64,000 bases of DNA from Nitrosovibrio sp. Nv4 (GTDB lineage Bacteria > Pseudomonadota > Gammaproteobacteria > Burkholderiales > Nitrosomonadaceae): positions 62,001 through 126,000 of the forward strand of contig CAMAPK010000001.1 in NCBI GenBank assembly GCA_945860135.1, given 5' to 3'. Positions 1 through 64,000 of this stretch are shown here, piece by piece. A program made the position numbers and the translations under genes. Positions within the stretch are counted from its first letter, which is position 1. Every line of letters begins with the position of its first letter. The notes beneath the pieces are model-generated. The model made no database searches. It worked only from the letters and a program-made list of their open reading frames with translations, and had not been told where the DNA came from.

Positions 1-794
1 GCAGCCAGTTACGCGCTGCGCAGAGACGGCTGGTGCTGGCACGAATCACCTACGAACGGGAAAAACAGTTGTGGGAAGAGAAGATCTCCGCCAAACAGGA
101 TTATCTCGCCGCCCAACTGGTAATGAACGAAGCCGAGATCGCATCGGATCTCGCTGCAGAAAGACTGCGCGCACTGGGTGTGCAACCCACGCCAGATATG
201 CAAGCAAAGGATCTGACCCGCTACGAGATTCGCGCCCCCATTTCCGGACTTATCGTCGCCAGAGCTGTGGCGCTGGGTACGGCGCTCAAAGATGATGTGA
301 CTATTTTCACCGTGGCCGACATGTCAACGGTGTGGGCGGAGATTACGGTTTATCCGAAAGATCTCGGCGTCATCCGGCTCGGACAGAAAACAACCGTCAG
401 GGCAACGGCAACTGATGCCGAAAGCGAGGGTGTCGTTTCCTTCATCGGCGCGCTTGTCGGCGCACAAACCCGCACCGCCAAAGCGCGGGTGATAGTGGAC
501 AACAAGGAAGGCCACTGGCGGCCGGGTATGTTTCTCAACGTGGAACTGGTGGCAGAAGAAGTTGAAGTGCCGGTCGCCGTATCGGTAAATGCCATTCAGA
601 CATTGCGTGACTGGCCAGTGGTGTTCGGCCGCTATGGCAATTATTTCGAAGCGCGTCCGCTGGAACTGGGCCGCAGTGATGGCAGGATGGTGGAAGTGCT
701 CAAAGGATTTGCTGCCGGGGAGCAGTACGCGGCAGGCAACAGTTTTGCCATCAAAGCCGACCTGGGCAAGGCCGGCGCACTCCACGACCATTAA
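1..794 (+). CDS. RND efflux periplasmic adaptor (CusB/CzcB type), 5' end missing
   Basis: The reading frame is open from base 3 and runs in from outside the window, so the true start is not visible. About 263 residues remain. They show the second half of a coiled-coil hairpin rich in Ala, Glu, Leu and Arg, then a lipoyl/barrel-sandwich return strand (YEIRAPISGLIV), then a beta-barrel domain (VWAEITVYPKDLG) and a membrane-proximal domain. This order is that of membrane fusion proteins joining an inner-membrane RND pump to an outer-membrane channel. It ends 39 bp before a czcA-type gene on the same strand, so the two form an operon for metal cation export. The outer-membrane partner is probably upstream, outside the window. 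The metal (Co/Zn/Cd or Cu/Ag) cannot be told from this part. Confidence 0.9.
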   Translation, partial: SQLRAAQRRLVLARITYEREKQLWEEKISAKQDYLAAQLVMNEAEIASDLAAERLRALGVQPTPDMQAKDLTRYEIRAPISGLIVARAVALGTALKDDVTIFTVADMSTVWAEITVYPKDLGVIRLGQKTTVRATATDAESEGVVSFIGALVGAQTRTAKARVIVDNKEGHWRPGMFLNVELVAEEVEVPVAVSVNAIQTLRDWPVVFGRYGNYFEARPLELGRSDGRMVEVLKGFAAGEQYAAGNSFAIKADLGKAGALHDH

Positions 795-833
795 GCCAGG
801 CAGCCAACCGAAGAAACCAATCAAGGCAAAAAC

Positions 834-3800
834 ATGCTTGAACGCATTTTGCAAATATCGATACAGCAGCGCGTGCTCGTCCTGGTGGCGGTGCTGGCGA
901 TGGCTGCGCTTGGTATCTACAGTTACCAGAAATTACCCATCGATGCAGTACCGGACATCACTAACGTGCAGGTGCAGATCAATACGATGGCGCCGGGTTA
1001 TTCACCGGTGGAATCCGAACAACGCGTAACCTTCCCGATCGAGTTGGCCATGTCCGGCCTGCCCAAGCTCGAGTACACCCGCTCCTTCTCACGTTACGGC
1101 TTGTCACAGGTTACGGTGATCTTCAAGGACGGCACCGACATCCACCTCGTCCGGCAATTGGTAAGCCAGCGGCTGCAGGAAATCAGAACCAAGCTACCGG
1201 TTGGTATCGTACCGACGATGGGGCCCATCTCCACCGGCATCGGCGAGATCTTCATGTGGACTGTCAATGCCGAAAAAGGCGCGCGCAAACCGGACGGCAC
1301 GGCATATAACTCGACTGATTTGCGTGAGATCGAGGACTGGGTCATCAAGCCGCGGATGCGCATGGTCAAGGGCGTAACGGAGGTCAACTCAGTCGGCGGT
1401 TTCGTCAAACAATTTCACGTAACGCCCTATCCCGATAAATTGATTTCTTTCGGACTGACACTGCAGGACGTGATCGCTGCGCTGGAACGCAACAATCTCA
1501 ACGTCGGTGCAGGCTATATCGAGAAAAGCGGCGAACAGCATCTGGTGCGGGTGCCCGGACAAGTGGTGAAGCTGGATGAAATCGGCGAGATTATCCTGGG
1601 CAGCCGTCAGGGAGTGCCGATACGCATCAAGAATGTCGCCGATGTTCTGCTTGGCAAGGAACTGCGTAGCGGCGCCGCTACGCAGAACGGCGAGGAAGTG
1701 GTGCTGGGCACTGCACATATGCTGATCGGCGAGAACAGCCGCACCGTCGCACTGGCGGCGGCCGAGAAGTTGACGGAAATCAATCGCAGTCTGCCCGCAG
1801 GCGTGGTTGCGACCCCTGTCTACAACCGCACCACTCTGGTAAACAAAACCATTCAAACCGTCTCGAATAACTTGCTGGAGGGCGCTGCGCTGGTAATTGT
1901 GGTGCTGTTCGTATCTCTTGGCAACCTGCGCGCGGCACTGATCACCGCACTCATCATCCCGCTGTCGATGTTGTTCACGCTCAGCGGCATGGTAGCCAAC
2001 CAGGTCAGCGCCAACCTGCTGAGTCTGGGCGCGCTGGATTTCGGCATCATCGTCGATGGCGCCGTCATCATTGTTGAAAATTGTATCCGGCGCCTGGCCC
2101 TTGAGCAGTCACGGTTGGGCCGGGAACTGACCCCCTCCGAGCGCTTTGCGGTGGTGTTCGATGCATCCAGGGAAGTGCGGCGGGCGCTGCTGTTCGGGCA
2201 GCTCATCATCATGGTGGTCTATCTGCCCGTGTTCGCGCTGTCGGGGGTGGAAGGAAAGATGTTCCATCCGATGGCTTTCACGGTCCTGCTCGCATTGCTG
2301 GGGGCAATCATACTCTCGGTGACGTTCGTGCCGGCTGCGGTTGCCATGTTTCTCTCCGGCAAGGTAATAGAAAAAGAAAGCGCCGCAGTAGCGTGGGCAA
2401 AGAAAATTTATGCGTCTGCGTTGACTGCTGCCATGCGCAGCAAGGAACTGACCATCACGCTTGCCGTGGTCATTGTAGTGCTGTCCGGTTTGCTGATAAC
2501 GCGCATGGGCAGCGAATTTGTGACCAGTCTTGATGAAGAGGATATTGCGCTTCACGCAATCCGCATTCCCGGTACCAGCCTGACCACCTCCATCGAGATG
2601 CAGAACGAGCTGGAGGATACGATCAAGACCTTTCCCGAAGTGGAGCGGGTTTTCACCAAGATCGGCACCGCCGAGATTGCGACCGACCCGCAACCACCCA
2701 ATCTTGCAGACGTCTTCATCATACTCAAGCCCAAATCGGAATGGCCGGGCCCGCACCACACCAAGGCGGAATTGATAACCGCAATGGAACAGGCGGTACG
2801 CAAGGTGCCAGGCAACAACTACGAATTCACCCAGCCGATACAGATGCGTTTCAATGAACTGCTGTCAGGAGTGCGGGCGGATGTCGCGATTAAGGTATTC
2901 GGCGATGACCTGGATACCCTGCTTATCGTAGGCGAGCAGATCAAGGTGATACTCGGCACCGTCCCCGGCGCGGCGGATGTACGGATTGAACAGATCACCG
3001 GCCTGCCGGTGCTCTCGATCCAGATGGATCGTACAAGAATGGCGCGCTATGGTCTCAATGGCGCTGATGTCCAGGATGCCATCGTCATTGCGGTCGGCGG
3101 CAAAAACGCCGGCATGATTTTTGAGGGTGACCGCCGCTTCGAACTGCAGGTGCGGCTGCCGGAACAGCAACGCAGCGATATCGAAACGCTCAAACGCTTG
3201 CCGATCAGACTGCCTGCTGTGAGCATGGCCGATGGCATCAATGTGCCACTGGCCGGTCTACCCGCTTATGTTGCCCTGGGTGAAGTGGCCAACCTCGAAA
3301 TCATCCAGGGACCCAATCAGGTAAGCCGCGAAAACGGCAAGCGCCGGGTAGTGGTCACCGCCAACGTACGCGGCCGCGACATCGGTTCTTTCGTCAACGA
3401 AGCGGAAACGCTCATCGCCAAACAGGTACAGATTCCAGCGGGATACTGGACGATGTGGGGCGGACAATTCGAGCAAATGATACTCGCGACTCAGCGCCTG
3501 CAGATTGTGATTCCACTTGCCCTGGCACTGGTATTTTTTCTGCTGTACACCATGCTCGGAAATACTCGCGATTGCTTGCTGGTGTTCAGCGCGGTTCCGC
3601 TGGCTGTCACCGGCGGCATTCTGGCGCTGTGGTTACGCGATATCCCCCTGTCTGTTTCCGCCGGAGTGGGGTTCATCGCTATGTCCGGGGTGGCGGTACT
3701 GGATGGTCTGGTGCTGGTGTCGTTTATTCGCAACCTGCGAGAAGAAGGACTGTCTCTGGACAAGGCCATTGAGACTGGCTCTCTTCTCAGGCTGCGTCCG

Positions 3801-4004
3801 GTTCTGATAACCACCTGGGTGGAAACTCTCGGTTTCCTGCCCATGGCGCTCGCCACCAGTACCGGTGCCGAAGTACAACGCACGCTGGCAACAGTGATGA
3901 TCGGCAGCACTCTTTCGCAGTCACTGCTGTCGCTGCTGGTATTGCCAGTGTTATATCATCTGGTGCATCGCCGGGATGCTCCGACAGCGGCACCACAGAC
4001 TTAA
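834..4004 (+). CDS. czcA: Heavy-metal RND efflux pump, CzcA family
   Basis: This 1056-residue inner-membrane proton/metal antiporter has the full length expected of the HME-RND family. An N-terminal transmembrane helix is followed by a large periplasmic porter domain, a helical bundle near residues 340-530, a second porter domain and a second bundle near 880-1045. The transmembrane motif DFGIIVDGAVIIVEN places Asp402, Asp408 and Glu415 at the positions reported as essential for proton coupling in Cupriavidus CzcA. That acidic set favours divalent cations (Zn, Co, Cd) over Cu/Ag, though this is an inference. The adaptor gene lies 39 bp upstream in the same operon. Its stop overlaps the stop of the convergent cytochrome gene by 3 bp. 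Confidence 0.93.
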   Translation: MLERILQISIQQRVLVLVAVLAMAALGIYSYQKLPIDAVPDITNVQVQINTMAPGYSPVESEQRVTFPIELAMSGLPKLEYTRSFSRYGLSQVTVIFKDGTDIHLVRQLVSQRLQEIRTKLPVGIVPTMGPISTGIGEIFMWTVNAEKGARKPDGTAYNSTDLREIEDWVIKPRMRMVKGVTEVNSVGGFVKQFHVTPYPDKLISFGLTLQDVIAALERNNLNVGAGYIEKSGEQHLVRVPGQVVKLDEIGEIILGSRQGVPIRIKNVADVLLGKELRSGAATQNGEEVVLGTAHMLIGENSRTVALAAAEKLTEINRSLPAGVVATPVYNRTTLVNKTIQTVSNNLLEGAALVIVVLFVSLGNLRAALITALIIPLSMLFTLSGMVANQVSANLLSLGALDFGIIVDGAVIIVENCIRRLALEQSRLGRELTPSERFAVVFDASREVRRALLFGQLIIMVVYLPVFALSGVEGKMFHPMAFTVLLALLGAIILSVTFVPAAVAMFLSGKVIEKESAAVAWAKKIYASALTAAMRSKELTITLAVVIVVLSGLLITRMGSEFVTSLDEEDIALHAIRIPGTSLTTSIEMQNELEDTIKTFPEVERVFTKIGTAEIATDPQPPNLADVFIILKPKSEWPGPHHTKAELITAMEQAVRKVPGNNYEFTQPIQMRFNELLSGVRADVAIKVFGDDLDTLLIVGEQIKVILGTVPGAADVRIEQITGLPVLSIQMDRTRMARYGLNGADVQDAIVIAVGGKNAGMIFEGDRRFELQVRLPEQQRSDIETLKRLPIRLPAVSMADGINVPLAGLPAYVALGEVANLEIIQGPNQVSRENGKRRVVVTANVRGRDIGSFVNEAETLIAKQVQIPAGYWTMWGGQFEQMILATQRLQIVIPLALALVFFLLYTMLGNTRDCLLVFSAVPLAVTGGILALWLRDIPLSVSAGVGFIAMSGVAVLDGLVLVSFIRNLREEGLSLDKAIETGSLLRLRPVLITTWVETLGFLPMALATSTGAEVQRTLATVMIGSTLSQSLLSLLVLPVLYHLVHRRDAPTAAPQT

Positions 4005-4876
4005 GGAGTTTTCTTCGGCATGCGTTTTGCCGCGCTCATTGCCCTGAGATAAGCGATGATTTCCTGCGTGACTGTGGCCCGGTTGGGAATCTCTGCGGCC
4101 AATGGCGGCATTGCCGTGTTGTAGCGAATGCTCACCGGATTCTCGATCCAGCGCGCCAGATACCCAGGCTTGAGATACTCAACCACACTGACCGGGTAAT
4201 TGAGTTCAGACGCCTTGCCGCCGCCTTCGCCGTTGATCGTATGGCATGCCAGGCAGTGTTTACGAAAATGCAGAAAACCACGCTGCGCCTGCGCAGATGC
4301 CTGGACAGGCGGAGAAAGATTCGGATACCGAACTGCAAACGTCGTGAGTTCGATGCCGATTACCTGGTAAGGCATGCCGGAAGCGCCGTCGGCGAGCAGC
4401 GCTGTTGATTGCAGGTTGTCCCACACCAAGTAAAGCGGCCCAAGCTGGACCAGCTCGTTATTCTGCAACACATTGATGAGCGTGAATGGCGCACCGTCGG
4501 CACTGGCGAAAGCGAAATAGGCATCATGCGCGAGAAATCTTGCCACCGGAATACTCGGCTGGTATCCGTCCGTGCTGGTGAATACGATCTCCTCCGCCTT
4601 CTCCCATGTCTTGCCAAAAACATGATCCAGCAGTGGTCGCACCGGATAAACCTGGTAAGCGCGTTCTTTTTTCTCGTGCGCTTCGAAAACCTTGAGCGAA
4701 ACTACGGCAGCGATGGCGCCAAAGTCGGTCAGAGACAGGGTTCTGACGACCCGACCTTGATCCCTGAACTCGATGTTGGTGTTGTTTTGCGAGAATGCCG
4801 GTGCCAGCAGGAAAACGTTGCCGCACAAGATAACGAGTATGAATTGGATATAGCGGAAATTTCCTGCAACTCGCAT
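4001..4876 (-). CDS. Exported c-type cytochrome with N-terminal extra domain
   Basis: The start is set at 4876, where an ATG precedes a clear signal peptide (MRVAGNFRYIQFILVILCG, cleavage after AFS). An upstream extension of the open frame lies inside pyrE and is ignored. The mature part has two halves. Residues 30-190 form a domain without heme, with weak resemblance to the beta-rich region of sulfite-oxidase-like molybdopterin proteins. I cannot confirm this and the domain may be something else. Residues 200-285 are a class I cytochrome c with one CLACH heme site and a likely distal methionine in NTAMPPL. It probably passes electrons in the periplasm. It is convergent with czcA and follows pyrE by 25 bp on the same strand. 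The partner enzyme is unknown. Confidence 0.8.
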   Translation of the reverse strand: MRVAGNFRYIQFILVILCGNVFLLAPAFSQNNTNIEFRDQGRVVRTLSLTDFGAIAAVVSLKVFEAHEKKERAYQVYPVRPLLDHVFGKTWEKAEEIVFTSTDGYQPSIPVARFLAHDAYFAFASADGAPFTLINVLQNNELVQLGPLYLVWDNLQSTALLADGASGMPYQVIGIELTTFAVRYPNLSPPVQASAQAQRGFLHFRKHCLACHTINGEGGGKASELNYPVSVVEYLKPGYLARWIENPVSIRYNTAMPPLAAEIPNRATVTQEIIAYLRAMSAAKRMPKKTP

Positions 4877-4901
4877 ACCCTTGCTGCCAATCCTGCTGGA
4901 A

Positions 4902-5543
4902 TCAGGCGACACCATATTGCGTGCGATAGCTTTGCACCGCATGCAGATAGTGCACCAGATCGCCTCTGTCCTGCAGGTATTGCATGATGCTGTCCAGATT
5001 GACGATGCTGACAACCGGGATTCCATAGGTCTGCTGGACTTCCTGCACTGCGGACAACCCTCCGCTGCCGCGCTCCATCCGGTCAAGAGCGATGACGACC
5101 CCGCAGGGGGTGGCATCTGCTGCGCGGATCAGTTCGACCGACTCACGCACCGAAACACCGGCGGAGATGACGTCGTCCACAATCAGCACCCGTCCCGCAA
5201 GCGGCGCACCGACGATGTTGCCGCCCTCGCCGTGATCTTTTGCTTCCTTGCGATTGAAGCAGAAAGAGCGGTTATGTCCGCTCTCGGCCAGAGCGATGGC
5301 AATGGCGCTGACCAGCGGAATGCCCTTGTAGGCCGGGCCAAATAACATGTCAAACGGAAGCTGGGCGGCGAGTATGGCTTTCGCGTAAAATTGCCCGAGC
5401 CTGCGCAGCGAATCGCCGTCGTTGAACAAACCGGCGTTGAAAAAATACGGCGACATCCGCCCCGCTTTGGTTTTGAATTCGCCGAAACACAGCACGTTGC
5501 GGTGGATGGCGAACTCGATGAACTCCTGCCGGAAATCGGACAT
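4902..5543 (-). CDS. pyrE: Orotate phosphoribosyltransferase
   Basis: The 213-residue enzyme converts orotate and PRPP to orotidine 5'-phosphate in pyrimidine synthesis. The PRPP-binding loop is plain (VLIVDDVISAGVS), as are the FGPAYKGIPLV strand and the flexible loop FNRKEAKDHGEGG that carries catalytic Lys. The length matches the family. The start is the ATG at 5543. A longer open frame continues upstream but is the antisense of xth. The gene is divergent from xth with only 27 bp between the starts, so the two promoters must overlap the neighbouring coding sequences. This pyrE/xth pairing is common in proteobacteria. Confidence 0.96.
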   Translation of the reverse strand: MSDFRQEFIEFAIHRNVLCFGEFKTKAGRMSPYFFNAGLFNDGDSLRRLGQFYAKAILAAQLPFDMLFGPAYKGIPLVSAIAIALAESGHNRSFCFNRKEAKDHGEGGNIVGAPLAGRVLIVDDVISAGVSVRESVELIRAADATPCGVVIALDRMERGSGGLSAVQEVQQTYGIPVVSIVNLDSIMQYLQDRGDLVHYLHAVQSYRTQYGVA

Positions 5544-5570
5544 GGCTATGACAAAGCGGAAAAAATAGAC

Positions 5571-6344
5571 GTGCGAATTATAACGCTTAACCTGAATGGC
5601 GTGCGCTCCGCCGCGAGCAAAGGCTTTTTCCGCTGGCTGCCGCTGCAGGATGCCGACATTGTGTGCGTGCAGGAACTGAAAGCCCAGACCGCCGACCTCA
5701 ATGGTGAAATACTCGCACCTGATGACTACCACGGCTATTTCCACTGTGCCGAGAAAAAGGGTTACAGCGGGGTGGGCATTTACAGCCGGCGCAAGCCCGA
5801 CCAGATTATCGAAGGCGTGGGTGTCGCCGCGATCGACGTGGAAGGACGCTATCTGCGCGCGGACTTCGGCAACTTGAGCGTGATTTCCATCTATCTTCCT
5901 TCTGGTTCCAGTGGCGAGCACCGGCAAGCCGCCAAATTCTTTTTTATGCAACAGTTTTTCCCAATACTCAAACAGCTCGCAGCCAGCGGCAGGGAAATCA
6001 TTCTGTGCGGTGACTGGAATATCGCCCACCAGCAAATCGATCTGAAGAACTGGCGTGCCAACCAGAAAAATTCCGGTTTCCTTCCGGAAGAACGCGCCTG
6101 GCTCAGCGAAGTTTTCGACCAGCTTGGGTGGGTCGATGTATTCCGCCGTATCAATCCGGAGCCGGAGCAATATACGTGGTGGTCCAATCGGGGGCAGGCC
6201 TGGGCCAAGAACGTGGGCTGGCGCATCGATTATCAGATTGCCACGCCCGCGATTGCCAGCGAAGCCACGCAGGTTTCAATTTACAAGACAGAACGTTTCT
6301 CCGATCACTCCCCGCTCATCATCGATTACGACTATCGCCTATGA
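5571..6344 (+). CDS. xth: Exodeoxyribonuclease III (AP endonuclease)
   Basis: This is a 257-residue EEP-superfamily nuclease for base-excision repair. The GTG start at 5571 gives the canonical N-terminus MRIITLNLNGVRSA. Upstream codons belong to the antisense of pyrE. Visible family motifs are VQELKAQ (catalytic Glu), the GDWNIAHQQIDLKNW box, and the C-terminal WRIDYQIATPAI and FSDHSPLIIDY motifs with the catalytic Asp and His. Length is normal. The stop overlaps the ATG of the next gene (ATGA), so the two are translationally coupled. Confidence 0.95.
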   Translation: MRIITLNLNGVRSAASKGFFRWLPLQDADIVCVQELKAQTADLNGEILAPDDYHGYFHCAEKKGYSGVGIYSRRKPDQIIEGVGVAAIDVEGRYLRADFGNLSVISIYLPSGSSGEHRQAAKFFFMQQFFPILKQLAASGREIILCGDWNIAHQQIDLKNWRANQKNSGFLPEERAWLSEVFDQLGWVDVFRRINPEPEQYTWWSNRGQAWAKNVGWRIDYQIATPAIASEATQVSIYKTERFSDHSPLIIDYDYRL

Positions 6345-7732
6345 CGCCTGCTGAACCTTCCGGCTGGCTGCAAGCTTTCCGCATTTACACCCATCCGCGG
6401 GTGCTGGGGATGCTGTCACTGGGATTTTCGGCCGGGCTGCCGCTGTTGCTGATTCTCGGTACTTTGTCATTCTGGCTGCGGGAAGCCGGGATAGACCGTT
6501 CCACCATCGGCCATCTGAGCTGGATCGGACTGGCTTATGGTTTCAAGTGGCTGTGGGCACCGCTGGTGGATCGCCTGCCGTTGCCGTTGCTGACGCGGCT
6601 GCTGGGCCGGCGACGTGCCTGGCTGTTGCTGTCGCAAGTAATCATCGCCGTCGCGCTGGTCGGCATGGCCAGCACCGATCCACTCGAAAACCTGACGCAC
6701 ATGGTGTTTTTTGCACTGGCGGTGGCTTTCGCTTCCGCCACCCAGGATATCGCGCTCGATGCCTATCGCATCGAAGCCGTCGCACCGAGATTGCAGGGAG
6801 CAATGGCAGCCACCTATCAGGCAGGTTATCGCGTGGCGATGATTCTGGCTTCCGCCGGTGTGCTGTGGATAGCCGCGGCGGTGGCGCCAGCGGAAGCGAT
6901 TTACGATCACACACCCTGGCGCGTTGCTTACCTGGTAATGGCTGCCTGCATGCTGGTAGGCATTATCACCACGCTCATCATTCGTGAACCGGAAGTTCCC
7001 GTCAGCCACCTCATCTCGGAAAATGAAGCACACGCCCGGCAGGCCATCGCTCACTGGAATCTGAACGCACCGCTCACGGCCGCAGTCGCCTGGCTGTATG
7101 GCGCGTTGGTAGCGCCTTTCCGCGATTTCGTCGTGCGTCATGGCCGTCAGGCGCTGCTGATTCTGGCGCTGATTGCGCTTTACCGCATCTCGGATGTGGT
7201 GATGGGGGTGATGAGCAACCCGTTCTATGTGGATATGGGTTACACCAAGGACGAAGTGGCAACCGTGTCCAAGGTCTACGGCGTCATCATGACTATCGTC
7301 GGCGCAGCCGTAGGCGGGGTGCTTACGGCAAAAATCGGCATCATGCGCACATTGTTCCTGGGAGCCGTGCTGTCGGCGGCAACCAATCTGCTGTTCGTGT
7401 GGCTGGCCGGGCGCGGCCACGATGTGGCCGGACTGGTGTTCACCATCTCTGCTGACAATCTATCGGCCGGCATCGCCTCTTCGGCTTTCATCGCTTATCT
7501 TTCCGGCCTGACCAACTCCGCATATTCCGCCACGCAGTACGCGCTGTTCAGTTCGGTGATGCTGTTGCTGCCGAAGTTCATTGCCGGATTCAGCGGCGAC
7601 TTTGTGGACGCCTATGGTTATGCCAGTTTCTTTACCGCCACCGCGCTACTCGGCCTGCCGGTGCTGGTGTTGGTGTGGCTGGCCGGGCGGGCAAAGTTCG
7701 ATACCACAGATTCCCCGCCGCGCTCCGGCTGA
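6341..7732 (+). CDS. ampG: AmpG-like MFS permease (muropeptide transporter family)
   Basis: This 463-residue inner-membrane protein has about 12 to 14 predicted hydrophobic segments. The N-terminal portion (VLGMLSLGFSAGLPLLLILGTLSFWLREAGI) is the AmpG signature, followed by GLAYGFKWLWAPLVDRLPLP and ASATQDIALDAYRIE. AmpG imports GlcNAc-anhydroMurNAc peptides for peptidoglycan recycling. The start is the ATG overlapping the xth stop. A long open frame extends upstream but is out of phase with xth and not used. The stop lies 13 bp from the convergent metW stop. The family call is strong, the substrate is inferred. Confidence 0.88.
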   Translation: MTPAEPSGWLQAFRIYTHPRVLGMLSLGFSAGLPLLLILGTLSFWLREAGIDRSTIGHLSWIGLAYGFKWLWAPLVDRLPLPLLTRLLGRRRAWLLLSQVIIAVALVGMASTDPLENLTHMVFFALAVAFASATQDIALDAYRIEAVAPRLQGAMAATYQAGYRVAMILASAGVLWIAAAVAPAEAIYDHTPWRVAYLVMAACMLVGIITTLIIREPEVPVSHLISENEAHARQAIAHWNLNAPLTAAVAWLYGALVAPFRDFVVRHGRQALLILALIALYRISDVVMGVMSNPFYVDMGYTKDEVATVSKVYGVIMTIVGAAVGGVLTAKIGIMRTLFLGAVLSAATNLLFVWLAGRGHDVAGLVFTISADNLSAGIASSAFIAYLSGLTNSAYSATQYALFSSVMLLLPKFIAGFSGDFVDAYGYASFFTATALLGLPVLVLVWLAGRAKFDTTDSPPRSG

Positions 7733-7745
7733 TGCCGGCAGAACC

Positions 7746-8363
7746 TTACTGCTGTCGTTCAAACCGGTAGAACGCCAGCATTCCCAGTAAATTGGGGGCC
7801 AGTGAGACTGGGTGATCGCCATTCATCACCCTGCGTTCGAGAATATGCACGCCATGCTGGTGGCAGAATGCTTCAAAATCGCCCAGCGTACAGAGATGGA
7901 TGTTGGGGGTGTCGAACCATTGATAGGGCAGCGTCTCTGAAACAGGCATATGGCCGAACACAACCTGCAGCCGGTTTTTCCAGTAGCCGAAATTGGGAAA
8001 CGAGACAATGCCTTCCTTGCTTACCCGTAGCATTTCCCTGACGATGCCTTCGGTATGTTTCATTGCCTGCAGCGTCTGCGACAGAATCACGTAATCGAAC
8101 GATCCTGATTCGAAACCGGACAACCCCGATTCCAGATCGCTCTGAATCACGTTTACCCCGTTATTGAGACACTGCAGCACATTGGCATCGTCGATCTCCA
8201 CCCCGTAGCCGCGGACATTGCGCGCATCGCGCAGATAGCGCAGCAGCGAACCGTCGCCGCAGCCAAGATCGAGCACTCGCGCACCCGGCTGCACCCAGGC
8301 AGCGATGGCAGCAAAATCTGGCCGGGAGGCAATGGGTGGAATAGGAGCAGCGGTAGCGGTCAT
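7746..8363 (-). CDS. metW: MetW, methionine biosynthesis methyltransferase-fold protein
   Basis: This 205-residue class I SAM-methyltransferase-fold protein has the glycine motif ARVLDLGCGDGSLLRYL, followed by YGVEIDD, DYVILSQTLQ and the MetW-specific SFPNFGYWKNRLQ. MetW acts with MetX in homoserine acylation, the entry step to methionine in many proteobacteria. The ATG at 8363 is preferred. In-frame upstream codons would give a 29-residue extension not typical of the family. It is the last gene of a metX / hugZ-like / metW run on the minus strand. Normally metX and metW are adjacent, so the intervening gene is unusual. Confidence 0.92.
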   Translation of the reverse strand: MTATAAPIPPIASRPDFAAIAAWVQPGARVLDLGCGDGSLLRYLRDARNVRGYGVEIDDANVLQCLNNGVNVIQSDLESGLSGFESGSFDYVILSQTLQAMKHTEGIVREMLRVSKEGIVSFPNFGYWKNRLQVVFGHMPVSETLPYQWFDTPNIHLCTLGDFEAFCHQHGVHILERRVMNGDHPVSLAPNLLGMLAFYRFERQQ

Positions 8364-8456
8364 AATCGTCAAATCAATATTGGCAACAGGCATGGGCCGA
8401 ACGAAGTACGGCACAATCCGGGTTATTGTAGCGCCGGAGACGGCAATCATAAAGTT

Positions 8457-9152
8457 TCATTGTGCTGCCTGCGCTATCGCGATCAGAGCTTGCCGGGCCT
8501 GCTGCGCATCCAATACCGCTTCCGCAAAATCAAACCGCAATATCCTGCCGTCAGCGCGCAGATCAAAACCATCGCAGTCGATTCCCACCATCTCCACTGC
8601 CAGCGCCGCGCATTGATGAAACTGCTGACAGTAGCGGCGCAGAGTGTCGCGGTGATCCGCGTTCATGTGCGCAATGACGTCATCTTCCTGCCCGATCAAT
8701 GGATAAGACGGCAGCAGATAGCTGTTCGCTGCAACCCAGTGGATTTTGCCGAAGCCGCCGATGAAACGCAATGTCTGCGGCACGATGCGGTAGAAGGAAA
8801 AATCAGCCATGGCAAAAATATTTTGCGCTTCCGGAAAATAGCGCAGGTAGCGCTTGCCCGTCTGCAATTTATCCGCCACCGGCTGCGCTGCGCCCACTAC
8901 GGTGATACGTCCCTGCGATTGAATGTCCGGATTATCCTGGCTATGCGTGACCAGGCTCACGCGCGGATCGTGCAGGATGTTGCGGGTATGTTCCGCCAAT
9001 GTGCTGATCAGGATGAGCAGGCTGCCGTCATGCTCCACCAGATAGGGCACGATGGAGCCGAACGGATGACCATTGAATTTCTGCGACAGGGTGCAGAGCG
9101 CGCCGTAACGATGGGCGCGTAACATCTGACGGGCTGCACGCGCGGTACTCAT
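8457..9152 (-). CDS. HugZ-like / pyridoxamine-phosphate-oxidase-fold protein
   Basis: The 231-residue protein has two parts. Residues 1-150 form a split-barrel flavin/heme-binding domain (ARQMLRAHRYGALCTL, then DPRVSLVTH and GRITVVGAAQPV). The C-terminal DUF2470-like domain starts near DVIAHMNADHRDTLRRYC, a motif typical of the HugZ family. HugZ proteins bind or degrade heme to supply iron. Here no heme-uptake gene is adjacent, so the substrate is open. It sits 4 bp downstream of metX and 93 bp upstream of metW, strongly suggesting co-transcription. The start ATG at 9152 is the first in the frame. Confidence 0.82.
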   Translation of the reverse strand: MSTARAARQMLRAHRYGALCTLSQKFNGHPFGSIVPYLVEHDGSLLILISTLAEHTRNILHDPRVSLVTHSQDNPDIQSQGRITVVGAAQPVADKLQTGKRYLRYFPEAQNIFAMADFSFYRIVPQTLRFIGGFGKIHWVAANSYLLPSYPLIGQEDDVIAHMNADHRDTLRRYCQQFHQCAALAVEMVGIDCDGFDLRADGRILRFDFAEAVLDAQQARQALIAIAQAAQ

Positions 9153-9156
9153 GGAA

Positions 9157-10284
9157 TCAGGTAACGACGTTATCCATGTAGGCCCGCACCAGTTGGTGAT
9201 AATGGCGATCTTCCATCAGGAACGAGTCATGGCCATGGCTGGAAGTGATTTCTGCGTAACTGACATTGAGCTCATTATCCAGTAACGCCTTGATGATGGT
9301 GCGTGAGCGCTCCGGCGAGAAACGCCAGTCCGAGGTGAACGATACCACCAGAAAATCCGCAGTAGCGGCATGGAACGCCGCACTCAAGTCGCCGTTGTGC
9401 TCGTGCGCCGGGTCGAAATAATCCAGCGCCTTGGTCATCAGCAAATAGCTGTTGGCGTCGAACTGATCGGCGAATTTATCTCCCTGGTAACGCAGGTATG
9501 ATTCGATTTCGAACTCGACATCGAAACCAAACCCATACGTGCCATTACGCAATTCCCGGCCGAATTTCGCCGCCATCGAGTCATCCGACAAATAAGTGAT
9601 GTGCCCTAGCATGCGGGCAAGTCGCAAACCGCGGCGCGGCACCACACCGTGCGAATAATAATCGCCACCGTGAAAATCCTGGTCAGTGATGATCGCCTGG
9701 CGCGCTACATCGTTGAATGCAATGTTCTGCGCCGTCAGCTTGGCGGCAGCAGCGATCACCAGCGCATGCTTCACTCTCGTCGGAAAGTCGAGCGTCCAGC
9801 GCATCGCCTGCATTCCGCCCAGGCTGCCACCCATTATCGCGGCAAAACAATCAATGCCGAGGTGATCCGCCAGCCTGACCTGGGTCTCCACCCAGTCTTC
9901 CACCGTCACCACTGGAAAATCCGCGCCGTAAGGCTTGCCCGTCTTGGCATTGATGCTGGCCGGACCGGTAGAGCCGTGGCAGCCGCCCAGATTGTTGACC
10001 CCGATGACAAAAAATTTGTGGGTATCGATCGGCTTGCCGGGACCGATCATGTTATCCCACCAGCCCAGACTCTTGGGCTGGTCAGCGTACGCACCTGCCA
10101 CATGGTGGTTGCCGGAGAGCGCATGACAAACCAGTATGGCATTGGACTTGGCTGCATTGAGTTCGCCGTAGGTCTCATACACCAGTTCGTAGCTGTCGAG
10201 CACGGCACCACTTTTCAGATGCAGCGGGGCGTCGAAGCGCACGCTTTGTGGAGTGACGATGCCGACTGAAGTAGGATCTTGCAT
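9157..10284 (-). CDS. metX: Homoserine O-acyltransferase
   Basis: This 375-residue alpha/beta-hydrolase transfers acetyl or succinyl from CoA to homoserine. The nucleophile elbow GGSLGGMQ holds Ser154. The catalytic Asp lies in [10 protein letters not shown] and the His in [10 protein letters not shown] near the C-terminus. The motif [12 protein letters not shown] is family-typical. The start is taken as the ATG at 10284, which gives the usual length; a GTG/ATG a few codons upstream is possible. Whether acetyl- or succinyl-CoA is used cannot be read here. The presence of metW is known to accompany succinyl-using MetX in several lineages. Confidence 0.94.
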
Positions 10285-10311
10285 TAACGTTATCAAGAAA
10301 ATTTAGAAGAA

Positions 10312-12036
10312 TTAGCCATTCAGCTTCGTCAACAACCCGTGAATTTTTTCCGGATCGTCGGTTTTGAGCATTTTATGCGCCAGTGAGGTGATTCCCGGCA
10401 CATGGCTTCTCAGCACCTCCTGCTTTACTCGCAGCAATTGCGCCGGGTGCATGGAGAACTGGCGCAGTCCGAAACCCAGCAGCAAGCGGGTAAACAGAAT
10501 ATCGCCGGCCATTTCACCGCAAACCGCCACGGGCACTTTGGCATGATTGGCGCTGCGGATGATGTGCGCCACCAGTCGCAGCACTGCCGGATGCAGCGGA
10601 TCATACAGATGCGCAACCGAGTCGTCGGTGCGGTCGATGGCGAGTGTGTACTGGATCAGGTCGTTGGTGCCGATGGACAGAAAATCCAGTTTGCGCATGA
10701 AAACATCGAGACACAGCGCTGCCGCCGGAATCTCTATCATGCCGCCAACCTGTATCTTCTCGTCAAAGGCAGTCTTTTCCTGACGCAGGCTCTGCTTGGC
10801 GTTTTCAATCAGGCGCAATGTCTGATCAATCTCCGAAACACTGGAGAGCATCGGCACCAGAATACGAATCTGACCATGGCGCGAAGCCCGCAGGATCGCA
10901 CGCAACTGGGTGTGGAACATCTGCGGCTCAGCCAGAGACAGGCGGATGGCACGCAACCCCAGTGCCGGATTGACGGCAACACGTTTAGCGCTGTCAAGAT
11001 TCTTGTCGGCACCCAGATCGAAGGTGCGTATCGTCACCGGCAGACCGTGCATTTTGCGCGCCACGGTGCGATAAGCTTCGAATTGTTCATCTTCACTCGG
11101 CAAGCCGTCGCGGTTGAGGAACAGAAATTCGCTGCGGAACAGACCGATGCCGGTGGCACCGTTCTCTTTCACCTGTTCCATGTCCTGCGGCAGTTCGATA
11201 TTGGCAAACAAATCCACGGCGCTGCCGTCCAGTGTGGTGGCAGCAGTAGTCTTGATGCGCTTCAGCTTGCGTTTTTCCAGTTCCAGCTGACTCTGGCGCA
11301 AGCGGTATTCAGACAACACATGTTTATCAGGGTCAACGATAACCACACCCTGGCTGCCATCAACGATCAGCAGATCGTTGTCGCGGATTAACTGGCGCGC
11401 GTGATGCAGTGCCACGATGGAAGGAATATTGAGACTGCGCGCGACGATGGCGGTGTGCGAAGTCAGTCCGCCCAGGTCGGTGAGGAACGCGGTAAAACGG
11501 TGCTGCTTGTACTGGATCACATCGGCGGGGCTTAAATCATGGGCAACCAGAATGCTGTCGCCATCGCGCTGCACCGGCGGCGGCACATAGCCCGGATGTC
11601 CCAGCAAGGCTTTCAGCACCCGCTCCACTACCTGCACCACATCGGCCTTACGTTCGCGCAAATAAGCATCCTCAATCTGTTCAAACTGCGCCAGCAATAC
11701 GTCCATCTGCTGGGTAAGAGCCCATTCGGCATTGCACTGATGCTGAGTAATGTAGACTTTGGCGGCAACGGAAAGTGTGGAATCGTCCAGAATCATGCGA
11801 TGCAGATCGAGAAACGCGCCGTATTCGGCAGCGGCGGGACCGCTGACCGAGGCATGCAATGATTCAAGCTCCGCGCGTACCAGGTTGAAGGCAGCATCCA
11901 GCCGCGTCGTTTCATTGTCGATCTCATGCTGCGGCAACACATAATGGGCCACCTCCAGCGCGACATGCGAGACGAGGTGGGCATGGCCGATGGCAATGCC
12001 GCTGGAAACACCGACGCCGTGCAATGTAAAGCTCAT
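10312..12036 (-). CDS. ptsI: PTS enzyme I (PEP-protein phosphotransferase)
   Basis: This 574-residue cytosolic enzyme has the N-terminal HPr-binding domain, the phosphohistidine domain with GGLTSHTAIVAR (His194), and the C-terminal PEP-binding TIM barrel with TGIGLFRSEFLF, LSIGTNDLIQY and the catalytic Cys in VAVCGEMAGD. Length matches EI. It overlaps the HPr gene by 4 bp. With HPr and a mannose-type EIIA but no EIIB/EIIC nearby, this is the truncated PTS of beta- and other proteobacteria, which is regulatory and does not transport sugar. The start ATG at 12036 overlaps the HPr stop. Confidence 0.95.
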   Translation of the reverse strand: MSFTLHGVGVSSGIAIGHAHLVSHVALEVAHYVLPQHEIDNETTRLDAAFNLVRAELESLHASVSGPAAAEYGAFLDLHRMILDDSTLSVAAKVYITQHQCNAEWALTQQMDVLLAQFEQIEDAYLRERKADVVQVVERVLKALLGHPGYVPPPVQRDGDSILVAHDLSPADVIQYKQHRFTAFLTDLGGLTSHTAIVARSLNIPSIVALHHARQLIRDNDLLIVDGSQGVVIVDPDKHVLSEYRLRQSQLELEKRKLKRIKTTAATTLDGSAVDLFANIELPQDMEQVKENGATGIGLFRSEFLFLNRDGLPSEDEQFEAYRTVARKMHGLPVTIRTFDLGADKNLDSAKRVAVNPALGLRAIRLSLAEPQMFHTQLRAILRASRHGQIRILVPMLSSVSEIDQTLRLIENAKQSLRQEKTAFDEKIQVGGMIEIPAAALCLDVFMRKLDFLSIGTNDLIQYTLAIDRTDDSVAHLYDPLHPAVLRLVAHIIRSANHAKVPVAVCGEMAGDILFTRLLLGFGLRQFSMHPAQLLRVKQEVLRSHVPGITSLAHKMLKTDDPEKIHGLLTKLNG

Positions 12037-12302
12037 TCGCTTTCCCCGAAATAACTATTGACCAGGTCCACTAGTGCCAGCATCGCCTCGGTTTCGTCCT
12101 TGCCGGTGGTTTCGATACCCAGGGTGGAACCCTTGTTCGCGGCCAGCATCATTACCCCCATGATGCTTTTCGCATTCACTTTCCGGCCATTGCGCGACAA
12201 CCACACCTCGCTCTGGAATTGACCGGCCAGCCGCGTGAGCTTGGCGGCTGCACGCGCATGCAGCCCCAGTTTATTGAGGATTTCAACTTCTCTATTCTGC
12301 AC
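12033..12302 (-). CDS. ptsH: HPr phosphocarrier
   Basis: The 89-residue phosphocarrier has the active-site motif GLHARAA with His15 (phosphorylated by EI) and the regulatory serine motif KSIMGVM with Ser46, the target of HPr kinase where that enzyme exists. The start is a GTG at 12302 inside the end of the EIIA gene, an 11-bp overlap. Its own stop overlaps the EI start. This tight coupling fixes the operon order EIIA-HPr-EI. The retained Ser46 region suggests HPr kinase regulation, but hprK is not in the window. Confidence 0.95.
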   Translation of the reverse strand: MQNREVEILNKLGLHARAAAKLTRLAGQFQSEVWLSRNGRKVNAKSIMGVMMLAANKGSTLGIETTGKDETEAMLALVDLVNSYFGESE

Positions 12303-12696
12303 AGTGCGTTCCCGGACGAATATGCATGACGCCTTCTCTGCCGCCGCTCAGCGCTTTCTCCACTACCACTGCCAGTGGCTCGTTGCGATAAGTCAGCGCC
12401 CGCACCAGCATCGGTAGGTTGACTCCAGCGAGGCACTCCACCTTGCCGGGGTTGCTCAGCCGACTGGCAATGTTGCAGGGCGTCGCGCCACAGATGTCAC
12501 TCAACACCAGCACACCGTCGCCGCACTCAAGCTGCTGCACCAGTCCCAGCGCTTGGGACAAAGTGGCATCGGGATCGTCAGCAATGGTGACGTCAAGATG
12601 CAACAGATGTTGCGGCCTTTCTCCCATGACGTGGTTGGCGCAATGAATCAGGCTGTCGCCCAGATTGCCGTGAGAAATAATCAGGATTCCAATCAT
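12292..12696 (-). CDS. PTS EIIA component, mannose family
   Basis: The 134-residue cytosolic protein has the mannose-family IIA fold. It opens with GILIISHGNLGDSL, in which His9 is the phosphorylation site, followed by VLVLSDICGATPCN. It accepts phosphate from HPr. No IIB, IIC or IID gene follows, so the role is probably regulatory. The ATG at 12696 is the first in frame. In relatives this gene usually follows hprK and rapZ. Here the upstream side is instead a 150-bp gap and then hicAB, so the operon is shortened or rearranged. Confidence 0.88.
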   Translation of the reverse strand: MIGILIISHGNLGDSLIHCANHVMGERPQHLLHLDVTIADDPDATLSQALGLVQQLECGDGVLVLSDICGATPCNIASRLSNPGKVECLAGVNLPMLVRALTYRNEPLAVVVEKALSGGREGVMHIRPGTHCAE

Positions 12697-12846
12697 GTAT
12701 TGACCTGCCGTGTGATATCAGAGAATAAGGAATGAAAGACAAAACGGGTATTTTAACATTGCCGGCAGCACGCTCCACTAAGGACTTGTTCAGCGGCCCC
12801 TTAAGAGACCCAGCGCTTCTGGCGCGTCCCTCTCAAATATACAGAG

Positions 12847-13065
12847 TTAAGCAGCCTGAGGCACTTCAACAAAAGTGCTTTTTGACGCAGGTGGGGGAAT
12901 TTGAAGTCCGCTAGCTTTCATATCTTCAAGATGAAACTGGATTGCCTCTTCAATAAGCGCGATCGCTTCTGCTTCTGTTTTGCCAACAGCGATGCAGCCA
13001 GGCAAATCTGGAACAAAAGCACCATAACTAGAAGGGCCTTTTTCAATAACGACCATATAGCGCAT
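12847..13065 (-). CDS. hicB: HicB-like antitoxin
   Basis: The 72-residue protein has the HicB partial RNase-H fold: YMVVIEKGPSSYGAFVPDLPGC, then an AEAIALIEEAIQFHLEDM helix. There is no added DNA-binding domain, so it is the short form of the antitoxin. It lies 4 bp downstream of the hicA gene on the same strand, the standard toxin-antitoxin order for hicAB. It should bind and block HicA. The start ATG at 13065 has AGGAG-like sequence just upstream. Confidence 0.9.
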   Translation of the reverse strand: MRYMVVIEKGPSSYGAFVPDLPGCIAVGKTEAEAIALIEEAIQFHLEDMKASGLQIPPPASKSTFVEVPQAA

Positions 13066-13069
13066 GGAA

Positions 13070-13258
13070 TTACTCCTTTAATCCAGCTTGTTTGAGCGCA
13101 CTGTTCAATGTGCCGGGAGGAACATCCACACTCGGCTTGCCGGCAACGGTAACGGTACCCGGTTTTGTACTATGGCGCAATTGGCGATGACTACCGCGTT
13201 GACGCACGATGAGCCAACCCTCTCTTTCCAGCAGATGCAATAACTCAGAAATTTTCAT
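13070..13258 (-). CDS. hicA: HicA mRNA interferase toxin
   Basis: The 62-residue protein has a double-stranded-RNA-binding-like fold. It opens MKISELLHLLEREGW and contains the RGSHRQLRH segment with the catalytic His24, followed by the VDVPPGTLNSALKQAGL tail. HicA cleaves mRNA when free of HicB. The start is the ATG at 13258. A TTG two codons upstream is possible but less likely. It is coupled to hicB by a 4-bp gap. The adjacent HEPN-motif gene hints that this is a small defence or stress patch, which is an inference. Confidence 0.9.
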   Translation of the reverse strand: MKISELLHLLEREGWLIVRQRGSHRQLRHSTKPGTVTVAGKPSVDVPPGTLNSALKQAGLKE

Positions 13259-13351
13259 GCGCAAATATTACGCCCGTAACTGAAAAATGCCTACCGAATG
13301 AAATGGACTCTCCCACCCCCAACGGCATCAGATGTGCCAGATTGAAAGATG

Positions 13352-13370
13352 TCGAGAATTAAAGGGGCAC
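13352..13370 (+). repeat. Short direct repeat, copy 1 (AGAATTAAAGGGGCAC type)
   Basis: The segment TCGAGAATTAAAGGGGCAC matches, with small changes, two segments about 700 bp away at 14036-14096. The copies bracket the orphan HEPN-motif gene. The pattern resembles AT-to-GGGG repeats often left near REP-type transposase genes, but no transposase is present here. Confidence 0.6.
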
Positions 13371-13414
13371 ATGTCTATCTGAGCTTACGTAGAAGTCACC
13401 GGTGCTGCGCGGCT

Positions 13415-14008
13415 TTATCGCGCAGCGTCCGCGTCGACTGCCGGGTTGGGCGTTTTTATGGAGAGAGAACCAACTGCTACGCCGTGAATGAATGGGTAAT
13501 CGCCCAAGCCCGCCGTCTTGTGTAGCTCGGTGATGATTTGCGCTACATCTTCTTTTGCCCGTTTGGCATTTTCTAACACCGAGAACTCTTCCCAGTGCGC
13601 CTTGGGAGAGTGTTGGTATGGCTCGTCATGTGAACTTACCTCTTTGGTTTCCTGCAGTATCTGAGATTTGCCGTGGGCAATTGCATTTCTGAATTTGAAA
13701 AGAGCCTTGAGCGTTTGATAGGGGCGTTCAGAGAAGTCAGGACAAATATTCAGGTTCTTGCAAAGAACGCTGTATTTATCCATGACCTTGATGGGTTCTA
13801 TCTCTTCCCAAAATTTGATTGTCTTATCGCCGAGATGGTTGAGATAGGCTTCGAAAGTGAACGCAGTTAAAAGGAGCGCACTCATTGTTGTGTAATAGCT
13901 TCCTTTTTCCTCTTGTTCGGTCTTCATGATTAATACGTTAGCACCGTGCGCAAGATCCACAAATGTGCGGACCTCACGAGTACCTTCGTAGATTGCGTCC
14001 TTTGCCAT
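13415..14008 (-). CDS. Uncharacterised protein with HEPN-type RxxxxH motif
   Basis: I do not recognise this 197-residue protein. The start ATG at 14008 is fixed by a strong AGGAGG site six bases upstream. Features seen are a hydrophobic helix (TTMSALLLTAFTFEAYLNHLG) and the segment FKFRNAIAHGK, in which Arg107 and His112 form the R-x4-H motif of HEPN-fold ribonucleases and their relatives. A charged C-terminal helix follows. Many HEPN proteins act in toxin-antitoxin or phage-defence systems, but several non-nuclease families carry the same RNxxxH pattern. Codon use is visibly more AT-rich than the neighbours. The gene is bracketed by short direct repeats and lies 157 bp from hicA, suggesting recent acquisition. 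Confidence 0.6.
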   Translation of the reverse strand: MAKDAIYEGTREVRTFVDLAHGANVLIMKTEQEEKGSYYTTMSALLLTAFTFEAYLNHLGDKTIKFWEEIEPIKVMDKYSVLCKNLNICPDFSERPYQTLKALFKFRNAIAHGKSQILQETKEVSSHDEPYQHSPKAHWEEFSVLENAKRAKEDVAQIITELHKTAGLGDYPFIHGVAVGSLSIKTPNPAVDADAAR

Positions 14009-14035
14009 CGCTACCCTCCTGACACCCAAACGTAA

Positions 14036-14096
14036 AAGAAAATTAAAGGGGCCACCCATTAGCCGGCCCGCGTCAAGAATTAAAGGGCCAGGCACG
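14036..14096 (+). repeat. Short direct repeats, copies 2 and 3
   Basis: Two more copies of the repeat seen at 13352 lie here: AGAAAATTAAAGGGGCCAC near 14036-14054, and TCAAGAATTAAAGGGCCAGG starting at 14073. They lie immediately upstream of the HEPN-motif gene, with the same orientation as copy 1 beyond its stop. Confidence 0.6.
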
Positions 14097-14223
14097 GATT
14101 ATTACTACACAACGTCTATGTCCATCCGCGGCTTGCCAAAGGCGACCTCTAAACCCTCCATCGAACGGCAACACTGAAGCCAGTCTGATTGGCAACAAGT
14201 GGAACCACTTCTGCCTTGCCTTA

Positions 14224-15177
14224 TTAGTTCTTCCCCGTTTTTTCAATCGCATCGATCATCATTGCCGCTGCATTGAAGCCGGTCTGATCAGCGATTTCCT
14301 GCATGCAGGTGGGGCTGGTGACGTTGATTTCGGTGAGGTAGTCGCCGATTACATCCAGCCCCACCAGCATCAGACCTTGGGCGCGTAAGGACGGTCCCAG
14401 CGCCGCAGCAATTTCCTGATCGCGCGCGCTGAGCGGCTGTGCCACGCCGGTACCACCCGCCGTCAGATTGCCACGCGACTCGCCCGCTTTGGGAATGCGC
14501 GCCAGCGAGTAAGGCACCGGCTCGCCGTCTATCAGCAGGATGCGTTTGTCGCCCTGGGCGATTTCGGGTATATGGCGTTGCGCCATGATAGTGCGGGTAC
14601 CGTAATGCGTCAGCGTTTCGATAATCACGCTGATATTGTGGTCGGCGCTGTGAACGCGAAATACGCTGGCGCCACCCATGCCGTCGAGCGGTTTCAGCAC
14701 GATGTCGCCGTGTTCGGCCAGAAAATCGCGCAGCAGGTGCTCCTGCCGGGTCACCAGAGTGGGTGCGGTGAATTGCGGAAATTTGGCGATCGCGAGTTTT
14801 TCGTTATGATCGCGTATCGCCCGCGGACTGTTGATGACGTGCGCACCCTGATTCTCTGCCAGTTCCAGCAGGTAGGTGCTGTAAACATACTCCATGTCGA
14901 ACGGCGGGTCCTTGCGCATCAGCACGGCGTCAAATTCCTGCAGCGGCATTTCCTGCGGTTCTTCTGCCCGGTACCAGCGATGCCCGTCACCTTCCTCGCC
15001 GGTCAGTACCAGCGCACGCGCAAATCCGACTGTCATGCCGTCCTTCCACGCCAGATCCCCCTGCTGCATTGCAAACAGCCGATGACCGCGCGCAGCCGCT
15101 TCGCGCATCATGGCAAAGCTCGAATCCTTATAGGTTCTGATCGAATCCAGTTGATCGAGAATGAAGGCAAGTTTCAT
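14224..15177 (-). CDS. gshB: Glutathione synthetase
   Basis: The 317-residue ATP-grasp ligase joins gamma-glutamylcysteine and glycine. It has the GshB N-terminus MKLAFILDQLDSIRTYKDSSFAMM, the substrate loop VLMRKDPPFDMEYVY, the ATP-grasp core DIVLKPLDGMGGASVF and the ending LTEINVTSPTCMQEI. Length is as in other bacteria. The start ATG at 15177 lies 13 bp after the gshA stop, so both enzymes of glutathione synthesis are one operon. Confidence 0.96.
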   Translation of the reverse strand: MKLAFILDQLDSIRTYKDSSFAMMREAAARGHRLFAMQQGDLAWKDGMTVGFARALVLTGEEGDGHRWYRAEEPQEMPLQEFDAVLMRKDPPFDMEYVYSTYLLELAENQGAHVINSPRAIRDHNEKLAIAKFPQFTAPTLVTRQEHLLRDFLAEHGDIVLKPLDGMGGASVFRVHSADHNISVIIETLTHYGTRTIMAQRHIPEIAQGDKRILLIDGEPVPYSLARIPKAGESRGNLTAGGTGVAQPLSARDQEIAAALGPSLRAQGLMLVGLDVIGDYLTEINVTSPTCMQEIADQTGFNAAAMMIDAIEKTGKN

Positions 15178-15190
15178 CGCTTGTCACCTA

Positions 15191-16477
15191 TCATGATTGG
15201 CCGGATGCAGCGCCCCGCTCCAGTTCCCGCGCGGCTGCCAGCAGCGCCAGCCGTGCCACTACTCCGTAGGCATAAAAGCGGTTGGGGGCGCAGTCCGGGT
15301 GAGCCTCGCGGTCGGGCAATAAGCAACTGGTTGCGAAAGCCAGCGGCACAAAATGCATACCCGGCGCATTGAGGTTCTCATCCATGCCGCGCCCCGCGTG
15401 CACCCGGTAGAAACCGCCCACCACGTAATGGTCGATCATGTAGATCACCGGTTCCGCCACCGCTTGATTGATGCTTTCGAAGGTATATACCCCTTCCTGC
15501 ACCAGCACTTTCGTCACCGGCATGCCTTCTTTCACTACCGCCATTTTGTTGCGCTGCTTGCGGTTAAGCGCGCGCACTTCGGCGCCGTCTCTCACCGTCA
15601 TGATGCCCATGCCATAGGTGCCCGCATCGGCCTTGACGATGACAAATGGATCTTGCTTGACGCCGTATTGTGCGTATTTTTCCCGAATCTCGCGCAGGAT
15701 TTCGTCGACATTGCCTGCGACGCAGTCTTCACCTTTTTTCTCATAAAAATCGATCTTGCCGCAATAGGCGAAATAGGGGTTGATGAGCCACGGATCGATA
15801 CCGATCAAATTTGCAAATTCCTGCGCCACGCTGTCGTAAGCGGTGAAATGCTGGGATTTGCGCCGTGTCGCCCAACCCGCATGCAGCGGTGGAATGATCG
15901 TCTGTTCCAGATTCTGCAGAATCGCGGGGATGCCACTTGAGAGATCGTTGTTGAGCAGCACGGCACACGGATCAAAACCCTCTACGCCCAGGCGATTGTT
16001 GCGGCGCTGGACCGGTTCCAGCGTGAGACTGCCGCCGTCGGGAAGCTCGATCGTGGTCGCCGCAGTGATTTCCGGCAGCAGGCTGCCGATGCGAACATTC
16101 AGTCCGGCATGCCGCATGATGGCTTGCACAGTAGCCACGTTCTGCAGATAAAAAACATTGCGCGTGTGATTCTCCGGGATCAGCAGTACGCTGTGGGCGT
16201 CGGGACAGATTTTTTCCACCGCCGCCATCATCGCCTGCACACACAGCGGCATGAAGTCCGGGTTGAGGTTGTTGAAGCCGCCGGGGAACAGATTGGTATC
16301 CACCGGCGCCAGCTTGAAACCGCTGTTGCGCAAATCCACCGAGCAATAAAACGGCACCACATGCTCCTGCCATTGTCCGCGCAGCCAGTGCTCTATCACC
16401 GGCATGGCGTCAAGGATGCGCTTTTCCAGATCGAGTATCGGGCCGCTCAGGGCAGTGGTGAGATGAGGAACCAGCAT
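15191..16477 (-). CDS. gshA: Glutamate-cysteine ligase, Thiobacillus type
   Basis: This 428-residue enzyme makes gamma-glutamylcysteine, the first step of glutathione synthesis. It is not the usual E. coli GshA family. The sequence (FYCSVDLRNSGFKLAPVDTN, FPGGFNNLNPDF, IVKADAGTYGMGIMTV) matches the family first named from Acidithiobacillus ferrooxidans, found mainly in beta- and acidithiobacilli. The start is set at the ATG at 16477. A further 36 in-frame codons upstream lack the family pattern. It is followed after 13 bp by gshB. Identification is by motif recall, supported by the gshB neighbour. Confidence 0.88.
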   Translation of the reverse strand: MLVPHLTTALSGPILDLEKRILDAMPVIEHWLRGQWQEHVVPFYCSVDLRNSGFKLAPVDTNLFPGGFNNLNPDFMPLCVQAMMAAVEKICPDAHSVLLIPENHTRNVFYLQNVATVQAIMRHAGLNVRIGSLLPEITAATTIELPDGGSLTLEPVQRRNNRLGVEGFDPCAVLLNNDLSSGIPAILQNLEQTIIPPLHAGWATRRKSQHFTAYDSVAQEFANLIGIDPWLINPYFAYCGKIDFYEKKGEDCVAGNVDEILREIREKYAQYGVKQDPFVIVKADAGTYGMGIMTVRDGAEVRALNRKQRNKMAVVKEGMPVTKVLVQEGVYTFESINQAVAEPVIYMIDHYVVGGFYRVHAGRGMDENLNAPGMHFVPLAFATSCLLPDREAHPDCAPNRFYAYGVVARLALLAAARELERGAASGQS

Positions 16478-16781
16478 GGGAGTGAGAATGGGATGTAATG
16501 AACTTTTATATTGTAGCACCGCACTTTGCTGGCACTTGCGAATATGCAGTGAGCCTACATGCCTTGACGCTGTCGCACATCGCATGCGCCCACGTGGAAC
16601 TTGCTCAACGGCTCCCTAATGGCATTCGGTCAAAATTGAATCAATTTCATCAAGGATTTAGGCTAGAATCGCACTCACAATAAGCATTCCCATCCGGAAC
16701 TTACTCTGCGCAATATTGCAGCGGGGTGTTGCAATACCAGCCAAGCCCGGCAAGGCCGCTTGGTACTAAAAATCGTAAACC
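16478..16781 (+). other. Divergent intergenic region gshA / phosphodiesterase
   Basis: These 304 bp separate gshA (minus strand) from the phosphodiesterase gene (plus strand) and must hold both promoters. I see no convincing gene, hairpin terminator or repeat. A TTTATATTG stretch near 16504 could be a -10 element for gshA, but this is weak. Confidence 0.4.
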
Positions 16782-17549
16782 ATGAGAGTACAAATTCTTG
16801 GATGCAGCGGTGGCATTGGCGGCAGCACACAGCGCACCACATCACTGCTGGTTGATCACGATATCCTGATCGATGCCGGCACCGGCGCCGCCGATCTATC
16901 GCTGCAGGCGCTGGCGCAAATCGACCATGTATTTGTCACCCACTCTCACCTCGACCATATTGCCTGCCTGCCATTCATTCTCGACAGCGTTGGCGCAATG
17001 CGCAGCCGCCCACTGACGATGTATGCGACCCGTGAAACCCAGGAAATCATCCGCACGCATATTTTCAACTGGTCGATCTGGCCGGATTTCAGCCAGATTC
17101 CAGATGAGAAAAATCCCTATTTGCGTTTCCACACCATCACACTGGGTGAGCCGGTGGTGCTGGGTGGCCGCAGCATTACCGCATTGCCGGCCAACCACAC
17201 CGTGCCGGCAGTCGGTTATCACCTCGACAGCGGCACAGCCAGCCTGGTATTTTCCGGCGACACCACCGTCTGTGATGCCTTGTGGCAAGCAATCAACCGG
17301 ATCAGCAATATGCGCACACTGATCATCGAAGCTGCATTCCCGAACTGCGAGCGCACACTGGCGCTGCAAGCCAAACATTTATGCCCGAGCTTGCTGGGCA
17401 GCGAACTGGCCAAACTTGAACACAAGCCGGAGATTTTCGTCACGCACTCCAAGCCTGGACAATCCGAGCAAATCATGCACGAACTTGAAGAGATCGCCGG
17501 GGCGCATAAACTGCAGATGCTGCGCAACGATCAAGTGTTTGAATTCTGA
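16782..17549 (+). CDS. Class II cyclic-nucleotide phosphodiesterase (metallo-beta-lactamase fold)
   Basis: The 255-residue protein has the metal-binding motif THSHLDHIACLP, which is the HxHLDH signature of class II cAMP phosphodiesterases, and downstream ligands in LPANHTVPAVGYHL, FSGDTTVCDALW and FVTHSKPGQ. It should hydrolyse 3',5'-cAMP or cGMP. It has no obvious signal peptide, so it is probably cytosolic. It stands alone between gshA and a Kef-type gene. The same window holds a class III adenylate/guanylate cyclase at 32305, so both making and breaking of a cyclic nucleotide are represented here. Confidence 0.85.
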   Translation: MRVQILGCSGGIGGSTQRTTSLLVDHDILIDAGTGAADLSLQALAQIDHVFVTHSHLDHIACLPFILDSVGAMRSRPLTMYATRETQEIIRTHIFNWSIWPDFSQIPDEKNPYLRFHTITLGEPVVLGGRSITALPANHTVPAVGYHLDSGTASLVFSGDTTVCDALWQAINRISNMRTLIIEAAFPNCERTLALQAKHLCPSLLGSELAKLEHKPEIFVTHSKPGQSEQIMHELEEIAGAHKLQMLRNDQVFEF

Positions 17550-17718
17550 GAGTGATGGCTCCGGGAATCCACTGGAACGGGTTCCAAAACGGTGGCGCAC
17601 ACTACTCCGACCACCTCCCCCGCTTGCGATTCGCCGTTCAGCACCCCTGTCCGCTATGCTGGGACGGTGCCGTGCAATGAGTGCTCGTCAGGTTACCCCT
17701 GCCGCATGAATCTCACCC

Positions 17719-19701
17719 ATGCTTAACACCCTGGAACTGGTCCTGATCCTGCTTGCCACCGCGGTGCTGGCAGTCGTGGTATTCCGTCTGCTGCGCCTGC
17801 CGCCGATCCTGGGTTATCTGCTTGCGGGGATCCTCATCGGCCCGCATGCACTGGGCTGGATACCCGAGGCGTCAGAAGCCAGTCATCTGGCTGAATTCGG
17901 CGTGGTGTTTCTGATGTTCAGCATCGGTCTCGAGTTCAGTCTGCCCAAGCTTGTCACCATGAAGCACATCGTGTTTGGCTTTGGTGCAGCGCAAGTCGGC
18001 GCCACCATGGTGACCGTCATGGCCGTGGCTTTGTTGCTGGGGCTGGACTGGCGCGTAGGGCTTGCGCTGGGCGGAGCGCTGGCGATGTCTTCCACCGCCA
18101 TTGTCAGCAAGATGCTGGCGGAACGATTGGAACTTAATTCTTCTCACGGCCGACAGATTATCGGTGTGCTGCTGTTCCAGGATCTGGCGGTAGTGCCGCT
18201 TCTGATCCTGGTGCCGGCGCTGGCGCGCACGGTTGACAGCGGCGATGCCGATCTCGGCATGACGCTCGCCATCGCCCTGCTCAAGGCGGCAGCGGTGCTT
18301 GCACTCATTCTGTTTTTTGGACAACGCCTGATGCGCCCCTGGTTCCATCTGGTAGCGCGGCAAAAATCCTCCGAGTTGTTCGTGCTGAACGTACTGCTCA
18401 TCACTCTGGGACTCGCCTGGTTCACGGATATCGCTGGCTTGTCGCTGGCGCTGGGCGCATTTCTCGCGGGCATGCTGATTTCAGAAACCGAATACCGCTA
18501 TCAGGTTGAAGACGATATCAAACCGTTCCGCGATATATTGCTGGGGCTGTTTTTTGTAACCATCGGCATGCTGCTGGATATCCAGGTCGTCATGCAGAAC
18601 TTTTTGTGGGTAGCGCTGCTGCTGGTGGCGCTGGTGGCGCTGAAAGCAGCATTGATCGCAGGGTTGTCCCGATTATTCACGGCGGATTCCGGTGTGGCGG
18701 TGCGCACCGGCCTGAATCTGGCCCAAGCGGGAGAATTCGGTTTCGTCCTGCTGGCCCAGGCCGGAGCACTCGGATTGGTAGACAACCCCACCATGCAACC
18801 GGTATTGGCAGCGATGGTGCTATCCATGCTGGTTGCTCCTTTCATCGTCGAACGCAGCGAGCACATGGCGCGGCATTTCTCCGCTGCCGAATGGATGAAT
18901 CGCGCCCTCCAGCTCACCACCATCGCTGCGCAAACCATGGACGAGCGAAGCCATGTCATTCTTTGCGGCTACGGGCGCAGCGGACAGAATCTGTCGCGCC
19001 TGCTGGAAAAGGAGTCGATCCCCTTCATCGCGCTGGATCTCGACCCGCAGCGCATTCATGAAGCAACGGCAGCAGGTGAAACGGTGGTGTATGGCGATGC
19101 GGCCAGGCGCGAAGTACTGATTGCCGCCGGCCTGATGCGCGCCAAGGTACTGGTGGTGAGCTATGCCGATACCGCCTCGGCGCTCAGAATCCTCAGCCAC
19201 GTGCGGGCGTTGCGGCCGGAGCTGCCGGTAGTGGTACGCACGCTGGACGATACGGATATTGACCTGCTGAAAGAAGCCGGTGCGGCAGAGGTGGTGGCGG
19301 AAATCATGGAAGGCAGTCTGATGCTGGCATCTCATGCGCTGATGCTATTCGGTTTGCCGCTTAACCGGGTGATGGAACGCATTCGCGAAACGCGTGAGCA
19401 ACGCTACAGTCTGTTCCGCGGCTTCTTTCACGGCACTACGGACGAAGCTGATACAACGGAAGAGCAGATGCAGTCGCGGCTGCACAGCATGCTGATCACG
19501 CCCGGCTCCGCCGCAATCGGCATGACCTTGGGAGAATTGGATTTGAGCGGGCTGTTGGTGGAAGTCACTGCAGTGCGCAGGCGCAACACGCGGGATTTGT
19601 TACCAGACGCTGAAACCCGGCTGGAGGTCGGCGATGTGGTGGTATTACGAGGTACTCAGGAAAACCTGGCGGCGGCGGAGATCAGGCTGCTGCAAGGATA
19701 A
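17719..19701 (+). CDS. Kef-type cation/proton antiporter (CPA2) with RCK domains
   Basis: The 660-residue protein combines a roughly 12-helix Na+/H+ exchanger domain (residues 5-385, with the GIGLEFS and NLAQAGEFGFVLLAQAG motifs) and a cytosolic TrkA-N Rossmann domain (VILCGYGRSGQNLSRLLE, near residue 410). A C-terminal TrkA-C domain lies at about residues 575-655. This is the layout of KefB/KefC/YbaL potassium efflux systems. KefB and KefC are gated by glutathione adducts. The gshAB operon lies about 1.2 kb upstream, which is suggestive but may be chance. The ATG at 17719 is used. Confidence 0.87.
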   Translation: MLNTLELVLILLATAVLAVVVFRLLRLPPILGYLLAGILIGPHALGWIPEASEASHLAEFGVVFLMFSIGLEFSLPKLVTMKHIVFGFGAAQVGATMVTVMAVALLLGLDWRVGLALGGALAMSSTAIVSKMLAERLELNSSHGRQIIGVLLFQDLAVVPLLILVPALARTVDSGDADLGMTLAIALLKAAAVLALILFFGQRLMRPWFHLVARQKSSELFVLNVLLITLGLAWFTDIAGLSLALGAFLAGMLISETEYRYQVEDDIKPFRDILLGLFFVTIGMLLDIQVVMQNFLWVALLLVALVALKAALIAGLSRLFTADSGVAVRTGLNLAQAGEFGFVLLAQAGALGLVDNPTMQPVLAAMVLSMLVAPFIVERSEHMARHFSAAEWMNRALQLTTIAAQTMDERSHVILCGYGRSGQNLSRLLEKESIPFIALDLDPQRIHEATAAGETVVYGDAARREVLIAAGLMRAKVLVVSYADTASALRILSHVRALRPELPVVVRTLDDTDIDLLKEAGAAEVVAEIMEGSLMLASHALMLFGLPLNRVMERIRETREQRYSLFRGFFHGTTDEADTTEEQMQSRLHSMLITPGSAAIGMTLGELDLSGLLVEVTAVRRRNTRDLLPDAETRLEVGDVVVLRGTQENLAAAEIRLLQG

Positions 19702-19794
19702 AGAACGCCAGGATCAAGGCAGAGATGCGCGGCATGGACAAGGTATGCCTTGTCTTGACCCCTGCTGCTGGAGTATAGTTCGCACTCTGCCATT

Positions 19795-20000
19795 CACATC
19801 CAAGCGGAAGAGCGCGCCAGTTTCTGTGGCGCCGCCGAAGGCGCAACCCCCCGGAATCGCTCAGGCATAGATCAGGCCAGTCCTGATCCTTGAAAACCGC
19901 TTGCGACAGGCATTCTGGAGAGCGCCTGACATTTAGTCAGGCCACCGAAGGGGCACACGGAACCAACGTTCTGTAATCTCTCAGGTAAAAAGGACAGAGG
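19795..20000 (+). promoter_or_regulatory. Tandem glycine riboswitch
   Basis: Two consecutive copies of the glycine aptamer core precede gcvT. The first has GCGGAAGAGCG, then GCCGCCGAAGGCGCAA and CGCTCAGGC. The second has CTGGAGAGCGCC, then CACCGAAGGGGCA and CTCTCAGGTAAAAAGGACAGAGG. These follow the GGAGAG / CCGAAGG / CTCAGG order of known glycine riboswitches, which usually occur in pairs and bind glycine cooperatively. Placement directly before the glycine cleavage operon and a terminator supports an on-switch. Boundaries are approximate. Confidence 0.93.
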
Positions 20001-20033
20001 GGTGAAGTCATGTGACGTGACTTCACCTTTTTT
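20001..20033 (+). terminator. Intrinsic terminator of the glycine riboswitch
   Basis: A perfect 10-bp stem (GGTGAAGTCA paired with TGACTTCACC, 7-base loop) is followed directly by six T residues, 20 bp before the gcvT start. It starts one base after the end of the second aptamer's AGAGG helix, so it is the natural expression platform: without glycine the transcript stops, with glycine it reads on. Confidence 0.9.
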
Positions 20034-20052
20034 AATTCTGGGATAATCACCT

Positions 20053-21144
20053 GTGCTGAAAACAACACCGCTCAATCAAACCCACCGCGCCATGAACGCC
20101 AAGATGGTCGACTTTGGCGGCTGGGATATGCCATTACATTATGGTTCGCAACTTGACGAGCACCACAAGGTGCGCAGCGATGCCGGCATGTTCGACGTAT
20201 CGCATATGCTGGCAGTGGACATCAAGGGTGAGAGTACGCGCGCCTTTCTGCGGCAGTTGTTTGCCAACAATGTAGACAAACTGACACAACCCGGTAAGGC
20301 ACTTTATTCCTGCATGCTCAATCCGCAAGGCGGAGTAATTGACGATCTGATCATTTATTTCCTGACTGAATCCTGGTTCCGCGTGGTGGTAAATGCAGGC
20401 ACTGCTGACAAGGATATGGCGTGGATGCAGGCACGGCGGAATGAGCTTGCCCCTGGCCTGGAAATCACCCCGCGCCGTGATCTGGCCATGATTGCAGTGC
20501 AGGGGCCCAATGCCCGTGCCAAGGTTTGGCAGGTCATTGCCGGTTCCCAGGCGGTGACAGAAAACCTGAAGCTGTTCCAGGCGACCACGTTTGATCAATA
20601 TTTTATTGCGCGAACCGGCTACACTGGTGAGGATGGTTTCGAAATCATACTGCCTGCCACTGATGCCGCGAATTTCTGGAATGCCCTGCATGCCGCAGGG
20701 GTGGCGCCTGCAGGACTCGGCGCACGTGACACGCTGCGACTCGAAGCCGGCATGAACCTTTACGGTCAGGACATGGATGAAGCCGCCAACCCGCTGGAAT
20801 CCGGACTGGGCTGGACAGTTGATCTGAAAAGCGAGCGGGATTTCATCGGCAAGCAGGCGCTGCTGGCAACACCGGTGACACAGCAATTGATCGGTCTGCT
20901 GCTGCTGGATCGCGGCGTGTTGCGCAGTCACCAGAAAGTCATTGCGCACCATGATGGCACAGAAGCCGAAGGTGAAATCACCAGCGGCGGATTCTCGCCT
21001 ACGCTCAACCAGTCCATTGCGCTGGCACGCCTGCCGTCACAGGTATCCGCCGGTGATGAAGTACAGGTAGTGGTGCGCGACAAGATGCTGCGAGCAAAAG
21101 TAGTGAAATACCCGTTCGTGCGAAACGGCAAGAGTCTGATCTGA
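20053..21144 (+). CDS. gcvT: Aminomethyltransferase (glycine cleavage T protein)
   Basis: The 363-residue tetrahydrofolate-dependent enzyme takes the aminomethyl group from the H protein to give 5,10-methylene-THF and ammonia. Recognised motifs are [14 protein letters not shown], the catalytic Asp region [24 protein letters not shown], and [20 protein letters not shown]. The likely start is a GTG at 20053, 20 bp after the terminator T tract. No upstream ATG is in frame. It is the first gene of the riboswitch-controlled operon. Confidence 0.95.
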
Positions 21145-21181
21145 ACAACAGAATAATATTATTCAATCCCGGAGCGAAAAC

Positions 21182-21571
21182 ATGGATATCCCAACCAACC
21201 TGAAATACACCAAATCCCACGAATGGGTAAGACTTGAGGATGATGGCAGCGTGACGATTGGCATTACCCAACATGCCCAGGAACTACTGGGCGACATGGT
21301 GTTTGCGGAGATCCCGCAAGTGGGACGCAAACTCAAGCAGAGAGAAGAATGCGCCGTAGTGGAATCGGTCAAGGCTGCCGCCGACGTGTATGCGCCCATC
21401 TCGGGAGAAGTAACCGCCGTCAACTCCGAGCTCCAATCCGCACCGGAAAAGATCAATCAGGATGCCTATGCAGCGTGGCTGTTCAAACTGAAGCCCACCA
21501 ACACCGCCGATCTGGATGGCCTGCTCGATGCCGCAGGCTACCAGAAGGTACTTGAAAGCGAAGCGCATTGA
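21182..21571 (+). CDS. gcvH: Glycine cleavage H protein
   Basis: The 129-residue shuttle protein carries lipoate on Lys64 in the motif [13 protein letters not shown]. It holds the aminomethyl intermediate between P and T proteins. It follows gcvT by 37 bp on the same strand with GGAGCG before the start. A 104-bp gap separates it from gcvPA. Confidence 0.96.
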
Positions 21572-21675
21572 CAAACCCGGTCGGATAAAAAATAAAGTGT
21601 GAACAGCAGCCCCATACTTCAATTTGAATTCCGCACGTTGCCTATTTCCTTACTCACGATTCATGGAAACAAACC

Positions 21676-23025
21676 ATGCCGTTTATTCCCCATACTGAAG
21701 AAGATATCAGCACGATGCTTGCAAGCATCGGTGCAAACACCATTGAAGAGCTGTTCGATGAGATCCCTCCCGCCCTGAAGAGCGGCAGCCTGAAAGCGCT
21801 GCCGGGATTGAGCGAAATGGAAATCTCCCGGTTGATGCAGGAGCGAGCCGAGGTGGATGGGCGCTATCTCAATTTCATCGGCGCCGGCGCCTACGAACAC
21901 CACATCCCTGCCGCAGTGTGGCAGATCACCACCCGCGGCGAATTCTATTCCTCCTACACCCCATATCAGGCGGAAGCAAGCCAGGGCACACTGCAACTGC
22001 TCTACGAATACCAGACCATGATGGCCTCTCTGACCGGCATGGATGTATCCAACGCCAGCATGTATGACGGCGCCTCCGCGCTGGCTGAAGCGGCCTTGAT
22101 GGCAGTGCGTTCGCACAAGTCCTCGCGCCGCATTCTGATGCCCACCACCGTACATCCGATCTACCGCAGGGTAGTGCGCGCCATCGTCAAAAACCAGGGG
22201 ATTGAAGTCGTGGAAATCCCCTACTGCGCAGAATGTGGGCACACACTGGTGGAAAGTCTCGCACCCTACGCAGGTCAGGATATTGCTGCGCTGGTTATCC
22301 CCCAACCCAATTTCTTTGGTGTGCTCGAACCGGTGGACGCCCTGACCGACTGGGCGCATGACAACGACGCACTGGCCATAGGCGTGGTTAACCCCATGGC
22401 ACTGGCACTGCTCACCCCGCCCGGTGAATGGGGTAGCACGGGTGCAGATGTGGCGGTGGGTGAAGGTCAGCCATTAGGCATTCCGCTTTCCAGCGGTGGG
22501 CCGTATTTCGGCTTCATGGCTTGCAAGCAGTCGCTGGTGCGGCAGATGCCAGGACGCATCATTGGCCGCACCACCGATCTGGATGGCAAGACCGGTTTCG
22601 TGCTCACGCTGCAGGCGCGCGAACAGCATATCCGCCGCTCCAAGGCCACCTCCAACATTTGTACCAACCAGGGATTGATGGTCACTGCCGCCACCATTTA
22701 CATGTCCTTGCTGGGACCGGAAGGACTGCGGCGGGTAGCTGCCCAGTCCCACGCCAATACCGTGGCGCTGGTCGAACAGCTGGAGACCCTGAAAGGGGTA
22801 AAAAGAATTTTCAGCGGCCCCTTGTTTCATGAAGCGGCAGTGACGCTGCCCGTGCCAACCGACGCCGTGCTGCAGACGCTTAAAGCCCAGGGGATATTGG
22901 CCGGACTGGACCTGGGAGAACATTACCCGGAACTCGGCAATGCGCTACTGGTATGCGCAACCGAAACCAAAATAGCGGACGACTTGAAAAAATACGTGGA
23001 GCATCTGGGCCGGGTACTGGCGTAA
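21676..23025 (+). CDS. gcvPA: Glycine decarboxylase subunit 1 (P protein, N-terminal half)
   Basis: The 449-residue subunit is the first half of the split P protein. It shows [40 protein letters not shown] and [16 protein letters not shown], all hallmarks of GcvPA. It pairs with GcvPB to decarboxylate glycine with pyridoxal phosphate. Two-gene P proteins are typical of Gram-positives and many betaproteobacteria. The start ATG at 21676 has a GGAAACAAACC leader. Confidence 0.95.
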
Positions 23026-23086
23026 CAGGATACACCCACGCACTTCGCAACATAATCTTGATCGATCTTTAACCAAGGAGAACAAC

Positions 23087-23581
23087 ATGGTCACTCTCGC
23101 AGGCACCCCCATCAAAGTCGAAGGCATCTTCCCGAAAGTCGGCACCAAGGCGCCGGCATTCTCGCTGGTGAACAAGGATTTGAAAGATGTAACGCTGGCT
23201 GATTTCGCCGGCAAGAAGAAAGTACTGAACATCGTGCCCAGTCTGGACACGCCCGTCTGTGCCATTTCCACGCGCAAATTCAACGAGAAAGCCAGCAACA
23301 TGCACAATACCGTGGTGTTGATAATTGCCGCCGACCTGCCTTTTGCGATGAGCCGCTTCTGCGACGCCGAGGGATTGGACAAGGTGGTGGTGCTGTCAAC
23401 CATGCGCGGCGCTGAATTCATGAAAAATTACGGCGTTGCCATCACCGACAGTCCATTGGCCGGTGTCACCGCACGTGCGGTGGTGGTGCTGGATGAAAAT
23501 GACACCGTAATTCATGCTGAACTGGTGCCGGAAATAAAAGACGAACCTGATTACGATGCGGCTTTGGCTGCGTTGAAATAA
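23087..23581 (+). CDS. tpx: Thiol peroxidase, Tpx type
   Basis: The 164-residue atypical 2-Cys peroxiredoxin has the peroxidatic Cys58 in PSLDTPVCA and the resolving Cys92 in MSRFCDAEG. It reduces peroxides using thioredoxin. It starts at 23087 after AAGGAGAACAAC, a strong ribosome site. It sits between gcvPA and gcvPB, 61 bp after the first and 39 bp before the second, on the same strand. This is an odd place for tpx and would put it under glycine riboswitch control unless it has its own promoter. Confidence 0.95.
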
Positions 23582-23620
23582 ACCTTACAGAACACTAACC
23601 GCAAAGGTGCGGATCCAACC

Positions 23621-25072
23621 ATGCTGATATTCGAACACTCACGCCCCGGGCGGCGCAACTATTCCCAATCTCCGACAACTGCTGCGGAAGTCAGAAACAT
23701 TCCGCAGCACCTGCTGCGTAAAACACCGCCACTGTTGCCGGAAGTCTCTGAAATGGATACGGTGCGCCATTACACGCGACTGTCGCAATTGAATTTCTCG
23801 ATCGACACGCAGTTCTATCCGCTAGGCTCCTGCACCATGAAATACAACCCGCGGGCATGCAACTCGCTGGCCATGCTGCCGCAATTTCTGGCGCGGCATC
23901 CGCTGGCGCCGGAAGATACCGGGCAAGGTTTCCTGGCGTGCATGTATGAACTGCAGGAAATACTGAAGGATGTCACCGGCATGGCGGGCGTGAGTCTTAC
24001 ACCCATGGCCGGCGCGCAAGGCGAGTTGGTCGGCGTGGCAATGATACGTGCCTACCATGAAGCGCGCGGGGATTATGCCCGTACCGAAATCATCGTCCCC
24101 GATGCAGCCCACGGCACCAACCCGGCCACGGCGGTGATGTGCGGTTACACGGTGGTGGAAATTCCCACCGGCAAGGAAGGCGATGTCGATATGGCTGCGC
24201 TGAAAGCGGCGGTGGGGCCGAAAACCGCCGGGCTGATGCTGACCAATCCGTCCACGCTCGGCATATTCGAAAAGAACATTGCTGAAATGAGCAGGATTGT
24301 TCACGAGGCAGGCGGACTGCTCTACTACGATGGCGCAAACCTCAACGCGATACTTGGCAAGGTGAAGCCGGGTGACATGGGGTTTGACGTGATACACATC
24401 AATCTGCACAAGACTTTCTCCACTCCGCATGGCGGCGGCGGCCCAGGTTCTGCGCCGATAGGGGTTGCCGAGCGCCTGTTACCCTTCATGCCGGTACCGA
24501 TCGTGGCATTTGAGCAGGGGAAGTACCGCTGGTTGACGGAAAAAGAGATACCACAATCCATTGGCAGGCTGTCGGCGCATATGGGCAATGCCGGCGTGCT
24601 GCTGCGGGCCTATATCTACATCCGTCTGCTGGGTGCGGAGGGCATGTACCGGGTAGCCGAGTTCGCCACGCTCAATGCCAATTACTTGATGGCGGAGTTA
24701 AGCAAAGCAGGTTTTGAAATCGCTTACCCAACCCGCCGCGCCAGCCATGAATTCATTGTCACGCTGAAAGACCTCAAGGAAAAAACCGGCGTGACCGCGA
24801 TGAATGTGGCCAAGCGTCTGCTGGACAAGGGTTACCACGCCCCCACCACCTATTTCCCAATGCTGGTGCCGGAATGCCTGCTGATCGAGCCGGCTGAGAC
24901 CGAGTCCAAGCAAACTCTCGATGCCTTTATCTCATCCATGAAGGAGATTCTGGCTGAAGCTCACGCCCAGCCGGAAATGGTCAAGGGCGCGCCGCATACC
25001 ACGCCGGTACGCAAACTGGATGACGTGAAAGCTGCACGCGAACCGGATTTGACCTGGAAACAATCATCCTGA
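23621..25072 (+). CDS. gcvPB: Glycine decarboxylase subunit 2 (P protein, C-terminal half)
   Basis: The 483-residue subunit carries the pyridoxal phosphate lysine: Lys264 in [17 protein letters not shown]. Other family motifs are [23 protein letters not shown] and [11 protein letters not shown]. Together with GcvPA it forms the alpha2beta2 decarboxylase. It ends the gcv operon. The next gene is convergent, with an 84-bp gap. Confidence 0.95.
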
Positions 25073-25156
25073 TGTAGGGTGCCGGAAACGTCGCTTGTTG
25101 AAAAACTCGACTGTCGCGCTGCTTCCGGCATCCTGCAAAGACTATGCTGAACGGCA

Positions 25157-26812
25157 CTATGCCGCTCCCAGGGTAAAACCCGGTATTTTTGACTCATCAA
25201 CTTCATCAATCTGCGCCGGATCAAGAAACTGTCTGGCGTAATCCAGATAGATTTTCTCCCGCACAAATATGTCGAACAGATCGGCGTCGATGTGGGCGCC
25301 GAGCGTCATCTTGCCGAGAATGCTGAGAGACTCTGTCAGCGTCTTGCCTTTCTTGTAGGGACGATCCGCTGCAGTAAGCGCTTCGAACACATCGGCAATG
25401 CCCATTATCCGCGCCTGCACTGACATCTGCTCGCGCGTAAGCCCACGCGGATAACCCTTGCCATCCATGCGCTCATGATGGCCGCCAGCGTATTCTGATA
25501 CGTTGCGCAAATGCTTGGGCCAGGGTAACTCTTCCAGCATCTTGATGGTCAGCACCACATGGTCATTGATGATTTCACGCTCTTCCGCCGTCAACGTACC
25601 GGCCTTGATATTGAGGTTGTAGATCTCGTCTTCGCTGAGAAATGGAACCAGTTTCCCCTCGCTGTTCTGCCAGGTATAGCCGCTGCCTATTTGCTTGACT
25701 CGCTCCTGCAATTCGGGTGCCATGAATTCGCCGCCCAGGTTGCACCTGCGCAGATACTCTCGATCCTCATCAATTTTGTGGGTACGTTCCTGGAATTGCT
25801 GCTCCAGTTCCGCAGTTGCCGGTGAATCTGGTCCTGACTCCAGCCTGGCCTTAAGCAGTTCGATCTCGGCATCCCGCTTCAACACCTCAAAACGAGCGTC
25901 GATCATGTCGATTCGATCAAAAATAGTCTGCAGCTTGGTGGCCTTATCCACCACGTGCACCGGTGTGGAAATTTTTCCGCAATCGTGCAACAACGCGGCT
26001 ATTTTCAATTCATATCTGTCCGTCTCGCTCATCTGAAAATCCTTGAGCGGCCCGACAGCGGTGCGATTGACCGCATCAGCCAGCATCAGGGACAGCGTCG
26101 GCACCCGCTCGCAGTGACCGCCGGTATAGGGTGACTTATCGTCAATTGCGGTGTTGATGAGCTTGATCAGGGACTCGAACAGATTTTCCAGTTGGTTGAT
26201 AAGCTGCCGGTTGGTCAGCGCAATAGCCGCCTGTGAAGCAAGCGACTCGACCATGTGCTGATCGGCAGCAGAAAAAGGGATGATCGCATTGGTTTGCTTG
26301 TCCTGGGCGTTGATCAACTGCAATACGCCGATGATTTCATTCTCATGGTTTTTCATCGGTACCGTCAGGAACGACTGCGAGCGATAGCCGGTTTTTTTGT
26401 CAAAATTCTTGGTGCCGGAAAAATCGAACCCCTCCGCAGTGTAGGCATCGGCAATGTTGACGGTCTCGTCGTGCAGCACAGCGTAGACCACCACCATGAA
26501 ATTGTTCGGTTTCCCGTCCTTGCCGATCAGATGGATCGGGTAAAACGTGATTGGCACACCGGTGGTGCCGCCCATGGCGATATGCAGGGAATCGGTGCGC
26601 ATGATCTCGAACTTGAGCGTGCGTTCGCCCTGTTCTTCCTGCATCAGGTAGAGAGTACCGCCGTCGGCGTTAGTGATGCCTTTGGCAGCCAGCAGAATGG
26701 TCTCCAGCAGCCGGGTGGTATCACGTTCCTTCGACAATGCGATGCCAATGGCGTTGAGATCATCCAGCCGTTGCAGCAAGTCGTCGATAGTCAGAGTGTT
26801 CGCGTTCGTCAT
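25157..26812 (-). CDS. GAF plus HD-GYP c-di-GMP phosphodiesterase
   Basis: The 551-residue cytosolic protein has an N-terminal GAF sensor domain (residues 15-195; LLETILLAAKGITNADGGTL) and a C-terminal HD-GYP domain. The metal-binding HD pair is in LLHDCGKISTP, and the signature reads GGHHERMDGKGYPRGL, followed by ADVFEALTAADRPYKKG. An unusually long insert of about 90 residues (345-435 approx.) separates the HD motif from the HHE motif. HD-GYP enzymes degrade c-di-GMP. The gene is divergent from bcsA, whose PilZ domain binds c-di-GMP, so a regulatory link is likely. The ATG at 26812 is preferred over a GTG two codons upstream. Confidence 0.92.
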   Translation of the reverse strand: MTNANTLTIDDLLQRLDDLNAIGIALSKERDTTRLLETILLAAKGITNADGGTLYLMQEEQGERTLKFEIMRTDSLHIAMGGTTGVPITFYPIHLIGKDGKPNNFMVVVYAVLHDETVNIADAYTAEGFDFSGTKNFDKKTGYRSQSFLTVPMKNHENEIIGVLQLINAQDKQTNAIIPFSAADQHMVESLASQAAIALTNRQLINQLENLFESLIKLINTAIDDKSPYTGGHCERVPTLSLMLADAVNRTAVGPLKDFQMSETDRYELKIAALLHDCGKISTPVHVVDKATKLQTIFDRIDMIDARFEVLKRDAEIELLKARLESGPDSPATAELEQQFQERTHKIDEDREYLRRCNLGGEFMAPELQERVKQIGSGYTWQNSEGKLVPFLSEDEIYNLNIKAGTLTAEEREIINDHVVLTIKMLEELPWPKHLRNVSEYAGGHHERMDGKGYPRGLTREQMSVQARIMGIADVFEALTAADRPYKKGKTLTESLSILGKMTLGAHIDADLFDIFVREKIYLDYARQFLDPAQIDEVDESKIPGFTLGAA

Positions 26813-27160
26813 TTCCACTTAATCGCCCATCCCTGAGTTTTTGTGCCACAGCCTGCTTCCAAATCAGCAGCCTCATTCAGAAAGAACAAGCACGCTGGCA
26901 TAGCGACCGATTCTATCCGCCCAAACCTGCTTGCGTCAATTCTACCCGGCATCGCCGCGCCTTGATTCACTGCAAACAGCCCCCCACTCTCCTCGATTAT
27001 TTATTCCCCGTCACCCACATATTTGACTCAAAAGGCACATGCACACCAGTTCTATCCAATAAATCAGTGACAAATAGAAGGGTAATCCCCCCTCTATTCA
27101 ACGACTTTGTTTCCCTCCGGTGGCCAGATAATCGACATAGCACATATTGGGTGAGGCCGG
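26813..27160 (+). other. Divergent control region between HD-GYP gene and bcsA
   Basis: About 350 bp without a recognisable gene must hold promoters for both directions. A TTGACT element occurs at 27023 but no good -10 follows at normal spacing. Just downstream, inside the 5' extension of bcsA, lies a 7-bp hairpin (CCGGGTG/CGCCCGG, 27158-27176), a GGAG, and then a nine-codon ATG-to-TGA mini-frame at 27186-27215. This could be a leader peptide or chance. I looked for a c-di-GMP riboswitch core and did not find one. Confidence 0.35.
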
Positions 27161-30061
27161 GTGCCGTTCGCCCGGAGACAACAGCATGAGTATGCCATTG
27201 CAGTACAACAGCTGATTAAATTACAAATGACTCTGACGCCAACCAGAATATCGCTGCATGAATCGCAGAAATGGCTGCCGCTGGCATTCATTGCGGTACT
27301 CCTGTACCTGGTCCTTTTCGCGCAGAATTATTTCGATGCGACACGCCAGGCCGTCACCGGCTGGGGCTGTCTGTTGCTGATGGCGGTACTCTACAAGCTG
27401 CGCATGTTCCAGCGGCCGCCCTGGCGTCTGGTGTTCATGCTGCTGGCCGGTTATCTGGCGATACGTTATATCCTGTGGCGCAGCCTGCAAAGTCTGGTTT
27501 ATACCGGGCCGCTGGATTTTATCGGCATGGCACTGCTATATCTTGCCGAAATATACGGCCTGATCCTGCTCTTTCTCGGCATGTTCGTTAATCTTTGGCC
27601 GCTTACTGGCCGGCCGACGATATTACCGAAAGATGCCACCGACCTGCCTGTCGTTGATGTTTTTGTCCCCACCTACAATGAATCCGACGACATCATCCGC
27701 GTCACCGTCATCGCGGCGAAACAGATGGAGTATCCACAGGACCGGCTGCGCATCCACATCTGCGACGATGGTGGCACGCTCAACAAGCGTGCCCAGCCTG
27801 AGTCGCTGGAGGCAGCGTGGGAGCGCCACTATCGCCTGCGGCGAATGGCGCAGGAACTGGGGGTCAATTACATCACGCGTGAAACTAATCTCAACGCCAA
27901 GGCGGGCAATCTCAATCACGCACTGGACCACACGAGTGGGGAATTGTTTCTGGCACTGGACTGCGACCATGTACCGACCACCAACATGCTGCAGCGTACG
28001 GTGGGCTATTTCCTCGCCGACCCCAAGCTGTTTCTGGTGCAGACACCGCACTTCTTCATCAACCCCACCCCGGTGGAAAAGAACCTGGTGGGGGTTGGTA
28101 ATCCCAACGGCGAAAATGACATGTTCTACCGCACCATCCACCCGGCGCTGGATTTCTGGAACGCCAGCTATTTCTGCGGTTCGGCGGCGGTGTTGCGCCG
28201 CAGCCATGTAATGGAAATAGGCGGTATTTGCGGAAAAACCATCACCGAAGATGCCGAAACCGCATTCCTGCTGCACGGCAAAGGCTACAACAGCGTTTAC
28301 GTGGAACAACCCATGGTGTGCGGCCTGTCGCCGGAAAGCTACGATGATTACGTGCTGCAGCGCACCCGCTGGGCGCAAGGCATGCTGCAAATGTTCATCA
28401 TGAATAATCCGCTGTTTGCTCCCGGGCTTAGCTGGGCGCAGCGCGTGTGCTACTTCAACTCGTGCTTCTTCTGGTTCTTCGGCTTAGCGCGCCTCCTTTA
28501 CTTCGTTGCCCCGGCGCTTTTTCTCATCCTTGGGCTCAAAATCTACCATGCATCAGGCGGGCAGGTCGTTGCGTACATTCTGCCCTACGTGTTGTCCGTT
28601 CTCCTGATCATGGACTTTCTCTATTCCAAGGCACGTCAGCCGTTTTTCTCGGAAATATACGAGAGTGTGCAGGCCATATTCCTGCTGCCTGCAGTCATCT
28701 CGGTAATCATTAATCCGCATAAACCATCGTTCAAAGTCACTCCCAAAGGGCAGATGCAAGCCAATATGTCCCTCAATCCGCTTGCCAGAATATTTTTTGG
28801 CATCATTGTGGTGAACGTCGTCGCCCTGATATTGGCAGGGATCAAATGGTTTGAAGATCCCATGTTACGCGAGGTAACCCTGGTAACAGGAGGATGGTGT
28901 CTCTACAATTTTTACCTGGCGATGGTGTCTCTGGGCGCGTTCTGGGAACGCAAACAGATACGGCATTTTCACCGCATCAATGTGTCGGGGGAAATCAGCA
29001 TATCGTTCCCGCGCCTGAATTACACAACCACAGCGAACCTGACTGACATTTCCCTGACCGGCATTGGCTTCAAGGTACAAGTACCGTACCCGCTGGTGCC
29101 ACAGGAACGGATCTTCATCGATGCCCGTCACTCGGATGCTTTCGACATGCGCGGCCAATCCTTCCACTTTGAGGCCAAAATAATGCGACTCTTCCCTCAG
29201 AAAGAAGAGAACGGCTATGCATGCGGCAGCGAGCTGATGCTGAATCGGGAAAAATATATCGAAGCAGTCAATTATGTGTATGGCGACAGTGAACGCTGGC
29301 TTGAACTGTGGGACAAAAAATCCACTTCCAAGGGGGTACCGAAAATGCTGTGGTACTTCTTCGTGACCGGTCTCAAGGGCAGCGTCCAGAGCGCGGTCAT
29401 GCTGCTCGCCCAGATGACAGTCATGCGCCTGAAGTTCCTGAAGAAAATCAATTTCAACTTGCCGCTTGTCCTGGAAAAAATCAGCCTATATTTTCCGCTT
29501 AGACAGCATGTGGAAGAATTGCAGGTTGATACCGGGCGCGGCTTGCTGCTCATCAAGAACACCATCCACGATGCGCATGCAAACCGGCGCAAGATCCCCC
29601 GGATCGGCCGCAGTCCCGCCAAGATGCTCATCGAGGTTAATGCCGAGATGGGTATCAGGGGCGCTCAACCGTCCGGCGACATACTGAACCGGCGCAGAAT
29701 CCCCAGGATCGTCCCCAGGGATGCTGCCAGGGTCATTGCCGGAATCGGCGCAGAATTCGGCAAGATGACGAACCGGCGCAGAATCCCCAGGATCGGCCGC
29801 AGTCCCGCCGCCAAGTCCGGAATGGATGCCAAGAGTACCCAATTGTCCGGCAACATGGTGAACCGGCGCAAAATTCCCAGAATTGTACCCACGGATGCCG
29901 CCAAAACCGCCGCCAATGCCATTGCTGGGATCAGTATAAAACTCGGCAACATGGTAAATCGGCGCAAAATCCCCAGAATCGGGCCTAAACCGACTGTCGA
30001 GATCGCTACCAAGGCAGATGCCGAGAACACTGCAAAGTCCGACAAGAAGACAAAAATATAA
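27161..30061 (+). CDS. bcsA: Cellulose synthase catalytic subunit with repeated C-terminal tail
   Basis: This 966-residue inner-membrane glycosyltransferase polymerises UDP-glucose into cellulose. N-terminal helices (residues 38-145) precede the GT2 domain with CDDGG (202-204), DCD (267-269), TED (362-364) and QRTRW (400-404). Further helices and the conserved FKVTPKG follow. The PilZ domain keeps both c-di-GMP motifs: R601HFHR605 and D629-S631-G634 (DISLTG). Residues 808-966 are an added basic tail with five NRR(K/R)IPRI repeats, which I do not know from other BcsA proteins. The start is uncertain: GTG 27161 or ATG 27227, with no strong ribosome site for either. The stop overlaps the bcsB start by one base. 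Confidence 0.94.
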   Translation: MPFARRQQHEYAIAVQQLIKLQMTLTPTRISLHESQKWLPLAFIAVLLYLVLFAQNYFDATRQAVTGWGCLLLMAVLYKLRMFQRPPWRLVFMLLAGYLAIRYILWRSLQSLVYTGPLDFIGMALLYLAEIYGLILLFLGMFVNLWPLTGRPTILPKDATDLPVVDVFVPTYNESDDIIRVTVIAAKQMEYPQDRLRIHICDDGGTLNKRAQPESLEAAWERHYRLRRMAQELGVNYITRETNLNAKAGNLNHALDHTSGELFLALDCDHVPTTNMLQRTVGYFLADPKLFLVQTPHFFINPTPVEKNLVGVGNPNGENDMFYRTIHPALDFWNASYFCGSAAVLRRSHVMEIGGICGKTITEDAETAFLLHGKGYNSVYVEQPMVCGLSPESYDDYVLQRTRWAQGMLQMFIMNNPLFAPGLSWAQRVCYFNSCFFWFFGLARLLYFVAPALFLILGLKIYHASGGQVVAYILPYVLSVLLIMDFLYSKARQPFFSEIYESVQAIFLLPAVISVIINPHKPSFKVTPKGQMQANMSLNPLARIFFGIIVVNVVALILAGIKWFEDPMLREVTLVTGGWCLYNFYLAMVSLGAFWERKQIRHFHRINVSGEISISFPRLNYTTTANLTDISLTGIGFKVQVPYPLVPQERIFIDARHSDAFDMRGQSFHFEAKIMRLFPQKEENGYACGSELMLNREKYIEAVNYVYGDSERWLELWDKKSTSKGVPKMLWYFFVTGLKGSVQSAVMLLAQMTVMRLKFLKKINFNLPLVLEKISLYFPLRQHVEELQVDTGRGLLLIKNTIHDAHANRRKIPRIGRSPAKMLIEVNAEMGIRGAQPSGDILNRRRIPRIVPRDAARVIAGIGAEFGKMTNRRRIPRIGRSPAAKSGMDAKSTQLSGNMVNRRKIPRIVPTDAAKTAANAIAGISIKLGNMVNRRKIPRIGPKPTVEIATKADAENTAKSDKKTKI
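29582..29983 (+). repeat. Five imperfect repeats coding NRR(K/R)IPRI in the bcsA tail
   Basis: The units begin at 29582, 29687, 29771, 29861 and 29957 (residues 808, 843, 871, 901, 933), so spacing varies between 28 and 35 codons. Each encodes Asn-Arg-Arg-(Lys/Arg)-Ile-Pro-Arg-Ile followed by Gly-Arg-Ser-Pro, Val-Pro-x-Asp-Ala or Gly-Pro-Lys-Pro. DNA identity between units is high in the core and lost between them, pointing to duplication followed by divergence. Confidence 0.9.
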
Positions 30062-32304
30062 TGGGACTTAGCCTCCACACCAATTACTGCCGCAATGCCA
30101 CCCCCTCCAAGTGGCGGCAACAGGCTGACGGCCGCAGGAACCGGATGGGACTCCTGCTGGGCTGCCTGCTGGGTCTGTTGGTCAGCCTGCCTGCCGTAGC
30201 TGAGGAAATCCTGATCCCGCTGCAAAAGCTTACGCCGCACTCGATGATAAAACTGAAGTGCATCGGCGACTCAGCAGGACTGGAAATCCCCATTTCTGAC
30301 CGCTGGAACGTCAAGAAAGTTACGCTCAACTTGCACTACATCTCGTCCATCAGCATGATTGCTGATCTTTCCCAGCTCGTCATCAAGATCAACGATGTCC
30401 CCATCGCCCAGGTCAAACTCAACCCGCTGATGCCCGATGCGCTGCTCGCGGTGAACGTGCCGCCACAGTACCTGAAGCCGGGCTACAACAAGATCGACTT
30501 TACGGTTGCCCAGCGCTATTCGACGACAGGGTGCGAGAATCCATGCGCACCGGGCCTCTGGACCGACATCAGCATGCAGGATTCTTCCTTGCAGGTCGAG
30601 TATGAGCTCAATCCGGTGCCGTTGAAGCTCTCGTCCATCGCGAAATTCTTGTTCGACCCCAAGACCTACCCCGAAGCACACGTCAACCTCATCACCGAAG
30701 ACCGCTCTGCGGAAAATCTGACCCTTGCCGCTCTCATCGCTTCCGGGGTCGCACGGCATTACGATTACCGCAAAGTGACTTTTGGTGTCTCACCACAAAT
30801 CAAACCTGGTGTGGACAATATCGTGATTGGGCGAACCGCCTTCATGCAGCAGTTTCTGGGGCCATATCAGCTCTCTCTGGGCGCGGTGAAAGGCGGTTAC
30901 CTTAAAGTGTTCCCGCTGCCAACCGACGGTGGCACCGATAATGCGCGCGCGCTGGTGGTAGTGTCCGGCGAAAACTTCGACCACGTGAAAATGGCGGCGC
31001 TGACTTTTTCCAATATTTCTTTCGCCTACCCCGGCACGCAGGAACTCAATGCTTTCGAATTCAAAATGCCCGAGGTAACGTCTTACGGCGGACGCGATGT
31101 CCTGGCCGCCAACAAAGTCTATGATTTCAAAACACTGAACTTTCCTACCGCCACCTTCAAGGGCATGAACCCTACTGGCAAGGAATTGAGCTTCCGCCTG
31201 CCGTCGGACATGCTGGTCCTGCAGAATCACTCTGCCAAGTTGACGCTTAATTTCGCTTATGGCTCCGGCGGGCGCGAAAGCTCCGCCATCCATGTGGTGG
31301 TTAACGGCATTTCGGCACGTGCAATCTGGCTCAATAATAAAAACGGAGACGTGTTGCAGAACTATCAAATAGACTTGCCCACCTATTTGTTCAAACCTGG
31401 CGCCAATATCATTTCATTCGGGCTGGAACTGCACCCCGAACTCAAGGAGTGCGAATTGACACTGACGAATAATCTGTTCGTCAGCATATTTGACAACTCT
31501 ACCCTGACATTCCCGGACATGCCGCATTTCGTCGAGTTGCCCAAACTCGAACTGCTCATGCTTAACGGCTTCCCCTTTACCCGCTGGCCGGACGGTTACG
31601 ATTCTCTGATCTACCTCACCGACCCCTCTTCCAATGAGGCGGTTGCTGCCGCACTGAATCTGGTCGGTCTGATGACACAAAAGAACGGTTTCCCGTTACT
31701 GAATATCCGGGTCGGATTCCAGGGACTGGAAAAGTGGAAAGGCGATGTCATCGTCATTGGTGATCAGAAAACCATGCCTGATACGTTGAAAGCGAAATCA
31801 CCGCTGCACACCAGCAAGACCTCTTTGATCCCCTACCCGGTGGTGCGTGGCTGGCAAAATGAAACCGCCACCCTGGCGCACAGCCGCCAGATCAGTGCGC
31901 TGGGTGAAGGCAGCGGATTGTTGATGCAGTTCGAGTCGCCGTTTCAAGTGGGGCGAACGATCATGACGCTTTCCGCCGATGAACCAGCGGACCTGTATCG
32001 CCTGGGCGAAGCCTTGCTCGATCCCGAAGTGCAAGGGCAAATTTATGGCGATCTGGTGCTGGTGGAAATGACGCAACCCAAATTCAAGGTAACCAGCATG
32101 ATGGTGGGCAAAACCTATGCGACCGGCAAACAAGGTGATGTATCGTGGATAGACTCTTTCCTCTATTCCTATCCTTACGCTTACCACGCCTTACTGGGCT
32201 TGTTGATACTCGGTCTGGCCTTCCTGATATTCGTGCTGCTCAAGCGCTATCGCGCCACGCGCAAACTGGGAGAGGCACAAAAGAAGGAAGCGAAGAAGGA
32301 ATGA
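30061..32304 (+). CDS. bcsB: Cellulose synthase regulatory/periplasmic subunit
   Basis: This 747-residue membrane-anchored periplasmic protein guides the glucan across the periplasm. A hydrophobic export signal sits at residues 29-47 (MGLLLGCLLGLLVSLP) and a single C-terminal transmembrane helix near 710-732 (YHALLGLLILGLAFLIFVLL) anchors it to BcsA. The BcsB pattern is clear in TGCENPCAPGLWTDI, HVNLITEDRSAENLTLAALIASGVARHY split over the middle, and GRTAFMQQFLGP. The ATG at 30061 overlaps the bcsA stop; ATG 30145, directly before the signal, is an alternative start. Convergent with the cyclase gene, with no gap. Confidence 0.93.
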   Translation: MGLSLHTNYCRNATPSKWRQQADGRRNRMGLLLGCLLGLLVSLPAVAEEILIPLQKLTPHSMIKLKCIGDSAGLEIPISDRWNVKKVTLNLHYISSISMIADLSQLVIKINDVPIAQVKLNPLMPDALLAVNVPPQYLKPGYNKIDFTVAQRYSTTGCENPCAPGLWTDISMQDSSLQVEYELNPVPLKLSSIAKFLFDPKTYPEAHVNLITEDRSAENLTLAALIASGVARHYDYRKVTFGVSPQIKPGVDNIVIGRTAFMQQFLGPYQLSLGAVKGGYLKVFPLPTDGGTDNARALVVVSGENFDHVKMAALTFSNISFAYPGTQELNAFEFKMPEVTSYGGRDVLAANKVYDFKTLNFPTATFKGMNPTGKELSFRLPSDMLVLQNHSAKLTLNFAYGSGGRESSAIHVVVNGISARAIWLNNKNGDVLQNYQIDLPTYLFKPGANIISFGLELHPELKECELTLTNNLFVSIFDNSTLTFPDMPHFVELPKLELLMLNGFPFTRWPDGYDSLIYLTDPSSNEAVAAALNLVGLMTQKNGFPLLNIRVGFQGLEKWKGDVIVIGDQKTMPDTLKAKSPLHTSKTSLIPYPVVRGWQNETATLAHSRQISALGEGSGLLMQFESPFQVGRTIMTLSADEPADLYRLGEALLDPEVQGQIYGDLVLVEMTQPKFKVTSMMVGKTYATGKQGDVSWIDSFLYSYPYAYHALLGLLILGLAFLIFVLLKRYRATRKLGEAQKKEAKKE

Positions 32305-33135
32305 TTATTTCTCGTCCGGAATAGGGATGGAGTAGTTGATGGTGCGCGACTCGTTACCCATGCCGACCTGGTCGCCCACCTTGTCGCGCATGGTCAGCGC
32401 CAGCACCAGCAGCAGCGGGATCAGCACAATCAGGATGAGTTTCAGTTTGGAGGTGGGCTTGGGGGCCGGTGCAGCGGGTGCGGCACCCTCTATTCTGTCG
32501 CGTTCGATTTCTTGCGGATTCCAGAATGCCTTGTATGCGTTGTAGGGTTCTTTCTTGCCTTTCAGCGTAACCTGCTTGACGAAGCGGCAATAAATTTCGC
32601 TTTTGTCGCTTAAGGCGTTATAGGTGTCTTCAGACATGAAAATATCGCCCGGGGTGGCCGACGACTCGAAACGCGAGGCAGTATTGACAGCATCGCCGAA
32701 AATATCATTCTTTTCCACGATACACATGCCGCTATGCAGACCGATACGCATCAGCACCGGGATTTTGAACTTCTGCGCCATGTTGAGTTCGTCCATGCCG
32801 CGCTGAATCCGCACTGCGGCGCGTACCGCGTCCAGTGCGTTTTCGAAGGTAGACAGCGTGCCGTCACCGATGGATTTGATGAATACGCCGTTATTCTGCT
32901 GGATCGCTGGCATGACGATGTCGTTGTGTTCCTTGATCAGCATGCGGCTGACCATGTCGCCCTCGGTCTCAGCGATGGAAGTAGAGCCCTTGAGGTCGGT
33001 GAACATGATGGTGATGAACTTGGTGAATTTCTTTTTCAGCGCGGCTTCGAGCTTCGCTTGCTGCTCAAGAAACTGCTCGATATCATCGCTCTCCTCTGGC
33101 TCTGGAGGCTGGTTTCCGTTATTCTCGGTCGTCAT
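32305..33135 (-). CDS. Class III adenylate/guanylate cyclase with C-terminal membrane anchor
   Basis: The 276-residue protein has a catalytic domain at residues 38-205. The two metal-binding aspartates are in MFTDLKGST (Asp47) and IGDGTLSTF (Asp91), and there is a NTASRFESSA transition-state region. A single transmembrane helix follows at about 240-260 (LILIVLIPLLLVLAL), with a short periplasmic tail. An N-terminal Glu-rich coiled segment precedes the domain. A C-terminal anchor on a soluble-looking cyclase domain is less common than N-terminal sensors. It lies on the opposite strand between bcsB and bcsZ, so it splits the cellulose operon. ATP versus GTP preference cannot be assigned. Confidence 0.87.
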   Translation of the reverse strand: MTTENNGNQPPEPEESDDIEQFLEQQAKLEAALKKKFTKFITIMFTDLKGSTSIAETEGDMVSRMLIKEHNDIVMPAIQQNNGVFIKSIGDGTLSTFENALDAVRAAVRIQRGMDELNMAQKFKIPVLMRIGLHSGMCIVEKNDIFGDAVNTASRFESSATPGDIFMSEDTYNALSDKSEIYCRFVKQVTLKGKKEPYNAYKAFWNPQEIERDRIEGAAPAAPAPKPTSKLKLILIVLIPLLLVLALTMRDKVGDQVGMGNESRTINYSIPIPDEK

Positions 33136-33177
33136 GAGTGCTCGGGCTCCGCAGGAATATAACAGATCGAATCTTAC

Positions 33178-34239
33178 ATGAATTTTTTGAGTATCCGCAT
33201 GTTTAGTAGAGCATATGCTAGCGATTGGCTGAGGATGCTGTCAGCATGGGTGGCCGCTTTCCTGCTGCTGTCCAGCATGGGCGCAAACGCGGCGGCTACT
33301 GACTGGCCCCTGTTCAAACAGCGTTTCCTGCAGCCCGAAGGGCGCATCATCGATAATGGCCACGACAATATCATCAGCCATTCCGAGGGCCAAGGCATGG
33401 CGATGCTGCTGGCCGTCCATCACGACGATCGTGCCGCATTCGACAGCATGTGGCAATGGACCCAGCAGCATCTGCAGGTGCGGGACGACAAGCTGTTGGC
33501 GTGGAGCTGGTCACCCAGCGACGGCGTAAGCGACAAGAATAACGCTGCCGACGGCGATCTGTTCGTCGCCTGGGCGCTGCTGCGCGCCCAGCGCAAATGG
33601 CAGGAGCCGGCCTATCACGCGGCTGCCATGGAAATCATTCAGGACATCCGGAAAAAATTGCTGCACAGAACCAGCCGGGGGATCATTTTGCTCGCAGGCA
33701 CGGAAGGGTTTGACCGGCCGGAAGGGGTAGTGATCAATCCATCCTACTGGCTGTTCCCCGCACTCCAGGAAATCGCCCAGGCCGACCCTGCGCCCGAGTG
33801 GGAAGAGCTGCGGCAGACCGGCATCAATCTGTTGCTCGAAGCACATTTCGGCCGCTGGGGACTACCGGCGGACTGGATCCTGCTGGCTGACAAACTGACC
33901 CCGGCAACAGGTTTCCCGGCTCGCTTCAGCTATGATGCAGTGCGCATTCCGCTGTATCTGTTATGGGCGAAACGCGAAACCGCCGAACTGTTGCTGCCTT
34001 TCCAGGACTATTGGGGACACTTCAAAGGCGCGAGGTTCATGCCAGCCTGGACCAATCTCACCGACGACAGCATCGATTCCTACGATGCCTCGCCCGGCAT
34101 CCGTACTATTGCCCAACTGACACTGGCCCACCCTAACCTGCGCTCGGTGCGTCTGCCTGCGCTGGGACCCACTCAGGATTATTATTCCTCAGTGCTGCTG
34201 CTGCTAGCCAAAGTCATGCTCAGGGAACGCGGGCGTTGA
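33178..34239 (+). CDS. bcsZ: Periplasmic endo-1,4-glucanase (GH8)
   Basis: The 353-residue cellulase of the bcs system has a signal sequence (residues 18-38) ending at GANAAA. The GH8 proton donor Glu70 is in ISHSEGQGMAM, an NAADGDLFVAWAL motif holds Asp126, and the base candidate Asp253 is in RFSYDAVRIPLY. BcsZ trims glucan during export and is needed for normal cellulose. The stop overlaps the next start (TTGA). A gap of 42 bp from the divergent cyclase start leaves little promoter room, so its promoter may lie within the cyclase coding region. Confidence 0.94.
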   Translation: MNFLSIRMFSRAYASDWLRMLSAWVAAFLLLSSMGANAAATDWPLFKQRFLQPEGRIIDNGHDNIISHSEGQGMAMLLAVHHDDRAAFDSMWQWTQQHLQVRDDKLLAWSWSPSDGVSDKNNAADGDLFVAWALLRAQRKWQEPAYHAAAMEIIQDIRKKLLHRTSRGIILLAGTEGFDRPEGVVINPSYWLFPALQEIAQADPAPEWEELRQTGINLLLEAHFGRWGLPADWILLADKLTPATGFPARFSYDAVRIPLYLLWAKRETAELLLPFQDYWGHFKGARFMPAWTNLTDDSIDSYDASPGIRTIAQLTLAHPNLRSVRLPALGPTQDYYSSVLLLLAKVMLRERGR

Positions 34240-36401
34240 AATTGCATGTTCTATTCAAACTGATTCTGGCTATTCCCTGGCTGGGGCTAATGGCCCCCTC
34301 TCTGGTCGCGGCTGAACCGGTCACCCACCGCGACTATTACTCCATTCAGGTTCTGACCGGCACTCCGGCAGTAGTGAGGAATGCCTGGCAGAAAGTACAG
34401 GACCTGCCTTTTGCGCGCATCGAAAAACATGTCGGTCAGCACAAGTTGCGCATCGGCTACTGGAGCAGCAAACAGGAAGCGGAGAATCAGCTGGCTGGAA
34501 TGAAAAAGCATTTCCCCCGTGCTTTCGTGTTTGCCACCGAATACAAGCCGGGCGAAATACTGCTGGGCTGGTCGGCGGATGCCGCCAAGTCGCCGGGAAA
34601 ACCGGCAAATACGGGTGAACAACAACCCATCGCGATCACGAGCGGCCTGGTCAAATCTCTACCCGCAGCCTCCAATGTCGTTTCTGCTACTACGGGGGGT
34701 GCGATCGGATCTGTACCTGCAACATCCAATATCGTTTCCGCTGCTGCAGGCAGATTGGCCGGCTCCCCATCCACATCGTCCAACATTGTTTCATTGCAGA
34801 AAAACACCCAGCTTGGTGCCACTGTCCAGCCTGACATCGCGGCGCCGGAAGAAAGCCATGCGGCGTCAGTGGAACTTCCCGTTCCAGCACCTTCCCTGAC
34901 CAAAACAGAAGTTGCCGAGCCTGCCAGGAAACAGCAGGTGGCGATGCCGAACGAAACACTGTTGTGGCAATTGCTGCAGAACGAGCAGTATGACGCGCTG
35001 CAGGCGGGAATCGAGCGCATGCGCGCCAGTCATGGCAAGTGGCAACCGCCACAGGAGTTGCTCAGCCTGCTGCAGCAAGGCAGGCTGCGGCAGAAGATCG
35101 AGCAAGCTATTCACAGCAAGGACTCAGCTGCGCTCATACAGTTAGCAGAACTGCATCCTGAGGATTTTGCCTGTGCGCACGTTGACTGGGCCTGGGCTCT
35201 GGCCGAAGCGCAAGTTGCACTGAAACAGACGGATGCCGCGCACCTCATCCTGCAGCGCTTGATCCCTTATTGCGGTGAACAGGATCGTCTGGCAACGCTG
35301 TATAAAGCCAAACTCTGGCTGGACACTCCCATGTGGGAAGCATTACTCGAACGCGAGGCGCAAGCAATCCGCAGCGACGAAGGTGAAAGCAAGTTCCGTC
35401 GGTTGCGCTACGACCATGGCATGGAAAAACTGCTGGCAGCGCATCAGGCACAAAACCAGGCCGCGTTTCGCGTACTGCTGCAACAACTTGGCGGCGACAT
35501 CGAACATTATCGCGATGCCGATGCTGCCCTGCTGAGCGGCTGGCATTATTTCAATGCGCAGGAAGCCGCAATTGCCGACATCTGGTTCGGCAAGGCGCTG
35601 ACGTGGAATCCAGAGCAGCATGATGCCCGTAGCGGGCTGGCGCTGAGCGCATTGCAGGGCAAGCGTTTTGCCGATGCCAAGCGTCTCGCTGATGCATTGC
35701 CTGTGGGCAGTAAAGGCAGGCAGGAACTGCTGAATACGGTGGCAACTGCGATGGCGCCTGGGCCGCGAGTGCTGGCAATGACAGGAGGGGAAACAAATAC
35801 CGGAACTACTTACTCGGCACTCTACGCCGGGATGATCATGCCGATACACAACCGGCTGGGCGGTCTTGGTAATGGAATGGTACAACGCCTGTGGGTGGAT
35901 CGCCTGACCTATGCCTATGACAATGGTGGTCAGCAAACTCAAGCGGAACAACGCGGCATAGAGGGTTCGCTGGGTTACCAGAAATCCGGGCCATGGGGAT
36001 CATGGGCGACATTTGCCGGCGTAGTGTATCGCGACACCCAGTTCACACCGGATGCCCTGAGCAATCCAGCGCGCGGCGGTTTTGTTCGTGGCAGATTCCA
36101 GATCGAGGGAGAACGTATCCTGAACAAGGATTGGCGTGTGAATATCAATGCCAATTATGTCACCGGGCAAAACAGCTATTGGGCGCGTGGCCGTCTGCTA
36201 TACAACTTGAACGAGCGCATGCTCGCCGGCCCGGAAGCGATCGTTCTCGGCGACCCCAATTTCCAGATCCAACAGTATGGCTGGGCAATGACGGGACTAA
36301 GATTATTGTTGGGAACAGACGTTACCATGCGCGGCGGTGCAAGAAAGGCAGTGGATGGAACTACCATGTACCTCGGCCTTGAACTGGCGCGCCCGTTCTA
36401 A
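34236..36401 (+). CDS. SPOR-TPR-barrel protein in the bcsC position
   Basis: This 721-residue envelope protein starts at a TTG that overlaps the bcsZ stop. A signal peptide (KLILAIPWLGLMAPSLVAA) leads to a SPOR-like domain at residues 33-110 (YYSIQVLTGTPAVVRNAWQKV), which in other proteins binds denuded peptidoglycan. A linker with three 18-residue repeats (near 145-190) follows, then helical TPR-like repeats (about 235-510), then a beta-rich C-terminal domain (about 520-721) ending in LELARPF, typical of an outer-membrane barrel. The ending RLLYNLNERMLAGPEA, with GDPNFQIQQYG, recalls the BcsS-type barrel. Full-length BcsC is near 1150 residues, so this is much shorter. It probably exports cellulose in place of BcsC, which is an inference. 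Confidence 0.75.
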   Translation: MKLHVLFKLILAIPWLGLMAPSLVAAEPVTHRDYYSIQVLTGTPAVVRNAWQKVQDLPFARIEKHVGQHKLRIGYWSSKQEAENQLAGMKKHFPRAFVFATEYKPGEILLGWSADAAKSPGKPANTGEQQPIAITSGLVKSLPAASNVVSATTGGAIGSVPATSNIVSAAAGRLAGSPSTSSNIVSLQKNTQLGATVQPDIAAPEESHAASVELPVPAPSLTKTEVAEPARKQQVAMPNETLLWQLLQNEQYDALQAGIERMRASHGKWQPPQELLSLLQQGRLRQKIEQAIHSKDSAALIQLAELHPEDFACAHVDWAWALAEAQVALKQTDAAHLILQRLIPYCGEQDRLATLYKAKLWLDTPMWEALLEREAQAIRSDEGESKFRRLRYDHGMEKLLAAHQAQNQAAFRVLLQQLGGDIEHYRDADAALLSGWHYFNAQEAAIADIWFGKALTWNPEQHDARSGLALSALQGKRFADAKRLADALPVGSKGRQELLNTVATAMAPGPRVLAMTGGETNTGTTYSALYAGMIMPIHNRLGGLGNGMVQRLWVDRLTYAYDNGGQQTQAEQRGIEGSLGYQKSGPWGSWATFAGVVYRDTQFTPDALSNPARGGFVRGRFQIEGERILNKDWRVNINANYVTGQNSYWARGRLLYNLNERMLAGPEAIVLGDPNFQIQQYGWAMTGLRLLLGTDVTMRGGARKAVDGTTMYLGLELARPF
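34671..34800 (+). repeat. 54-bp tandem repeat in the SPOR-TPR gene linker
   Basis: The element TCCAAYRTYGTTTC recurs at 34671, 34725 and 34779, exactly 54 bp apart. It encodes SN(V/I)VS within an 18-residue Ala/Ser/Thr/Gly-rich unit. The third copy is partial. It lies between the SPOR and TPR parts and would act as a flexible spacer whose length can change by slippage. Confidence 0.85.
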
Positions 36402-36479
36402 CGACTCATTTCCCCAGCAGCAAAATCCGGCAGCAATACTGCTGCTATAATCCAATTTTCCAGTCTTACGCCTAAAACT

Positions 36480-37415
36480 ATGCACACACTCATTTGCGGT
36501 TCCATTGCTTACGACACCATCATGGTGTTTAACGACCACTTCAAGAATCATATCCTGCCGGAAAAGATTCATATGCTGAATGTCGCTTTCCTGGTTCCGG
36601 ACATGCGTCGGGAATTCGGCGGTTGCGCCGGCAACATTGCCTACAATCTGCAGATGATCGGTGGCGCGCCGCTGATCATGGCCACGGTCGGTGATGACTA
36701 TCAGCCCTACGATTACCGGCTGCAGAAACTGAACCTGACACAAACCCATGTCCGCCCCGTGCGCGACACCTTTACCGCACAGGCATTCATCACCACTGAT
36801 CTGGCAGACAACCAGATCACCGCATTCCATCCCGGCGCAATGAATTTTTCCCATCAGAACCACGTAGCTGATGCCAAAGACGTGAGTCTCGGCATCATCG
36901 CCCCGGACGGGCGCGATGGCATGGTGCAGCATGCGCGCGAGTTTCATGAGGCAGGCATCCCTTTTCTGTTTGACCCGGGCCAGGGACTGCCGATGTACAA
37001 CGGTGAAGAGCTGCTGGATTTCATCGACAAGGCCAATTACGTTGCGGTCAATGATTACGAGGGTCAGTTGTTACAGGAACGTACCGGGTGCACACTGGAA
37101 GCATTGGCAAAACTGGTCAAGGGTCTGGTGGTCACAAAAGGAGCAGAGGGATCGGTGATTTATGCCAATGGGCAGCAGATCGAAATCCCGTGCGTCAAAC
37201 CGGAGACGATGGTCGACCCGACCGGTTGCGGCGATGCTTACCGCGCCGGACTGCTGTACGGCATCGCCAATGATCTGGACTGGCAAACGACCGGACGGCT
37301 GGGTTCGCTCATGGGCGCACTGAAAATTGCACAACGGGGCGGACAGAATCACAGCTTCAGCCGGGATGAAATCAATCAGCGTTATTTCGAGGCTTTCGGC
37401 AGTCGTATTCCATAA
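36480..37415 (+). CDS. PfkB-family sugar/nucleoside kinase
   Basis: The 311-residue ribokinase-fold enzyme has the N-terminal di-glycine motif REFGGCAGNIAYNL and the C-terminal ATP/catalytic motif DPTGCGDAYRAGLLYG, in which the Asp is the base. Similar genes in betaproteobacteria are annotated as adenosine kinase or carbohydrate kinase. The exact substrate is not readable. It lies 78 bp after the cellulose genes, with TATAAT at 36446 as a possible -10, and is followed by a lipoprotein gene 10 bp later. Confidence 0.87.
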   Translation: MHTLICGSIAYDTIMVFNDHFKNHILPEKIHMLNVAFLVPDMRREFGGCAGNIAYNLQMIGGAPLIMATVGDDYQPYDYRLQKLNLTQTHVRPVRDTFTAQAFITTDLADNQITAFHPGAMNFSHQNHVADAKDVSLGIIAPDGRDGMVQHAREFHEAGIPFLFDPGQGLPMYNGEELLDFIDKANYVAVNDYEGQLLQERTGCTLEALAKLVKGLVVTKGAEGSVIYANGQQIEIPCVKPETMVDPTGCGDAYRAGLLYGIANDLDWQTTGRLGSLMGALKIAQRGGQNHSFSRDEINQRYFEAFGSRIP

Positions 37416-37425
37416 GGAGGACACA

Positions 37426-37887
37426 ATGAAACATATTCTGGCGGCAGCATTGATCGGTCTATCCACAGTCATATTGAGCGGCTGCGCAACCGGTCTGGGG
37501 GGCAGCACTTATTCGCGTGATCAGGCGCGGCAGGAACAGAGTGTGCGCACCGGCGTGGTGGAAAGTGTGCGTGAAGTGCAGCTCGAAGGCACCCGCAGCG
37601 GTGTGGGCGCGGTGGCAGGCGGCGTGGCGGGCGGTATCGGTGGCAGCTATATGGGAGACAGCACACTCGGCGCCCTGGGCGCAGTGCTCGGCGCGGTCGG
37701 TGGCGGACTGATAGGGCAAGCGGTCGAAGAAGGGGTAACGCGCAGGAAAGGCGTGGAGATCACTGTCAAACTCGACAACGGCTCGATGGTTGCGATTACC
37801 CAGGAAGTGGAAGCAAACGAAACTTTCAAGCCAGGCGAGCGGGTGCGCATCCTGTCGGGAGGCGGGGCTTCACGGGTGACGCATTAG
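37426..37887 (+). CDS. Glycine-zipper (SlyB/PcP-like) outer-membrane lipoprotein
   Basis: The start is the ATG at 37426 after AAGGAGGACACA, a near-perfect ribosome site. Further in-frame codons upstream overlap the kinase and are ignored. The 153-residue product has a signal peptide with lipobox LSGC. A central glycine-zipper segment (VGAVAGGVAGGIGGSYMG and LGAVGGGLIGQA) follows, with a short beta C-terminus after it. SlyB-type proteins act in outer-membrane stability under low divalent cation levels. The function here is inferred from family only. Confidence 0.88.
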   Translation: MKHILAAALIGLSTVILSGCATGLGGSTYSRDQARQEQSVRTGVVESVREVQLEGTRSGVGAVAGGVAGGIGGSYMGDSTLGALGAVLGAVGGGLIGQAVEEGVTRRKGVEITVKLDNGSMVAITQEVEANETFKPGERVRILSGGGASRVTH

Positions 37888-37928
37888 CGAAAACGAAAGA
37901 CCGCTCGTATTGATGCGATAATGGCGGC

Positions 37929-38729
37929 ATGGACAATACCCCCGGTTCACTGATACGAATCTTTCGTTCCACCCGTTTACTGTTGCACGTCATTTCCGGA
38001 TTGGTGCAATCGGCGATATATCCGCATCTCAGTCAACCGGCGCAGAAACGCATGGCGCAGAACTGGTCGGCAGGTCTGCTCGCGATACTCTGCGTTAAAT
38101 TACGCTACAGCGGCGTCCCGCCACCCGCCGGGGTACAGCGGGTGATGCTGGCAGCCAATCATGTTTCGTGGCTGGATGTGTATGCACTCATCGCCGTGTG
38201 CCCCGCCCGTTTCGTTGCCAAGTCCGAGATCCGCAACTGGCCGCTGCTCGGATGGCTGAGCCAGAATGCAGGCACGCTGTTCATCGAACGCACAAAACGC
38301 AGCGACACTGCCCGCATCAATCAGGACATCAATAATGCGCTGACTATCGGCGATCGAGTTGCGGTATTCCCGGAAGGCACCACCAGCGACGGCAGCGTAT
38401 TGCGGCATTTTCATGCATCGTTATTGCAACCGGCAGTGACCGCCGAGACCTTGTTATGCCCGGTAGCAATCCGCTACCACGATACGGCAGGGCAGATCAG
38501 CAAGGCAGCGGCCTACGTCGATGTTTCGCTGCTGCAATCGCTGCAACAAATATTGCGGCAGCCATGGGTGGAAGTGGAATTGATCTTTGCCGACCCGGTC
38601 AACAGCAGCGGGAAAAACCGGCGAGAACTGGCACGTTTTGTCGAACACGCTATCGCCAGCGCGTTGTCCCTGCCGGTGCCGCACAAGGCACCTGGAAAAC
38701 CTTCCGGTCTTCCAGACGCACAGCCGTGA
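37929..38729 (+). CDS. Lysophospholipid/1-acylglycerol-3-phosphate acyltransferase
   Basis: The 266-residue PlsC-like membrane enzyme has the catalytic HX4D motif NHVSWLD, followed by FVAKSEIRNWPLLGWL, GTLFIER and the acceptor motif FPEGTTSDG. It would acylate a lysophospholipid or related lipid (OlsA-like enzymes share these motifs). Its last 80 bp overlap the convergent apaH gene, an unusually large convergent overlap. Confidence 0.9.
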   Translation: MDNTPGSLIRIFRSTRLLLHVISGLVQSAIYPHLSQPAQKRMAQNWSAGLLAILCVKLRYSGVPPPAGVQRVMLAANHVSWLDVYALIAVCPARFVAKSEIRNWPLLGWLSQNAGTLFIERTKRSDTARINQDINNALTIGDRVAVFPEGTTSDGSVLRHFHASLLQPAVTAETLLCPVAIRYHDTAGQISKAAAYVDVSLLQSLQQILRQPWVEVELIFADPVNSSGKNRRELARFVEHAIASALSLPVPHKAPGKPSGLPDAQP

Positions 38730-39477
38730 GGCTCCCGCCCCACAGACAGCCAGTATCGAGCGCGATCAGGTTATCCCGTATCTGCAGATCCAGTGCCGAC
38801 CAGTGACCGCAAATGACCGTAGCTTCCCGGCTGGCGCGAAGCGGCGTTTCAAACCATGGCAGATACCCGGCCGGGATGTCCTGCACTCGGCCTTTGTAAG
38901 CAAAATTCATTTTTCCGTCAGGGGTGCATACGCGCATACGTGTCATGGCATTGGTGACCACTCGCAAGCGATCATATCCGGCGAGACTGCCGTCCCAGCG
39001 ATCGGGCTGGTTGCCGTACATATGTGAGAAAAATTCATGGAACTCATTGCCGCGCAGCGCGACTTCGACTTCCTGCGCGAGCGATGAGGCCTGTGTCACG
39101 CTCCATGCCGGCAGCAAACCGGCATGTACCATGACGTAATCACCCTCTACATGTAACAGCCGCTGCTGCCGCAACCAGTAGAGCAACTCGTCCCGGTCAG
39201 GTGCGGCCAGTATCTCCTGCAACGTGTCGCTGCGGTGCAGCCTGGCACAGCCTTCCGCCACCATCAACAGATGCAGATCATGATTACCCAGCACCATGAC
39301 GGTTGCATCACCCAGCGCCTTGACGAAACGCAACAGGCTCAGCGAGTCTGGCCCGCGATTGACGATGTCGCCCACCAGCCACAACTTGTCTGTTGCAGCA
39401 TCAAAAGCGAGCAGATCAAGAAGCTGCCTGAATTCCTCATAGCAGCCTTGCAGATCACCGATTGCGTAAGTAGCCAT
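38650..39477 (-). CDS. apaH: Diadenosine tetraphosphatase
   Basis: The 275-residue calcineurin-type phosphatase cleaves Ap4A to ADP. It also removes Np4 caps from RNA in E. coli. The metal-binding motifs are plain: IGDLQGCYEEF, LVGDIVNRGPDS, VLGNHDLHLL, and VHAGLLPAWS. The length matches E. coli ApaH. The ATG at 39477 is used. The 3' end lies within the plsC-like gene of the other strand. Confidence 0.95.
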   Translation of the reverse strand: MATYAIGDLQGCYEEFRQLLDLLAFDAATDKLWLVGDIVNRGPDSLSLLRFVKALGDATVMVLGNHDLHLLMVAEGCARLHRSDTLQEILAAPDRDELLYWLRQQRLLHVEGDYVMVHAGLLPAWSVTQASSLAQEVEVALRGNEFHEFFSHMYGNQPDRWDGSLAGYDRLRVVTNAMTRMRVCTPDGKMNFAYKGRVQDIPAGYLPWFETPLRASREATVICGHWSALDLQIRDNLIALDTGCLWGGSLTAVRLEDRKVFQVPCAAPAGTTRWR

Positions 39478-39515
39478 GTAGAGAGATAGTGCAGCAGAAA
39501 TATCGCCGCATCATA

Positions 39516-39546
39516 CAAAAAATAAGGGGCGGTCTCGGACCGCCCC
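39516..39546 (-). terminator. Intrinsic terminator after the cytochrome gene
   Basis: A perfect 9-bp stem (GGGGCGGTC, TCG loop, GACCGCCCC at 39526-39546) is followed on the minus strand by TTATTTTTTGT. It lies 27 bp downstream of the minus-strand cytochrome stop and 39 bp upstream of the apaH start, so it isolates the two. Confidence 0.9.
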
Positions 39547-39573
39547 CTACACTGACTTAAATTTCACGGCGAA

Positions 39574-40116
39574 TCACTTCGCCTGACTCACCATGTAATC
39601 CACCACCGCTTTGACATCGTCATCAGAGAGGCCGACGTTGCCGCCTTTGGCCGGCATCGCACCCTTGCCCTTGATCGCACTGGCGTAGAGTGCCGCGTTG
39701 CCGTTCTTGATGCGCGGCGCCCATGCTGCTTTGTCACCTTGTTTGGGCGCGCCCGCTGCCCCGCTGATGTGGCACGCGGCGCAACTGGCGTTATAGATCG
39801 TTTGAACCTTGTCTGCGCCACTGGCGGCCGCAACTGGGACAACAGCTGCTGATGCTGTTTGATCGATCCCCGCCCCCGCGTACTCTTCGACCGGTGGCAA
39901 GTCACTGGCAAGCACCAGTTCGCCCACCGGTTTCAAGCGCTTGGCTACGGATTCATCCGTCAAGGCAGGGTCATTTTTGTTCACCGAAATGCCGCCGGTC
40001 GCATACTGCGCCAGCAACACGACGATCGCGATTGGAAACACAATCGCGAGCAGCAGAACTGTAATTAACTGTTTCGGCGTCTTGATGGCCGAGGCATGCT
40101 CTTCAGTGTCGCTCAC
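39574..40116 (-). CDS. Membrane-anchored cytochrome c5-like protein
   Basis: The 180-residue protein has an N-terminal transmembrane helix (residues 18-42, LITVLLLAIVFPIAIVVLLAQYA) and a Lys/Glu/Ala-rich spacer. A C-terminal heme domain contains NASCAACHISG, with methionine ligand region KGAMPAKGGNVGLSDDDVK. This is the cytochrome c5/c555 type. It would carry electrons at the periplasmic face. The start is a GTG at 40116 preceded by GGGGAG five bases upstream. It stands alone, with its own terminator. Confidence 0.92.
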   Translation of the reverse strand: MSDTEEHASAIKTPKQLITVLLLAIVFPIAIVVLLAQYATGGISVNKNDPALTDESVAKRLKPVGELVLASDLPPVEEYAGAGIDQTASAAVVPVAAASGADKVQTIYNASCAACHISGAAGAPKQGDKAAWAPRIKNGNAALYASAIKGKGAMPAKGGNVGLSDDDVKAVVDYMVSQAK

Positions 40117-40267
40117 AATAACTCCCCATGCAAAAGCGTTGAATTGTATATCTTCATGTTCCCTGATGCAAAAATACGACCCGGCCGTTGGACGGATGCC
40201 GCAAAAAAAGCTATCCTAGCGCTCGCTGCAGCATTAGGAGTGTCCTAAATCTGATGCAGCCCCATTT

Positions 40268-40344
40268 GCGCCCATAGCTCAGCTGGATAGAGTACCGCCC
40301 TCCGAAGGCGGGGGTCACACGTTCGAATCGTGTTGGGCGCGCCA
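40268..40344 (+). tRNA. tRNA-Arg (anticodon CCG)
   Basis: The 77-base gene folds as a full cloverleaf. The acceptor GCGCCCA pairs with TGGGCGC, the D arm is AGCTCAGCTGGATAGAGT, the anticodon stem CCGCC/GGCGG has loop CTCCGAA (anticodon CCG), and the T arm is CACG-TTCGAAT-CGTG. The 3' CCA is encoded. It faces tRNA-Val, 110 bp away, on the other strand. Confidence 0.97.
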
Positions 40345-40454
40345 AATTCTACCCGGATATCGCCCCGGTCTTTCATGGATTTCCTTGCCATTACCTGGTT
40401 CTCCCTTGCTCCGGAGACTCTCATCAAGGTGCCCAACCCCTTTAACCAATATTT

Positions 40455-40531
40455 TGGTAGGCGCGATTGGACTCGAACCAACGACCCCCACCATGTCAAG
40501 GTGGTGCTCTAACCAGCTGAGCTACGCGCCT
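40455..40531 (-). tRNA. tRNA-Val (anticodon GAC)
   Basis: The 77-base gene on the minus strand has acceptor AGGCGCG paired with CGCGCCT, discriminator A and encoded CCA. The anticodon stem CCACC/GGTGG has loop TTGACAT, giving anticodon GAC for valine. The T loop TTCGAGT is intact. Confidence 0.97.
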
Positions 40532-40623
40532 GGAAAGGTCGAATTTTAACTGAAACGGCACAGGGCTTCAAATTATAATGCCCGGACGCAACTGAAGCCG
40601 TGCACAACCCCACAACACCTGTC

Positions 40624-41355
40624 ATGGAAAAGATCCGCTTGTCAAAACTCATGTCCGCACAAGGTCTCTGTTCCCGCCGGGAAGCGGACAGCTACATCGA
40701 ACGCGGCTGGGTGTTCGTGGATGGCGAGCGCATCACTGAGCTGGGCACAAAGATTTATCCTGCGCAGAAAATCAAGCTCGACAAGGCCGCACAAGCGCAA
40801 CAGCTTGGCCGGATAACGATACTGCTGAACAAGCCGATCGGCTATGTATCGGGGCAGCCGGAACCCGGTTACCAACCGGCGGTCGCTCTGATCAATCAAG
40901 AATCCCGTTTTCATGGCGATCAATCACCGCAACGTTTCAGCCCGATGCACTTGAAAGGCCTGGCCCCGGCCGGGAGACTGGATATCGATTCACAGGGCTT
41001 GCTGGTATTGACGCAAGATGGCCGCATCGCCAAACAACTGATCGGTGCCGATTCCGCGATCGAGAAGGAATACCTGGTGCGGGTGCAGGGAACGCTGTCG
41101 CAGCAGCAGCTGGATCTGCTGAATCATGGCCTGAGTCTGGATGGCGAAGCGCTGAAACACGCGCAGGTGAGCTGGCAGAATCAGGATCAATTACGTTTCA
41201 TTCTGCGTGAGGGGAAAAAACGCCAGATCCGCCGCATGTGCGAACTGGTCGGGCTGAAAGTCACCGGCTTGAAACGCGTCCGCATCGGCCGCATAAAACT
41301 GGGTGATCTGCCCGTGGGGAAATGGCGTTATCTGCGGGATAACGAAGAATTCTAG
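40624..41355 (+). CDS. RsuA/RluF-family rRNA pseudouridine synthase
   Basis: The 243-residue protein has an N-terminal S4 RNA-binding domain ([20 protein letters not shown], residues 1-60) and a catalytic domain with [20 protein letters not shown], in which the Asp after GRL is the nucleophile. [17 protein letters not shown] is the family's C-terminal motif. It most resembles RluF/RluE enzymes of 23S rRNA. Which uridine it modifies is not certain. The ATG at 40624 is chosen, although a GTG eight codons earlier is open. Confidence 0.88.
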
Positions 41356-41433
41356 TCAGGCTATGTTGCAAATGGAAACTACAAAAAACCTCTACCTCCT
41401 GACGTAAGGTAAAATTATCAACCGAATAAAACC

Positions 41434-41459
41434 GCATCCGTTGCCGTGGCAACGGATGC
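41434..41459. promoter_or_regulatory. Perfect 12-bp palindrome upstream of rfbB
   Basis: GCATCCGTTGCC is followed by GT and then its exact complement GGCAACGGATGC. It lies 22 bp before the rfbB ATG and 79 bp after the pseudouridine synthase stop. There is no T tract, so it is not a plain terminator. It may be an operator or an mRNA 5' hairpin of the rhamnose operon. Confidence 0.55.
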
Positions 41460-41480
41460 AATACGACTCAGGAATTGCGA

Positions 41481-42599
41481 ATGATTCTAGTAACAGGCGG
41501 CGCCGGGTTCATTGGCGCAAATTTTGTGCTGGATTGGCTGACGCAATCCGACGAAGCGATTGTCAATCTCGATGCGCTCACTTACGCGGGCAATTTGCAA
41601 AATCTCGCTTCACTGGCAACAGATCCGCGACACATCTTTGTCCACGGCGACATCGCTGATTCCACCCTGGTAGCCGGCCTGCTTGCACAGCACCAGCCGC
41701 GCGCAATCATCAATTTCGCCGCCGAAAGCCATGTGGATCGCTCTATTCACGGCCCGGAAGATTTCATCCAGACCAACATCGTCGGCACCTTCCGTTTGCT
41801 GGAAGCTGTGCGCGCCTACTGGAACGGATTGAACGACGAGACAAAACAGGACTTCCGTTTCCTTCATGTCTCGACCGACGAGGTTTATGGCTCACTGGCA
41901 AAGGATGAACCGGCTTTCAGCGAAACCCGCCGCTATGAACCCAACAGTCCTTACTCGGCCAGCAAGGCTGCCAGCGATCACCTGGTGCGCGCCTATCATC
42001 ACACCTATGGCCTGCCGGCACTCACCACCAACTGCTCCAACAACTACGGCCCCTACCACTTCCCGGAAAAACTCATTCCGCTGATGATCGTCAATGCGCT
42101 CGCGGGCAAGCCGTTGCCAGTCTACGGCGACGGCCAGCAGATCCGCGACTGGCTGTATGTCAAAGACCATTGCAGCGCCATCCGTCGCGTGCTCGCAGCT
42201 GGCCGGGTAGGCGAGGTCTACAACATCGGCGGCTGCAACGAAAAACCCAATATCGAAATTGTCCATACCGTTTGTGCGCTACTGGACGAGCTCCGCCCAC
42301 TTCCCACTTCCCACTTACCACTTACCACTCCCCGTTTGCCACTCACCACTCCCCACTCTCCACTGCCCACTTACCGCTCCCTGATCACTTACGTCACCGA
42401 CCGCCCCGGCCATGACCGCCGCTACGCGATCGATGCCAGCAAGATCGAGCACGAATTGGGCTGGAAGCCGGCTGAAACCTTTGCAACCGGCATCCGCAAA
42501 ACCGTGCAGTGGTATCTGGACAACCAGATCTGGGTCAGTAATGTACAGTCGGGCGCTTACCGGACATGGGTCGAGAAGAATTACCAAGGACGCGGCTGA
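41481..42599 (+). CDS. rfbB: dTDP-glucose 4,6-dehydratase with in-frame repeat insertion
   Basis: This 372-residue extended SDR makes dTDP-4-keto-6-deoxyglucose. The motifs are [25 protein letters not shown], the catalytic STDEVYGSL and [12 protein letters not shown], and [15 protein letters not shown]. The ATG at 41481 gives the canonical N-terminus. Near residues 273-300 an extra Pro/Leu/Thr-rich stretch ([20 protein letters not shown]) is encoded by 12 heptad repeats. It sits between LLDELRP and [19 protein letters not shown], where other RmlB proteins have only a short loop. The enzyme may still fold, since the site is a surface loop and the insert preserves the frame. The stop overlaps the rfbD ATG (TGATG). 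Confidence 0.94.
42296..42379 (+). repeat. Heptad repeat array A (12 units) inside rfbB
   Basis: Twelve consecutive 7-bp units run without a gap. The first three are CCCACTT, followed by ACCACTT, ACCACTC, CCCGTTT, GCCACTC, ACCACTC, CCCACTC, TCCACTG, CCCACTT and ACCGCTC. The total, 84 bp, is four times 21, the shortest multiple of 7 that keeps the reading frame. Confidence 0.95.
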
Positions 42600-43501
42600 T
42601 GAAAATTCTGTTGTTCGGTAAGGGTGGCCAGGTAGGCTGGGAACTGCAGCGCAGTCTTGCACCTCTGGGCGAACTGATCGCGCTGGATGCTGATAGCCAG
42701 CAACCATGCGGCGACTTCACCCGTCTGGACGACATTGCCCAGAGCGTGCGCACAATTGCGCCGGATGTGATCGTCAATGCCGCTGCCTATACCGCGGTAG
42801 ACAAAGCCGAGAACGAACCGGCGCTGGCCCGCACCATCAATGCGCTGGCTCCGGGCATACTCGCACAGGAAGCGCGCAAGCTGGGCAGCTGGCTGATTCA
42901 TTACTCCACCGACTACGTGTTTGACGGCAGCGGCAGCAAGCCCTGGCTGGAAACCGACCCCACCGCACCCTTGAGTGTATACGGTTCCACCAAGCTGGCG
43001 GGCGAGGAAGCCATCCGCGCTGCAGGCTGCCACCATCTGATCTTCCGCACCAGTTGGGTTTATGCCGCACGCGGTGGCAACTTCGCCAGAACCATGCTGC
43101 GCCTGGCCCAGGAACGCGAGCGCCTGACCGTCATCGACGATCAGATCGGCGCTCCCACCGGTGCCGACCTGCTGGCGGACGTTACCGCCCACGCCATCCG
43201 CACGGCCCGGCAGCGACCAGAACTGTCCGGCCTGTACCATCTGGCTGCCGCAGGTGAAACCTCGTGGCACGGTTATGCCTGTTTTGTGCTGGATCACGCG
43301 CGTCAAGCCGGAATCGAACTCAAGGCCGCCACGGAAAATGTACTTCCGGTGCCAACCAGCGCATTTCCTTTGCCCGCCCGGCGCCCCTTGAACTCGCGCC
43401 TGGACACTGGCAAATTGCAAACCACCTTCGATTTGCACCTGCCGTTGTGGCAAACTGGCGTGGCACGCATGCTGGATGAGATTCTGGGGAGTAGTAAGTA
43501 G
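42599..43501 (+). CDS. rfbD: dTDP-4-dehydrorhamnose reductase
   Basis: The 300-residue SDR makes dTDP-L-rhamnose with NADPH. It has [33 protein letters not shown], the catalytic YGSTKLAGE and FRTSWVYAARGGNF. It begins at the TGATG overlap with rfbB. The final codons (LGSSK, TAG stop) fall inside heptad array B, so the natural 3' end of the gene was probably replaced or extended by the repeat. Confidence 0.95.
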   Translation: MKILLFGKGGQVGWELQRSLAPLGELIALDADSQQPCGDFTRLDDIAQSVRTIAPDVIVNAAAYTAVDKAENEPALARTINALAPGILAQEARKLGSWLIHYSTDYVFDGSGSKPWLETDPTAPLSVYGSTKLAGEEAIRAAGCHHLIFRTSWVYAARGGNFARTMLRLAQERERLTVIDDQIGAPTGADLLADVTAHAIRTARQRPELSGLYHLAAAGETSWHGYACFVLDHARQAGIELKAATENVLPVPTSAFPLPARRPLNSRLDTGKLQTTFDLHLPLWQTGVARMLDEILGSSK

Positions 43502-43537
43502 AAAGCAGAAAGTGGTAAGTGGGGAGTGGACAGTGAT
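43489..43537 (-). repeat. Heptad repeat array B (7 units, minus orientation)
   Basis: On the plus strand the units read GAGTAGT, AAGTAGA, AAGCAGA, AAGTGGT, AAGTGGG, GAGTGGA, CAGTGAT, which is the complement of the type in array A. It covers the last codons and stop of rfbD. Its first 11 bases are an exact inverted copy of the end of array C (43599-43609). Confidence 0.9.
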
Positions 43538-43588
43538 GAGCCGTCGGTCAACGTGCAAAGCACCGTGTACATGATCTACAGTTTCTTA

Positions 43589-43609
43589 TCTACTCACCAC
43601 TTACTACTC
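43589..43609 (+). repeat. Heptad repeat array C (3 units)
   Basis: TCTACTC, ACCACTT and ACTACTC lie just before the ribosome site (AGAAGGGGGG) of the S23 gene. With array B it can form an 11-bp stem (GAGTAGTAAGT / ACTTACTACTC) enclosing about 100 bases. Confidence 0.85.
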
Positions 43610-43625
43610 ACCAGAAGGGGGGTAA

Positions 43626-43979
43626 ATGGGTAAACCACACGAACAATTGGAAGCATGGAAATTTGCAATGCAACTGGTAAAAGCTGTATATCAAATGACG
43701 TCTGATTTCCCGGCAGAGGAACGTTATGGACTCTCGCAGCAAATGAGACGGGCAGCCGTGTCAATTCCTAGCAATATTGCCGAAGGCGCAGGCCGGAACG
43801 GTGCAAAGGAATTCCTGAACTTCATTGGAATAGCACGGGGTTCGCTGGCCGAACTTGAAACCCAATTGCAGTTAGCGGTTATGCTTGGCTTCACCACACC
43901 AGACCACGCCGCTTTCGAGCTCGCCGACCGCACCGGCAAACTCCTCACCGGCCTGCACAAGAAATGGAGCATCCAATGA
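43626..43979 (+). CDS. Four-helix-bundle protein (S23/IVP family)
   Basis: The 117-residue protein belongs to the family first seen in intervening sequences of Leptospira 23S rRNA. Markers are [18 protein letters not shown], the [12 protein letters not shown] motif after RAAVSI, and [15 protein letters not shown]. The structure is a pentameric four-helix bundle in known members and the function is unknown. A strong ribosome site (AGAAGGGGGG) precedes the ATG. It is inserted between rfbD and rfbA, genes normally adjacent, and heptad repeat arrays flank it on both sides. The stop overlaps the rfbA ATG. I infer it entered as a unit with the repeats. Confidence 0.9.
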
Positions 43980-44896
43980 CCCACTCCCCACTACCCACTT
44001 CCCACTCTCCACTCACCAGGAAAGGCATCATTCTCGCCGGCGGTTCCGGCACCCGGCTCTACCCCGTGACCAAGGCAGTCTCCAAGCAATTGCTGCCCAT
44101 CTACGACAAACCAATGATTTACTACCCCCTGAGCACCCTGATGCTGGCGGGCATACGCGACATCCTCATCATCTCCACGCCACAGGATACGCCACGTTTT
44201 GAGCAACTGCTGGGCGACGGCAGCGACTGGGGGCTTAATTTGCAATATGCCATGCAGCCCAGCCCGGACGGACTGGCCCAGGCTTTCATCATCGGCAGGG
44301 ATTTTATCGGCCATCATCCCAGTGCGCTGGTGCTGGGCGATAACATTTTTTATGGCCACGATCTGCATGTGCAGCTCGAACGCGCCATGCTTGAAACTGA
44401 AGGTGCAACAGTATTCGCTTACCATGTGCAGGATCCAGGACGTTACGGCGTGGTCGCGTTTGACGCCCAGAACCGGGCCACATCGCTGGAAGAAAAACCT
44501 TCCCAACCCAAGAGCAACTATGCCGTCACCGGCCTGTATTTCTACGATAATCAGGTCATCGATATCGCCGCCAACCTCCAGCCCTCCATCCGTGGCGAAC
44601 TGGAAATAACCGATGTCAACCGCATCTACCTGCAGCGCGATCAACTCAATGTCGAAATCATGGGGCGTGGTTATGCCTGGCTGGATACGGGCACCCACGA
44701 GAGCCTGATAGAGGCCAGCAATTTCATCGAAACCATTGAGCACCGTCAGGGTCTCAAGGTCGCCTGCCCGGAAGAGATCGCCTATCGCCGGGGTTTCATC
44801 ACTGCCGAACAGCTTGAGAAACTGGCTCAGCCTCTGGCCAAAAACGGCTACGGTCAATATCTGCTGCGCTTGCTGCAAGAAAGGATACAGTCTTGA
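43976..44896 (+). CDS. rfbA: Glucose-1-phosphate thymidylyltransferase
   Basis: The 306-residue enzyme makes dTDP-glucose, the entry to the rhamnose route. It has the nucleotide-binding motif [35 protein letters not shown] and the C-terminal [15 protein letters not shown]. Normal RfbA proteins begin with a Met a residue or two before KGIILAGG. Here 15 extra residues ([15 protein letters not shown]) precede this motif, encoded by heptad array D. The ATG at 43976 overlaps the S23 stop; an ATG at 43964 inside S23 is less likely. No ATG exists closer to KGIILAGG, so the repeat-coded peptide must be translated unless a non-ATG start is used. Confidence 0.95.
43980..44014 (+). repeat. Heptad repeat array D (5 units) at the rfbA 5' end
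   Basis: CCCACTC, CCCACTA, CCCACTT, CCCACTC and TCCACTC run directly after the S23 stop codon and inside the first codons of rfbA, followed by a degraded unit ACCAGGA. Orientation is the same as arrays A and C. Confidence 0.93.
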
Positions 44897-45438
44897 AGGC
44901 AATCCCTACCGCGATCCCCGCAGTTCTGATCATTGAACCCAAAGTCTTTGGCGATGCCCGCGGCTTTTTCTTTGAAAGCTTCAACCAGCGGGCCTTCAGC
45001 CAAGCCACCGGGCTGGACGTAAACTTCGTGCAGGACAATCACAGCCGCTCGGCCAAGGGCGTGCTGCGTGGCCTGCATTACCAGATCCAGCAACCCCAGG
45101 GGAAACTGGTGCGCGTGGTGCGCGGTGCGGTATTTGACGTGACCGTGGACATCCGCAAATCCTCTGCCACTTTTGGCCAATGGGTAGGGGTGGAACTGAC
45201 CGAGGACAACCACCGTCAGTTGTGGATTCCGCCGGGATTTGCCCATGGCTTTTACGTGTTGAGCGACAGCGCCGACTTTCTGTACAAAACCACTGACTAC
45301 TACGCGCCCGAGTTTGAGCGTAGCCTCGTCTGGAACGACCCCAATATCGGGATTGTCTGGCCACTGGATACGCAACCCATCGTCTCGGCCAAGGATGCGC
45401 AGGGAATGAGTCTGACCGATGCCGAGGTATTCGCATGA
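44893..45438 (+). CDS. rfbC: dTDP-4-dehydrorhamnose 3,5-epimerase
   Basis: The 181-residue cupin has [37 protein letters not shown] (catalytic His in GLHYQ) and the [22 protein letters not shown] region. It completes the four-enzyme dTDP-L-rhamnose set. The start is a TTG overlapping the rfbA stop (TTGA), the only start that gives the normal N-terminus. Order B-D-A-C with short overlaps shows a single operon despite the S23 insertion. Confidence 0.95.
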
Positions 45439-45543
45439 GCCTGCATTGCGCATCACCTGCCAGGTTTGCCGCAGACGCGGACAGCGCAGCAGACACTCGC
45501 AAATTTGTATTCTTAGCGTACGCCTGACGGTTTAATCTACGGC

Positions 45544-46665
45544 ATGCAGCAACCGCAATCACAAATACATGAAAGCCCTGATCCGGATAACGATACACCG
45601 GCCACCGGGCAAAAACAGAAAATGACGGGTGCGACTGCTGCCCGGGAGTTTCCGCTGCGCGAAGCGCATGAACTGGTGCGCGATCTGATGACGCCCAACC
45701 CCTGGATTTACTGGCTGGACTTTCTTTTTCACATCACCCTGGGCTGGGCCGCCTTTGCGACCGCCCTGTACACGCCGCTATTTTCTGTCTGGCAGATTCT
45801 GGCCTGTGTGATCGCAACATTCGCCCTTTATCGCGCAGTGATCTTCATTCACGAACTGGCACACCTGAAGAAAGGCACGTTTCAAACATTCCGTCTGGTG
45901 TGGAACCTCATTTGCGGCATCCCGCTGCTGATCCCATCCTTTACCTATGACGGCGTACACAACGACCATCACAAACCCGATGTCTACGGTACCAGCAAGG
46001 ATGGCGAGTATGTCCCCTTTGCCACCCGCAAACCGGCGGAGATGATCAGCTACGTGCTGCTGTCGTTTGCTTTGCCGCTGGCCTTTATCGGCCGCTTTCT
46101 GCTGCTGACGCCGCTGTCTTATCTGATCCCGCCGCTGCGCAAATTTGTCTGGGAACGGGCGTCGTCCCTCACCATCGATATGAATTACAAGCGTGCGGAA
46201 AACGCCATCCGCAATGACAAAAACTGGCGGCTGCAGGAATTCGCCACTTTTCTGTTCGCAGCCATAATCGTTACCTGCATCGCGCTGGACATCCTGCCCT
46301 ACCGGGCACTGATTCTCTGGTATGTGATCGGCATGTTCATTTTCTTTCTCAACTCGCTGCGCACGCTCGCCGCGCATGCCTACCGCAACCCCGGTGAACA
46401 CAAGATGGAGTTCGCCGAACAGTATCTCGATTCCATCAATGTCCCTGGCAACTTGTTCATTACCGGCTTATGGGCACCGGTGGGTCTGCGCTATCACGCC
46501 ACGCATCATCTCTTCATGAGCATGCCCTACCACAACCTCGGCAAGGCGCAGCGTCGTCTGGTAAACGGCCTGAGTGACAACACGCTTTACCTGCAAACCC
46601 TGCGCAAGGGCCTGTGGGATGCGCTGCGGCGCATCTGGAGCGAAGCGTCAGCAGCAACACGTTGA
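45544..46665 (+). CDS. Membrane fatty-acid desaturase family protein
   Basis: The 373-residue integral membrane protein has three histidine clusters: HELAH (103-107), HNDHH (139-143) and HATHH near residue 320. These bind the di-iron centre of desaturases and hydroxylases. Four to six hydrophobic segments lie between them. It probably introduces a double bond or hydroxyl into a lipid or a carotenoid-like substrate. It starts 105 bp after rfbC and is followed after 48 bp by a phosphoglycerate-mutase-like gene. No link to the sugar genes is evident. Confidence 0.85.
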   Translation: MQQPQSQIHESPDPDNDTPATGQKQKMTGATAAREFPLREAHELVRDLMTPNPWIYWLDFLFHITLGWAAFATALYTPLFSVWQILACVIATFALYRAVIFIHELAHLKKGTFQTFRLVWNLICGIPLLIPSFTYDGVHNDHHKPDVYGTSKDGEYVPFATRKPAEMISYVLLSFALPLAFIGRFLLLTPLSYLIPPLRKFVWERASSLTIDMNYKRAENAIRNDKNWRLQEFATFLFAAIIVTCIALDILPYRALILWYVIGMFIFFLNSLRTLAAHAYRNPGEHKMEFAEQYLDSINVPGNLFITGLWAPVGLRYHATHHLFMSMPYHNLGKAQRRLVNGLSDNTLYLQTLRKGLWDALRRIWSEASAATR

Positions 46666-46713
46666 CCGGCGAATTATGACCAGTGACAGCATGCTGCACC
46701 GGCAGGGCGGCGC

Positions 46714-47403
46714 ATGACGCAACTTGTTCTGATGCGACACGGGCAAAGCATCTGGAACCAGGAAGGACGTTTCACCGGTTGGAGCGATAGCGCACTTAGC
46801 CCGCAAGGCGAACAGGAATCGGAACGGGCCGGCCGCCTGCTCAGGCAGACGGGACATGCGTTTGATCTGTGTTTTACCTCGGAACTCCAGCGCGCCACCG
46901 ATACGGTACGTATCGTATTGACAGCAATGGGGCTGGCCCAACTGCCGGTGCAGCAGAGCTGGCGCCTGAACGAACGCCACTTTGGCGCCATGGAAGGATA
47001 CAGCCGTCTGGGCGCTGTCCGGCAATTTGGTCTGTGGCCGGTAATCAAATGCCAATTGCAATTCGCCGCAGCACCACCGCCCCTTGATCCCAGTGATGTG
47101 CGCTGCCCGGGAAACCAGCCGCGTTATTCAAACATCAGCAAAAAGGATTTGCCGCTGGCAGAGAGTGTGCAGCAGACCCTGCTGCGCGTACAGCCTTACT
47201 GGCAGGAAACCATCGTGCCCCAGATCCAGTGCGGAAAGCGGGTTCTGATTGTCTCGCACAAGAATGCTCTGCGCGCGTTGCGGCTGTTGCTGGAAAGCCT
47301 GTCCGCTGCCCAGGCGATGAGATTGACCATCGACACCGGCCGACCACTGGTGTACGAACTTGATGATAGCCTCCATCCTATCCAACGCGCCTATCTGGAC
47401 TGA
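46714..47403 (+). CDS. Phosphoglycerate-mutase-like protein (GpmA family, divergent)
   Basis: The 229-residue histidine phosphatase has LVLMRHGQSIWN with catalytic His9, the FTGWSDSALSPQGEQESERAG motif, Glu87 in NERHFGAMEG and a second His182. The usual second motif AHGNSLRALV reads SHKNALRALR here, with Gly replaced by Lys. Other glycolytic GpmA motifs are also altered, such as GYSRLGAVRQFG replacing GLNKAETA. It may have a different substrate from 3-phosphoglycerate. Gene position beside a polysaccharide locus would fit a sugar-phosphate role, but this is a guess. Confidence 0.8.
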   Translation: MTQLVLMRHGQSIWNQEGRFTGWSDSALSPQGEQESERAGRLLRQTGHAFDLCFTSELQRATDTVRIVLTAMGLAQLPVQQSWRLNERHFGAMEGYSRLGAVRQFGLWPVIKCQLQFAAAPPPLDPSDVRCPGNQPRYSNISKKDLPLAESVQQTLLRVQPYWQETIVPQIQCGKRVLIVSHKNALRALRLLLESLSAAQAMRLTIDTGRPLVYELDDSLHPIQRAYLD

Positions 47404-47468
47404 GGGAATAATGGGGATAGTCGCCCTACAGGAAGGAACGGGAGTGAAGATGAAACTTGGGTTACCAA

Positions 47469-48239
47469 TCAAATTCGATCAAATACAAAGCAGGTTTCGC
47501 CCCAATTCTCGGTCGTCTTGAACTTCACCTTGAATCCCGCCTGCTCCAACAGGCTGACCGCTTCCTGCTGCTCTTCGACAGTGCCCAGCTCTATGGTAAT
47601 GGACTTGAGTGCAGGATTTCTTAACACTTTCTCGGCGCCTTTGAGAATTGCAATCTCGATACCATCGACGTCTATCTTGATGTAGTTGGGGAACGGAAAC
47701 CCCCATTTATCGCACAAGTCATCCAGCGTCACCCCGAACATGCCTTGAATATGGCTGGCCGGTCTTTTCATGTTCTTCAGGTCTTCTTTGCCAAACTGGG
47801 AACGGTTCCCGCCGGGAATGAACTTCGGGATATACAATTGGGAAAATCCGCTCTCACCGGATACAGCGACACAATAAGCCGTGATGTTCTTTTCAAGCTT
47901 GTTTAAATAGATGTTCCTGTTCAGCGAATAGTAGTTGAGTCCCTGCGGCTCAAAGGCGTACACCCGCACTTTGTCGCCATATTTCTTCGCGGGATACAGC
48001 GAATACTGACCAATATTTGCGCCCAGATCAAAATAGCACGAATCGGGCTCGAAACTGTCAAGCCAGTCCAGCGTATCCGGTTCCTTAATGGAGTAGGTTT
48101 TGGCCCGCATCAGAGTCCGCCAGTGATCCACGGCGACGCGGATCGGCTGGCCTCTAACGTTCACTTTGGTGTAGCCGCCCTTTAGCCCGTAAAGCGCCAC
48201 CAAAAAAACTGACAAAATATCCTTAAAAAATGAATACAT
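47469..48239 (-). CDS. FkbM-family methyltransferase
   Basis: The 256-residue protein has the SAM motif YFDLGANIGQYSLYPAKKYG, then RVYAFEPQGLNYYSLNRNI, the FkbM domain KIDVDGIEIAILKGAEKVL and ITIELGT. These enzymes O-methylate sugars or polyketides. The ATG at 48239 is chosen; a 30-residue upstream extension (GTG/ATG) has no family pattern. It is on the opposite strand in the polysaccharide locus and divergent from rfbF, so it likely methylates a residue of the surface glycan. Confidence 0.85.
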   Translation of the reverse strand: MYSFFKDILSVFLVALYGLKGGYTKVNVRGQPIRVAVDHWRTLMRAKTYSIKEPDTLDWLDSFEPDSCYFDLGANIGQYSLYPAKKYGDKVRVYAFEPQGLNYYSLNRNIYLNKLEKNITAYCVAVSGESGFSQLYIPKFIPGGNRSQFGKEDLKNMKRPASHIQGMFGVTLDDLCDKWGFPFPNYIKIDVDGIEIAILKGAEKVLRNPALKSITIELGTVEEQQEAVSLLEQAGFKVKFKTTENWGETCFVFDRI

Positions 48240-48421
48240 GTTTGCCGTTATCTCACTGTTATTCTGCTGTTGTTTGACATTGACCGAGTCAGATGCGTGC
48301 AGTTTCGTGGATTCGACGACGAAGTGCAACTTTTTCCGAAATATGAGGATATGACTAACATGCAGCCGATCGTGGTATACGATCTCAGCAGTAAGCTAAT
48401 CCCTGTTCAGCGTTACAATAT

Positions 48422-48439
48422 AGACCACCAGGGTGGTCT
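48422..48439. promoter_or_regulatory. 8-bp inverted repeat upstream of rfbF
   Basis: AGACCACC, AG, GGTGGTCT forms an 18-bp palindrome 33 bp before the rfbF start, just after a TACAAT that could be a -10 element (48414). This placement fits an operator, but no regulator is known. Confidence 0.4.
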
Positions 48440-48471
48440 GGCAACTCGCAATGACGATATGAGGGAGCAAT

Positions 48472-49239
48472 ATGAAAGCAATCATTCTCGCAGGTGGTCT
48501 CGGTACTCGCATCAGCGAGGAAACGTCTACTCGGCCCAAGCCCATGGTTGAAATTGGTGGCAAGCCGATTTTATGGCACGTCATGAAGACCTATTCGGCC
48601 CATGGCATCCATGATTTCATCATCTGCTGTGGCTACAAAGGCTATGTGATCAAAGAGTACTTTGCCAATTACTTTCTGCACATGTCGGATGTCACTTTTG
48701 ATATGGAATCCAATAAAATGGAAGTTCATCAGCGCAACGCCGAACCCTGGCGGGTGACGCTGGTGGACACTGGCGAGGAAACCATGACCGGTGGTCGCAT
48801 CAAGCGTGTCGCCAGTTATGTTGGGAATGAGGATTTTTGCTGCACCTATGGCGACGGCATCGGTGATGTTGACATCACGCGCTTAATCGCATTCCACAAA
48901 CAACATGGCAAGCTTGCCACGTTGACAGCAACGCAACCACCGGGACGTTTTGGCGCATTGGAACTATCTGGCAGCGACATTCTGCATATCCAAGAGAAGC
49001 CCCGGGGCGATGGCAGTTGGATCAACGGTGGCTTTTTTGTACTCTCCCCCAAGGTGTTCGACTATATAGAGGGTGACCATACTCTCTGGGAAAAGGAACC
49101 GATGGAACGCTTGGCGCAGACAGGCCAACTCTCCGCCTATCTCCATCATGGTTTCTGGCAGCCTATGGACACATTACGTGACAAAAACCATCTGGAAGAA
49201 TTATGGGTAAGCGGCAAGGCGCCATGGAAAACATGGTAG
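48472..49239 (+). CDS. rfbF: Glucose-1-phosphate cytidylyltransferase
   Basis: The 255-residue enzyme makes CDP-glucose from CTP and glucose 1-phosphate. It has [50 protein letters not shown] and the C-terminal [16 protein letters not shown]. This is the first step of CDP-3,6-dideoxyhexose synthesis (also named ddhA or ascA). GAGGGAG lies just upstream of the ATG. It overlaps the next gene by 16 bp. Confidence 0.96.
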
Positions 49240-50315
49240 ACAGATCATTTTGGGCAGGTAAGGTTGTACTGCTAACCGGGCACACCGGTTTCAAAGGGAG
49301 CTGGCTTTCTCTATGGCTACAATCCATGGGCGCGCAAGTGGTTGGCTACGCACTGCCACCACCCACCGATCCAAGTCTATTTATCGCTGCAAATGCTGCT
49401 GAAGGCATGACCAGTCTCGTTGGGGATATACGCGACTTTCCTGCACTTTCATCCACATTCGTGAAACACCAGCCTGAGATCGTCATCCATATGGCTGCGC
49501 AACCTTTGGTACGCTATTCCTACATCAACCCAATCGAAACCTATTCCACCAATGTGATGGGCACTGTCCACCTGCTGGAAGCCGCAAGACTGACCGGTAG
49601 CGTACGGGCCATCGTCAACGTGACGAGCGACAAATGCTATGAGAATCGCGAGTGGGTGTGGGGCTATCGGGAGAACGAACCGATGGGCGGATACGATCCC
49701 TACAGCAGCAGCAAAGGTTGCGCCGAACTGGTCGCATCTGCCTACCGAAACTCATACTTCAACCCAAATAATTTTGCAGAGCATGGCCTAGCTTTGGCTT
49801 CGGCAAGAGCGGGTAATGTGATCGGCGGCGGCGACTGGGCAGAGGATCGGCTCATTCCGGATATAATGCATGCCATTATGCAAGGCAAGCCGGTAAACAT
49901 TCGCAACCCCCACGCTACCCGGCCATGGCAGCATGTGCTGGAGCCCCTGAGCGGCTACCTGCTGCTCGCACAAAAGCTCTATGAAGCGGGCGCAGGTTAC
50001 GCGGAAGGCTGGAACTTTGGGCCAAACGATGAAGATGCCAAACCGGTATTATGGATCGCCAAGCGGCTAACCGACATGTGGGGAGAAGGCGCGAGCTGGA
50101 TGCTGGATGGGGGCGATCATCCGCACGAGGCGCATTACCTGAAATTGGATTGTTCCAAAGCAAAAGCACGCTTGGACTGGCATCCAAAATGGCATCTCGA
50201 AGACACATTGAGTGCAATTATCGACTGGCACCGCGCATATCGGGATGGAAAAAACATGCGTGAACTAACGCTACAGCAGATCAGCGCATATGACGATAGT
50301 TCTCAAAAACACTAA
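49224..50315 (+). CDS. rfbG: CDP-glucose 4,6-dehydratase
   Basis: The 363-residue SDR converts CDP-glucose to CDP-4-keto-6-deoxyglucose. It has [41 protein letters not shown], the catalytic [13 protein letters not shown] and [14 protein letters not shown]. The ATG at 49224 is preferred; 49233 is also possible. It overlaps both neighbours, so ddhA-ddhB-ddhC is a tightly coupled operon. Confidence 0.95.
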
Positions 50316-51645
50316 GCAGGGGTTTGAAGTGGATAAGGCAGAGTTGAAACAACAGATATTCGATCTGGTCGAACAATACAGTGCGTTGCATTTTGCGGAG
50401 AAGCCATTTCAAGCTGGCACCAGCGTTATCCCGCCATCTGGCAAAGTACTTGGAGCGAGCGAATTGAAAAATATGGTCGAGGCATCCCTGGATGGATGGC
50501 TTACCACTGGGCGCTTCAATGAGGCCTTCGAGCGGCGCTTGGCAGATTTCCTAGGTGTAAAACACGTACTTACCACCAATTCCGGCTCATCCGCCAACCT
50601 GCTGGCTTTTTCAGCATTAACTTCGCCGCAACTCGGTAAACGCGCTATCAAGCCGGGTGACGAGGTCATCAGCGTTGCCGCCGGCTTCCCCACCACGGTT
50701 AACCCTATCCTGCAATACGGAGCGGTGCCGGTGTTTGTGGACGTGCACATCCCCACTTACAACATTGATCCGGCATTGATCGAAGCCGCGATATCGGATA
50801 AAACCAAAGCGATCATGCTGGCCCATACGCTGGGCAATCCGTACAATCTCGCCAAAATCGTCCACATTGCCAAGAAATATAACCTCTGGCTGATTGAAGA
50901 TTGCTGCGATGCGCTTGGATCTACTTACGACGAAAAGCTTGTCGGCACCTTCGGCGACATCGGCACCCTAAGCTTCTACCCCGCGCACCACATCACCATG
51001 GGCGAGGGTGGAGCAATCTTCACCAACAATAACGACCTCAAACGCATCATCGAATCCTTTCGTGACTGGGGACGTGATTGCTACTGTCAGCCCGGCAAGG
51101 ACAACACCTGCGGCAAGCGCTTTGGCTGGCAGCTCGGTACACTACCATTTGGCTATGACCACAAGTACACCTACTCACACCTTGGCTACAATCTCAAGAT
51201 ATCAGATATGCAGGCGGCCTGCGCATTGGCGCAGATGGACAGGCTGCCTGGATTCATCGAGGCACGCAAACGCAACTTCGTCTTCCTCAAAGACCGGCTG
51301 AAATCTTGTGAGGAATTTCTGATCCTGCCCGAGGCAACACCTGGCAGCGATCCATCCTGGTTCGGCTTCCCGATCACCGTCCGAGACTCAGCGGGTATCG
51401 CGCGGGTTGAGCTTCTCAAGTACCTTGATCAACACAAAGTCGGCACGCGTCTGCTGTTTGCCGGCAACCTCACCCGCCAGCCCTATTTTCAAGGCAGGAC
51501 GTATCGTGTCAGTGGTGAACTCATTAACACCGACGCCATTATGAACAGCACCTTCTGGATCGGCGTTTATCCGGGACTGAATGATGCAATGCTTGATTAC
51601 ATCTGCGACCGGATTGAGACATTCTTCGGCGTGAGTGATTGGTAA
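50290..51645 (+). CDS. rfbH: CDP-4-keto-6-deoxyglucose 3-dehydratase (E1)
   Basis: The 451-residue PMP-dependent iron-sulfur enzyme removes the C3 hydroxyl. Two features prove its type. The aminotransferase Lys is replaced by His233 in [13 protein letters not shown], the dehydratase mark. The cysteines follow C206-x57-C264-x1-C266-x7-C274, the spacing reported for the [2Fe-2S] cluster of Yersinia E1. It overlaps rfbG by 26 bp. No ferredoxin-type reductase (E3, rfbI/ddhD) gene is in the window, so the electron donor must be encoded elsewhere. Confidence 0.96.
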
Positions 51646-51651
51646 TACGCC

Positions 51652-52695
51652 GTGCAAAACCGACTGGCAGAAGACCTCAATAGCATCCTTGATCGTGGAC
51701 AGATGCTTTGGCCCGATCTCAAAGGTGCGCGATTCTTCATAACTGGGGGCACGGGATTTATCGGCACTTGGCTGCTGGAAAGCTTTGTCTGGTTGAATGA
51801 TCACCTAGATCTGGACATGAGCGCTGTCGTCCTGACACGTAATGCTGAGGCTGTTAGCAGAAAAATACCTCATTTGGCGCACCACCCTAGCATTAAATTA
51901 TTGCAGGGCGACATAAGAGCCATCACCTGCCCAGAGAAAGATTTTTCATTCGTTATCCATGGCGCCACCGATGCCAGTGCCAAATTGAATGCAGAAGACC
52001 CCATCCTCATGTTTGATACTATTGTGGCAGGAACGCGGCGAGCACTTGATATTGCCGTGCAATCCGGAGCAAAAAAATTCCTTTTCCTCAGCTCGGGTGC
52101 AGTATATGGTGATCAACCATCGCACATATCCCACAGCTCTGAATCCGACACTATCGGTCCAGACTGCTCCGATGCAGGAGCCGCTTATGCAGAAGGCAAG
52201 CGTGCTGCAGAAATGTTGTGCGCTCTGTATGCCAAGCAGCATGGTATCGAGACCAAACTGGCACGTTGCTTTGCCTTTGTCGGTCCTTACTTGCCACTCG
52301 ATAGCCACTTCGCGATCGGCAATTTCATCCGTGATGCCATAGCCAAGAATACGATTTCCATCAGTGGTGACGGTACACCATACCGCTCTTACCTATATGC
52401 AGCAGATCTGACTTTGTGGCTATGGACAGTTCTGCTATGTGGTCAGACAGCTCACCCTTACAACATTGGCTCAAGCCGAGCCCTCAGCATTGCAGAGCTT
52501 GCCGCACTCGTTAACACGACGCTTGGCGGTGGTGGCATACACATCACGCAGCAACCGCAGCCGGGAACTGTACCCAAACGGTATGTGCCTTCAGTAAAGC
52601 GTGCCGAAACTGAACTTGGTCTCACACAAACTATCACCTTGGAACAGGCCATCATCAAAACTGCCCGTTGGCATGGCTGGGAGCAACCCTCATGA
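51652..52695 (+). CDS. NAD(P)-dependent sugar epimerase/reductase, YerF-like position
   Basis: The 347-residue extended SDR has FFITGGTGFIGTWLLE, VIHGATDASAKLN, the SSGAVYGDQ active Ser region and YAEGKRAAEML with Tyr and Lys. The start is a GTG at 51652, 6 bp after rfbH. Following rfbF-G-H, and preceding a TPP enzyme, it fits the reductase YerF of yersiniose A synthesis, which reduces the acetyl-branched sugar. It could instead be a CDP-abequose/paratose synthase. The next ATG overlaps its stop. Confidence 0.8.
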   Translation: MQNRLAEDLNSILDRGQMLWPDLKGARFFITGGTGFIGTWLLESFVWLNDHLDLDMSAVVLTRNAEAVSRKIPHLAHHPSIKLLQGDIRAITCPEKDFSFVIHGATDASAKLNAEDPILMFDTIVAGTRRALDIAVQSGAKKFLFLSSGAVYGDQPSHISHSSESDTIGPDCSDAGAAYAEGKRAAEMLCALYAKQHGIETKLARCFAFVGPYLPLDSHFAIGNFIRDAIAKNTISISGDGTPYRSYLYAADLTLWLWTVLLCGQTAHPYNIGSSRALSIAELAALVNTTLGGGGIHITQQPQPGTVPKRYVPSVKRAETELGLTQTITLEQAIIKTARWHGWEQPS

Positions 52696-54509
52696 AAATT
52701 AAAGTAGCGGATTATCTGGCAAAACGCATTGCCGAGGCGGGCGTCCGCCACGTGTTCATGATCTCCGGCGGCGGAGCCATGCACCTCAATGATGCCATCG
52801 GCAGAAATAAGGATCTGGAATACGTTTGCAACCACCACGAACAGGCTTGTGCAATTGCGGTTGAAGGCTACTCCCGCACAACAGGCAATCTGGGTGTAGC
52901 CATTGTCACCAGTGGCCCAGGTGGCACCAATACGCTTACCGGCGTATTGGGGCTATGGCTGGACTCCATCCCCGGAATGTTCATTTCCGGACAGATAAAA
53001 TACGGCACGACGGTTGAGAGTACTGGGTTGCCACTGCGTCAGCTCGGTGATCAGGAAGCCAACATCATTGCCATTGTCCGCTCAATCACCAAATATGCCG
53101 TGATGGTGCGCGATCCCAAGAGCATTCGCTATCACTTTGAAAAAGCTCTTTATCTTGCCCGCAATGGGCGGCCTGGCCCAGTTTGGCTGGACATTCCCCT
53201 AGATGTCCAGGCGGCCATGATCAATGAGGATGAGTTATTGCCCTACAGTCTGGCAGAGGATCGGATTTGCTTCGACTTGGAACCCGTCAAGGCACAGGCA
53301 GCAATCATTATCGAGCGTATTCGTGCAGCCGAGCGACCAGTATTTCTGGCTGGCAACGGCATTCGCCTTGCTGGAGCCATGGATCTCTTTCACGAAGTGA
53401 TCGACCTGCTCGGCGTGCCCGTGCAAACGGGGATGGGTGGCAATGATGTTATTCACTCCGACCACCCGCTATTCTTCGGCCGCCCCAGCGTCACAGGCGA
53501 CCGATCCAGCAACTTCATCATCCAGAACGCTGACGTCCTGCTGACCATCGGGGTTCGTCTCGGGGTCAGAACCGTTTCTTACCTGTTTAAAGCATTCGCT
53601 CGTGCAGCGTACAAAATCATCGTTGACATCGATCCTGTCGAACTCAAAAAGCCCACTATTTTCCCCGATATGCCAGTCCATTGTGATGCCAAGATCCTGC
53701 TGGAAGAAATAGCGCGGCAACTGCGCGGCAGCCCATTGCCACGCAAGGAGAACTGGATTGAGTGGTGTCGCGAAAGACGTCGCCGCTACCCTAGTGTGAC
53801 CCCGGAATGGCGCGCACAAAAGGATTACGTCAACTCATTCCATTTCGTTGATGTTCTCTCCGGTGAGCTGTCTTCCAGCGACGTTATTGTTCTTGCCAAT
53901 GGAGCAGCAAATACCTGCACCTTCCAGGCTATCAAACTCAAGAAAGGGCAGCGTCTGTTCACCAACACGGGCTGCGCTGCAATGGGCTACGATCTGCCGG
54001 CCGCTATCGGAGCGTGCTTTGCCAATGACCGCAAACAGGTTATTTGCATCGCTGGTGACGGCAGCATCCAGATGAACCTGCAGGAATTGCAGACTATTGT
54101 TCACCACAAGCTGCCCATCAAGATTTTTCTGCTCAACAACAATGGCTATACTTCCATACGTCTTACCCAGGATGCTTATTTCCCGGGTGGCTATGTTGCA
54201 GCCGATCCGAGCAGTGGCGTAACTTTTCCTAATATTCAAAAAATCTGCGCCGCTTACGGCATTCAATCCAATCAGGCTGCCAATCATGAAGAACTGTTGG
54301 AGAAAATTCGTCAGACATTAGCAGTACCAGGGCCGGCTTTATGCGAGATCATGATGGCACCCGATCAGCTTCTATATCCAAAACTGGCATCCGAGGTGAA
54401 GCCAGATGGCACCATGATCTCCAAACCATTGGAAGACATGTATCCCTTTCTCGATCGTGCAGAGTTTCTAGAAAATATGCTTATCGAGCCCTGGGATAGC
54501 AGTAAATAA
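52692..54509 (+). CDS. TPP-dependent enzyme, YerE-like
   Basis: The 605-residue protein of the acetolactate synthase superfamily has the cofactor Glu50 in CNHHEQACAIAVEGYSR, FAD-binding middle domain and TPP/Mg motif IAGDGSIQMNLQELQT...LNNNGYTSIR. In the yersiniose pathway YerE moves an acetyl unit from pyruvate onto CDP-3,6-dideoxy-4-keto-hexose. Its position directly after rfbH and a reductase, with ATGA overlap, makes this the most likely job. It is somewhat longer than the usual 560-580 residues. The general TPP call is firm, the YerE call is inference. Confidence 0.85.
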   Translation: MKIKVADYLAKRIAEAGVRHVFMISGGGAMHLNDAIGRNKDLEYVCNHHEQACAIAVEGYSRTTGNLGVAIVTSGPGGTNTLTGVLGLWLDSIPGMFISGQIKYGTTVESTGLPLRQLGDQEANIIAIVRSITKYAVMVRDPKSIRYHFEKALYLARNGRPGPVWLDIPLDVQAAMINEDELLPYSLAEDRICFDLEPVKAQAAIIIERIRAAERPVFLAGNGIRLAGAMDLFHEVIDLLGVPVQTGMGGNDVIHSDHPLFFGRPSVTGDRSSNFIIQNADVLLTIGVRLGVRTVSYLFKAFARAAYKIIVDIDPVELKKPTIFPDMPVHCDAKILLEEIARQLRGSPLPRKENWIEWCRERRRRYPSVTPEWRAQKDYVNSFHFVDVLSGELSSSDVIVLANGAANTCTFQAIKLKKGQRLFTNTGCAAMGYDLPAAIGACFANDRKQVICIAGDGSIQMNLQELQTIVHHKLPIKIFLLNNNGYTSIRLTQDAYFPGGYVAADPSSGVTFPNIQKICAAYGIQSNQAANHEELLEKIRQTLAVPGPALCEIMMAPDQLLYPKLASEVKPDGTMISKPLEDMYPFLDRAEFLENMLIEPWDSSK

Positions 54510-54650
54510 CGGCGATCAACCGCTTCGGCAAGCTAATGCAGGAATTACGAGCCTTCACAAGGGGCTTATGGGATTGCCTGACAACAGAAGCAAGTGCAAA
54601 ATCTGATGAGCGAAAAATAAAGTTTGAAGGAACAAGAGGGATTAACCGCA

Positions 54651-54722
54651 ATGAAAATAATACAGACTGGACGTGATCGGATTATTACACTGAAATTGGG
54701 AGATTTTGATGAACAAAATTGA
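54651..54722 (+). CDS. Possible 23-codon leader ORF before the lyase gene
   Basis: An ATG with AAGAGGG twelve bases upstream opens a 23-codon frame that ends 14 bp inside the lyase gene in another phase. The peptide (MKIIQTGRDRIITLKLGDF then DEQN) has no known match to me. It may be a translated leader for coupling, a remnant of an older gene, or chance. The rest of 54510-54650 shows nothing recognisable. Confidence 0.25.
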   Translation: MKIIQTGRDRIITLKLGDFDEQN

Positions 54723-55521
54723 ACGACAAATGGTCGAGGTTCTGAGTGACTTGAAGAAAAATCACCATGTCATCGGTGTGAAAGCGGAATTTGAAGCGGA
54801 GGGTACGCGCCTTGAAGAGGCAATGCGCTTAAAAGAGGTGATCAGCGCTGCCGGGCTTGGCCTTACGCTCAAAATCGGGGGATGCGAGGCGATTCGCGAT
54901 ATGTATGAAGCGCGCGTACTTGGAGTTAGCAGGATAGTGGCTCCCATGGTGGAAACGCCTTATGCGCTTAAAAAGTTCCTTGCTGCAATTAAGCTTGCGT
55001 TTCCAGATGATGAGAGAGATCAGGTCAAGTTTGTAATTAATGTCGAGACGGTTACCACGTGTAAGAATCTTGATGCGATGCTGGCTCTGCCTGAGATTGA
55101 AGAATTGGATGGCATCGTGATAGGACGCGTGGATATGAGCGGTTCTGCAGGACTAAGTCGCGACGATATAAATGGCGATAAAATATTCGAGATCACAAAA
55201 GATGTCGTAACCAAAACCTATGCCAAGGGTCTGGTGACCGCCGTGGGTGGGGGAGTATCTGCGGACACATTGCCATTCCTGAGAAGATTGCCTAAGGACT
55301 CTATTAACTACTACGAGACGCGCAAGGTGATTTTTGAATGCCCGCAGGCACTCAATGAAGGTTCCGAGGCGGGCATTCTCAAAGCGGTATATTTTGAGTT
55401 GCTCTGGCTGAAGAACAAACGAGATTTCTATGGACTGATCTTCGAGGAGGACGCGCACAGAATTGAAATGCTGGAAGCGCGTTACAAAAATGCCATGGCA
55501 GAATATGGAATTATTAGATGA
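54709..55521 (+). CDS. HpcH/HpaI-type aldolase or lyase
   Basis: The 270-residue TIM-barrel protein has the HpcH pattern RIVAPMVETPYALKKF, the metal ligand Glu113 in INVETVTTCKNLD and Asp142 in GIVIGRVDMSGSAGL. Family members add or remove pyruvate (or an acyl unit) from a 2-keto acid. The usual Arg of the pyruvate site is not clear here. The start is ATG 54709, with GGGAG five bases before it. Its stop overlaps the next ATG (ATGA). With the SDR and the cyclase-like gene it forms a three-gene module. Codon use is more AT-rich than the flanking rfb genes. Confidence 0.8.
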   Translation: MNKIERQMVEVLSDLKKNHHVIGVKAEFEAEGTRLEEAMRLKEVISAAGLGLTLKIGGCEAIRDMYEARVLGVSRIVAPMVETPYALKKFLAAIKLAFPDDERDQVKFVINVETVTTCKNLDAMLALPEIEELDGIVIGRVDMSGSAGLSRDDINGDKIFEITKDVVTKTYAKGLVTAVGGGVSADTLPFLRRLPKDSINYYETRKVIFECPQALNEGSEAGILKAVYFELLWLKNKRDFYGLIFEEDAHRIEMLEARYKNAMAEYGIIR

Positions 55522-56186
55522 AAGGACGTGTCGCACTAATAACCGGTGCATCCAGGGGAATCGGCGCGGCGACTGCTGTACTTTTTAAGAAAGCGGGGGC
55601 CAGAGTTCTGACGCCTTCTCGTTCCGAATTGGATTTGTCGGACAACTCCTCGATCGAACGCTATATCTCCTCCGTGGAGGATTCAATTGATATTCTGGTG
55701 AATAATGCTGGTATCAATTTTTTGGCGGGGCTGGAGGAGCTTGATCAAGAAGTATTGGGACAAACCCTACAAGTTAATTTAGTAGCCCCTCTCATACTGA
55801 CCCAACTGGTAGCGAAAAAAATGAAGGCGAATCGCTATGGTAGAGTTGTTAACATCAGCTCGATCTGGAGTGTAGTCGCCAAGGAGCGACGACTGGCTTA
55901 TGCGGCAAGCAAGTCGGCTATGAACGGAGTTACACGCACGCTGGCAATAGAGTTGGGGGAACACGGCATATTAGTTAATGCGATAGCTCCAGGTTATGTT
56001 AATACCGAACTGACAAGTCAGAACAATTCCCCGGAGCAGATCCAGTTAATCAGCAATAGCATACCGTTACATCGCTTGGCTGAACCGGAGGAGATAGCCG
56101 AGATGGCGGCCTTTCTGTGTTCCGAAAAGAATTCTTATATGACCGGGCAGGTATTGGTGGTTGATGGGGGCTATGTATGCAGATAA
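55518..56186 (+). CDS. Short-chain dehydrogenase/reductase
   Basis: The 222-residue classical SDR has GRVALITGASRGIGAA, ILVNNAGINF, the catalytic Ser in NISSIWS and Tyr-x3-Lys in YAASKSAMNG, and ends VDGGYVCR. It should reduce or oxidise a sugar or keto group with NAD(P). It overlaps the lyase gene by 4 bp and the next gene by 10 bp, so the three are co-translated. Substrate unknown. Confidence 0.9.
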   Translation: MKGRVALITGASRGIGAATAVLFKKAGARVLTPSRSELDLSDNSSIERYISSVEDSIDILVNNAGINFLAGLEELDQEVLGQTLQVNLVAPLILTQLVAKKMKANRYGRVVNISSIWSVVAKERRLAYAASKSAMNGVTRTLAIELGEHGILVNAIAPGYVNTELTSQNNSPEQIQLISNSIPLHRLAEPEEIAEMAAFLCSEKNSYMTGQVLVVDGGYVCR

Positions 56187-57256
56187 TCGAGGTACATTCC
56201 GCGATTCGCGATTACGAAGTGCAGTTCTCTGATACATTTGATTTTCTTGAAGCATTCGAAGAGATTCCAAATCGGTTCTACATAATTGACAGCAACGTGT
56301 GGGGCCTCTACCGCGACTCCCTGTTTTCTCGTCTCGATCCCCAATTGGTGATGGTGTTGCCGATTGAGGAAGATCGCAAGAATCTCTATACGGTCATGGA
56401 GATTTATGAGGTGCTGATGTCTCGTTCAGCCAAGCGCAACATGACAATGATTTCAATCGGTGGCGGGATCGTGCAGGATATTACCGGCTTTGCCGCCTCA
56501 ACCCTGTACCGCGGTATTAACTGGATTTTTGTACCAACAACTTTGCTGGCGCAAGCTGATAGCTGCATTGGCAGCAAAACCTCCCTCAACTATAAGAACT
56601 ACAAGAATCTCGTGGGAACATTCTTTCCACCAAACCAGATTTTCCTCTGTCCCAGATTCACCAAGACATTAAAGAATGAAGATTATTTCAGCGGGTTGGG
56701 AGAAATCATCAAGCTGCACCTGATGGGTGGCGAGCAGTTGGCTCGTGAACTAATGTCAAGTCTCCCGGCACTGGTTGGTCGTAAAGATTCTGCCGCATTG
56801 CTGTCCGCTATCGAAAAATCGCTAATGGTCAAACTCAGCTACATGCAGGATGATGAATTCGACACCGGAAAGCGCAACTTGCTCAATTCCGGACACTGTT
56901 TTGGCCACGCGGTCGAATCCACTTCAGGCTTTAACATTCCCCATGGGCAGGCTGTAGTTATTGGCATGCTGTTCGCTAATATTGTCGCCAAGAATCGTGG
57001 TTTGATGAGTCCTGAACTTTTTGAACAACTACACCAGTATGCGTTGCAGCCAGCACTAACGGCAAAACCAAATAGGCATCAACTCGATACTGATGCGCTG
57101 TTCGCGGCAATGAAAATGGATAAAAAACGAACTGGTGATGGCCTGGTGCTTATCATGTTGATTGACGGTTTTGAACTGATCAGAACTGACGATCTGTCCT
57201 ATGATGAATTGACTAGCACTAACCAGGAACTGCAGAAACTTATTGGTGTGGCGTGA
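56177..57256 (+). CDS. Dehydroquinate-synthase-like sugar-phosphate cyclase
   Basis: The 359-residue protein has the NAD motif ISIGGGIVQDITGFAAST, FVPTTLLAQADSCIGSKTSLNYKNYKNLVGTF, GLGEIIKL (metal Glu176), LLNSGHCFGHAVE (His240, His244) and IPHGQAVVIGM (His256). All metal ligands of 3-dehydroquinate synthase are kept. Differences from true AroB are GSKTS for GGKTG, GLGE for GxAE and HGQ for HGE, so it is likely a specialised cyclase in surface-sugar synthesis. The aroB role is not supported, since no shikimate genes are nearby. Confidence 0.82.
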   Translation: MQIIEVHSAIRDYEVQFSDTFDFLEAFEEIPNRFYIIDSNVWGLYRDSLFSRLDPQLVMVLPIEEDRKNLYTVMEIYEVLMSRSAKRNMTMISIGGGIVQDITGFAASTLYRGINWIFVPTTLLAQADSCIGSKTSLNYKNYKNLVGTFFPPNQIFLCPRFTKTLKNEDYFSGLGEIIKLHLMGGEQLARELMSSLPALVGRKDSAALLSAIEKSLMVKLSYMQDDEFDTGKRNLLNSGHCFGHAVESTSGFNIPHGQAVVIGMLFANIVAKNRGLMSPELFEQLHQYALQPALTAKPNRHQLDTDALFAAMKMDKKRTGDGLVLIMLIDGFELIRTDDLSYDELTSTNQELQKLIGVA

Positions 57257-57278
57257 GTAGGTTCATTGACTGGAAAGA

Positions 57279-59456
57279 TTACCAGTTGACTTTCTTACCC
57301 ATAATCCGTGCCAAGGAACGGCTCAATACCCCTGCATGGGGACTGTGCAGCAAGTCATGCAATACTCTTGCTTTATTCTTACCTAATAAAGAGAGATAGA
57401 GCATCGCCAGGAAGTTGGCCGATGATTCAGGGAAGATGCTCAGAAGATAGGCAGCCGTACGTGCAACCCCGCCACTACTGGTTGGCCAGACTTTATTGAA
57501 CTCGGCTTTTGTATAGACCCCCAGCGCCCTGTGTTTTAACAGTATGTCCCAACGCCGCCACGGTTCGCGTGGGCAAACCTTTCGTTTGGCCGTATCCGAG
57601 AAATCCGGGAATGACCAGATCAGCTTCGGCCACCACAGCATCCAGATTTCAAAACGGACAGAACTCCACGTTGCATTACCAAGACGAATAATGACTGAAG
57701 GCTCAGCCATTACCCTGACATTCACAACAGGTGGGCTCTGAAAGATTACACCAACGTGAATGAATCCCGTTCCATAATAAGCAGGGGCGCTTTTGGAGAG
57801 CCAGTAAGTGCGTCGAATAACCAAACAACCGACAAATGAAAGGTGCTTGGCGGTTCTGGCAAAGAAATTCTCGTGATCAGCCTCGCGATACACCTTATCA
57901 ATATCAAGCTTCATCAGCTGATTCTCGAGTACAACAGATAAATCCGCATTTCTGACTTCCGAGTTGACAACAATCAGGTCGTCTTCACCCCCAAGAACAG
58001 ACAACACTCTGGCAATAGAACCAGGACATAGCAAGTCATCATCCGACATCAGCCAGCAATACTCGCCCCTTGCATACCTGACGGCCTCGTCATAATTGCG
58101 GTCAAAGCCTGTATTTTCCGGCTTACGGAAATAACGAATTTCAGGGTGGCGTGACGAATACTGCGCCATCACCTCGGTGGTGTTATCGGATGAGGCATTA
58201 TCCACGATGACAATTTCAACGCCGGGTTCCAACTGCACCAGCATAGAGTCCAGGGTCTCGCCGATGAATTTCGCTCTATTGTAGGTTCCAATACAAATAG
58301 ATAGTTTCGGATTTATCAAGGCACGGTCTCTGGTGTCTTTATGCGCATCCGGATTTTCTACGACTGGTTCTACAATCCGCTCAGCCAACTTGCCAGCATC
58401 AAAAGTGGGATCGATCTCGGCAAGCACTGCCGGAACCTCCTGTATGCCGACCTCCCGCTTCGTCAGGATGTTTGTATTCAGAGATGCCTCTTCCGCATGC
58501 AGCAGGTCGCTGCCGAAACTCTCCAGCCCCATGGCATAGTGATGATAACGTAGCGCGGCGAATTCGCGCAGGGCGTGGGGCAAACGATGCCAGCGGGCAG
58601 TGGGTAGGGCAACGCGCGCGCGCAGGAAGGCGAGTTTCTCGTCAAGACGGCGAATCTGTTGCCCGGTGTCCGGAAAGCAGTCAGCGAATTCCAGCAGACG
58701 TGTTCGCGCCAATCCGTAGAAGAGGAGCTTCTTCCCATGGATTTCGGCAAGGCTTTTGTTGCGGTTCTTCTTGCCCCGCAGTGCACCAATCTGATTGGCG
58801 CTGTGTTGACGATAGGCTATCAGTGGTGCCGGTAACGCGGTCAGGTGCGAGACAGCACCAATCAATAGCGATATCCAGGCATCGTGTACCCATACATCCG
58901 GTATCGGCAGCACAAAGTCACGATAGGCGGAACGAAAGGCCATGGTCGCACCGGTTACCACGGGGTGCTTGAGCAGTACCGTGGTTGCATCGCGGGTTGC
59001 AATCAGTGCCTGCTCCTGCGAACTGAACCTGATTTCCTTCCACAACCGCAATCTGAGGGGACTAAGATCCTGATCGACCACGTCAGCGTCGGTAAAAACG
59101 GCACCAGTCTCCGGATTGCGTACGAACTGCTCTTCGATACGAGCCATCTTATCCGGGTACCAGATGTCATCCTGATCACACAGGAAGATGATCTCGCCGC
59201 CGCAGGCATGGATCGCCGCCTCGAAATTACGTGTCGAGCCGAGGCGTTCAGGGTTTACCTGCAGTCGCACGGGAAAGGATGCACGCCGGGCGAAATCCTG
59301 TACAACAGATACTGTGGCGTCGGTCGAAGCATCATCAAAGATCACCAACTCGTCAGGCAGGCGGGTCTGGCGCGCGATGCTGTCCAGTTGCGCGCCGACA
59401 AAATGCTCGCCGTTGTATGTGGCCAAAGCGATGGACAAGGACAGTCGCGCACTCAT
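57279..59456 (-). CDS. Double GT2 glycosyltransferase
   Basis: The 725-residue protein has two GT2-type domains. The first (residues 5-235) shows LSLSIALATYNGEHFVGAQLDS, IFDDASTD and FLCDQDD. The second (about 390-600) shows KLSICIGTYNRAKFIGETLDS, IVDNASSDNT and WLMSDDDLL. Between them is a 40-residue motif (LTKREVGIQEVPAVLAEIDP) that also ends the neighbouring RgpF-type protein. It should add two sugars to the surface glycan. ATG 59456 is used; another at 59471 is possible. Convergent with the cyclase gene. Confidence 0.87.
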   Translation of the reverse strand: MSARLSLSIALATYNGEHFVGAQLDSIARQTRLPDELVIFDDASTDATVSVVQDFARRASFPVRLQVNPERLGSTRNFEAAIHACGGEIIFLCDQDDIWYPDKMARIEEQFVRNPETGAVFTDADVVDQDLSPLRLRLWKEIRFSSQEQALIATRDATTVLLKHPVVTGATMAFRSAYRDFVLPIPDVWVHDAWISLLIGAVSHLTALPAPLIAYRQHSANQIGALRGKKNRNKSLAEIHGKKLLFYGLARTRLLEFADCFPDTGQQIRRLDEKLAFLRARVALPTARWHRLPHALREFAALRYHHYAMGLESFGSDLLHAEEASLNTNILTKREVGIQEVPAVLAEIDPTFDAGKLAERIVEPVVENPDAHKDTRDRALINPKLSICIGTYNRAKFIGETLDSMLVQLEPGVEIVIVDNASSDNTTEVMAQYSSRHPEIRYFRKPENTGFDRNYDEAVRYARGEYCWLMSDDDLLCPGSIARVLSVLGGEDDLIVVNSEVRNADLSVVLENQLMKLDIDKVYREADHENFFARTAKHLSFVGCLVIRRTYWLSKSAPAYYGTGFIHVGVIFQSPPVVNVRVMAEPSVIIRLGNATWSSVRFEIWMLWWPKLIWSFPDFSDTAKRKVCPREPWRRWDILLKHRALGVYTKAEFNKVWPTSSGGVARTAAYLLSIFPESSANFLAMLYLSLLGKNKARVLHDLLHSPHAGVLSRSLARIMGKKVNW

Positions 59457-59510
59457 CTGGGGCGGCACCATGTGGTTGTAGCGCTGGGTTCGCAGATCAT
59501 CATCAGCTTC

Positions 59511-60461
59511 TCATCTCGATCCAACCCGGGACTCTGGAGTGATCTCTGCAACCCAGTCGGCCAACATGCCAACATCAAAGGTGGAACTGCTTCCGGCAAG
59601 TACTGCCGCAATTTCTTGCAAGCTCACCTCCCGTCTTGTCAGAATGCTTTTCTTCAGAAACGGAAACTTGAATTCGGTGACGAGCGGCCCCCACAAGCGG
59701 AAAGTCGGGTCGATCCATTCCTTCGGCCGCTCCCGATACTGAATCTGGTCAAGCACACGCTCCAGACTATAGAGTGCCGCCAAGCGAAAGCGCTGGCCGA
59801 GCAAGCGGGAAAAACCGGCTTCATATTTCCGGACTATTGCAATCTTGAATCCTACAACCTTGACCCGATCAAAGAAACCGCTGAATTCTTCAGATAAAAT
59901 CACGGGTTTCTTGCAATAGAGAAAATAGGATTGCAAATGCGGATAAAAGCGGAAGTTATCCGTCATGCCGACGATATCGGCATCGCAATTTTCCAGCCTC
60001 GTGATGATGTCGCTGAAGTCGAACAGTGGCCCGAGCACACTGTCATTGGCCAACAACAATCCAGGGTGTGCATGGTATTGCGGATATTGCTCCAGCCCTG
60101 TTTTCCAGCCATAAAAATCGTAACCCTTATTCTCCCGGCTGATTATCCTGGTGCAGTACCCCGCCAGTTTCTGCAGATCCGTATTCGAAATCGTATCGCT
60201 CGAGCTGATGAATACAACATCGAATCCCGCCAGCGCAAGTTGCTTGAGATAATAGTACACGTTCTGCCTGACTATGCTCTCGTTATCATAGCTGCAGAAG
60301 AGGCATATTGGCTTGGCGTGATTCGGCGCTAGCGCTCCTTCTTTGGAATATCTGACTTGGGGTTTTGCGCTTACCTTCTGTTGTGTGAGTGCATAGAGCG
60401 ATAAATTACACAGGTATTGCAGATCCCTGATTATCGTCTTGATCGCCCACTTCACAGACAA
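59511..60461 (-). CDS. RgpF-like rhamnan synthesis glycosyltransferase
   Basis: The 316-residue protein contains CLFCSYDNESIVRQNVYYYLK, the typical RENKGYDFYGWKTGL and LLLANDSVLGPL motifs of the rhamnan synthesis F (RgpF) family, which fits the nearby rhamnose genes. It ends with LTRREVSLQEIAAVLAGSS, shared with the interdomain motif of the adjacent double glycosyltransferase. The start is uncertain: a TTG at 60461, with GGAG nine bases before, or a GTG at 60455. It lies 29 bp after the large glycosyltransferase gene on the same strand. Confidence 0.82.
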   Translation of the reverse strand: MSVKWAIKTIIRDLQYLCNLSLYALTQQKVSAKPQVRYSKEGALAPNHAKPICLFCSYDNESIVRQNVYYYLKQLALAGFDVVFISSSDTISNTDLQKLAGYCTRIISRENKGYDFYGWKTGLEQYPQYHAHPGLLLANDSVLGPLFDFSDIITRLENCDADIVGMTDNFRFYPHLQSYFLYCKKPVILSEEFSGFFDRVKVVGFKIAIVRKYEAGFSRLLGQRFRLAALYSLERVLDQIQYRERPKEWIDPTFRLWGPLVTEFKFPFLKKSILTRREVSLQEIAAVLAGSSSTFDVGMLADWVAEITPESRVGSR

Positions 60462-60489
60462 GATGCCATGCTCCAGTCACTCCGCTAGC

Positions 60490-62952
60490 CTACGCTGCTG
60501 CCGCAGCCTTGTCGTCCCACGAGAGCACCTTGATGCCGTTCGTTCGACCCCAGAACATGAGCGAAGCGCGCAGCGGACCCGAAACATCGGGCAGCAGCCA
60601 TATTTCGGAGACGCGCTTGTCGGGCCGCAGCCAGCCGTGCAGCGAAAGCCTGATCACCACGCCCAGGCTCATGGATCGGTTGGGCATATGCAGGCAAAAA
60701 AGCTGGGGAACAGGTTTGCGCGTAAGCCAATGGACACACCCCCCTTCGCGGAATACGATCTCGATCGCATCCAGAAGATCCGGCGGAAGATTTTCCAGCG
60801 GGCGGTGGCCTGAGAAAAGCAGGATATTGCGTCGCGCATTGGGATAGCGTGAGAAATAAAGGTTACGGTTGTGCCGCACCAGTTCCAGATAAGACAGGCT
60901 GCGGCCAAACGAGCCGCCGCCCTTGTGATAGATGCTCGCGGTGGGATGCACGCCGATGCGCCAGCCAAGCAAGTCGAGCCGGCGACCCAGGTCGATATCT
61001 TCGTAATAGCCACGGCCGAACACCGGATCAAAACCGCCGATTTCCTGGAACACATCGCGCCGGATCAGAAACGCGTAGCCGCGCAGGCGATGCGTCAGGA
61101 TATAGCCGCCCGGCTGCCGCGGATACTGGTTGAGATCATAGGTGGCGTAGTAGTTGCCGGAAGGGATGATGACCGCCAGCTTTGGATCGGCTGCCATCGC
61201 GGCACACAACGGCGGCAGAAAATTATCGCTCGCTTCGGTATCGGAATTGAGCACCAGCACGTAGGACGCATCGGAGCGGCCGACTGCCTCGTTCACCGAC
61301 AGACCGAAACCCTGGTTCTTCGGTGCGTGATGGACACGCACGCATTCATACGGCAACTGATCGAGCATCTCGCGCGTCTCGGCGTCGGAAGCATCGTCCT
61401 GGACATAAATATATCTGATGGAATGGCCGAGGCGGGCAACAACGGAGTCAATGCAGCGCCGCGTTAACTCAGGCGCGTTGTAGACCGGGATCACCACATC
61501 GACGGACGGTATTGCCGATTCGTTTATTTCGGCTGGTAACTTGGCAGGTAATTCAACTGGTGATTCGGTTGGCAAGCGGGCTTGTCCGGAGTTCTGAACT
61601 TCCGCAAGCGCCGTTGCCTGCTCCGCACCTTGCGCTGATTTTTCGACTGGGACATGATCGTCCTGCTGGATCCGATCCGCTACGGGTTTTGTCCGTACCT
61701 GCGACTCCAGCAAAGCCACAAAACGCGGCAATACATCCGGCCCGCCGACATGGAGCATCTCGTCGATGAAACGTTGCCGGTGTTCCTCGACATAGAAGGA
61801 AGCGCAGCCGTTGCGCAGAAGCCCATCAATTTTTTCGTACACGTCATCCCGGCAGCGCAATTCTGTCTCGGGCATGTAATGCGCCACCGTGGAACGCCCC
61901 GCAATCAGGTAATCGGCCGCCAGCACCGGCTTGCCCTCCTTGACCGCCTCAAACGAAACCGAGGTGGCAAGATCGACAATGACATCCGCCCAGTCCAATA
62001 AATGAGCGGAATGAATGCCGCCGCCCGCCACGCTCACGTTCGGCAAGCGCCGCAATGAGGAATCCCTGGTCAGGGTCTGCTGCCAGCCGCCGCGTGTATG
62101 TGGTTTGATCATCAATTCCACGCCAGGGAAAGAGGCGATCAACTGCACCACATAACCGACTTCCTCCCAGAATGTCGTGAAATTGCTCTTTCTCAGAAAC
62201 ATCAGTACCTTGAGCCGGCTGTCGGAGCGAGGCAGCGGCGAAGGCGGCAACAACGTGGCGAGCTTGGTCAGCCATTCATCGCAATAGCGCGGCGAACCCA
62301 GTACGGCGATTTTCTGGTTGTCCATGAACGGACGGAAGCGTCCGGCGCATAATTCATTTGGCACCACCAGCTTGTCAAACATGCGTCCGGCGGAAAACAG
62401 TGCATCCGGTCCGAGTTTCAGCTCATTGCGCCGTATCAGTTGACTGGCATGCGGGCTGTCGCCATGCGGCAGCGACACGATACCGAGACCCGCAGCGTGC
62501 GCCATCGACACCACGATTTCGACCCACTCCACGCTGATGGTCGAGTTTCTTTCAACCCAGTCAAACGCCACCACGCCCCCGTCAGCCCCCTCGAATGTAC
62601 GTGTCAGCAAGCGCTGGGTGGTGCGGCGCCAGATCGGCTCGCGCCGTTTGGCATCATAAAACTGGGCTACTGCATTGACGATCGGACCCAACAGCGGCAG
62701 CCGCAAACCGCGGATCAACAGCAACATCTGCCCCCGCCACCTGATGAACTCGGACAGTGGCAGCAACTCCTGAATATGCGCCACGCGCACGCCCGGCAGT
62801 TTCTTCAGAAATTCGATGCGGAAATCGTTGCGGAAATACTCGAAACCGATCAGGACGACATCGCAGCTATGGCCGGAATCGACCCATTTGGAGATGACCG
62901 GGGTAATGTGATCTACATCGTTGTAATGACGCAGAAAGAAAAGGGCCTTCAT
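60490..62952 (-). CDS. Fusion of GT-B (CDP-glycerol-transferase-like) and GT2 glycosyltransferase
   Basis: The 820-residue protein has two units. Residues 1-420 resemble CDP-glycerol glycerophosphotransferase or capsule polysaccharide export-type GT-B folds (KALFFLRHYNDVDHI, VELMIKPHTRGGW, DVIVDLATSVSFEAVKEGKPVL). A Pro/Glu/Ala-rich linker (about 430-490, with repeats of the type LPAKLPAE) leads to a GT2 domain from about 495 (SVDVVIPVYNAPELTRRCID, QDDASDAETREML, VLNSDTE, GGFDPVFGRGYYEDIDLGRR). The GT2 half resembles O-antigen rhamnosyltransferases (GGFDpxF, EDxDL). It is the first gene of the minus-strand glycosyltransferase run and divergent from the KdsB-like gene. Confidence 0.87.
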   Translation of the reverse strand: MKALFFLRHYNDVDHITPVISKWVDSGHSCDVVLIGFEYFRNDFRIEFLKKLPGVRVAHIQELLPLSEFIRWRGQMLLLIRGLRLPLLGPIVNAVAQFYDAKRREPIWRRTTQRLLTRTFEGADGGVVAFDWVERNSTISVEWVEIVVSMAHAAGLGIVSLPHGDSPHASQLIRRNELKLGPDALFSAGRMFDKLVVPNELCAGRFRPFMDNQKIAVLGSPRYCDEWLTKLATLLPPSPLPRSDSRLKVLMFLRKSNFTTFWEEVGYVVQLIASFPGVELMIKPHTRGGWQQTLTRDSSLRRLPNVSVAGGGIHSAHLLDWADVIVDLATSVSFEAVKEGKPVLAADYLIAGRSTVAHYMPETELRCRDDVYEKIDGLLRNGCASFYVEEHRQRFIDEMLHVGGPDVLPRFVALLESQVRTKPVADRIQQDDHVPVEKSAQGAEQATALAEVQNSGQARLPTESPVELPAKLPAEINESAIPSVDVVIPVYNAPELTRRCIDSVVARLGHSIRYIYVQDDASDAETREMLDQLPYECVRVHHAPKNQGFGLSVNEAVGRSDASYVLVLNSDTEASDNFLPPLCAAMAADPKLAVIIPSGNYYATYDLNQYPRQPGGYILTHRLRGYAFLIRRDVFQEIGGFDPVFGRGYYEDIDLGRRLDLLGWRIGVHPTASIYHKGGGSFGRSLSYLELVRHNRNLYFSRYPNARRNILLFSGHRPLENLPPDLLDAIEIVFREGGCVHWLTRKPVPQLFCLHMPNRSMSLGVVIRLSLHGWLRPDKRVSEIWLLPDVSGPLRASLMFWGRTNGIKVLSWDDKAAAAA

Positions 62953-63288
62953 ACCCTTATTCTTGGGGAGTTAAAAACGAGCAGCGTATCAATCATTTGT
63001 TGAGTATTCCAGAGCTGAGCTCAGGGGGTGAAAACGCGCGCAATTGTACACCGGCAGGGATGCAATTGCCAGTCGGGCCACTGCTCCGCAACCCCGTCGG
63101 GGAACTAGGGAACAATATAAACCGTTCCAGTTTCTCGCAGAGTATCACCGCTGGTGGTAGGATAGCGTTTGTGGGATAGATGCACCCTCAGAATCCATAT
63201 TCCCAACCCTCGTTATCGGATTGGATGACCAGTAATCGAGGGCAAAACACCGATCAATCGATAAACACCAATAAAACATAAATTGCCG
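62953..63288. other. Divergent intergenic region, glycosyltransferase / kdsB-like
   Basis: These 336 bp must hold two promoters. A small CCCC-GTC-GGGG hairpin sits near 63090-63100 and a GAGCTGAGCTC near 63014, but neither has a T tract. I see no gene and no clear ops/JUMPstart element. Confidence 0.35.
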
Positions 63289-64000
63289 ATGAAAACAATC
63301 GCTGTAATACCGGCACGCATGGGTTCGTCGCGTTTCCCGGGCAAACCGCTCGCAAAACTGCTGGGGCGCACCATGCTGGAACATATCTACAAGCGCGTCA
63401 CCCTGAGCCATGCGCTCGACGCCACTTATATCGCCACTTGCGATGAGGAGATCCGTCAGGCAGCGCAGAGTTTCGGTGCTGCCGTGATCATGACATCAGA
63501 CACTCATGAGCGCGCCAGCGACCGCGTCGCCGAAGCAGTCGCCGGGATTGATGCAGATCTCATCGTCATGGTGCAAGGCGACGAACCGATGACGCGTCCG
63601 GAGATGATCGATGCGGCGGTAGCGCCATTCCGCGACGATCCGCAACTGGGATGTGTGAATCTGGTGCGCCGCATCGAAAACGAGGTTGATTTCTACGACG
63701 TCAACACCATTAAGGTGGTAATGAATCAACAAGGCGATGCGCTTTATATGTCACGGCAGCCGGTCCCGACGCTGGCCAAATCAGGTTTCGCCCAGACTCT
63801 GGCCTACAAACAGGTATGCATCATCCCGTTCCGGCGCGCCACCCTGTTTGACTACACCAGTTTGCCGTCAACACCATTGGAACGGCTGGAATCGGTGGAC
63901 ATGCTGCGACTGCTGGAACATGGCTACCGGGTGAAAATGGTGGAAACCGGGTTTGACACCCAGGCGGTGGACACCGAGGCTGATCTGGCACGGGTAGCCG
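63289..64000 (+). CDS. kdsB: KdsB-like CMP-sugar-acid cytidylyltransferase, cut by window end
   Basis: The start is the ATG at 63289 (MKTIAVIPARMGSSRFPGKPLA). The frame is open to the window edge, 237 codons, close to the usual 245-255. Motifs MVQGDEPM (metal Asp), YMSRQPVPT, TPLERLESVDMLRLLEHGYRV and VDTEADLARV (VDTPEDL in KdsB) fit 3-deoxy-manno-octulosonate cytidylyltransferase, which makes CMP-Kdo for LPS. GlpARM for PARYG and MTRPEMI in place of the typical residues leave room for a related ulosonate as substrate. The adjacent lyase-cyclase module makes that worth keeping in mind. Confidence 0.85.
   Translation, partial: MKTIAVIPARMGSSRFPGKPLAKLLGRTMLEHIYKRVTLSHALDATYIATCDEEIRQAAQSFGAAVIMTSDTHERASDRVAEAVAGIDADLIVMVQGDEPMTRPEMIDAAVAPFRDDPQLGCVNLVRRIENEVDFYDVNTIKVVMNQQGDALYMSRQPVPTLAKSGFAQTLAYKQVCIIPFRRATLFDYTSLPSTPLERLESVDMLRLLEHGYRVKMVETGFDTQAVDTEADLARVA

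Follow-up and report, generated by a model that had tools for sequence, protein, structure and literature searches.

In Nitrosovibrio sp. Nv4, the rfbD-rfbA junction most probably received a small mobile unit with S23 as its only gene, and the heptad arrays there would be its inverted arms. Arrays in rfbB and elsewhere in the genome would then be solo copies of the same heptad. We estimate the probability of this reading at about 0.78. The positions of all features in the window, i.e., the whole 64,000-nt stretch of DNA that was analysed, are given in Table 1.

Table 1. Genes, heptad arrays and the proposed inserted unit (positions in the window)
Feature	Position	Strand	Remarks
rfbB (dTDP-glucose 4,6-dehydratase), 372 aa with heptad-coded loop	41481-42599	+	loop position from alignment with 1g1a and 1bxk
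Solo heptad array, 12 units	42296-42379	+	inside rfbB, codes for the loop
rfbD (dTDP-4-dehydrorhamnose reductase)	42599-43501	+	last codons and stop inside the left arm
Putative whole inserted unit (arm, S23, arm)	43490-44018	+	exact outer edges uncertain
Left arm of the S23 unit	43490-43536	- (heptads read on -)	across the rfbD stop; core CCACTCCCCACTTACCACT at 43511-43529
Short inner heptad array before S23	about 43590-43613	+	local hairpin with the left arm
S23 / 23S_rRNA_IVP four-helix-bundle gene, 117 aa	43626-43979	+	PF05635 and TIGR02436 profile matches
rfbA (glucose-1-phosphate thymidylyltransferase)	43976-44896	+	ATG overlaps the S23 stop (ATGA); N-terminus heptad-coded
Right arm of the S23 unit, 5 units	43980-44018	+	in the 5' end of rfbA

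All four arrays proved to be real. With at most one mismatch, CCACTNNCCACTNNCCACT matched 12 times in the window, always within three of the four arrays, and never in 100 shuffles. The short inner array contained no CCACTNNCCACTNNCCACT match, and Tandem Repeats Finder gave only a 14-bp period there. Across the source genome, 35 exact, overlapping heptad matches were located at 11 places, three of them in the window. The source assembly is a draft of 39 contigs with 89% completeness, which might favour an assembly artefact, but that reading was rejected because orthologous arrays exist in other assemblies. The rfbB array was found in five assemblies including the source genome (G000, G006, G003, G008 and G002), thus at the identical site in four others. 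The other testable arrays also recurred at orthologous sites of related genomes, with unit numbers that differed between genomes. Moreover, the same architecture occurs on plasmid records described as complete, and the chance of an artefact appears negligible.

The first-pass annotation had described a dispersed repeat family that invaded the operon. Dispersal was borne out: among the sampled relatives, only one genus had the heptads (6 of 41 genomes), and 26 further genomes in a sample of 369 from the class also contained the same pattern. A free-standing family was not, as three of the four arrays surround an inserted S23 gene.

The predicted effects on the host proteins were partly right. 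RfbB and RfbA are altered in frame, and heptads are absent at these positions in the relatives G001 and G005. No relative encoded the same peptide without repeat-like DNA; both relatives lacking the rfbB array also lack the peptide. The 28 codons said to be added to RfbB correspond to a net gain of 18 residues (372 versus 354 aa in relatives without the array). RfbB comprises 354, 354, 358, 365 and 369 aa in the relatives and 372 aa in the source genome; therefore, only a multiple of 3 is needed, and the idea that frame preservation forces 21-bp multiples was dropped. The array in rfbB is a solo heptad copy in a loop of variable length. RfbA gains 11 residues from the ATG at 43976, and the 15 proposed earlier apply if the ATG at 43964 is taken. 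The supposed new C-terminus of RfbD is limited to a difference in the last few residues.

The S23 protein exceeded the curated cut-offs of both families, with 121.5 bits against Pfam PF05635 (cut-off 33.8) and 115.5 bits against TIGR02436 (cut-off 24). It was the single PF05635 match found in the source genome. The gene matched no other Pfam family, and no transposase domain was detected in it. Its relatives in the PDB, 2gsc and 2rld, contain five chains each. The dN/dS value was 0.06 against G006, and the three S23 pairs tested gave 0.06, 0.10 and 0.12, showing that S23 is under purifying selection in these pairs.

Comparison within the genus revealed that the rfbD-rfbA junction is empty in G001, G003 and G005, while G008 retains an S23 stump. 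Although G003 clusters with G000/G006, its site is empty, and the stump is found in G008, which is less closely related; this distribution requires loss, recombination or lateral transfer. Filled and empty sites were also compared among closely related cyanobacterial plasmids (12 of 29 records examined), in which arms and gene were inserted jointly at gene junctions. Sites A, B, C and F gave the clearest filled/empty pairs. The related units found at A, B and D have arms and gene in common, and their flanks then diverge. A short target duplication, (G)TAAT, was clear at site A only, the other sites being ambiguous or too diverged; the exact edges could not be placed at site G (L296). Empty sites thus lack both the arms and the gene, and the insertions examined are located at gene junctions.

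These sites bear on the reverse order of events, in which arrays came first as landing sites and S23 genes later inserted into them. In keeping with it, triple-heptad matches greatly exceed S23 genes in number, and G002, G003 and G007 carry arrays where S23 was not found, in assemblies 82-93% complete that were searched with the window's S23 protein only. However, we set this order aside as improbable because neither the empty rfbD-rfbA junctions nor the empty plasmid sites A, B, C and F contain an array. The arms that the related units of sites A, B and D have in common, and the different heptads of S23 copies within one genome, also speak against it.

The link between S23 and heptads extends well beyond this genus, and many S23 genes of bacteria carry heptad arms. 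Among S23 genes from the class sample, a period of 7 was the best upstream in 67 of 87 flanks and downstream in 65 of 85, compared with 28 of 268 control windows located 0.6-2.8 kb from S23. This set comprised 89 loci from 97 over-cut-off matches, with sub-cut-off matches excluded; left out were four of seven over-cut-off G364 matches, G377:C5, the second G282 match, the second G241 piece and one of two G315 pieces, which were counted as one locus. Among named loci (the best 80 of 590), period 7 was the best in 50 of 77 and 52 of 76 flanks versus 89 of 907 controls. Under a strict test of these best 80 of 590, a clear array was present on either side in only 28 of 73 loci and on both sides in 13 of 73 (controls: 21 of 768). 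Where both arms passed the score, 62 of 71 loci were inverted and 7 of 71 direct; this test needs an array of about 28 bp, so four units are the least detectable. At the window locus (L031), period 7 came out best for each flank, with scores of 0.76 and 0.86, and the arms were more similar in inverted (0.64) than in direct (0.31) orientation. The locus thus has the features by which we define an S23-heptad unit, namely S23, inverted period-7 arrays on both sides and an empty site in relatives. In the class sample, S23 was present in 18 of 19 genomes with at least 10 matches to two heptad patterns versus 59 of 350 others, with genomes treated as independent and the total of 77 including six genomes with sub-cut-off matches only. 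Eleven of the 27 class genomes with CCACTNN arrays were without S23.

Alternatively, the arrays could be plain short tandem repeats that arise anywhere by slippage, unrelated to S23, like the heptanucleotide repeats of the STRR type in cyanobacteria. Array length indeed differs between relatives, and 8 of the 11 array places in the source genome are far from S23; the two solo arrays checked in the genus, among the eight outside the window, are without S23 and missing in some relatives. Nevertheless, slippage was dropped as the leading explanation, since period 7 shows a strong enrichment next to S23 that is not seen at a distance of 0.6-2.8 kb. Nor would it be expected to give arms that are inverted in 62 of 71 loci, arrays that associate with S23 across genomes, or empty sites from which the arms are missing; we consider it very improbable. 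For the solo arrays, copying, decay of full units and local expansion are candidate origins.

Heptads differ between S23 lineages, while the arms of one locus stay complementary. The four S23 copies of G124 have four different heptads, and heptad similarity rises with the identity between S23 proteins (Mantel r 0.19; none of 500 permutations as high). For this test, 144 of 169 S23 translations were kept, those with stops or fewer than 70 residues being dropped, and 95 of them also had a heptad. Own-arm pairing was more stable than 95% of cross-locus pairings in 59 of 71 loci. The arms of the window locus pair at -38.2 kcal/mol, and no cross-locus pairing was as stable. Additionally, the left arm and the inner array form a predicted hairpin (-43.2 kcal/mol, z -2.9). 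The fold of the whole unit was not exceptional (z -1.1), and a whole-unit RNA stem was thus unsupported. A DNA element would be expected to have inverted arms too; therefore, pairing is no proof of an RNA role.

These features resemble the intervening sequence (IVS) of the Coxiella burnetii 23S rRNA gene, in which heptameric repeats of variable number are described just before the S23 ORF, and which is excised by RNase III and called selfish and horizontally acquired in PMC4990558. Both have the same protein family and complementary ends, able in the window unit to form a stem around the ORF, and their sizes are 428 nt in Coxiella (PMC4990558) and about 530 bp here. In contrast to the IVS, the window unit lies between the protein-coding operon genes rfbD and rfbA and not inside a 23S rRNA gene, has heptad arms on both sides and is accompanied by dispersed solo arrays. 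Its S23 gene is under purifying selection in the tested pairs, whereas the Coxiella S23 ORF is described as decaying in PMC4990558. Within the text available of the open-access literature searched, heptads beside S23 were mentioned only for Coxiella (PMC4990558). Most likely, the window unit is mobile and related to the intervening sequences of 23S rRNA, with arms that pair in RNA and could be cut by RNase III. Specifically, a unit with S23 as its only gene would have been inserted at the rfbD-rfbA junction, and its two arms would pair in the transcript. RNase III might cut the paired arms as it does in the 23S rRNA intervening sequences, and a unit in an operon or an rRNA gene would therefore do little harm. 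The S23 ring, a pentamer in crystals, may bind its own heptads.

Two other systems were compared with the unit. REP elements with RAYT genes consist of a gene between inverted short repeats, with many lone repeat copies dispersed in the genome, and the RAYT gene encodes a Y1-type transposase. The window unit shares the gene flanked by an inverted short repeat with many lone copies elsewhere, but its S23 gene matches PF05635 only and has no transposase domain, and its repeat is a tandem heptad array rather than a single palindrome. Avd of diversity-generating retroelements is a distant four-helix-bundle relative (NF033474, E 8.7e-4), but at 19.6 bits against a cut-off of 80, S23 falls outside that family.

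The suggested likeness to known intergenic tandem repeats also held. Heptanucleotide repeats have been reported as TAACTGA in Beggiatoaceae (PMC4679880) and as GGGAATC in Xanthomonas and GGGGA(C/T)T in Nostoc (PMC4692102), and these papers explain them as regulatory sites or G-quadruplexes. Like the arrays here, they are seven-base tandem units, mostly extragenic, with few units per array and near stop or start codons. If the arrays were such regulatory elements, i.e., sites of a translation regulator or G-quadruplexes, S23 would be one of many neighbours. The proposals published for TAACTGA and GGGAATC (PMC4679880 and PMC4692102) and the position of arrays near stop and start codons are consistent with this. 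The heptads of the window carry GG to GGGG on the - strand. Runs of three G or C are missing from many other heptads beside S23, such as AAAGCTA (L301), ATAATGG (L267) and TAGTTTT (L217), and the features common to the arms are their 7-base period and their association with S23. A regulatory role, which is compatible with the arrays being arms of a mobile unit, seems unlikely as the explanation.

The link may run the other way, with the published repeats possibly being the trail of S23 units. In a wider and more tentative reading, to which we give somewhat less than an even chance, S23 units would be bacteria-wide minimal mobile elements without a recognisable transposase, whose ring-forming protein recognises a lineage-specific heptad and whose activity seeds arrays. 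The cyanobacterial, Xanthomonas and Beggiatoaceae repeats would be the trail, and the 23S rRNA IVS a special case that landed in rRNA. S23 units may thus account for seven-base repeats reported in bacterial genomes without an agreed explanation, joining two old puzzles: the role of S23 or 'four helix bundle' genes and the origin of lineage-specific heptanucleotide repeats. They would also provide a simple annotation rule for both, and would show how a mobile unit can settle in core operons, including those of cas and ribonucleotide reductase genes, and do little damage to the genes next to it.

None of the terms 'S23', '23S' and 'helix bundle' appears in the main text of PMC4679880 or PMC4692102. 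G364 has 11 S23-like matches; the three copies examined share at least 1.2 kb and have no arms. Six genomes of Xanthomonas, Rhodanobacter and Luteimonas type contained 12 S23 loci for which period 7 was the best on both sides of six, on one side of four and on neither side of two. The S23 arm of L115 is TCAGTTA, the reverse complement of the Beggiatoaceae TAACTGA, and that of L289 (Xanthomonas codiaei) is GGGATTC, which falls within the published (GGGANTN)n.

The rhamnose operon of the window carried four arrays of the degenerate heptad CCACTYN and a small inserted gene, S23, whose product belongs to the four-helix-bundle family PF05635 (23S_rRNA_IVP). Triple heptads (at most one mismatch) gave 12 matches in the window, confined to three of the four arrays, and 0 in 100 shuffles. 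The PF05635 search of the window's genome (G000) found S23 as its sole match. The PDB relatives of S23, 2gsc (XCC0516) and 2rld, each contain five chains, and Xanthomonas S23p is a homopentamer according to PMC4990558.

Heptad arrays and the S23 gene in the rhamnose operon (window coordinates)
Feature	Position	Strand	Location or match
Heptad array	42296-42379		inside rfbB
Heptad array	43490-43536	heptads on -	spans rfbD stop
Heptad array	~43590-43613		precedes S23 gene
S23	43626-43979	+	PF05635, 121.5 bits (cut-off 33.8)
Heptad array	43980-44018		first rfbA codons

The operon was retrieved via rfbA from six of the nine genus genomes (G000, G006, G008, G005, G001 and G003), and G002 contributed its rfbB part only (L112). 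In G001, G003 and G005, rfbD was joined directly to rfbA, with neither array nor S23, and in G000 and G006 the site was filled by an arm, S23 and a second arm. Most of this unit was gone from G008, where the end of rfbD continues into the last quarter of S23 (~30 residues) and then into the right arm. The rfbA ATG was overlapped by the S23 stop in G000, G006 and G008, the same arrangement as with the rfbD stop in G005 and G001, where the site is empty; RfbA had 11, 16 and 9 extra residues in G000, G006 and G008, respectively. The dN/dS of S23 between G000 and G006 was 0.06, and the gene is under purifying selection. The phylogeny raises a complication: in the tree, G003 clustered with G000 and G006 but its site was empty, and the more distant G008 kept a stump, so that loss, recombination or lateral transfer is required. 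The rfbA match in G008 (C12:19497-20369) had one in-frame TAG in the assembly. In Galbibacter (L164), from another phylum, an S23 unit with octad arms lay directly before an rfbA-like gene (recognised by eye), as in the window.

Arrays of the heptad pattern were found in 6 of the 41 relatives searched (window's genome included), all six from one genus. The rfbB array was present in G000, G006, G003, G008 and G002 and absent from G001 and G005. It fell within the loop that leads up to the ITYVxDRPGHD motif, a loop shorter by 16 to 20 residues in two relatives of solved structure. RfbB had 354 residues without the array and 358, 365, 369 or 372 with it, the net gain in the window being 18 residues. 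Its presence or absence and these lengths indicate that the rfbB array is a solo copy, in-frame and tolerated. Overlapping triple-heptad matches far outnumbered S23 genes, both in G000 (35 matches at 11 places, one S23) and in G289 (286 matches, two S23 rows). Two solo arrays of G000 were compared within the genus, and for each of them some relatives lacked the array at the corresponding position. At G008:C77:2328-2693 and G002:C81:4354-4736, an unrelated insertion of ~370 bp lay where G000 has a stop-adjacent solo array. Among genomes with at least 10 CCACTNN or TCACCNN triple-heptad matches, 18/19 had S23, compared with 59/350 of the others (p 1.6e-12, genomes treated as independent); TCACCNN, intended as a control pattern, behaved like CCACTNN. 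No S23 was found in 11 of the 27 genomes with any CCACTNN match.

S23 and its two arms form a unit inserted at gene junctions, and sequence comparison of seven cyanobacterial plasmid sites (A to G) with and without it indicates that the unit moves. Site A was filled in Trichormus variabilis and Scytonema and empty in Nostoc linckia, Tolypothrix and Nostoc carneum (97-98% identity); the insert lay at the upstream gene's stop codon, with (G)TAAT flanks on both sides. Sites B and C, neighbouring junctions in one gene row, were filled in different Nostoc plasmids by units with differing heptads, and were empty in other plasmids. Sites D, E, F and G provided more filled and empty pairs (86-94% identity). 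The insert at D lay within the final codons of the gene upstream. At F the downstream gene, as annotated, had the right arm within its 5' end, similar to rfbA in the window, although at F the original ATG comes after the arm. No array was present at A, B, C or F where these sites were empty. Related units at A, B and D (79-83% identical) had arms and gene in common and flanks that then diverged, which marks the arms as the unit's ends. Site A (L340), like G008, showed decay that left an array behind. At L344:1230-1600, an S23 gene was apparently broken by a palindromic insert adjoining an internal heptad array.

By a crude longest-ORF call at 97 loci, S23 ran the same way as both neighbours in 54, antisense between two co-directional genes in 9, and between divergent or convergent neighbours in 18 and 16, respectively. 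One unit lay antisense between nrdB and nrdA. Units were also seen in CRISPR operons of cyanobacterial plasmids (L295, L300 and L301), as cas6-S23-cas4 twice, with different heptads, and as cas10-S23-cmr3 once.

Heptad arms are a general feature of S23 genes. They first came to light at 29 class-search loci. That search found PF05635 in 77 of 369 genomes (71 over the cut-off), and 89 loci were examined from 97 rows over the cut-off. The best of periods 4 to 13 was determined in 250-bp flanks, with control windows taken at each locus no closer than 600 bp. Period 7 was best in 67/87 upstream and 65/85 downstream flanks against 28/268 controls, and with a score of at least 0.8 in 36/87, 40/85 and 9/268, respectively. 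In the best 80 of 590 confirmed named loci, from many phyla, period 7 was best in 50/77 upstream and 52/76 downstream flanks against 89/907 controls, and period 8 was likewise raised (13/77 and 13/76 against 63/907). Under a stricter test of these best 80 of 590, only 28/73 passed on either side and 13/73 on both (controls 21/768); short or worn arms are thus frequent. Among 12 loci on cyanobacterial plasmids, 9 had period 7 best on both sides, and in all 12 the best period was 7 or 8 on one side or both. At 12 loci from six Xanthomonas-, Rhodanobacter- and Luteimonas-type genomes, period 7 was best for both flanks at 6 loci, for a single flank at 4 and for neither at 2. Period-8 arrays lay on at least one side of S23 genes at L163, L192, L212, L226 and L300. 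The 1.5 Mb genome G364 had eleven S23-like matches (e.g. L235-L237); the three examined had no heptad arms and shared at least 1.2 kb of sequence.

Both arms exceeded the score at 71 of 169 loci, being inverted in 62, direct in 7 and unclear in 2, with a median array of 5 units. Despite widely differing heptads, pairing with the locus's own arm beat pairing with arms of other loci in 59/71 (95% level; medians −35.4 and −11.5 kcal/mol). The heptads belong to the S23 lineage. Across 95 loci, heptad similarity was ~0.47 below 40% S23 identity, 0.57 for the 54 pairs with 60-70% identity and 0.76 for the 10 pairs with more than 70%, a rise (Mantel r 0.19, 0/500 permutations) to which ancestry common to flank and gene contributes. 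The four S23 copies of G124 had four different heptads.

The S23 family and its presence in 23S rRNA intervening sequences are already known. The Coxiella 23S intervening sequence has variable heptameric repeats directly before the S23 ORF, and its cutting by RNase III was shown in vitro, according to PMC4990558. Heptad repeats are on record for Beggiatoaceae, cyanobacteria and Xanthomonas (PMC4679880, PMC4692102), and the main text of these two papers contained 0 occurrences of S23-related terms. A literature search covering mainly open-access journal articles found a heptad-S23 link only for Coxiella, and a general link may already be in print elsewhere.

Most likely, the two arms would pair in the transcript and RNase III would then cut them, in line with its in vitro action on the Coxiella intervening sequence. 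Because of the pentameric crystals and the co-variation, we propose that an S23 ring would bind its own heptad. At the window locus, the whole-unit RNA fold was not exceptional (z −1.1), and the left arm had two possible pairing partners, the inner array (z −2.9) and the right arm.
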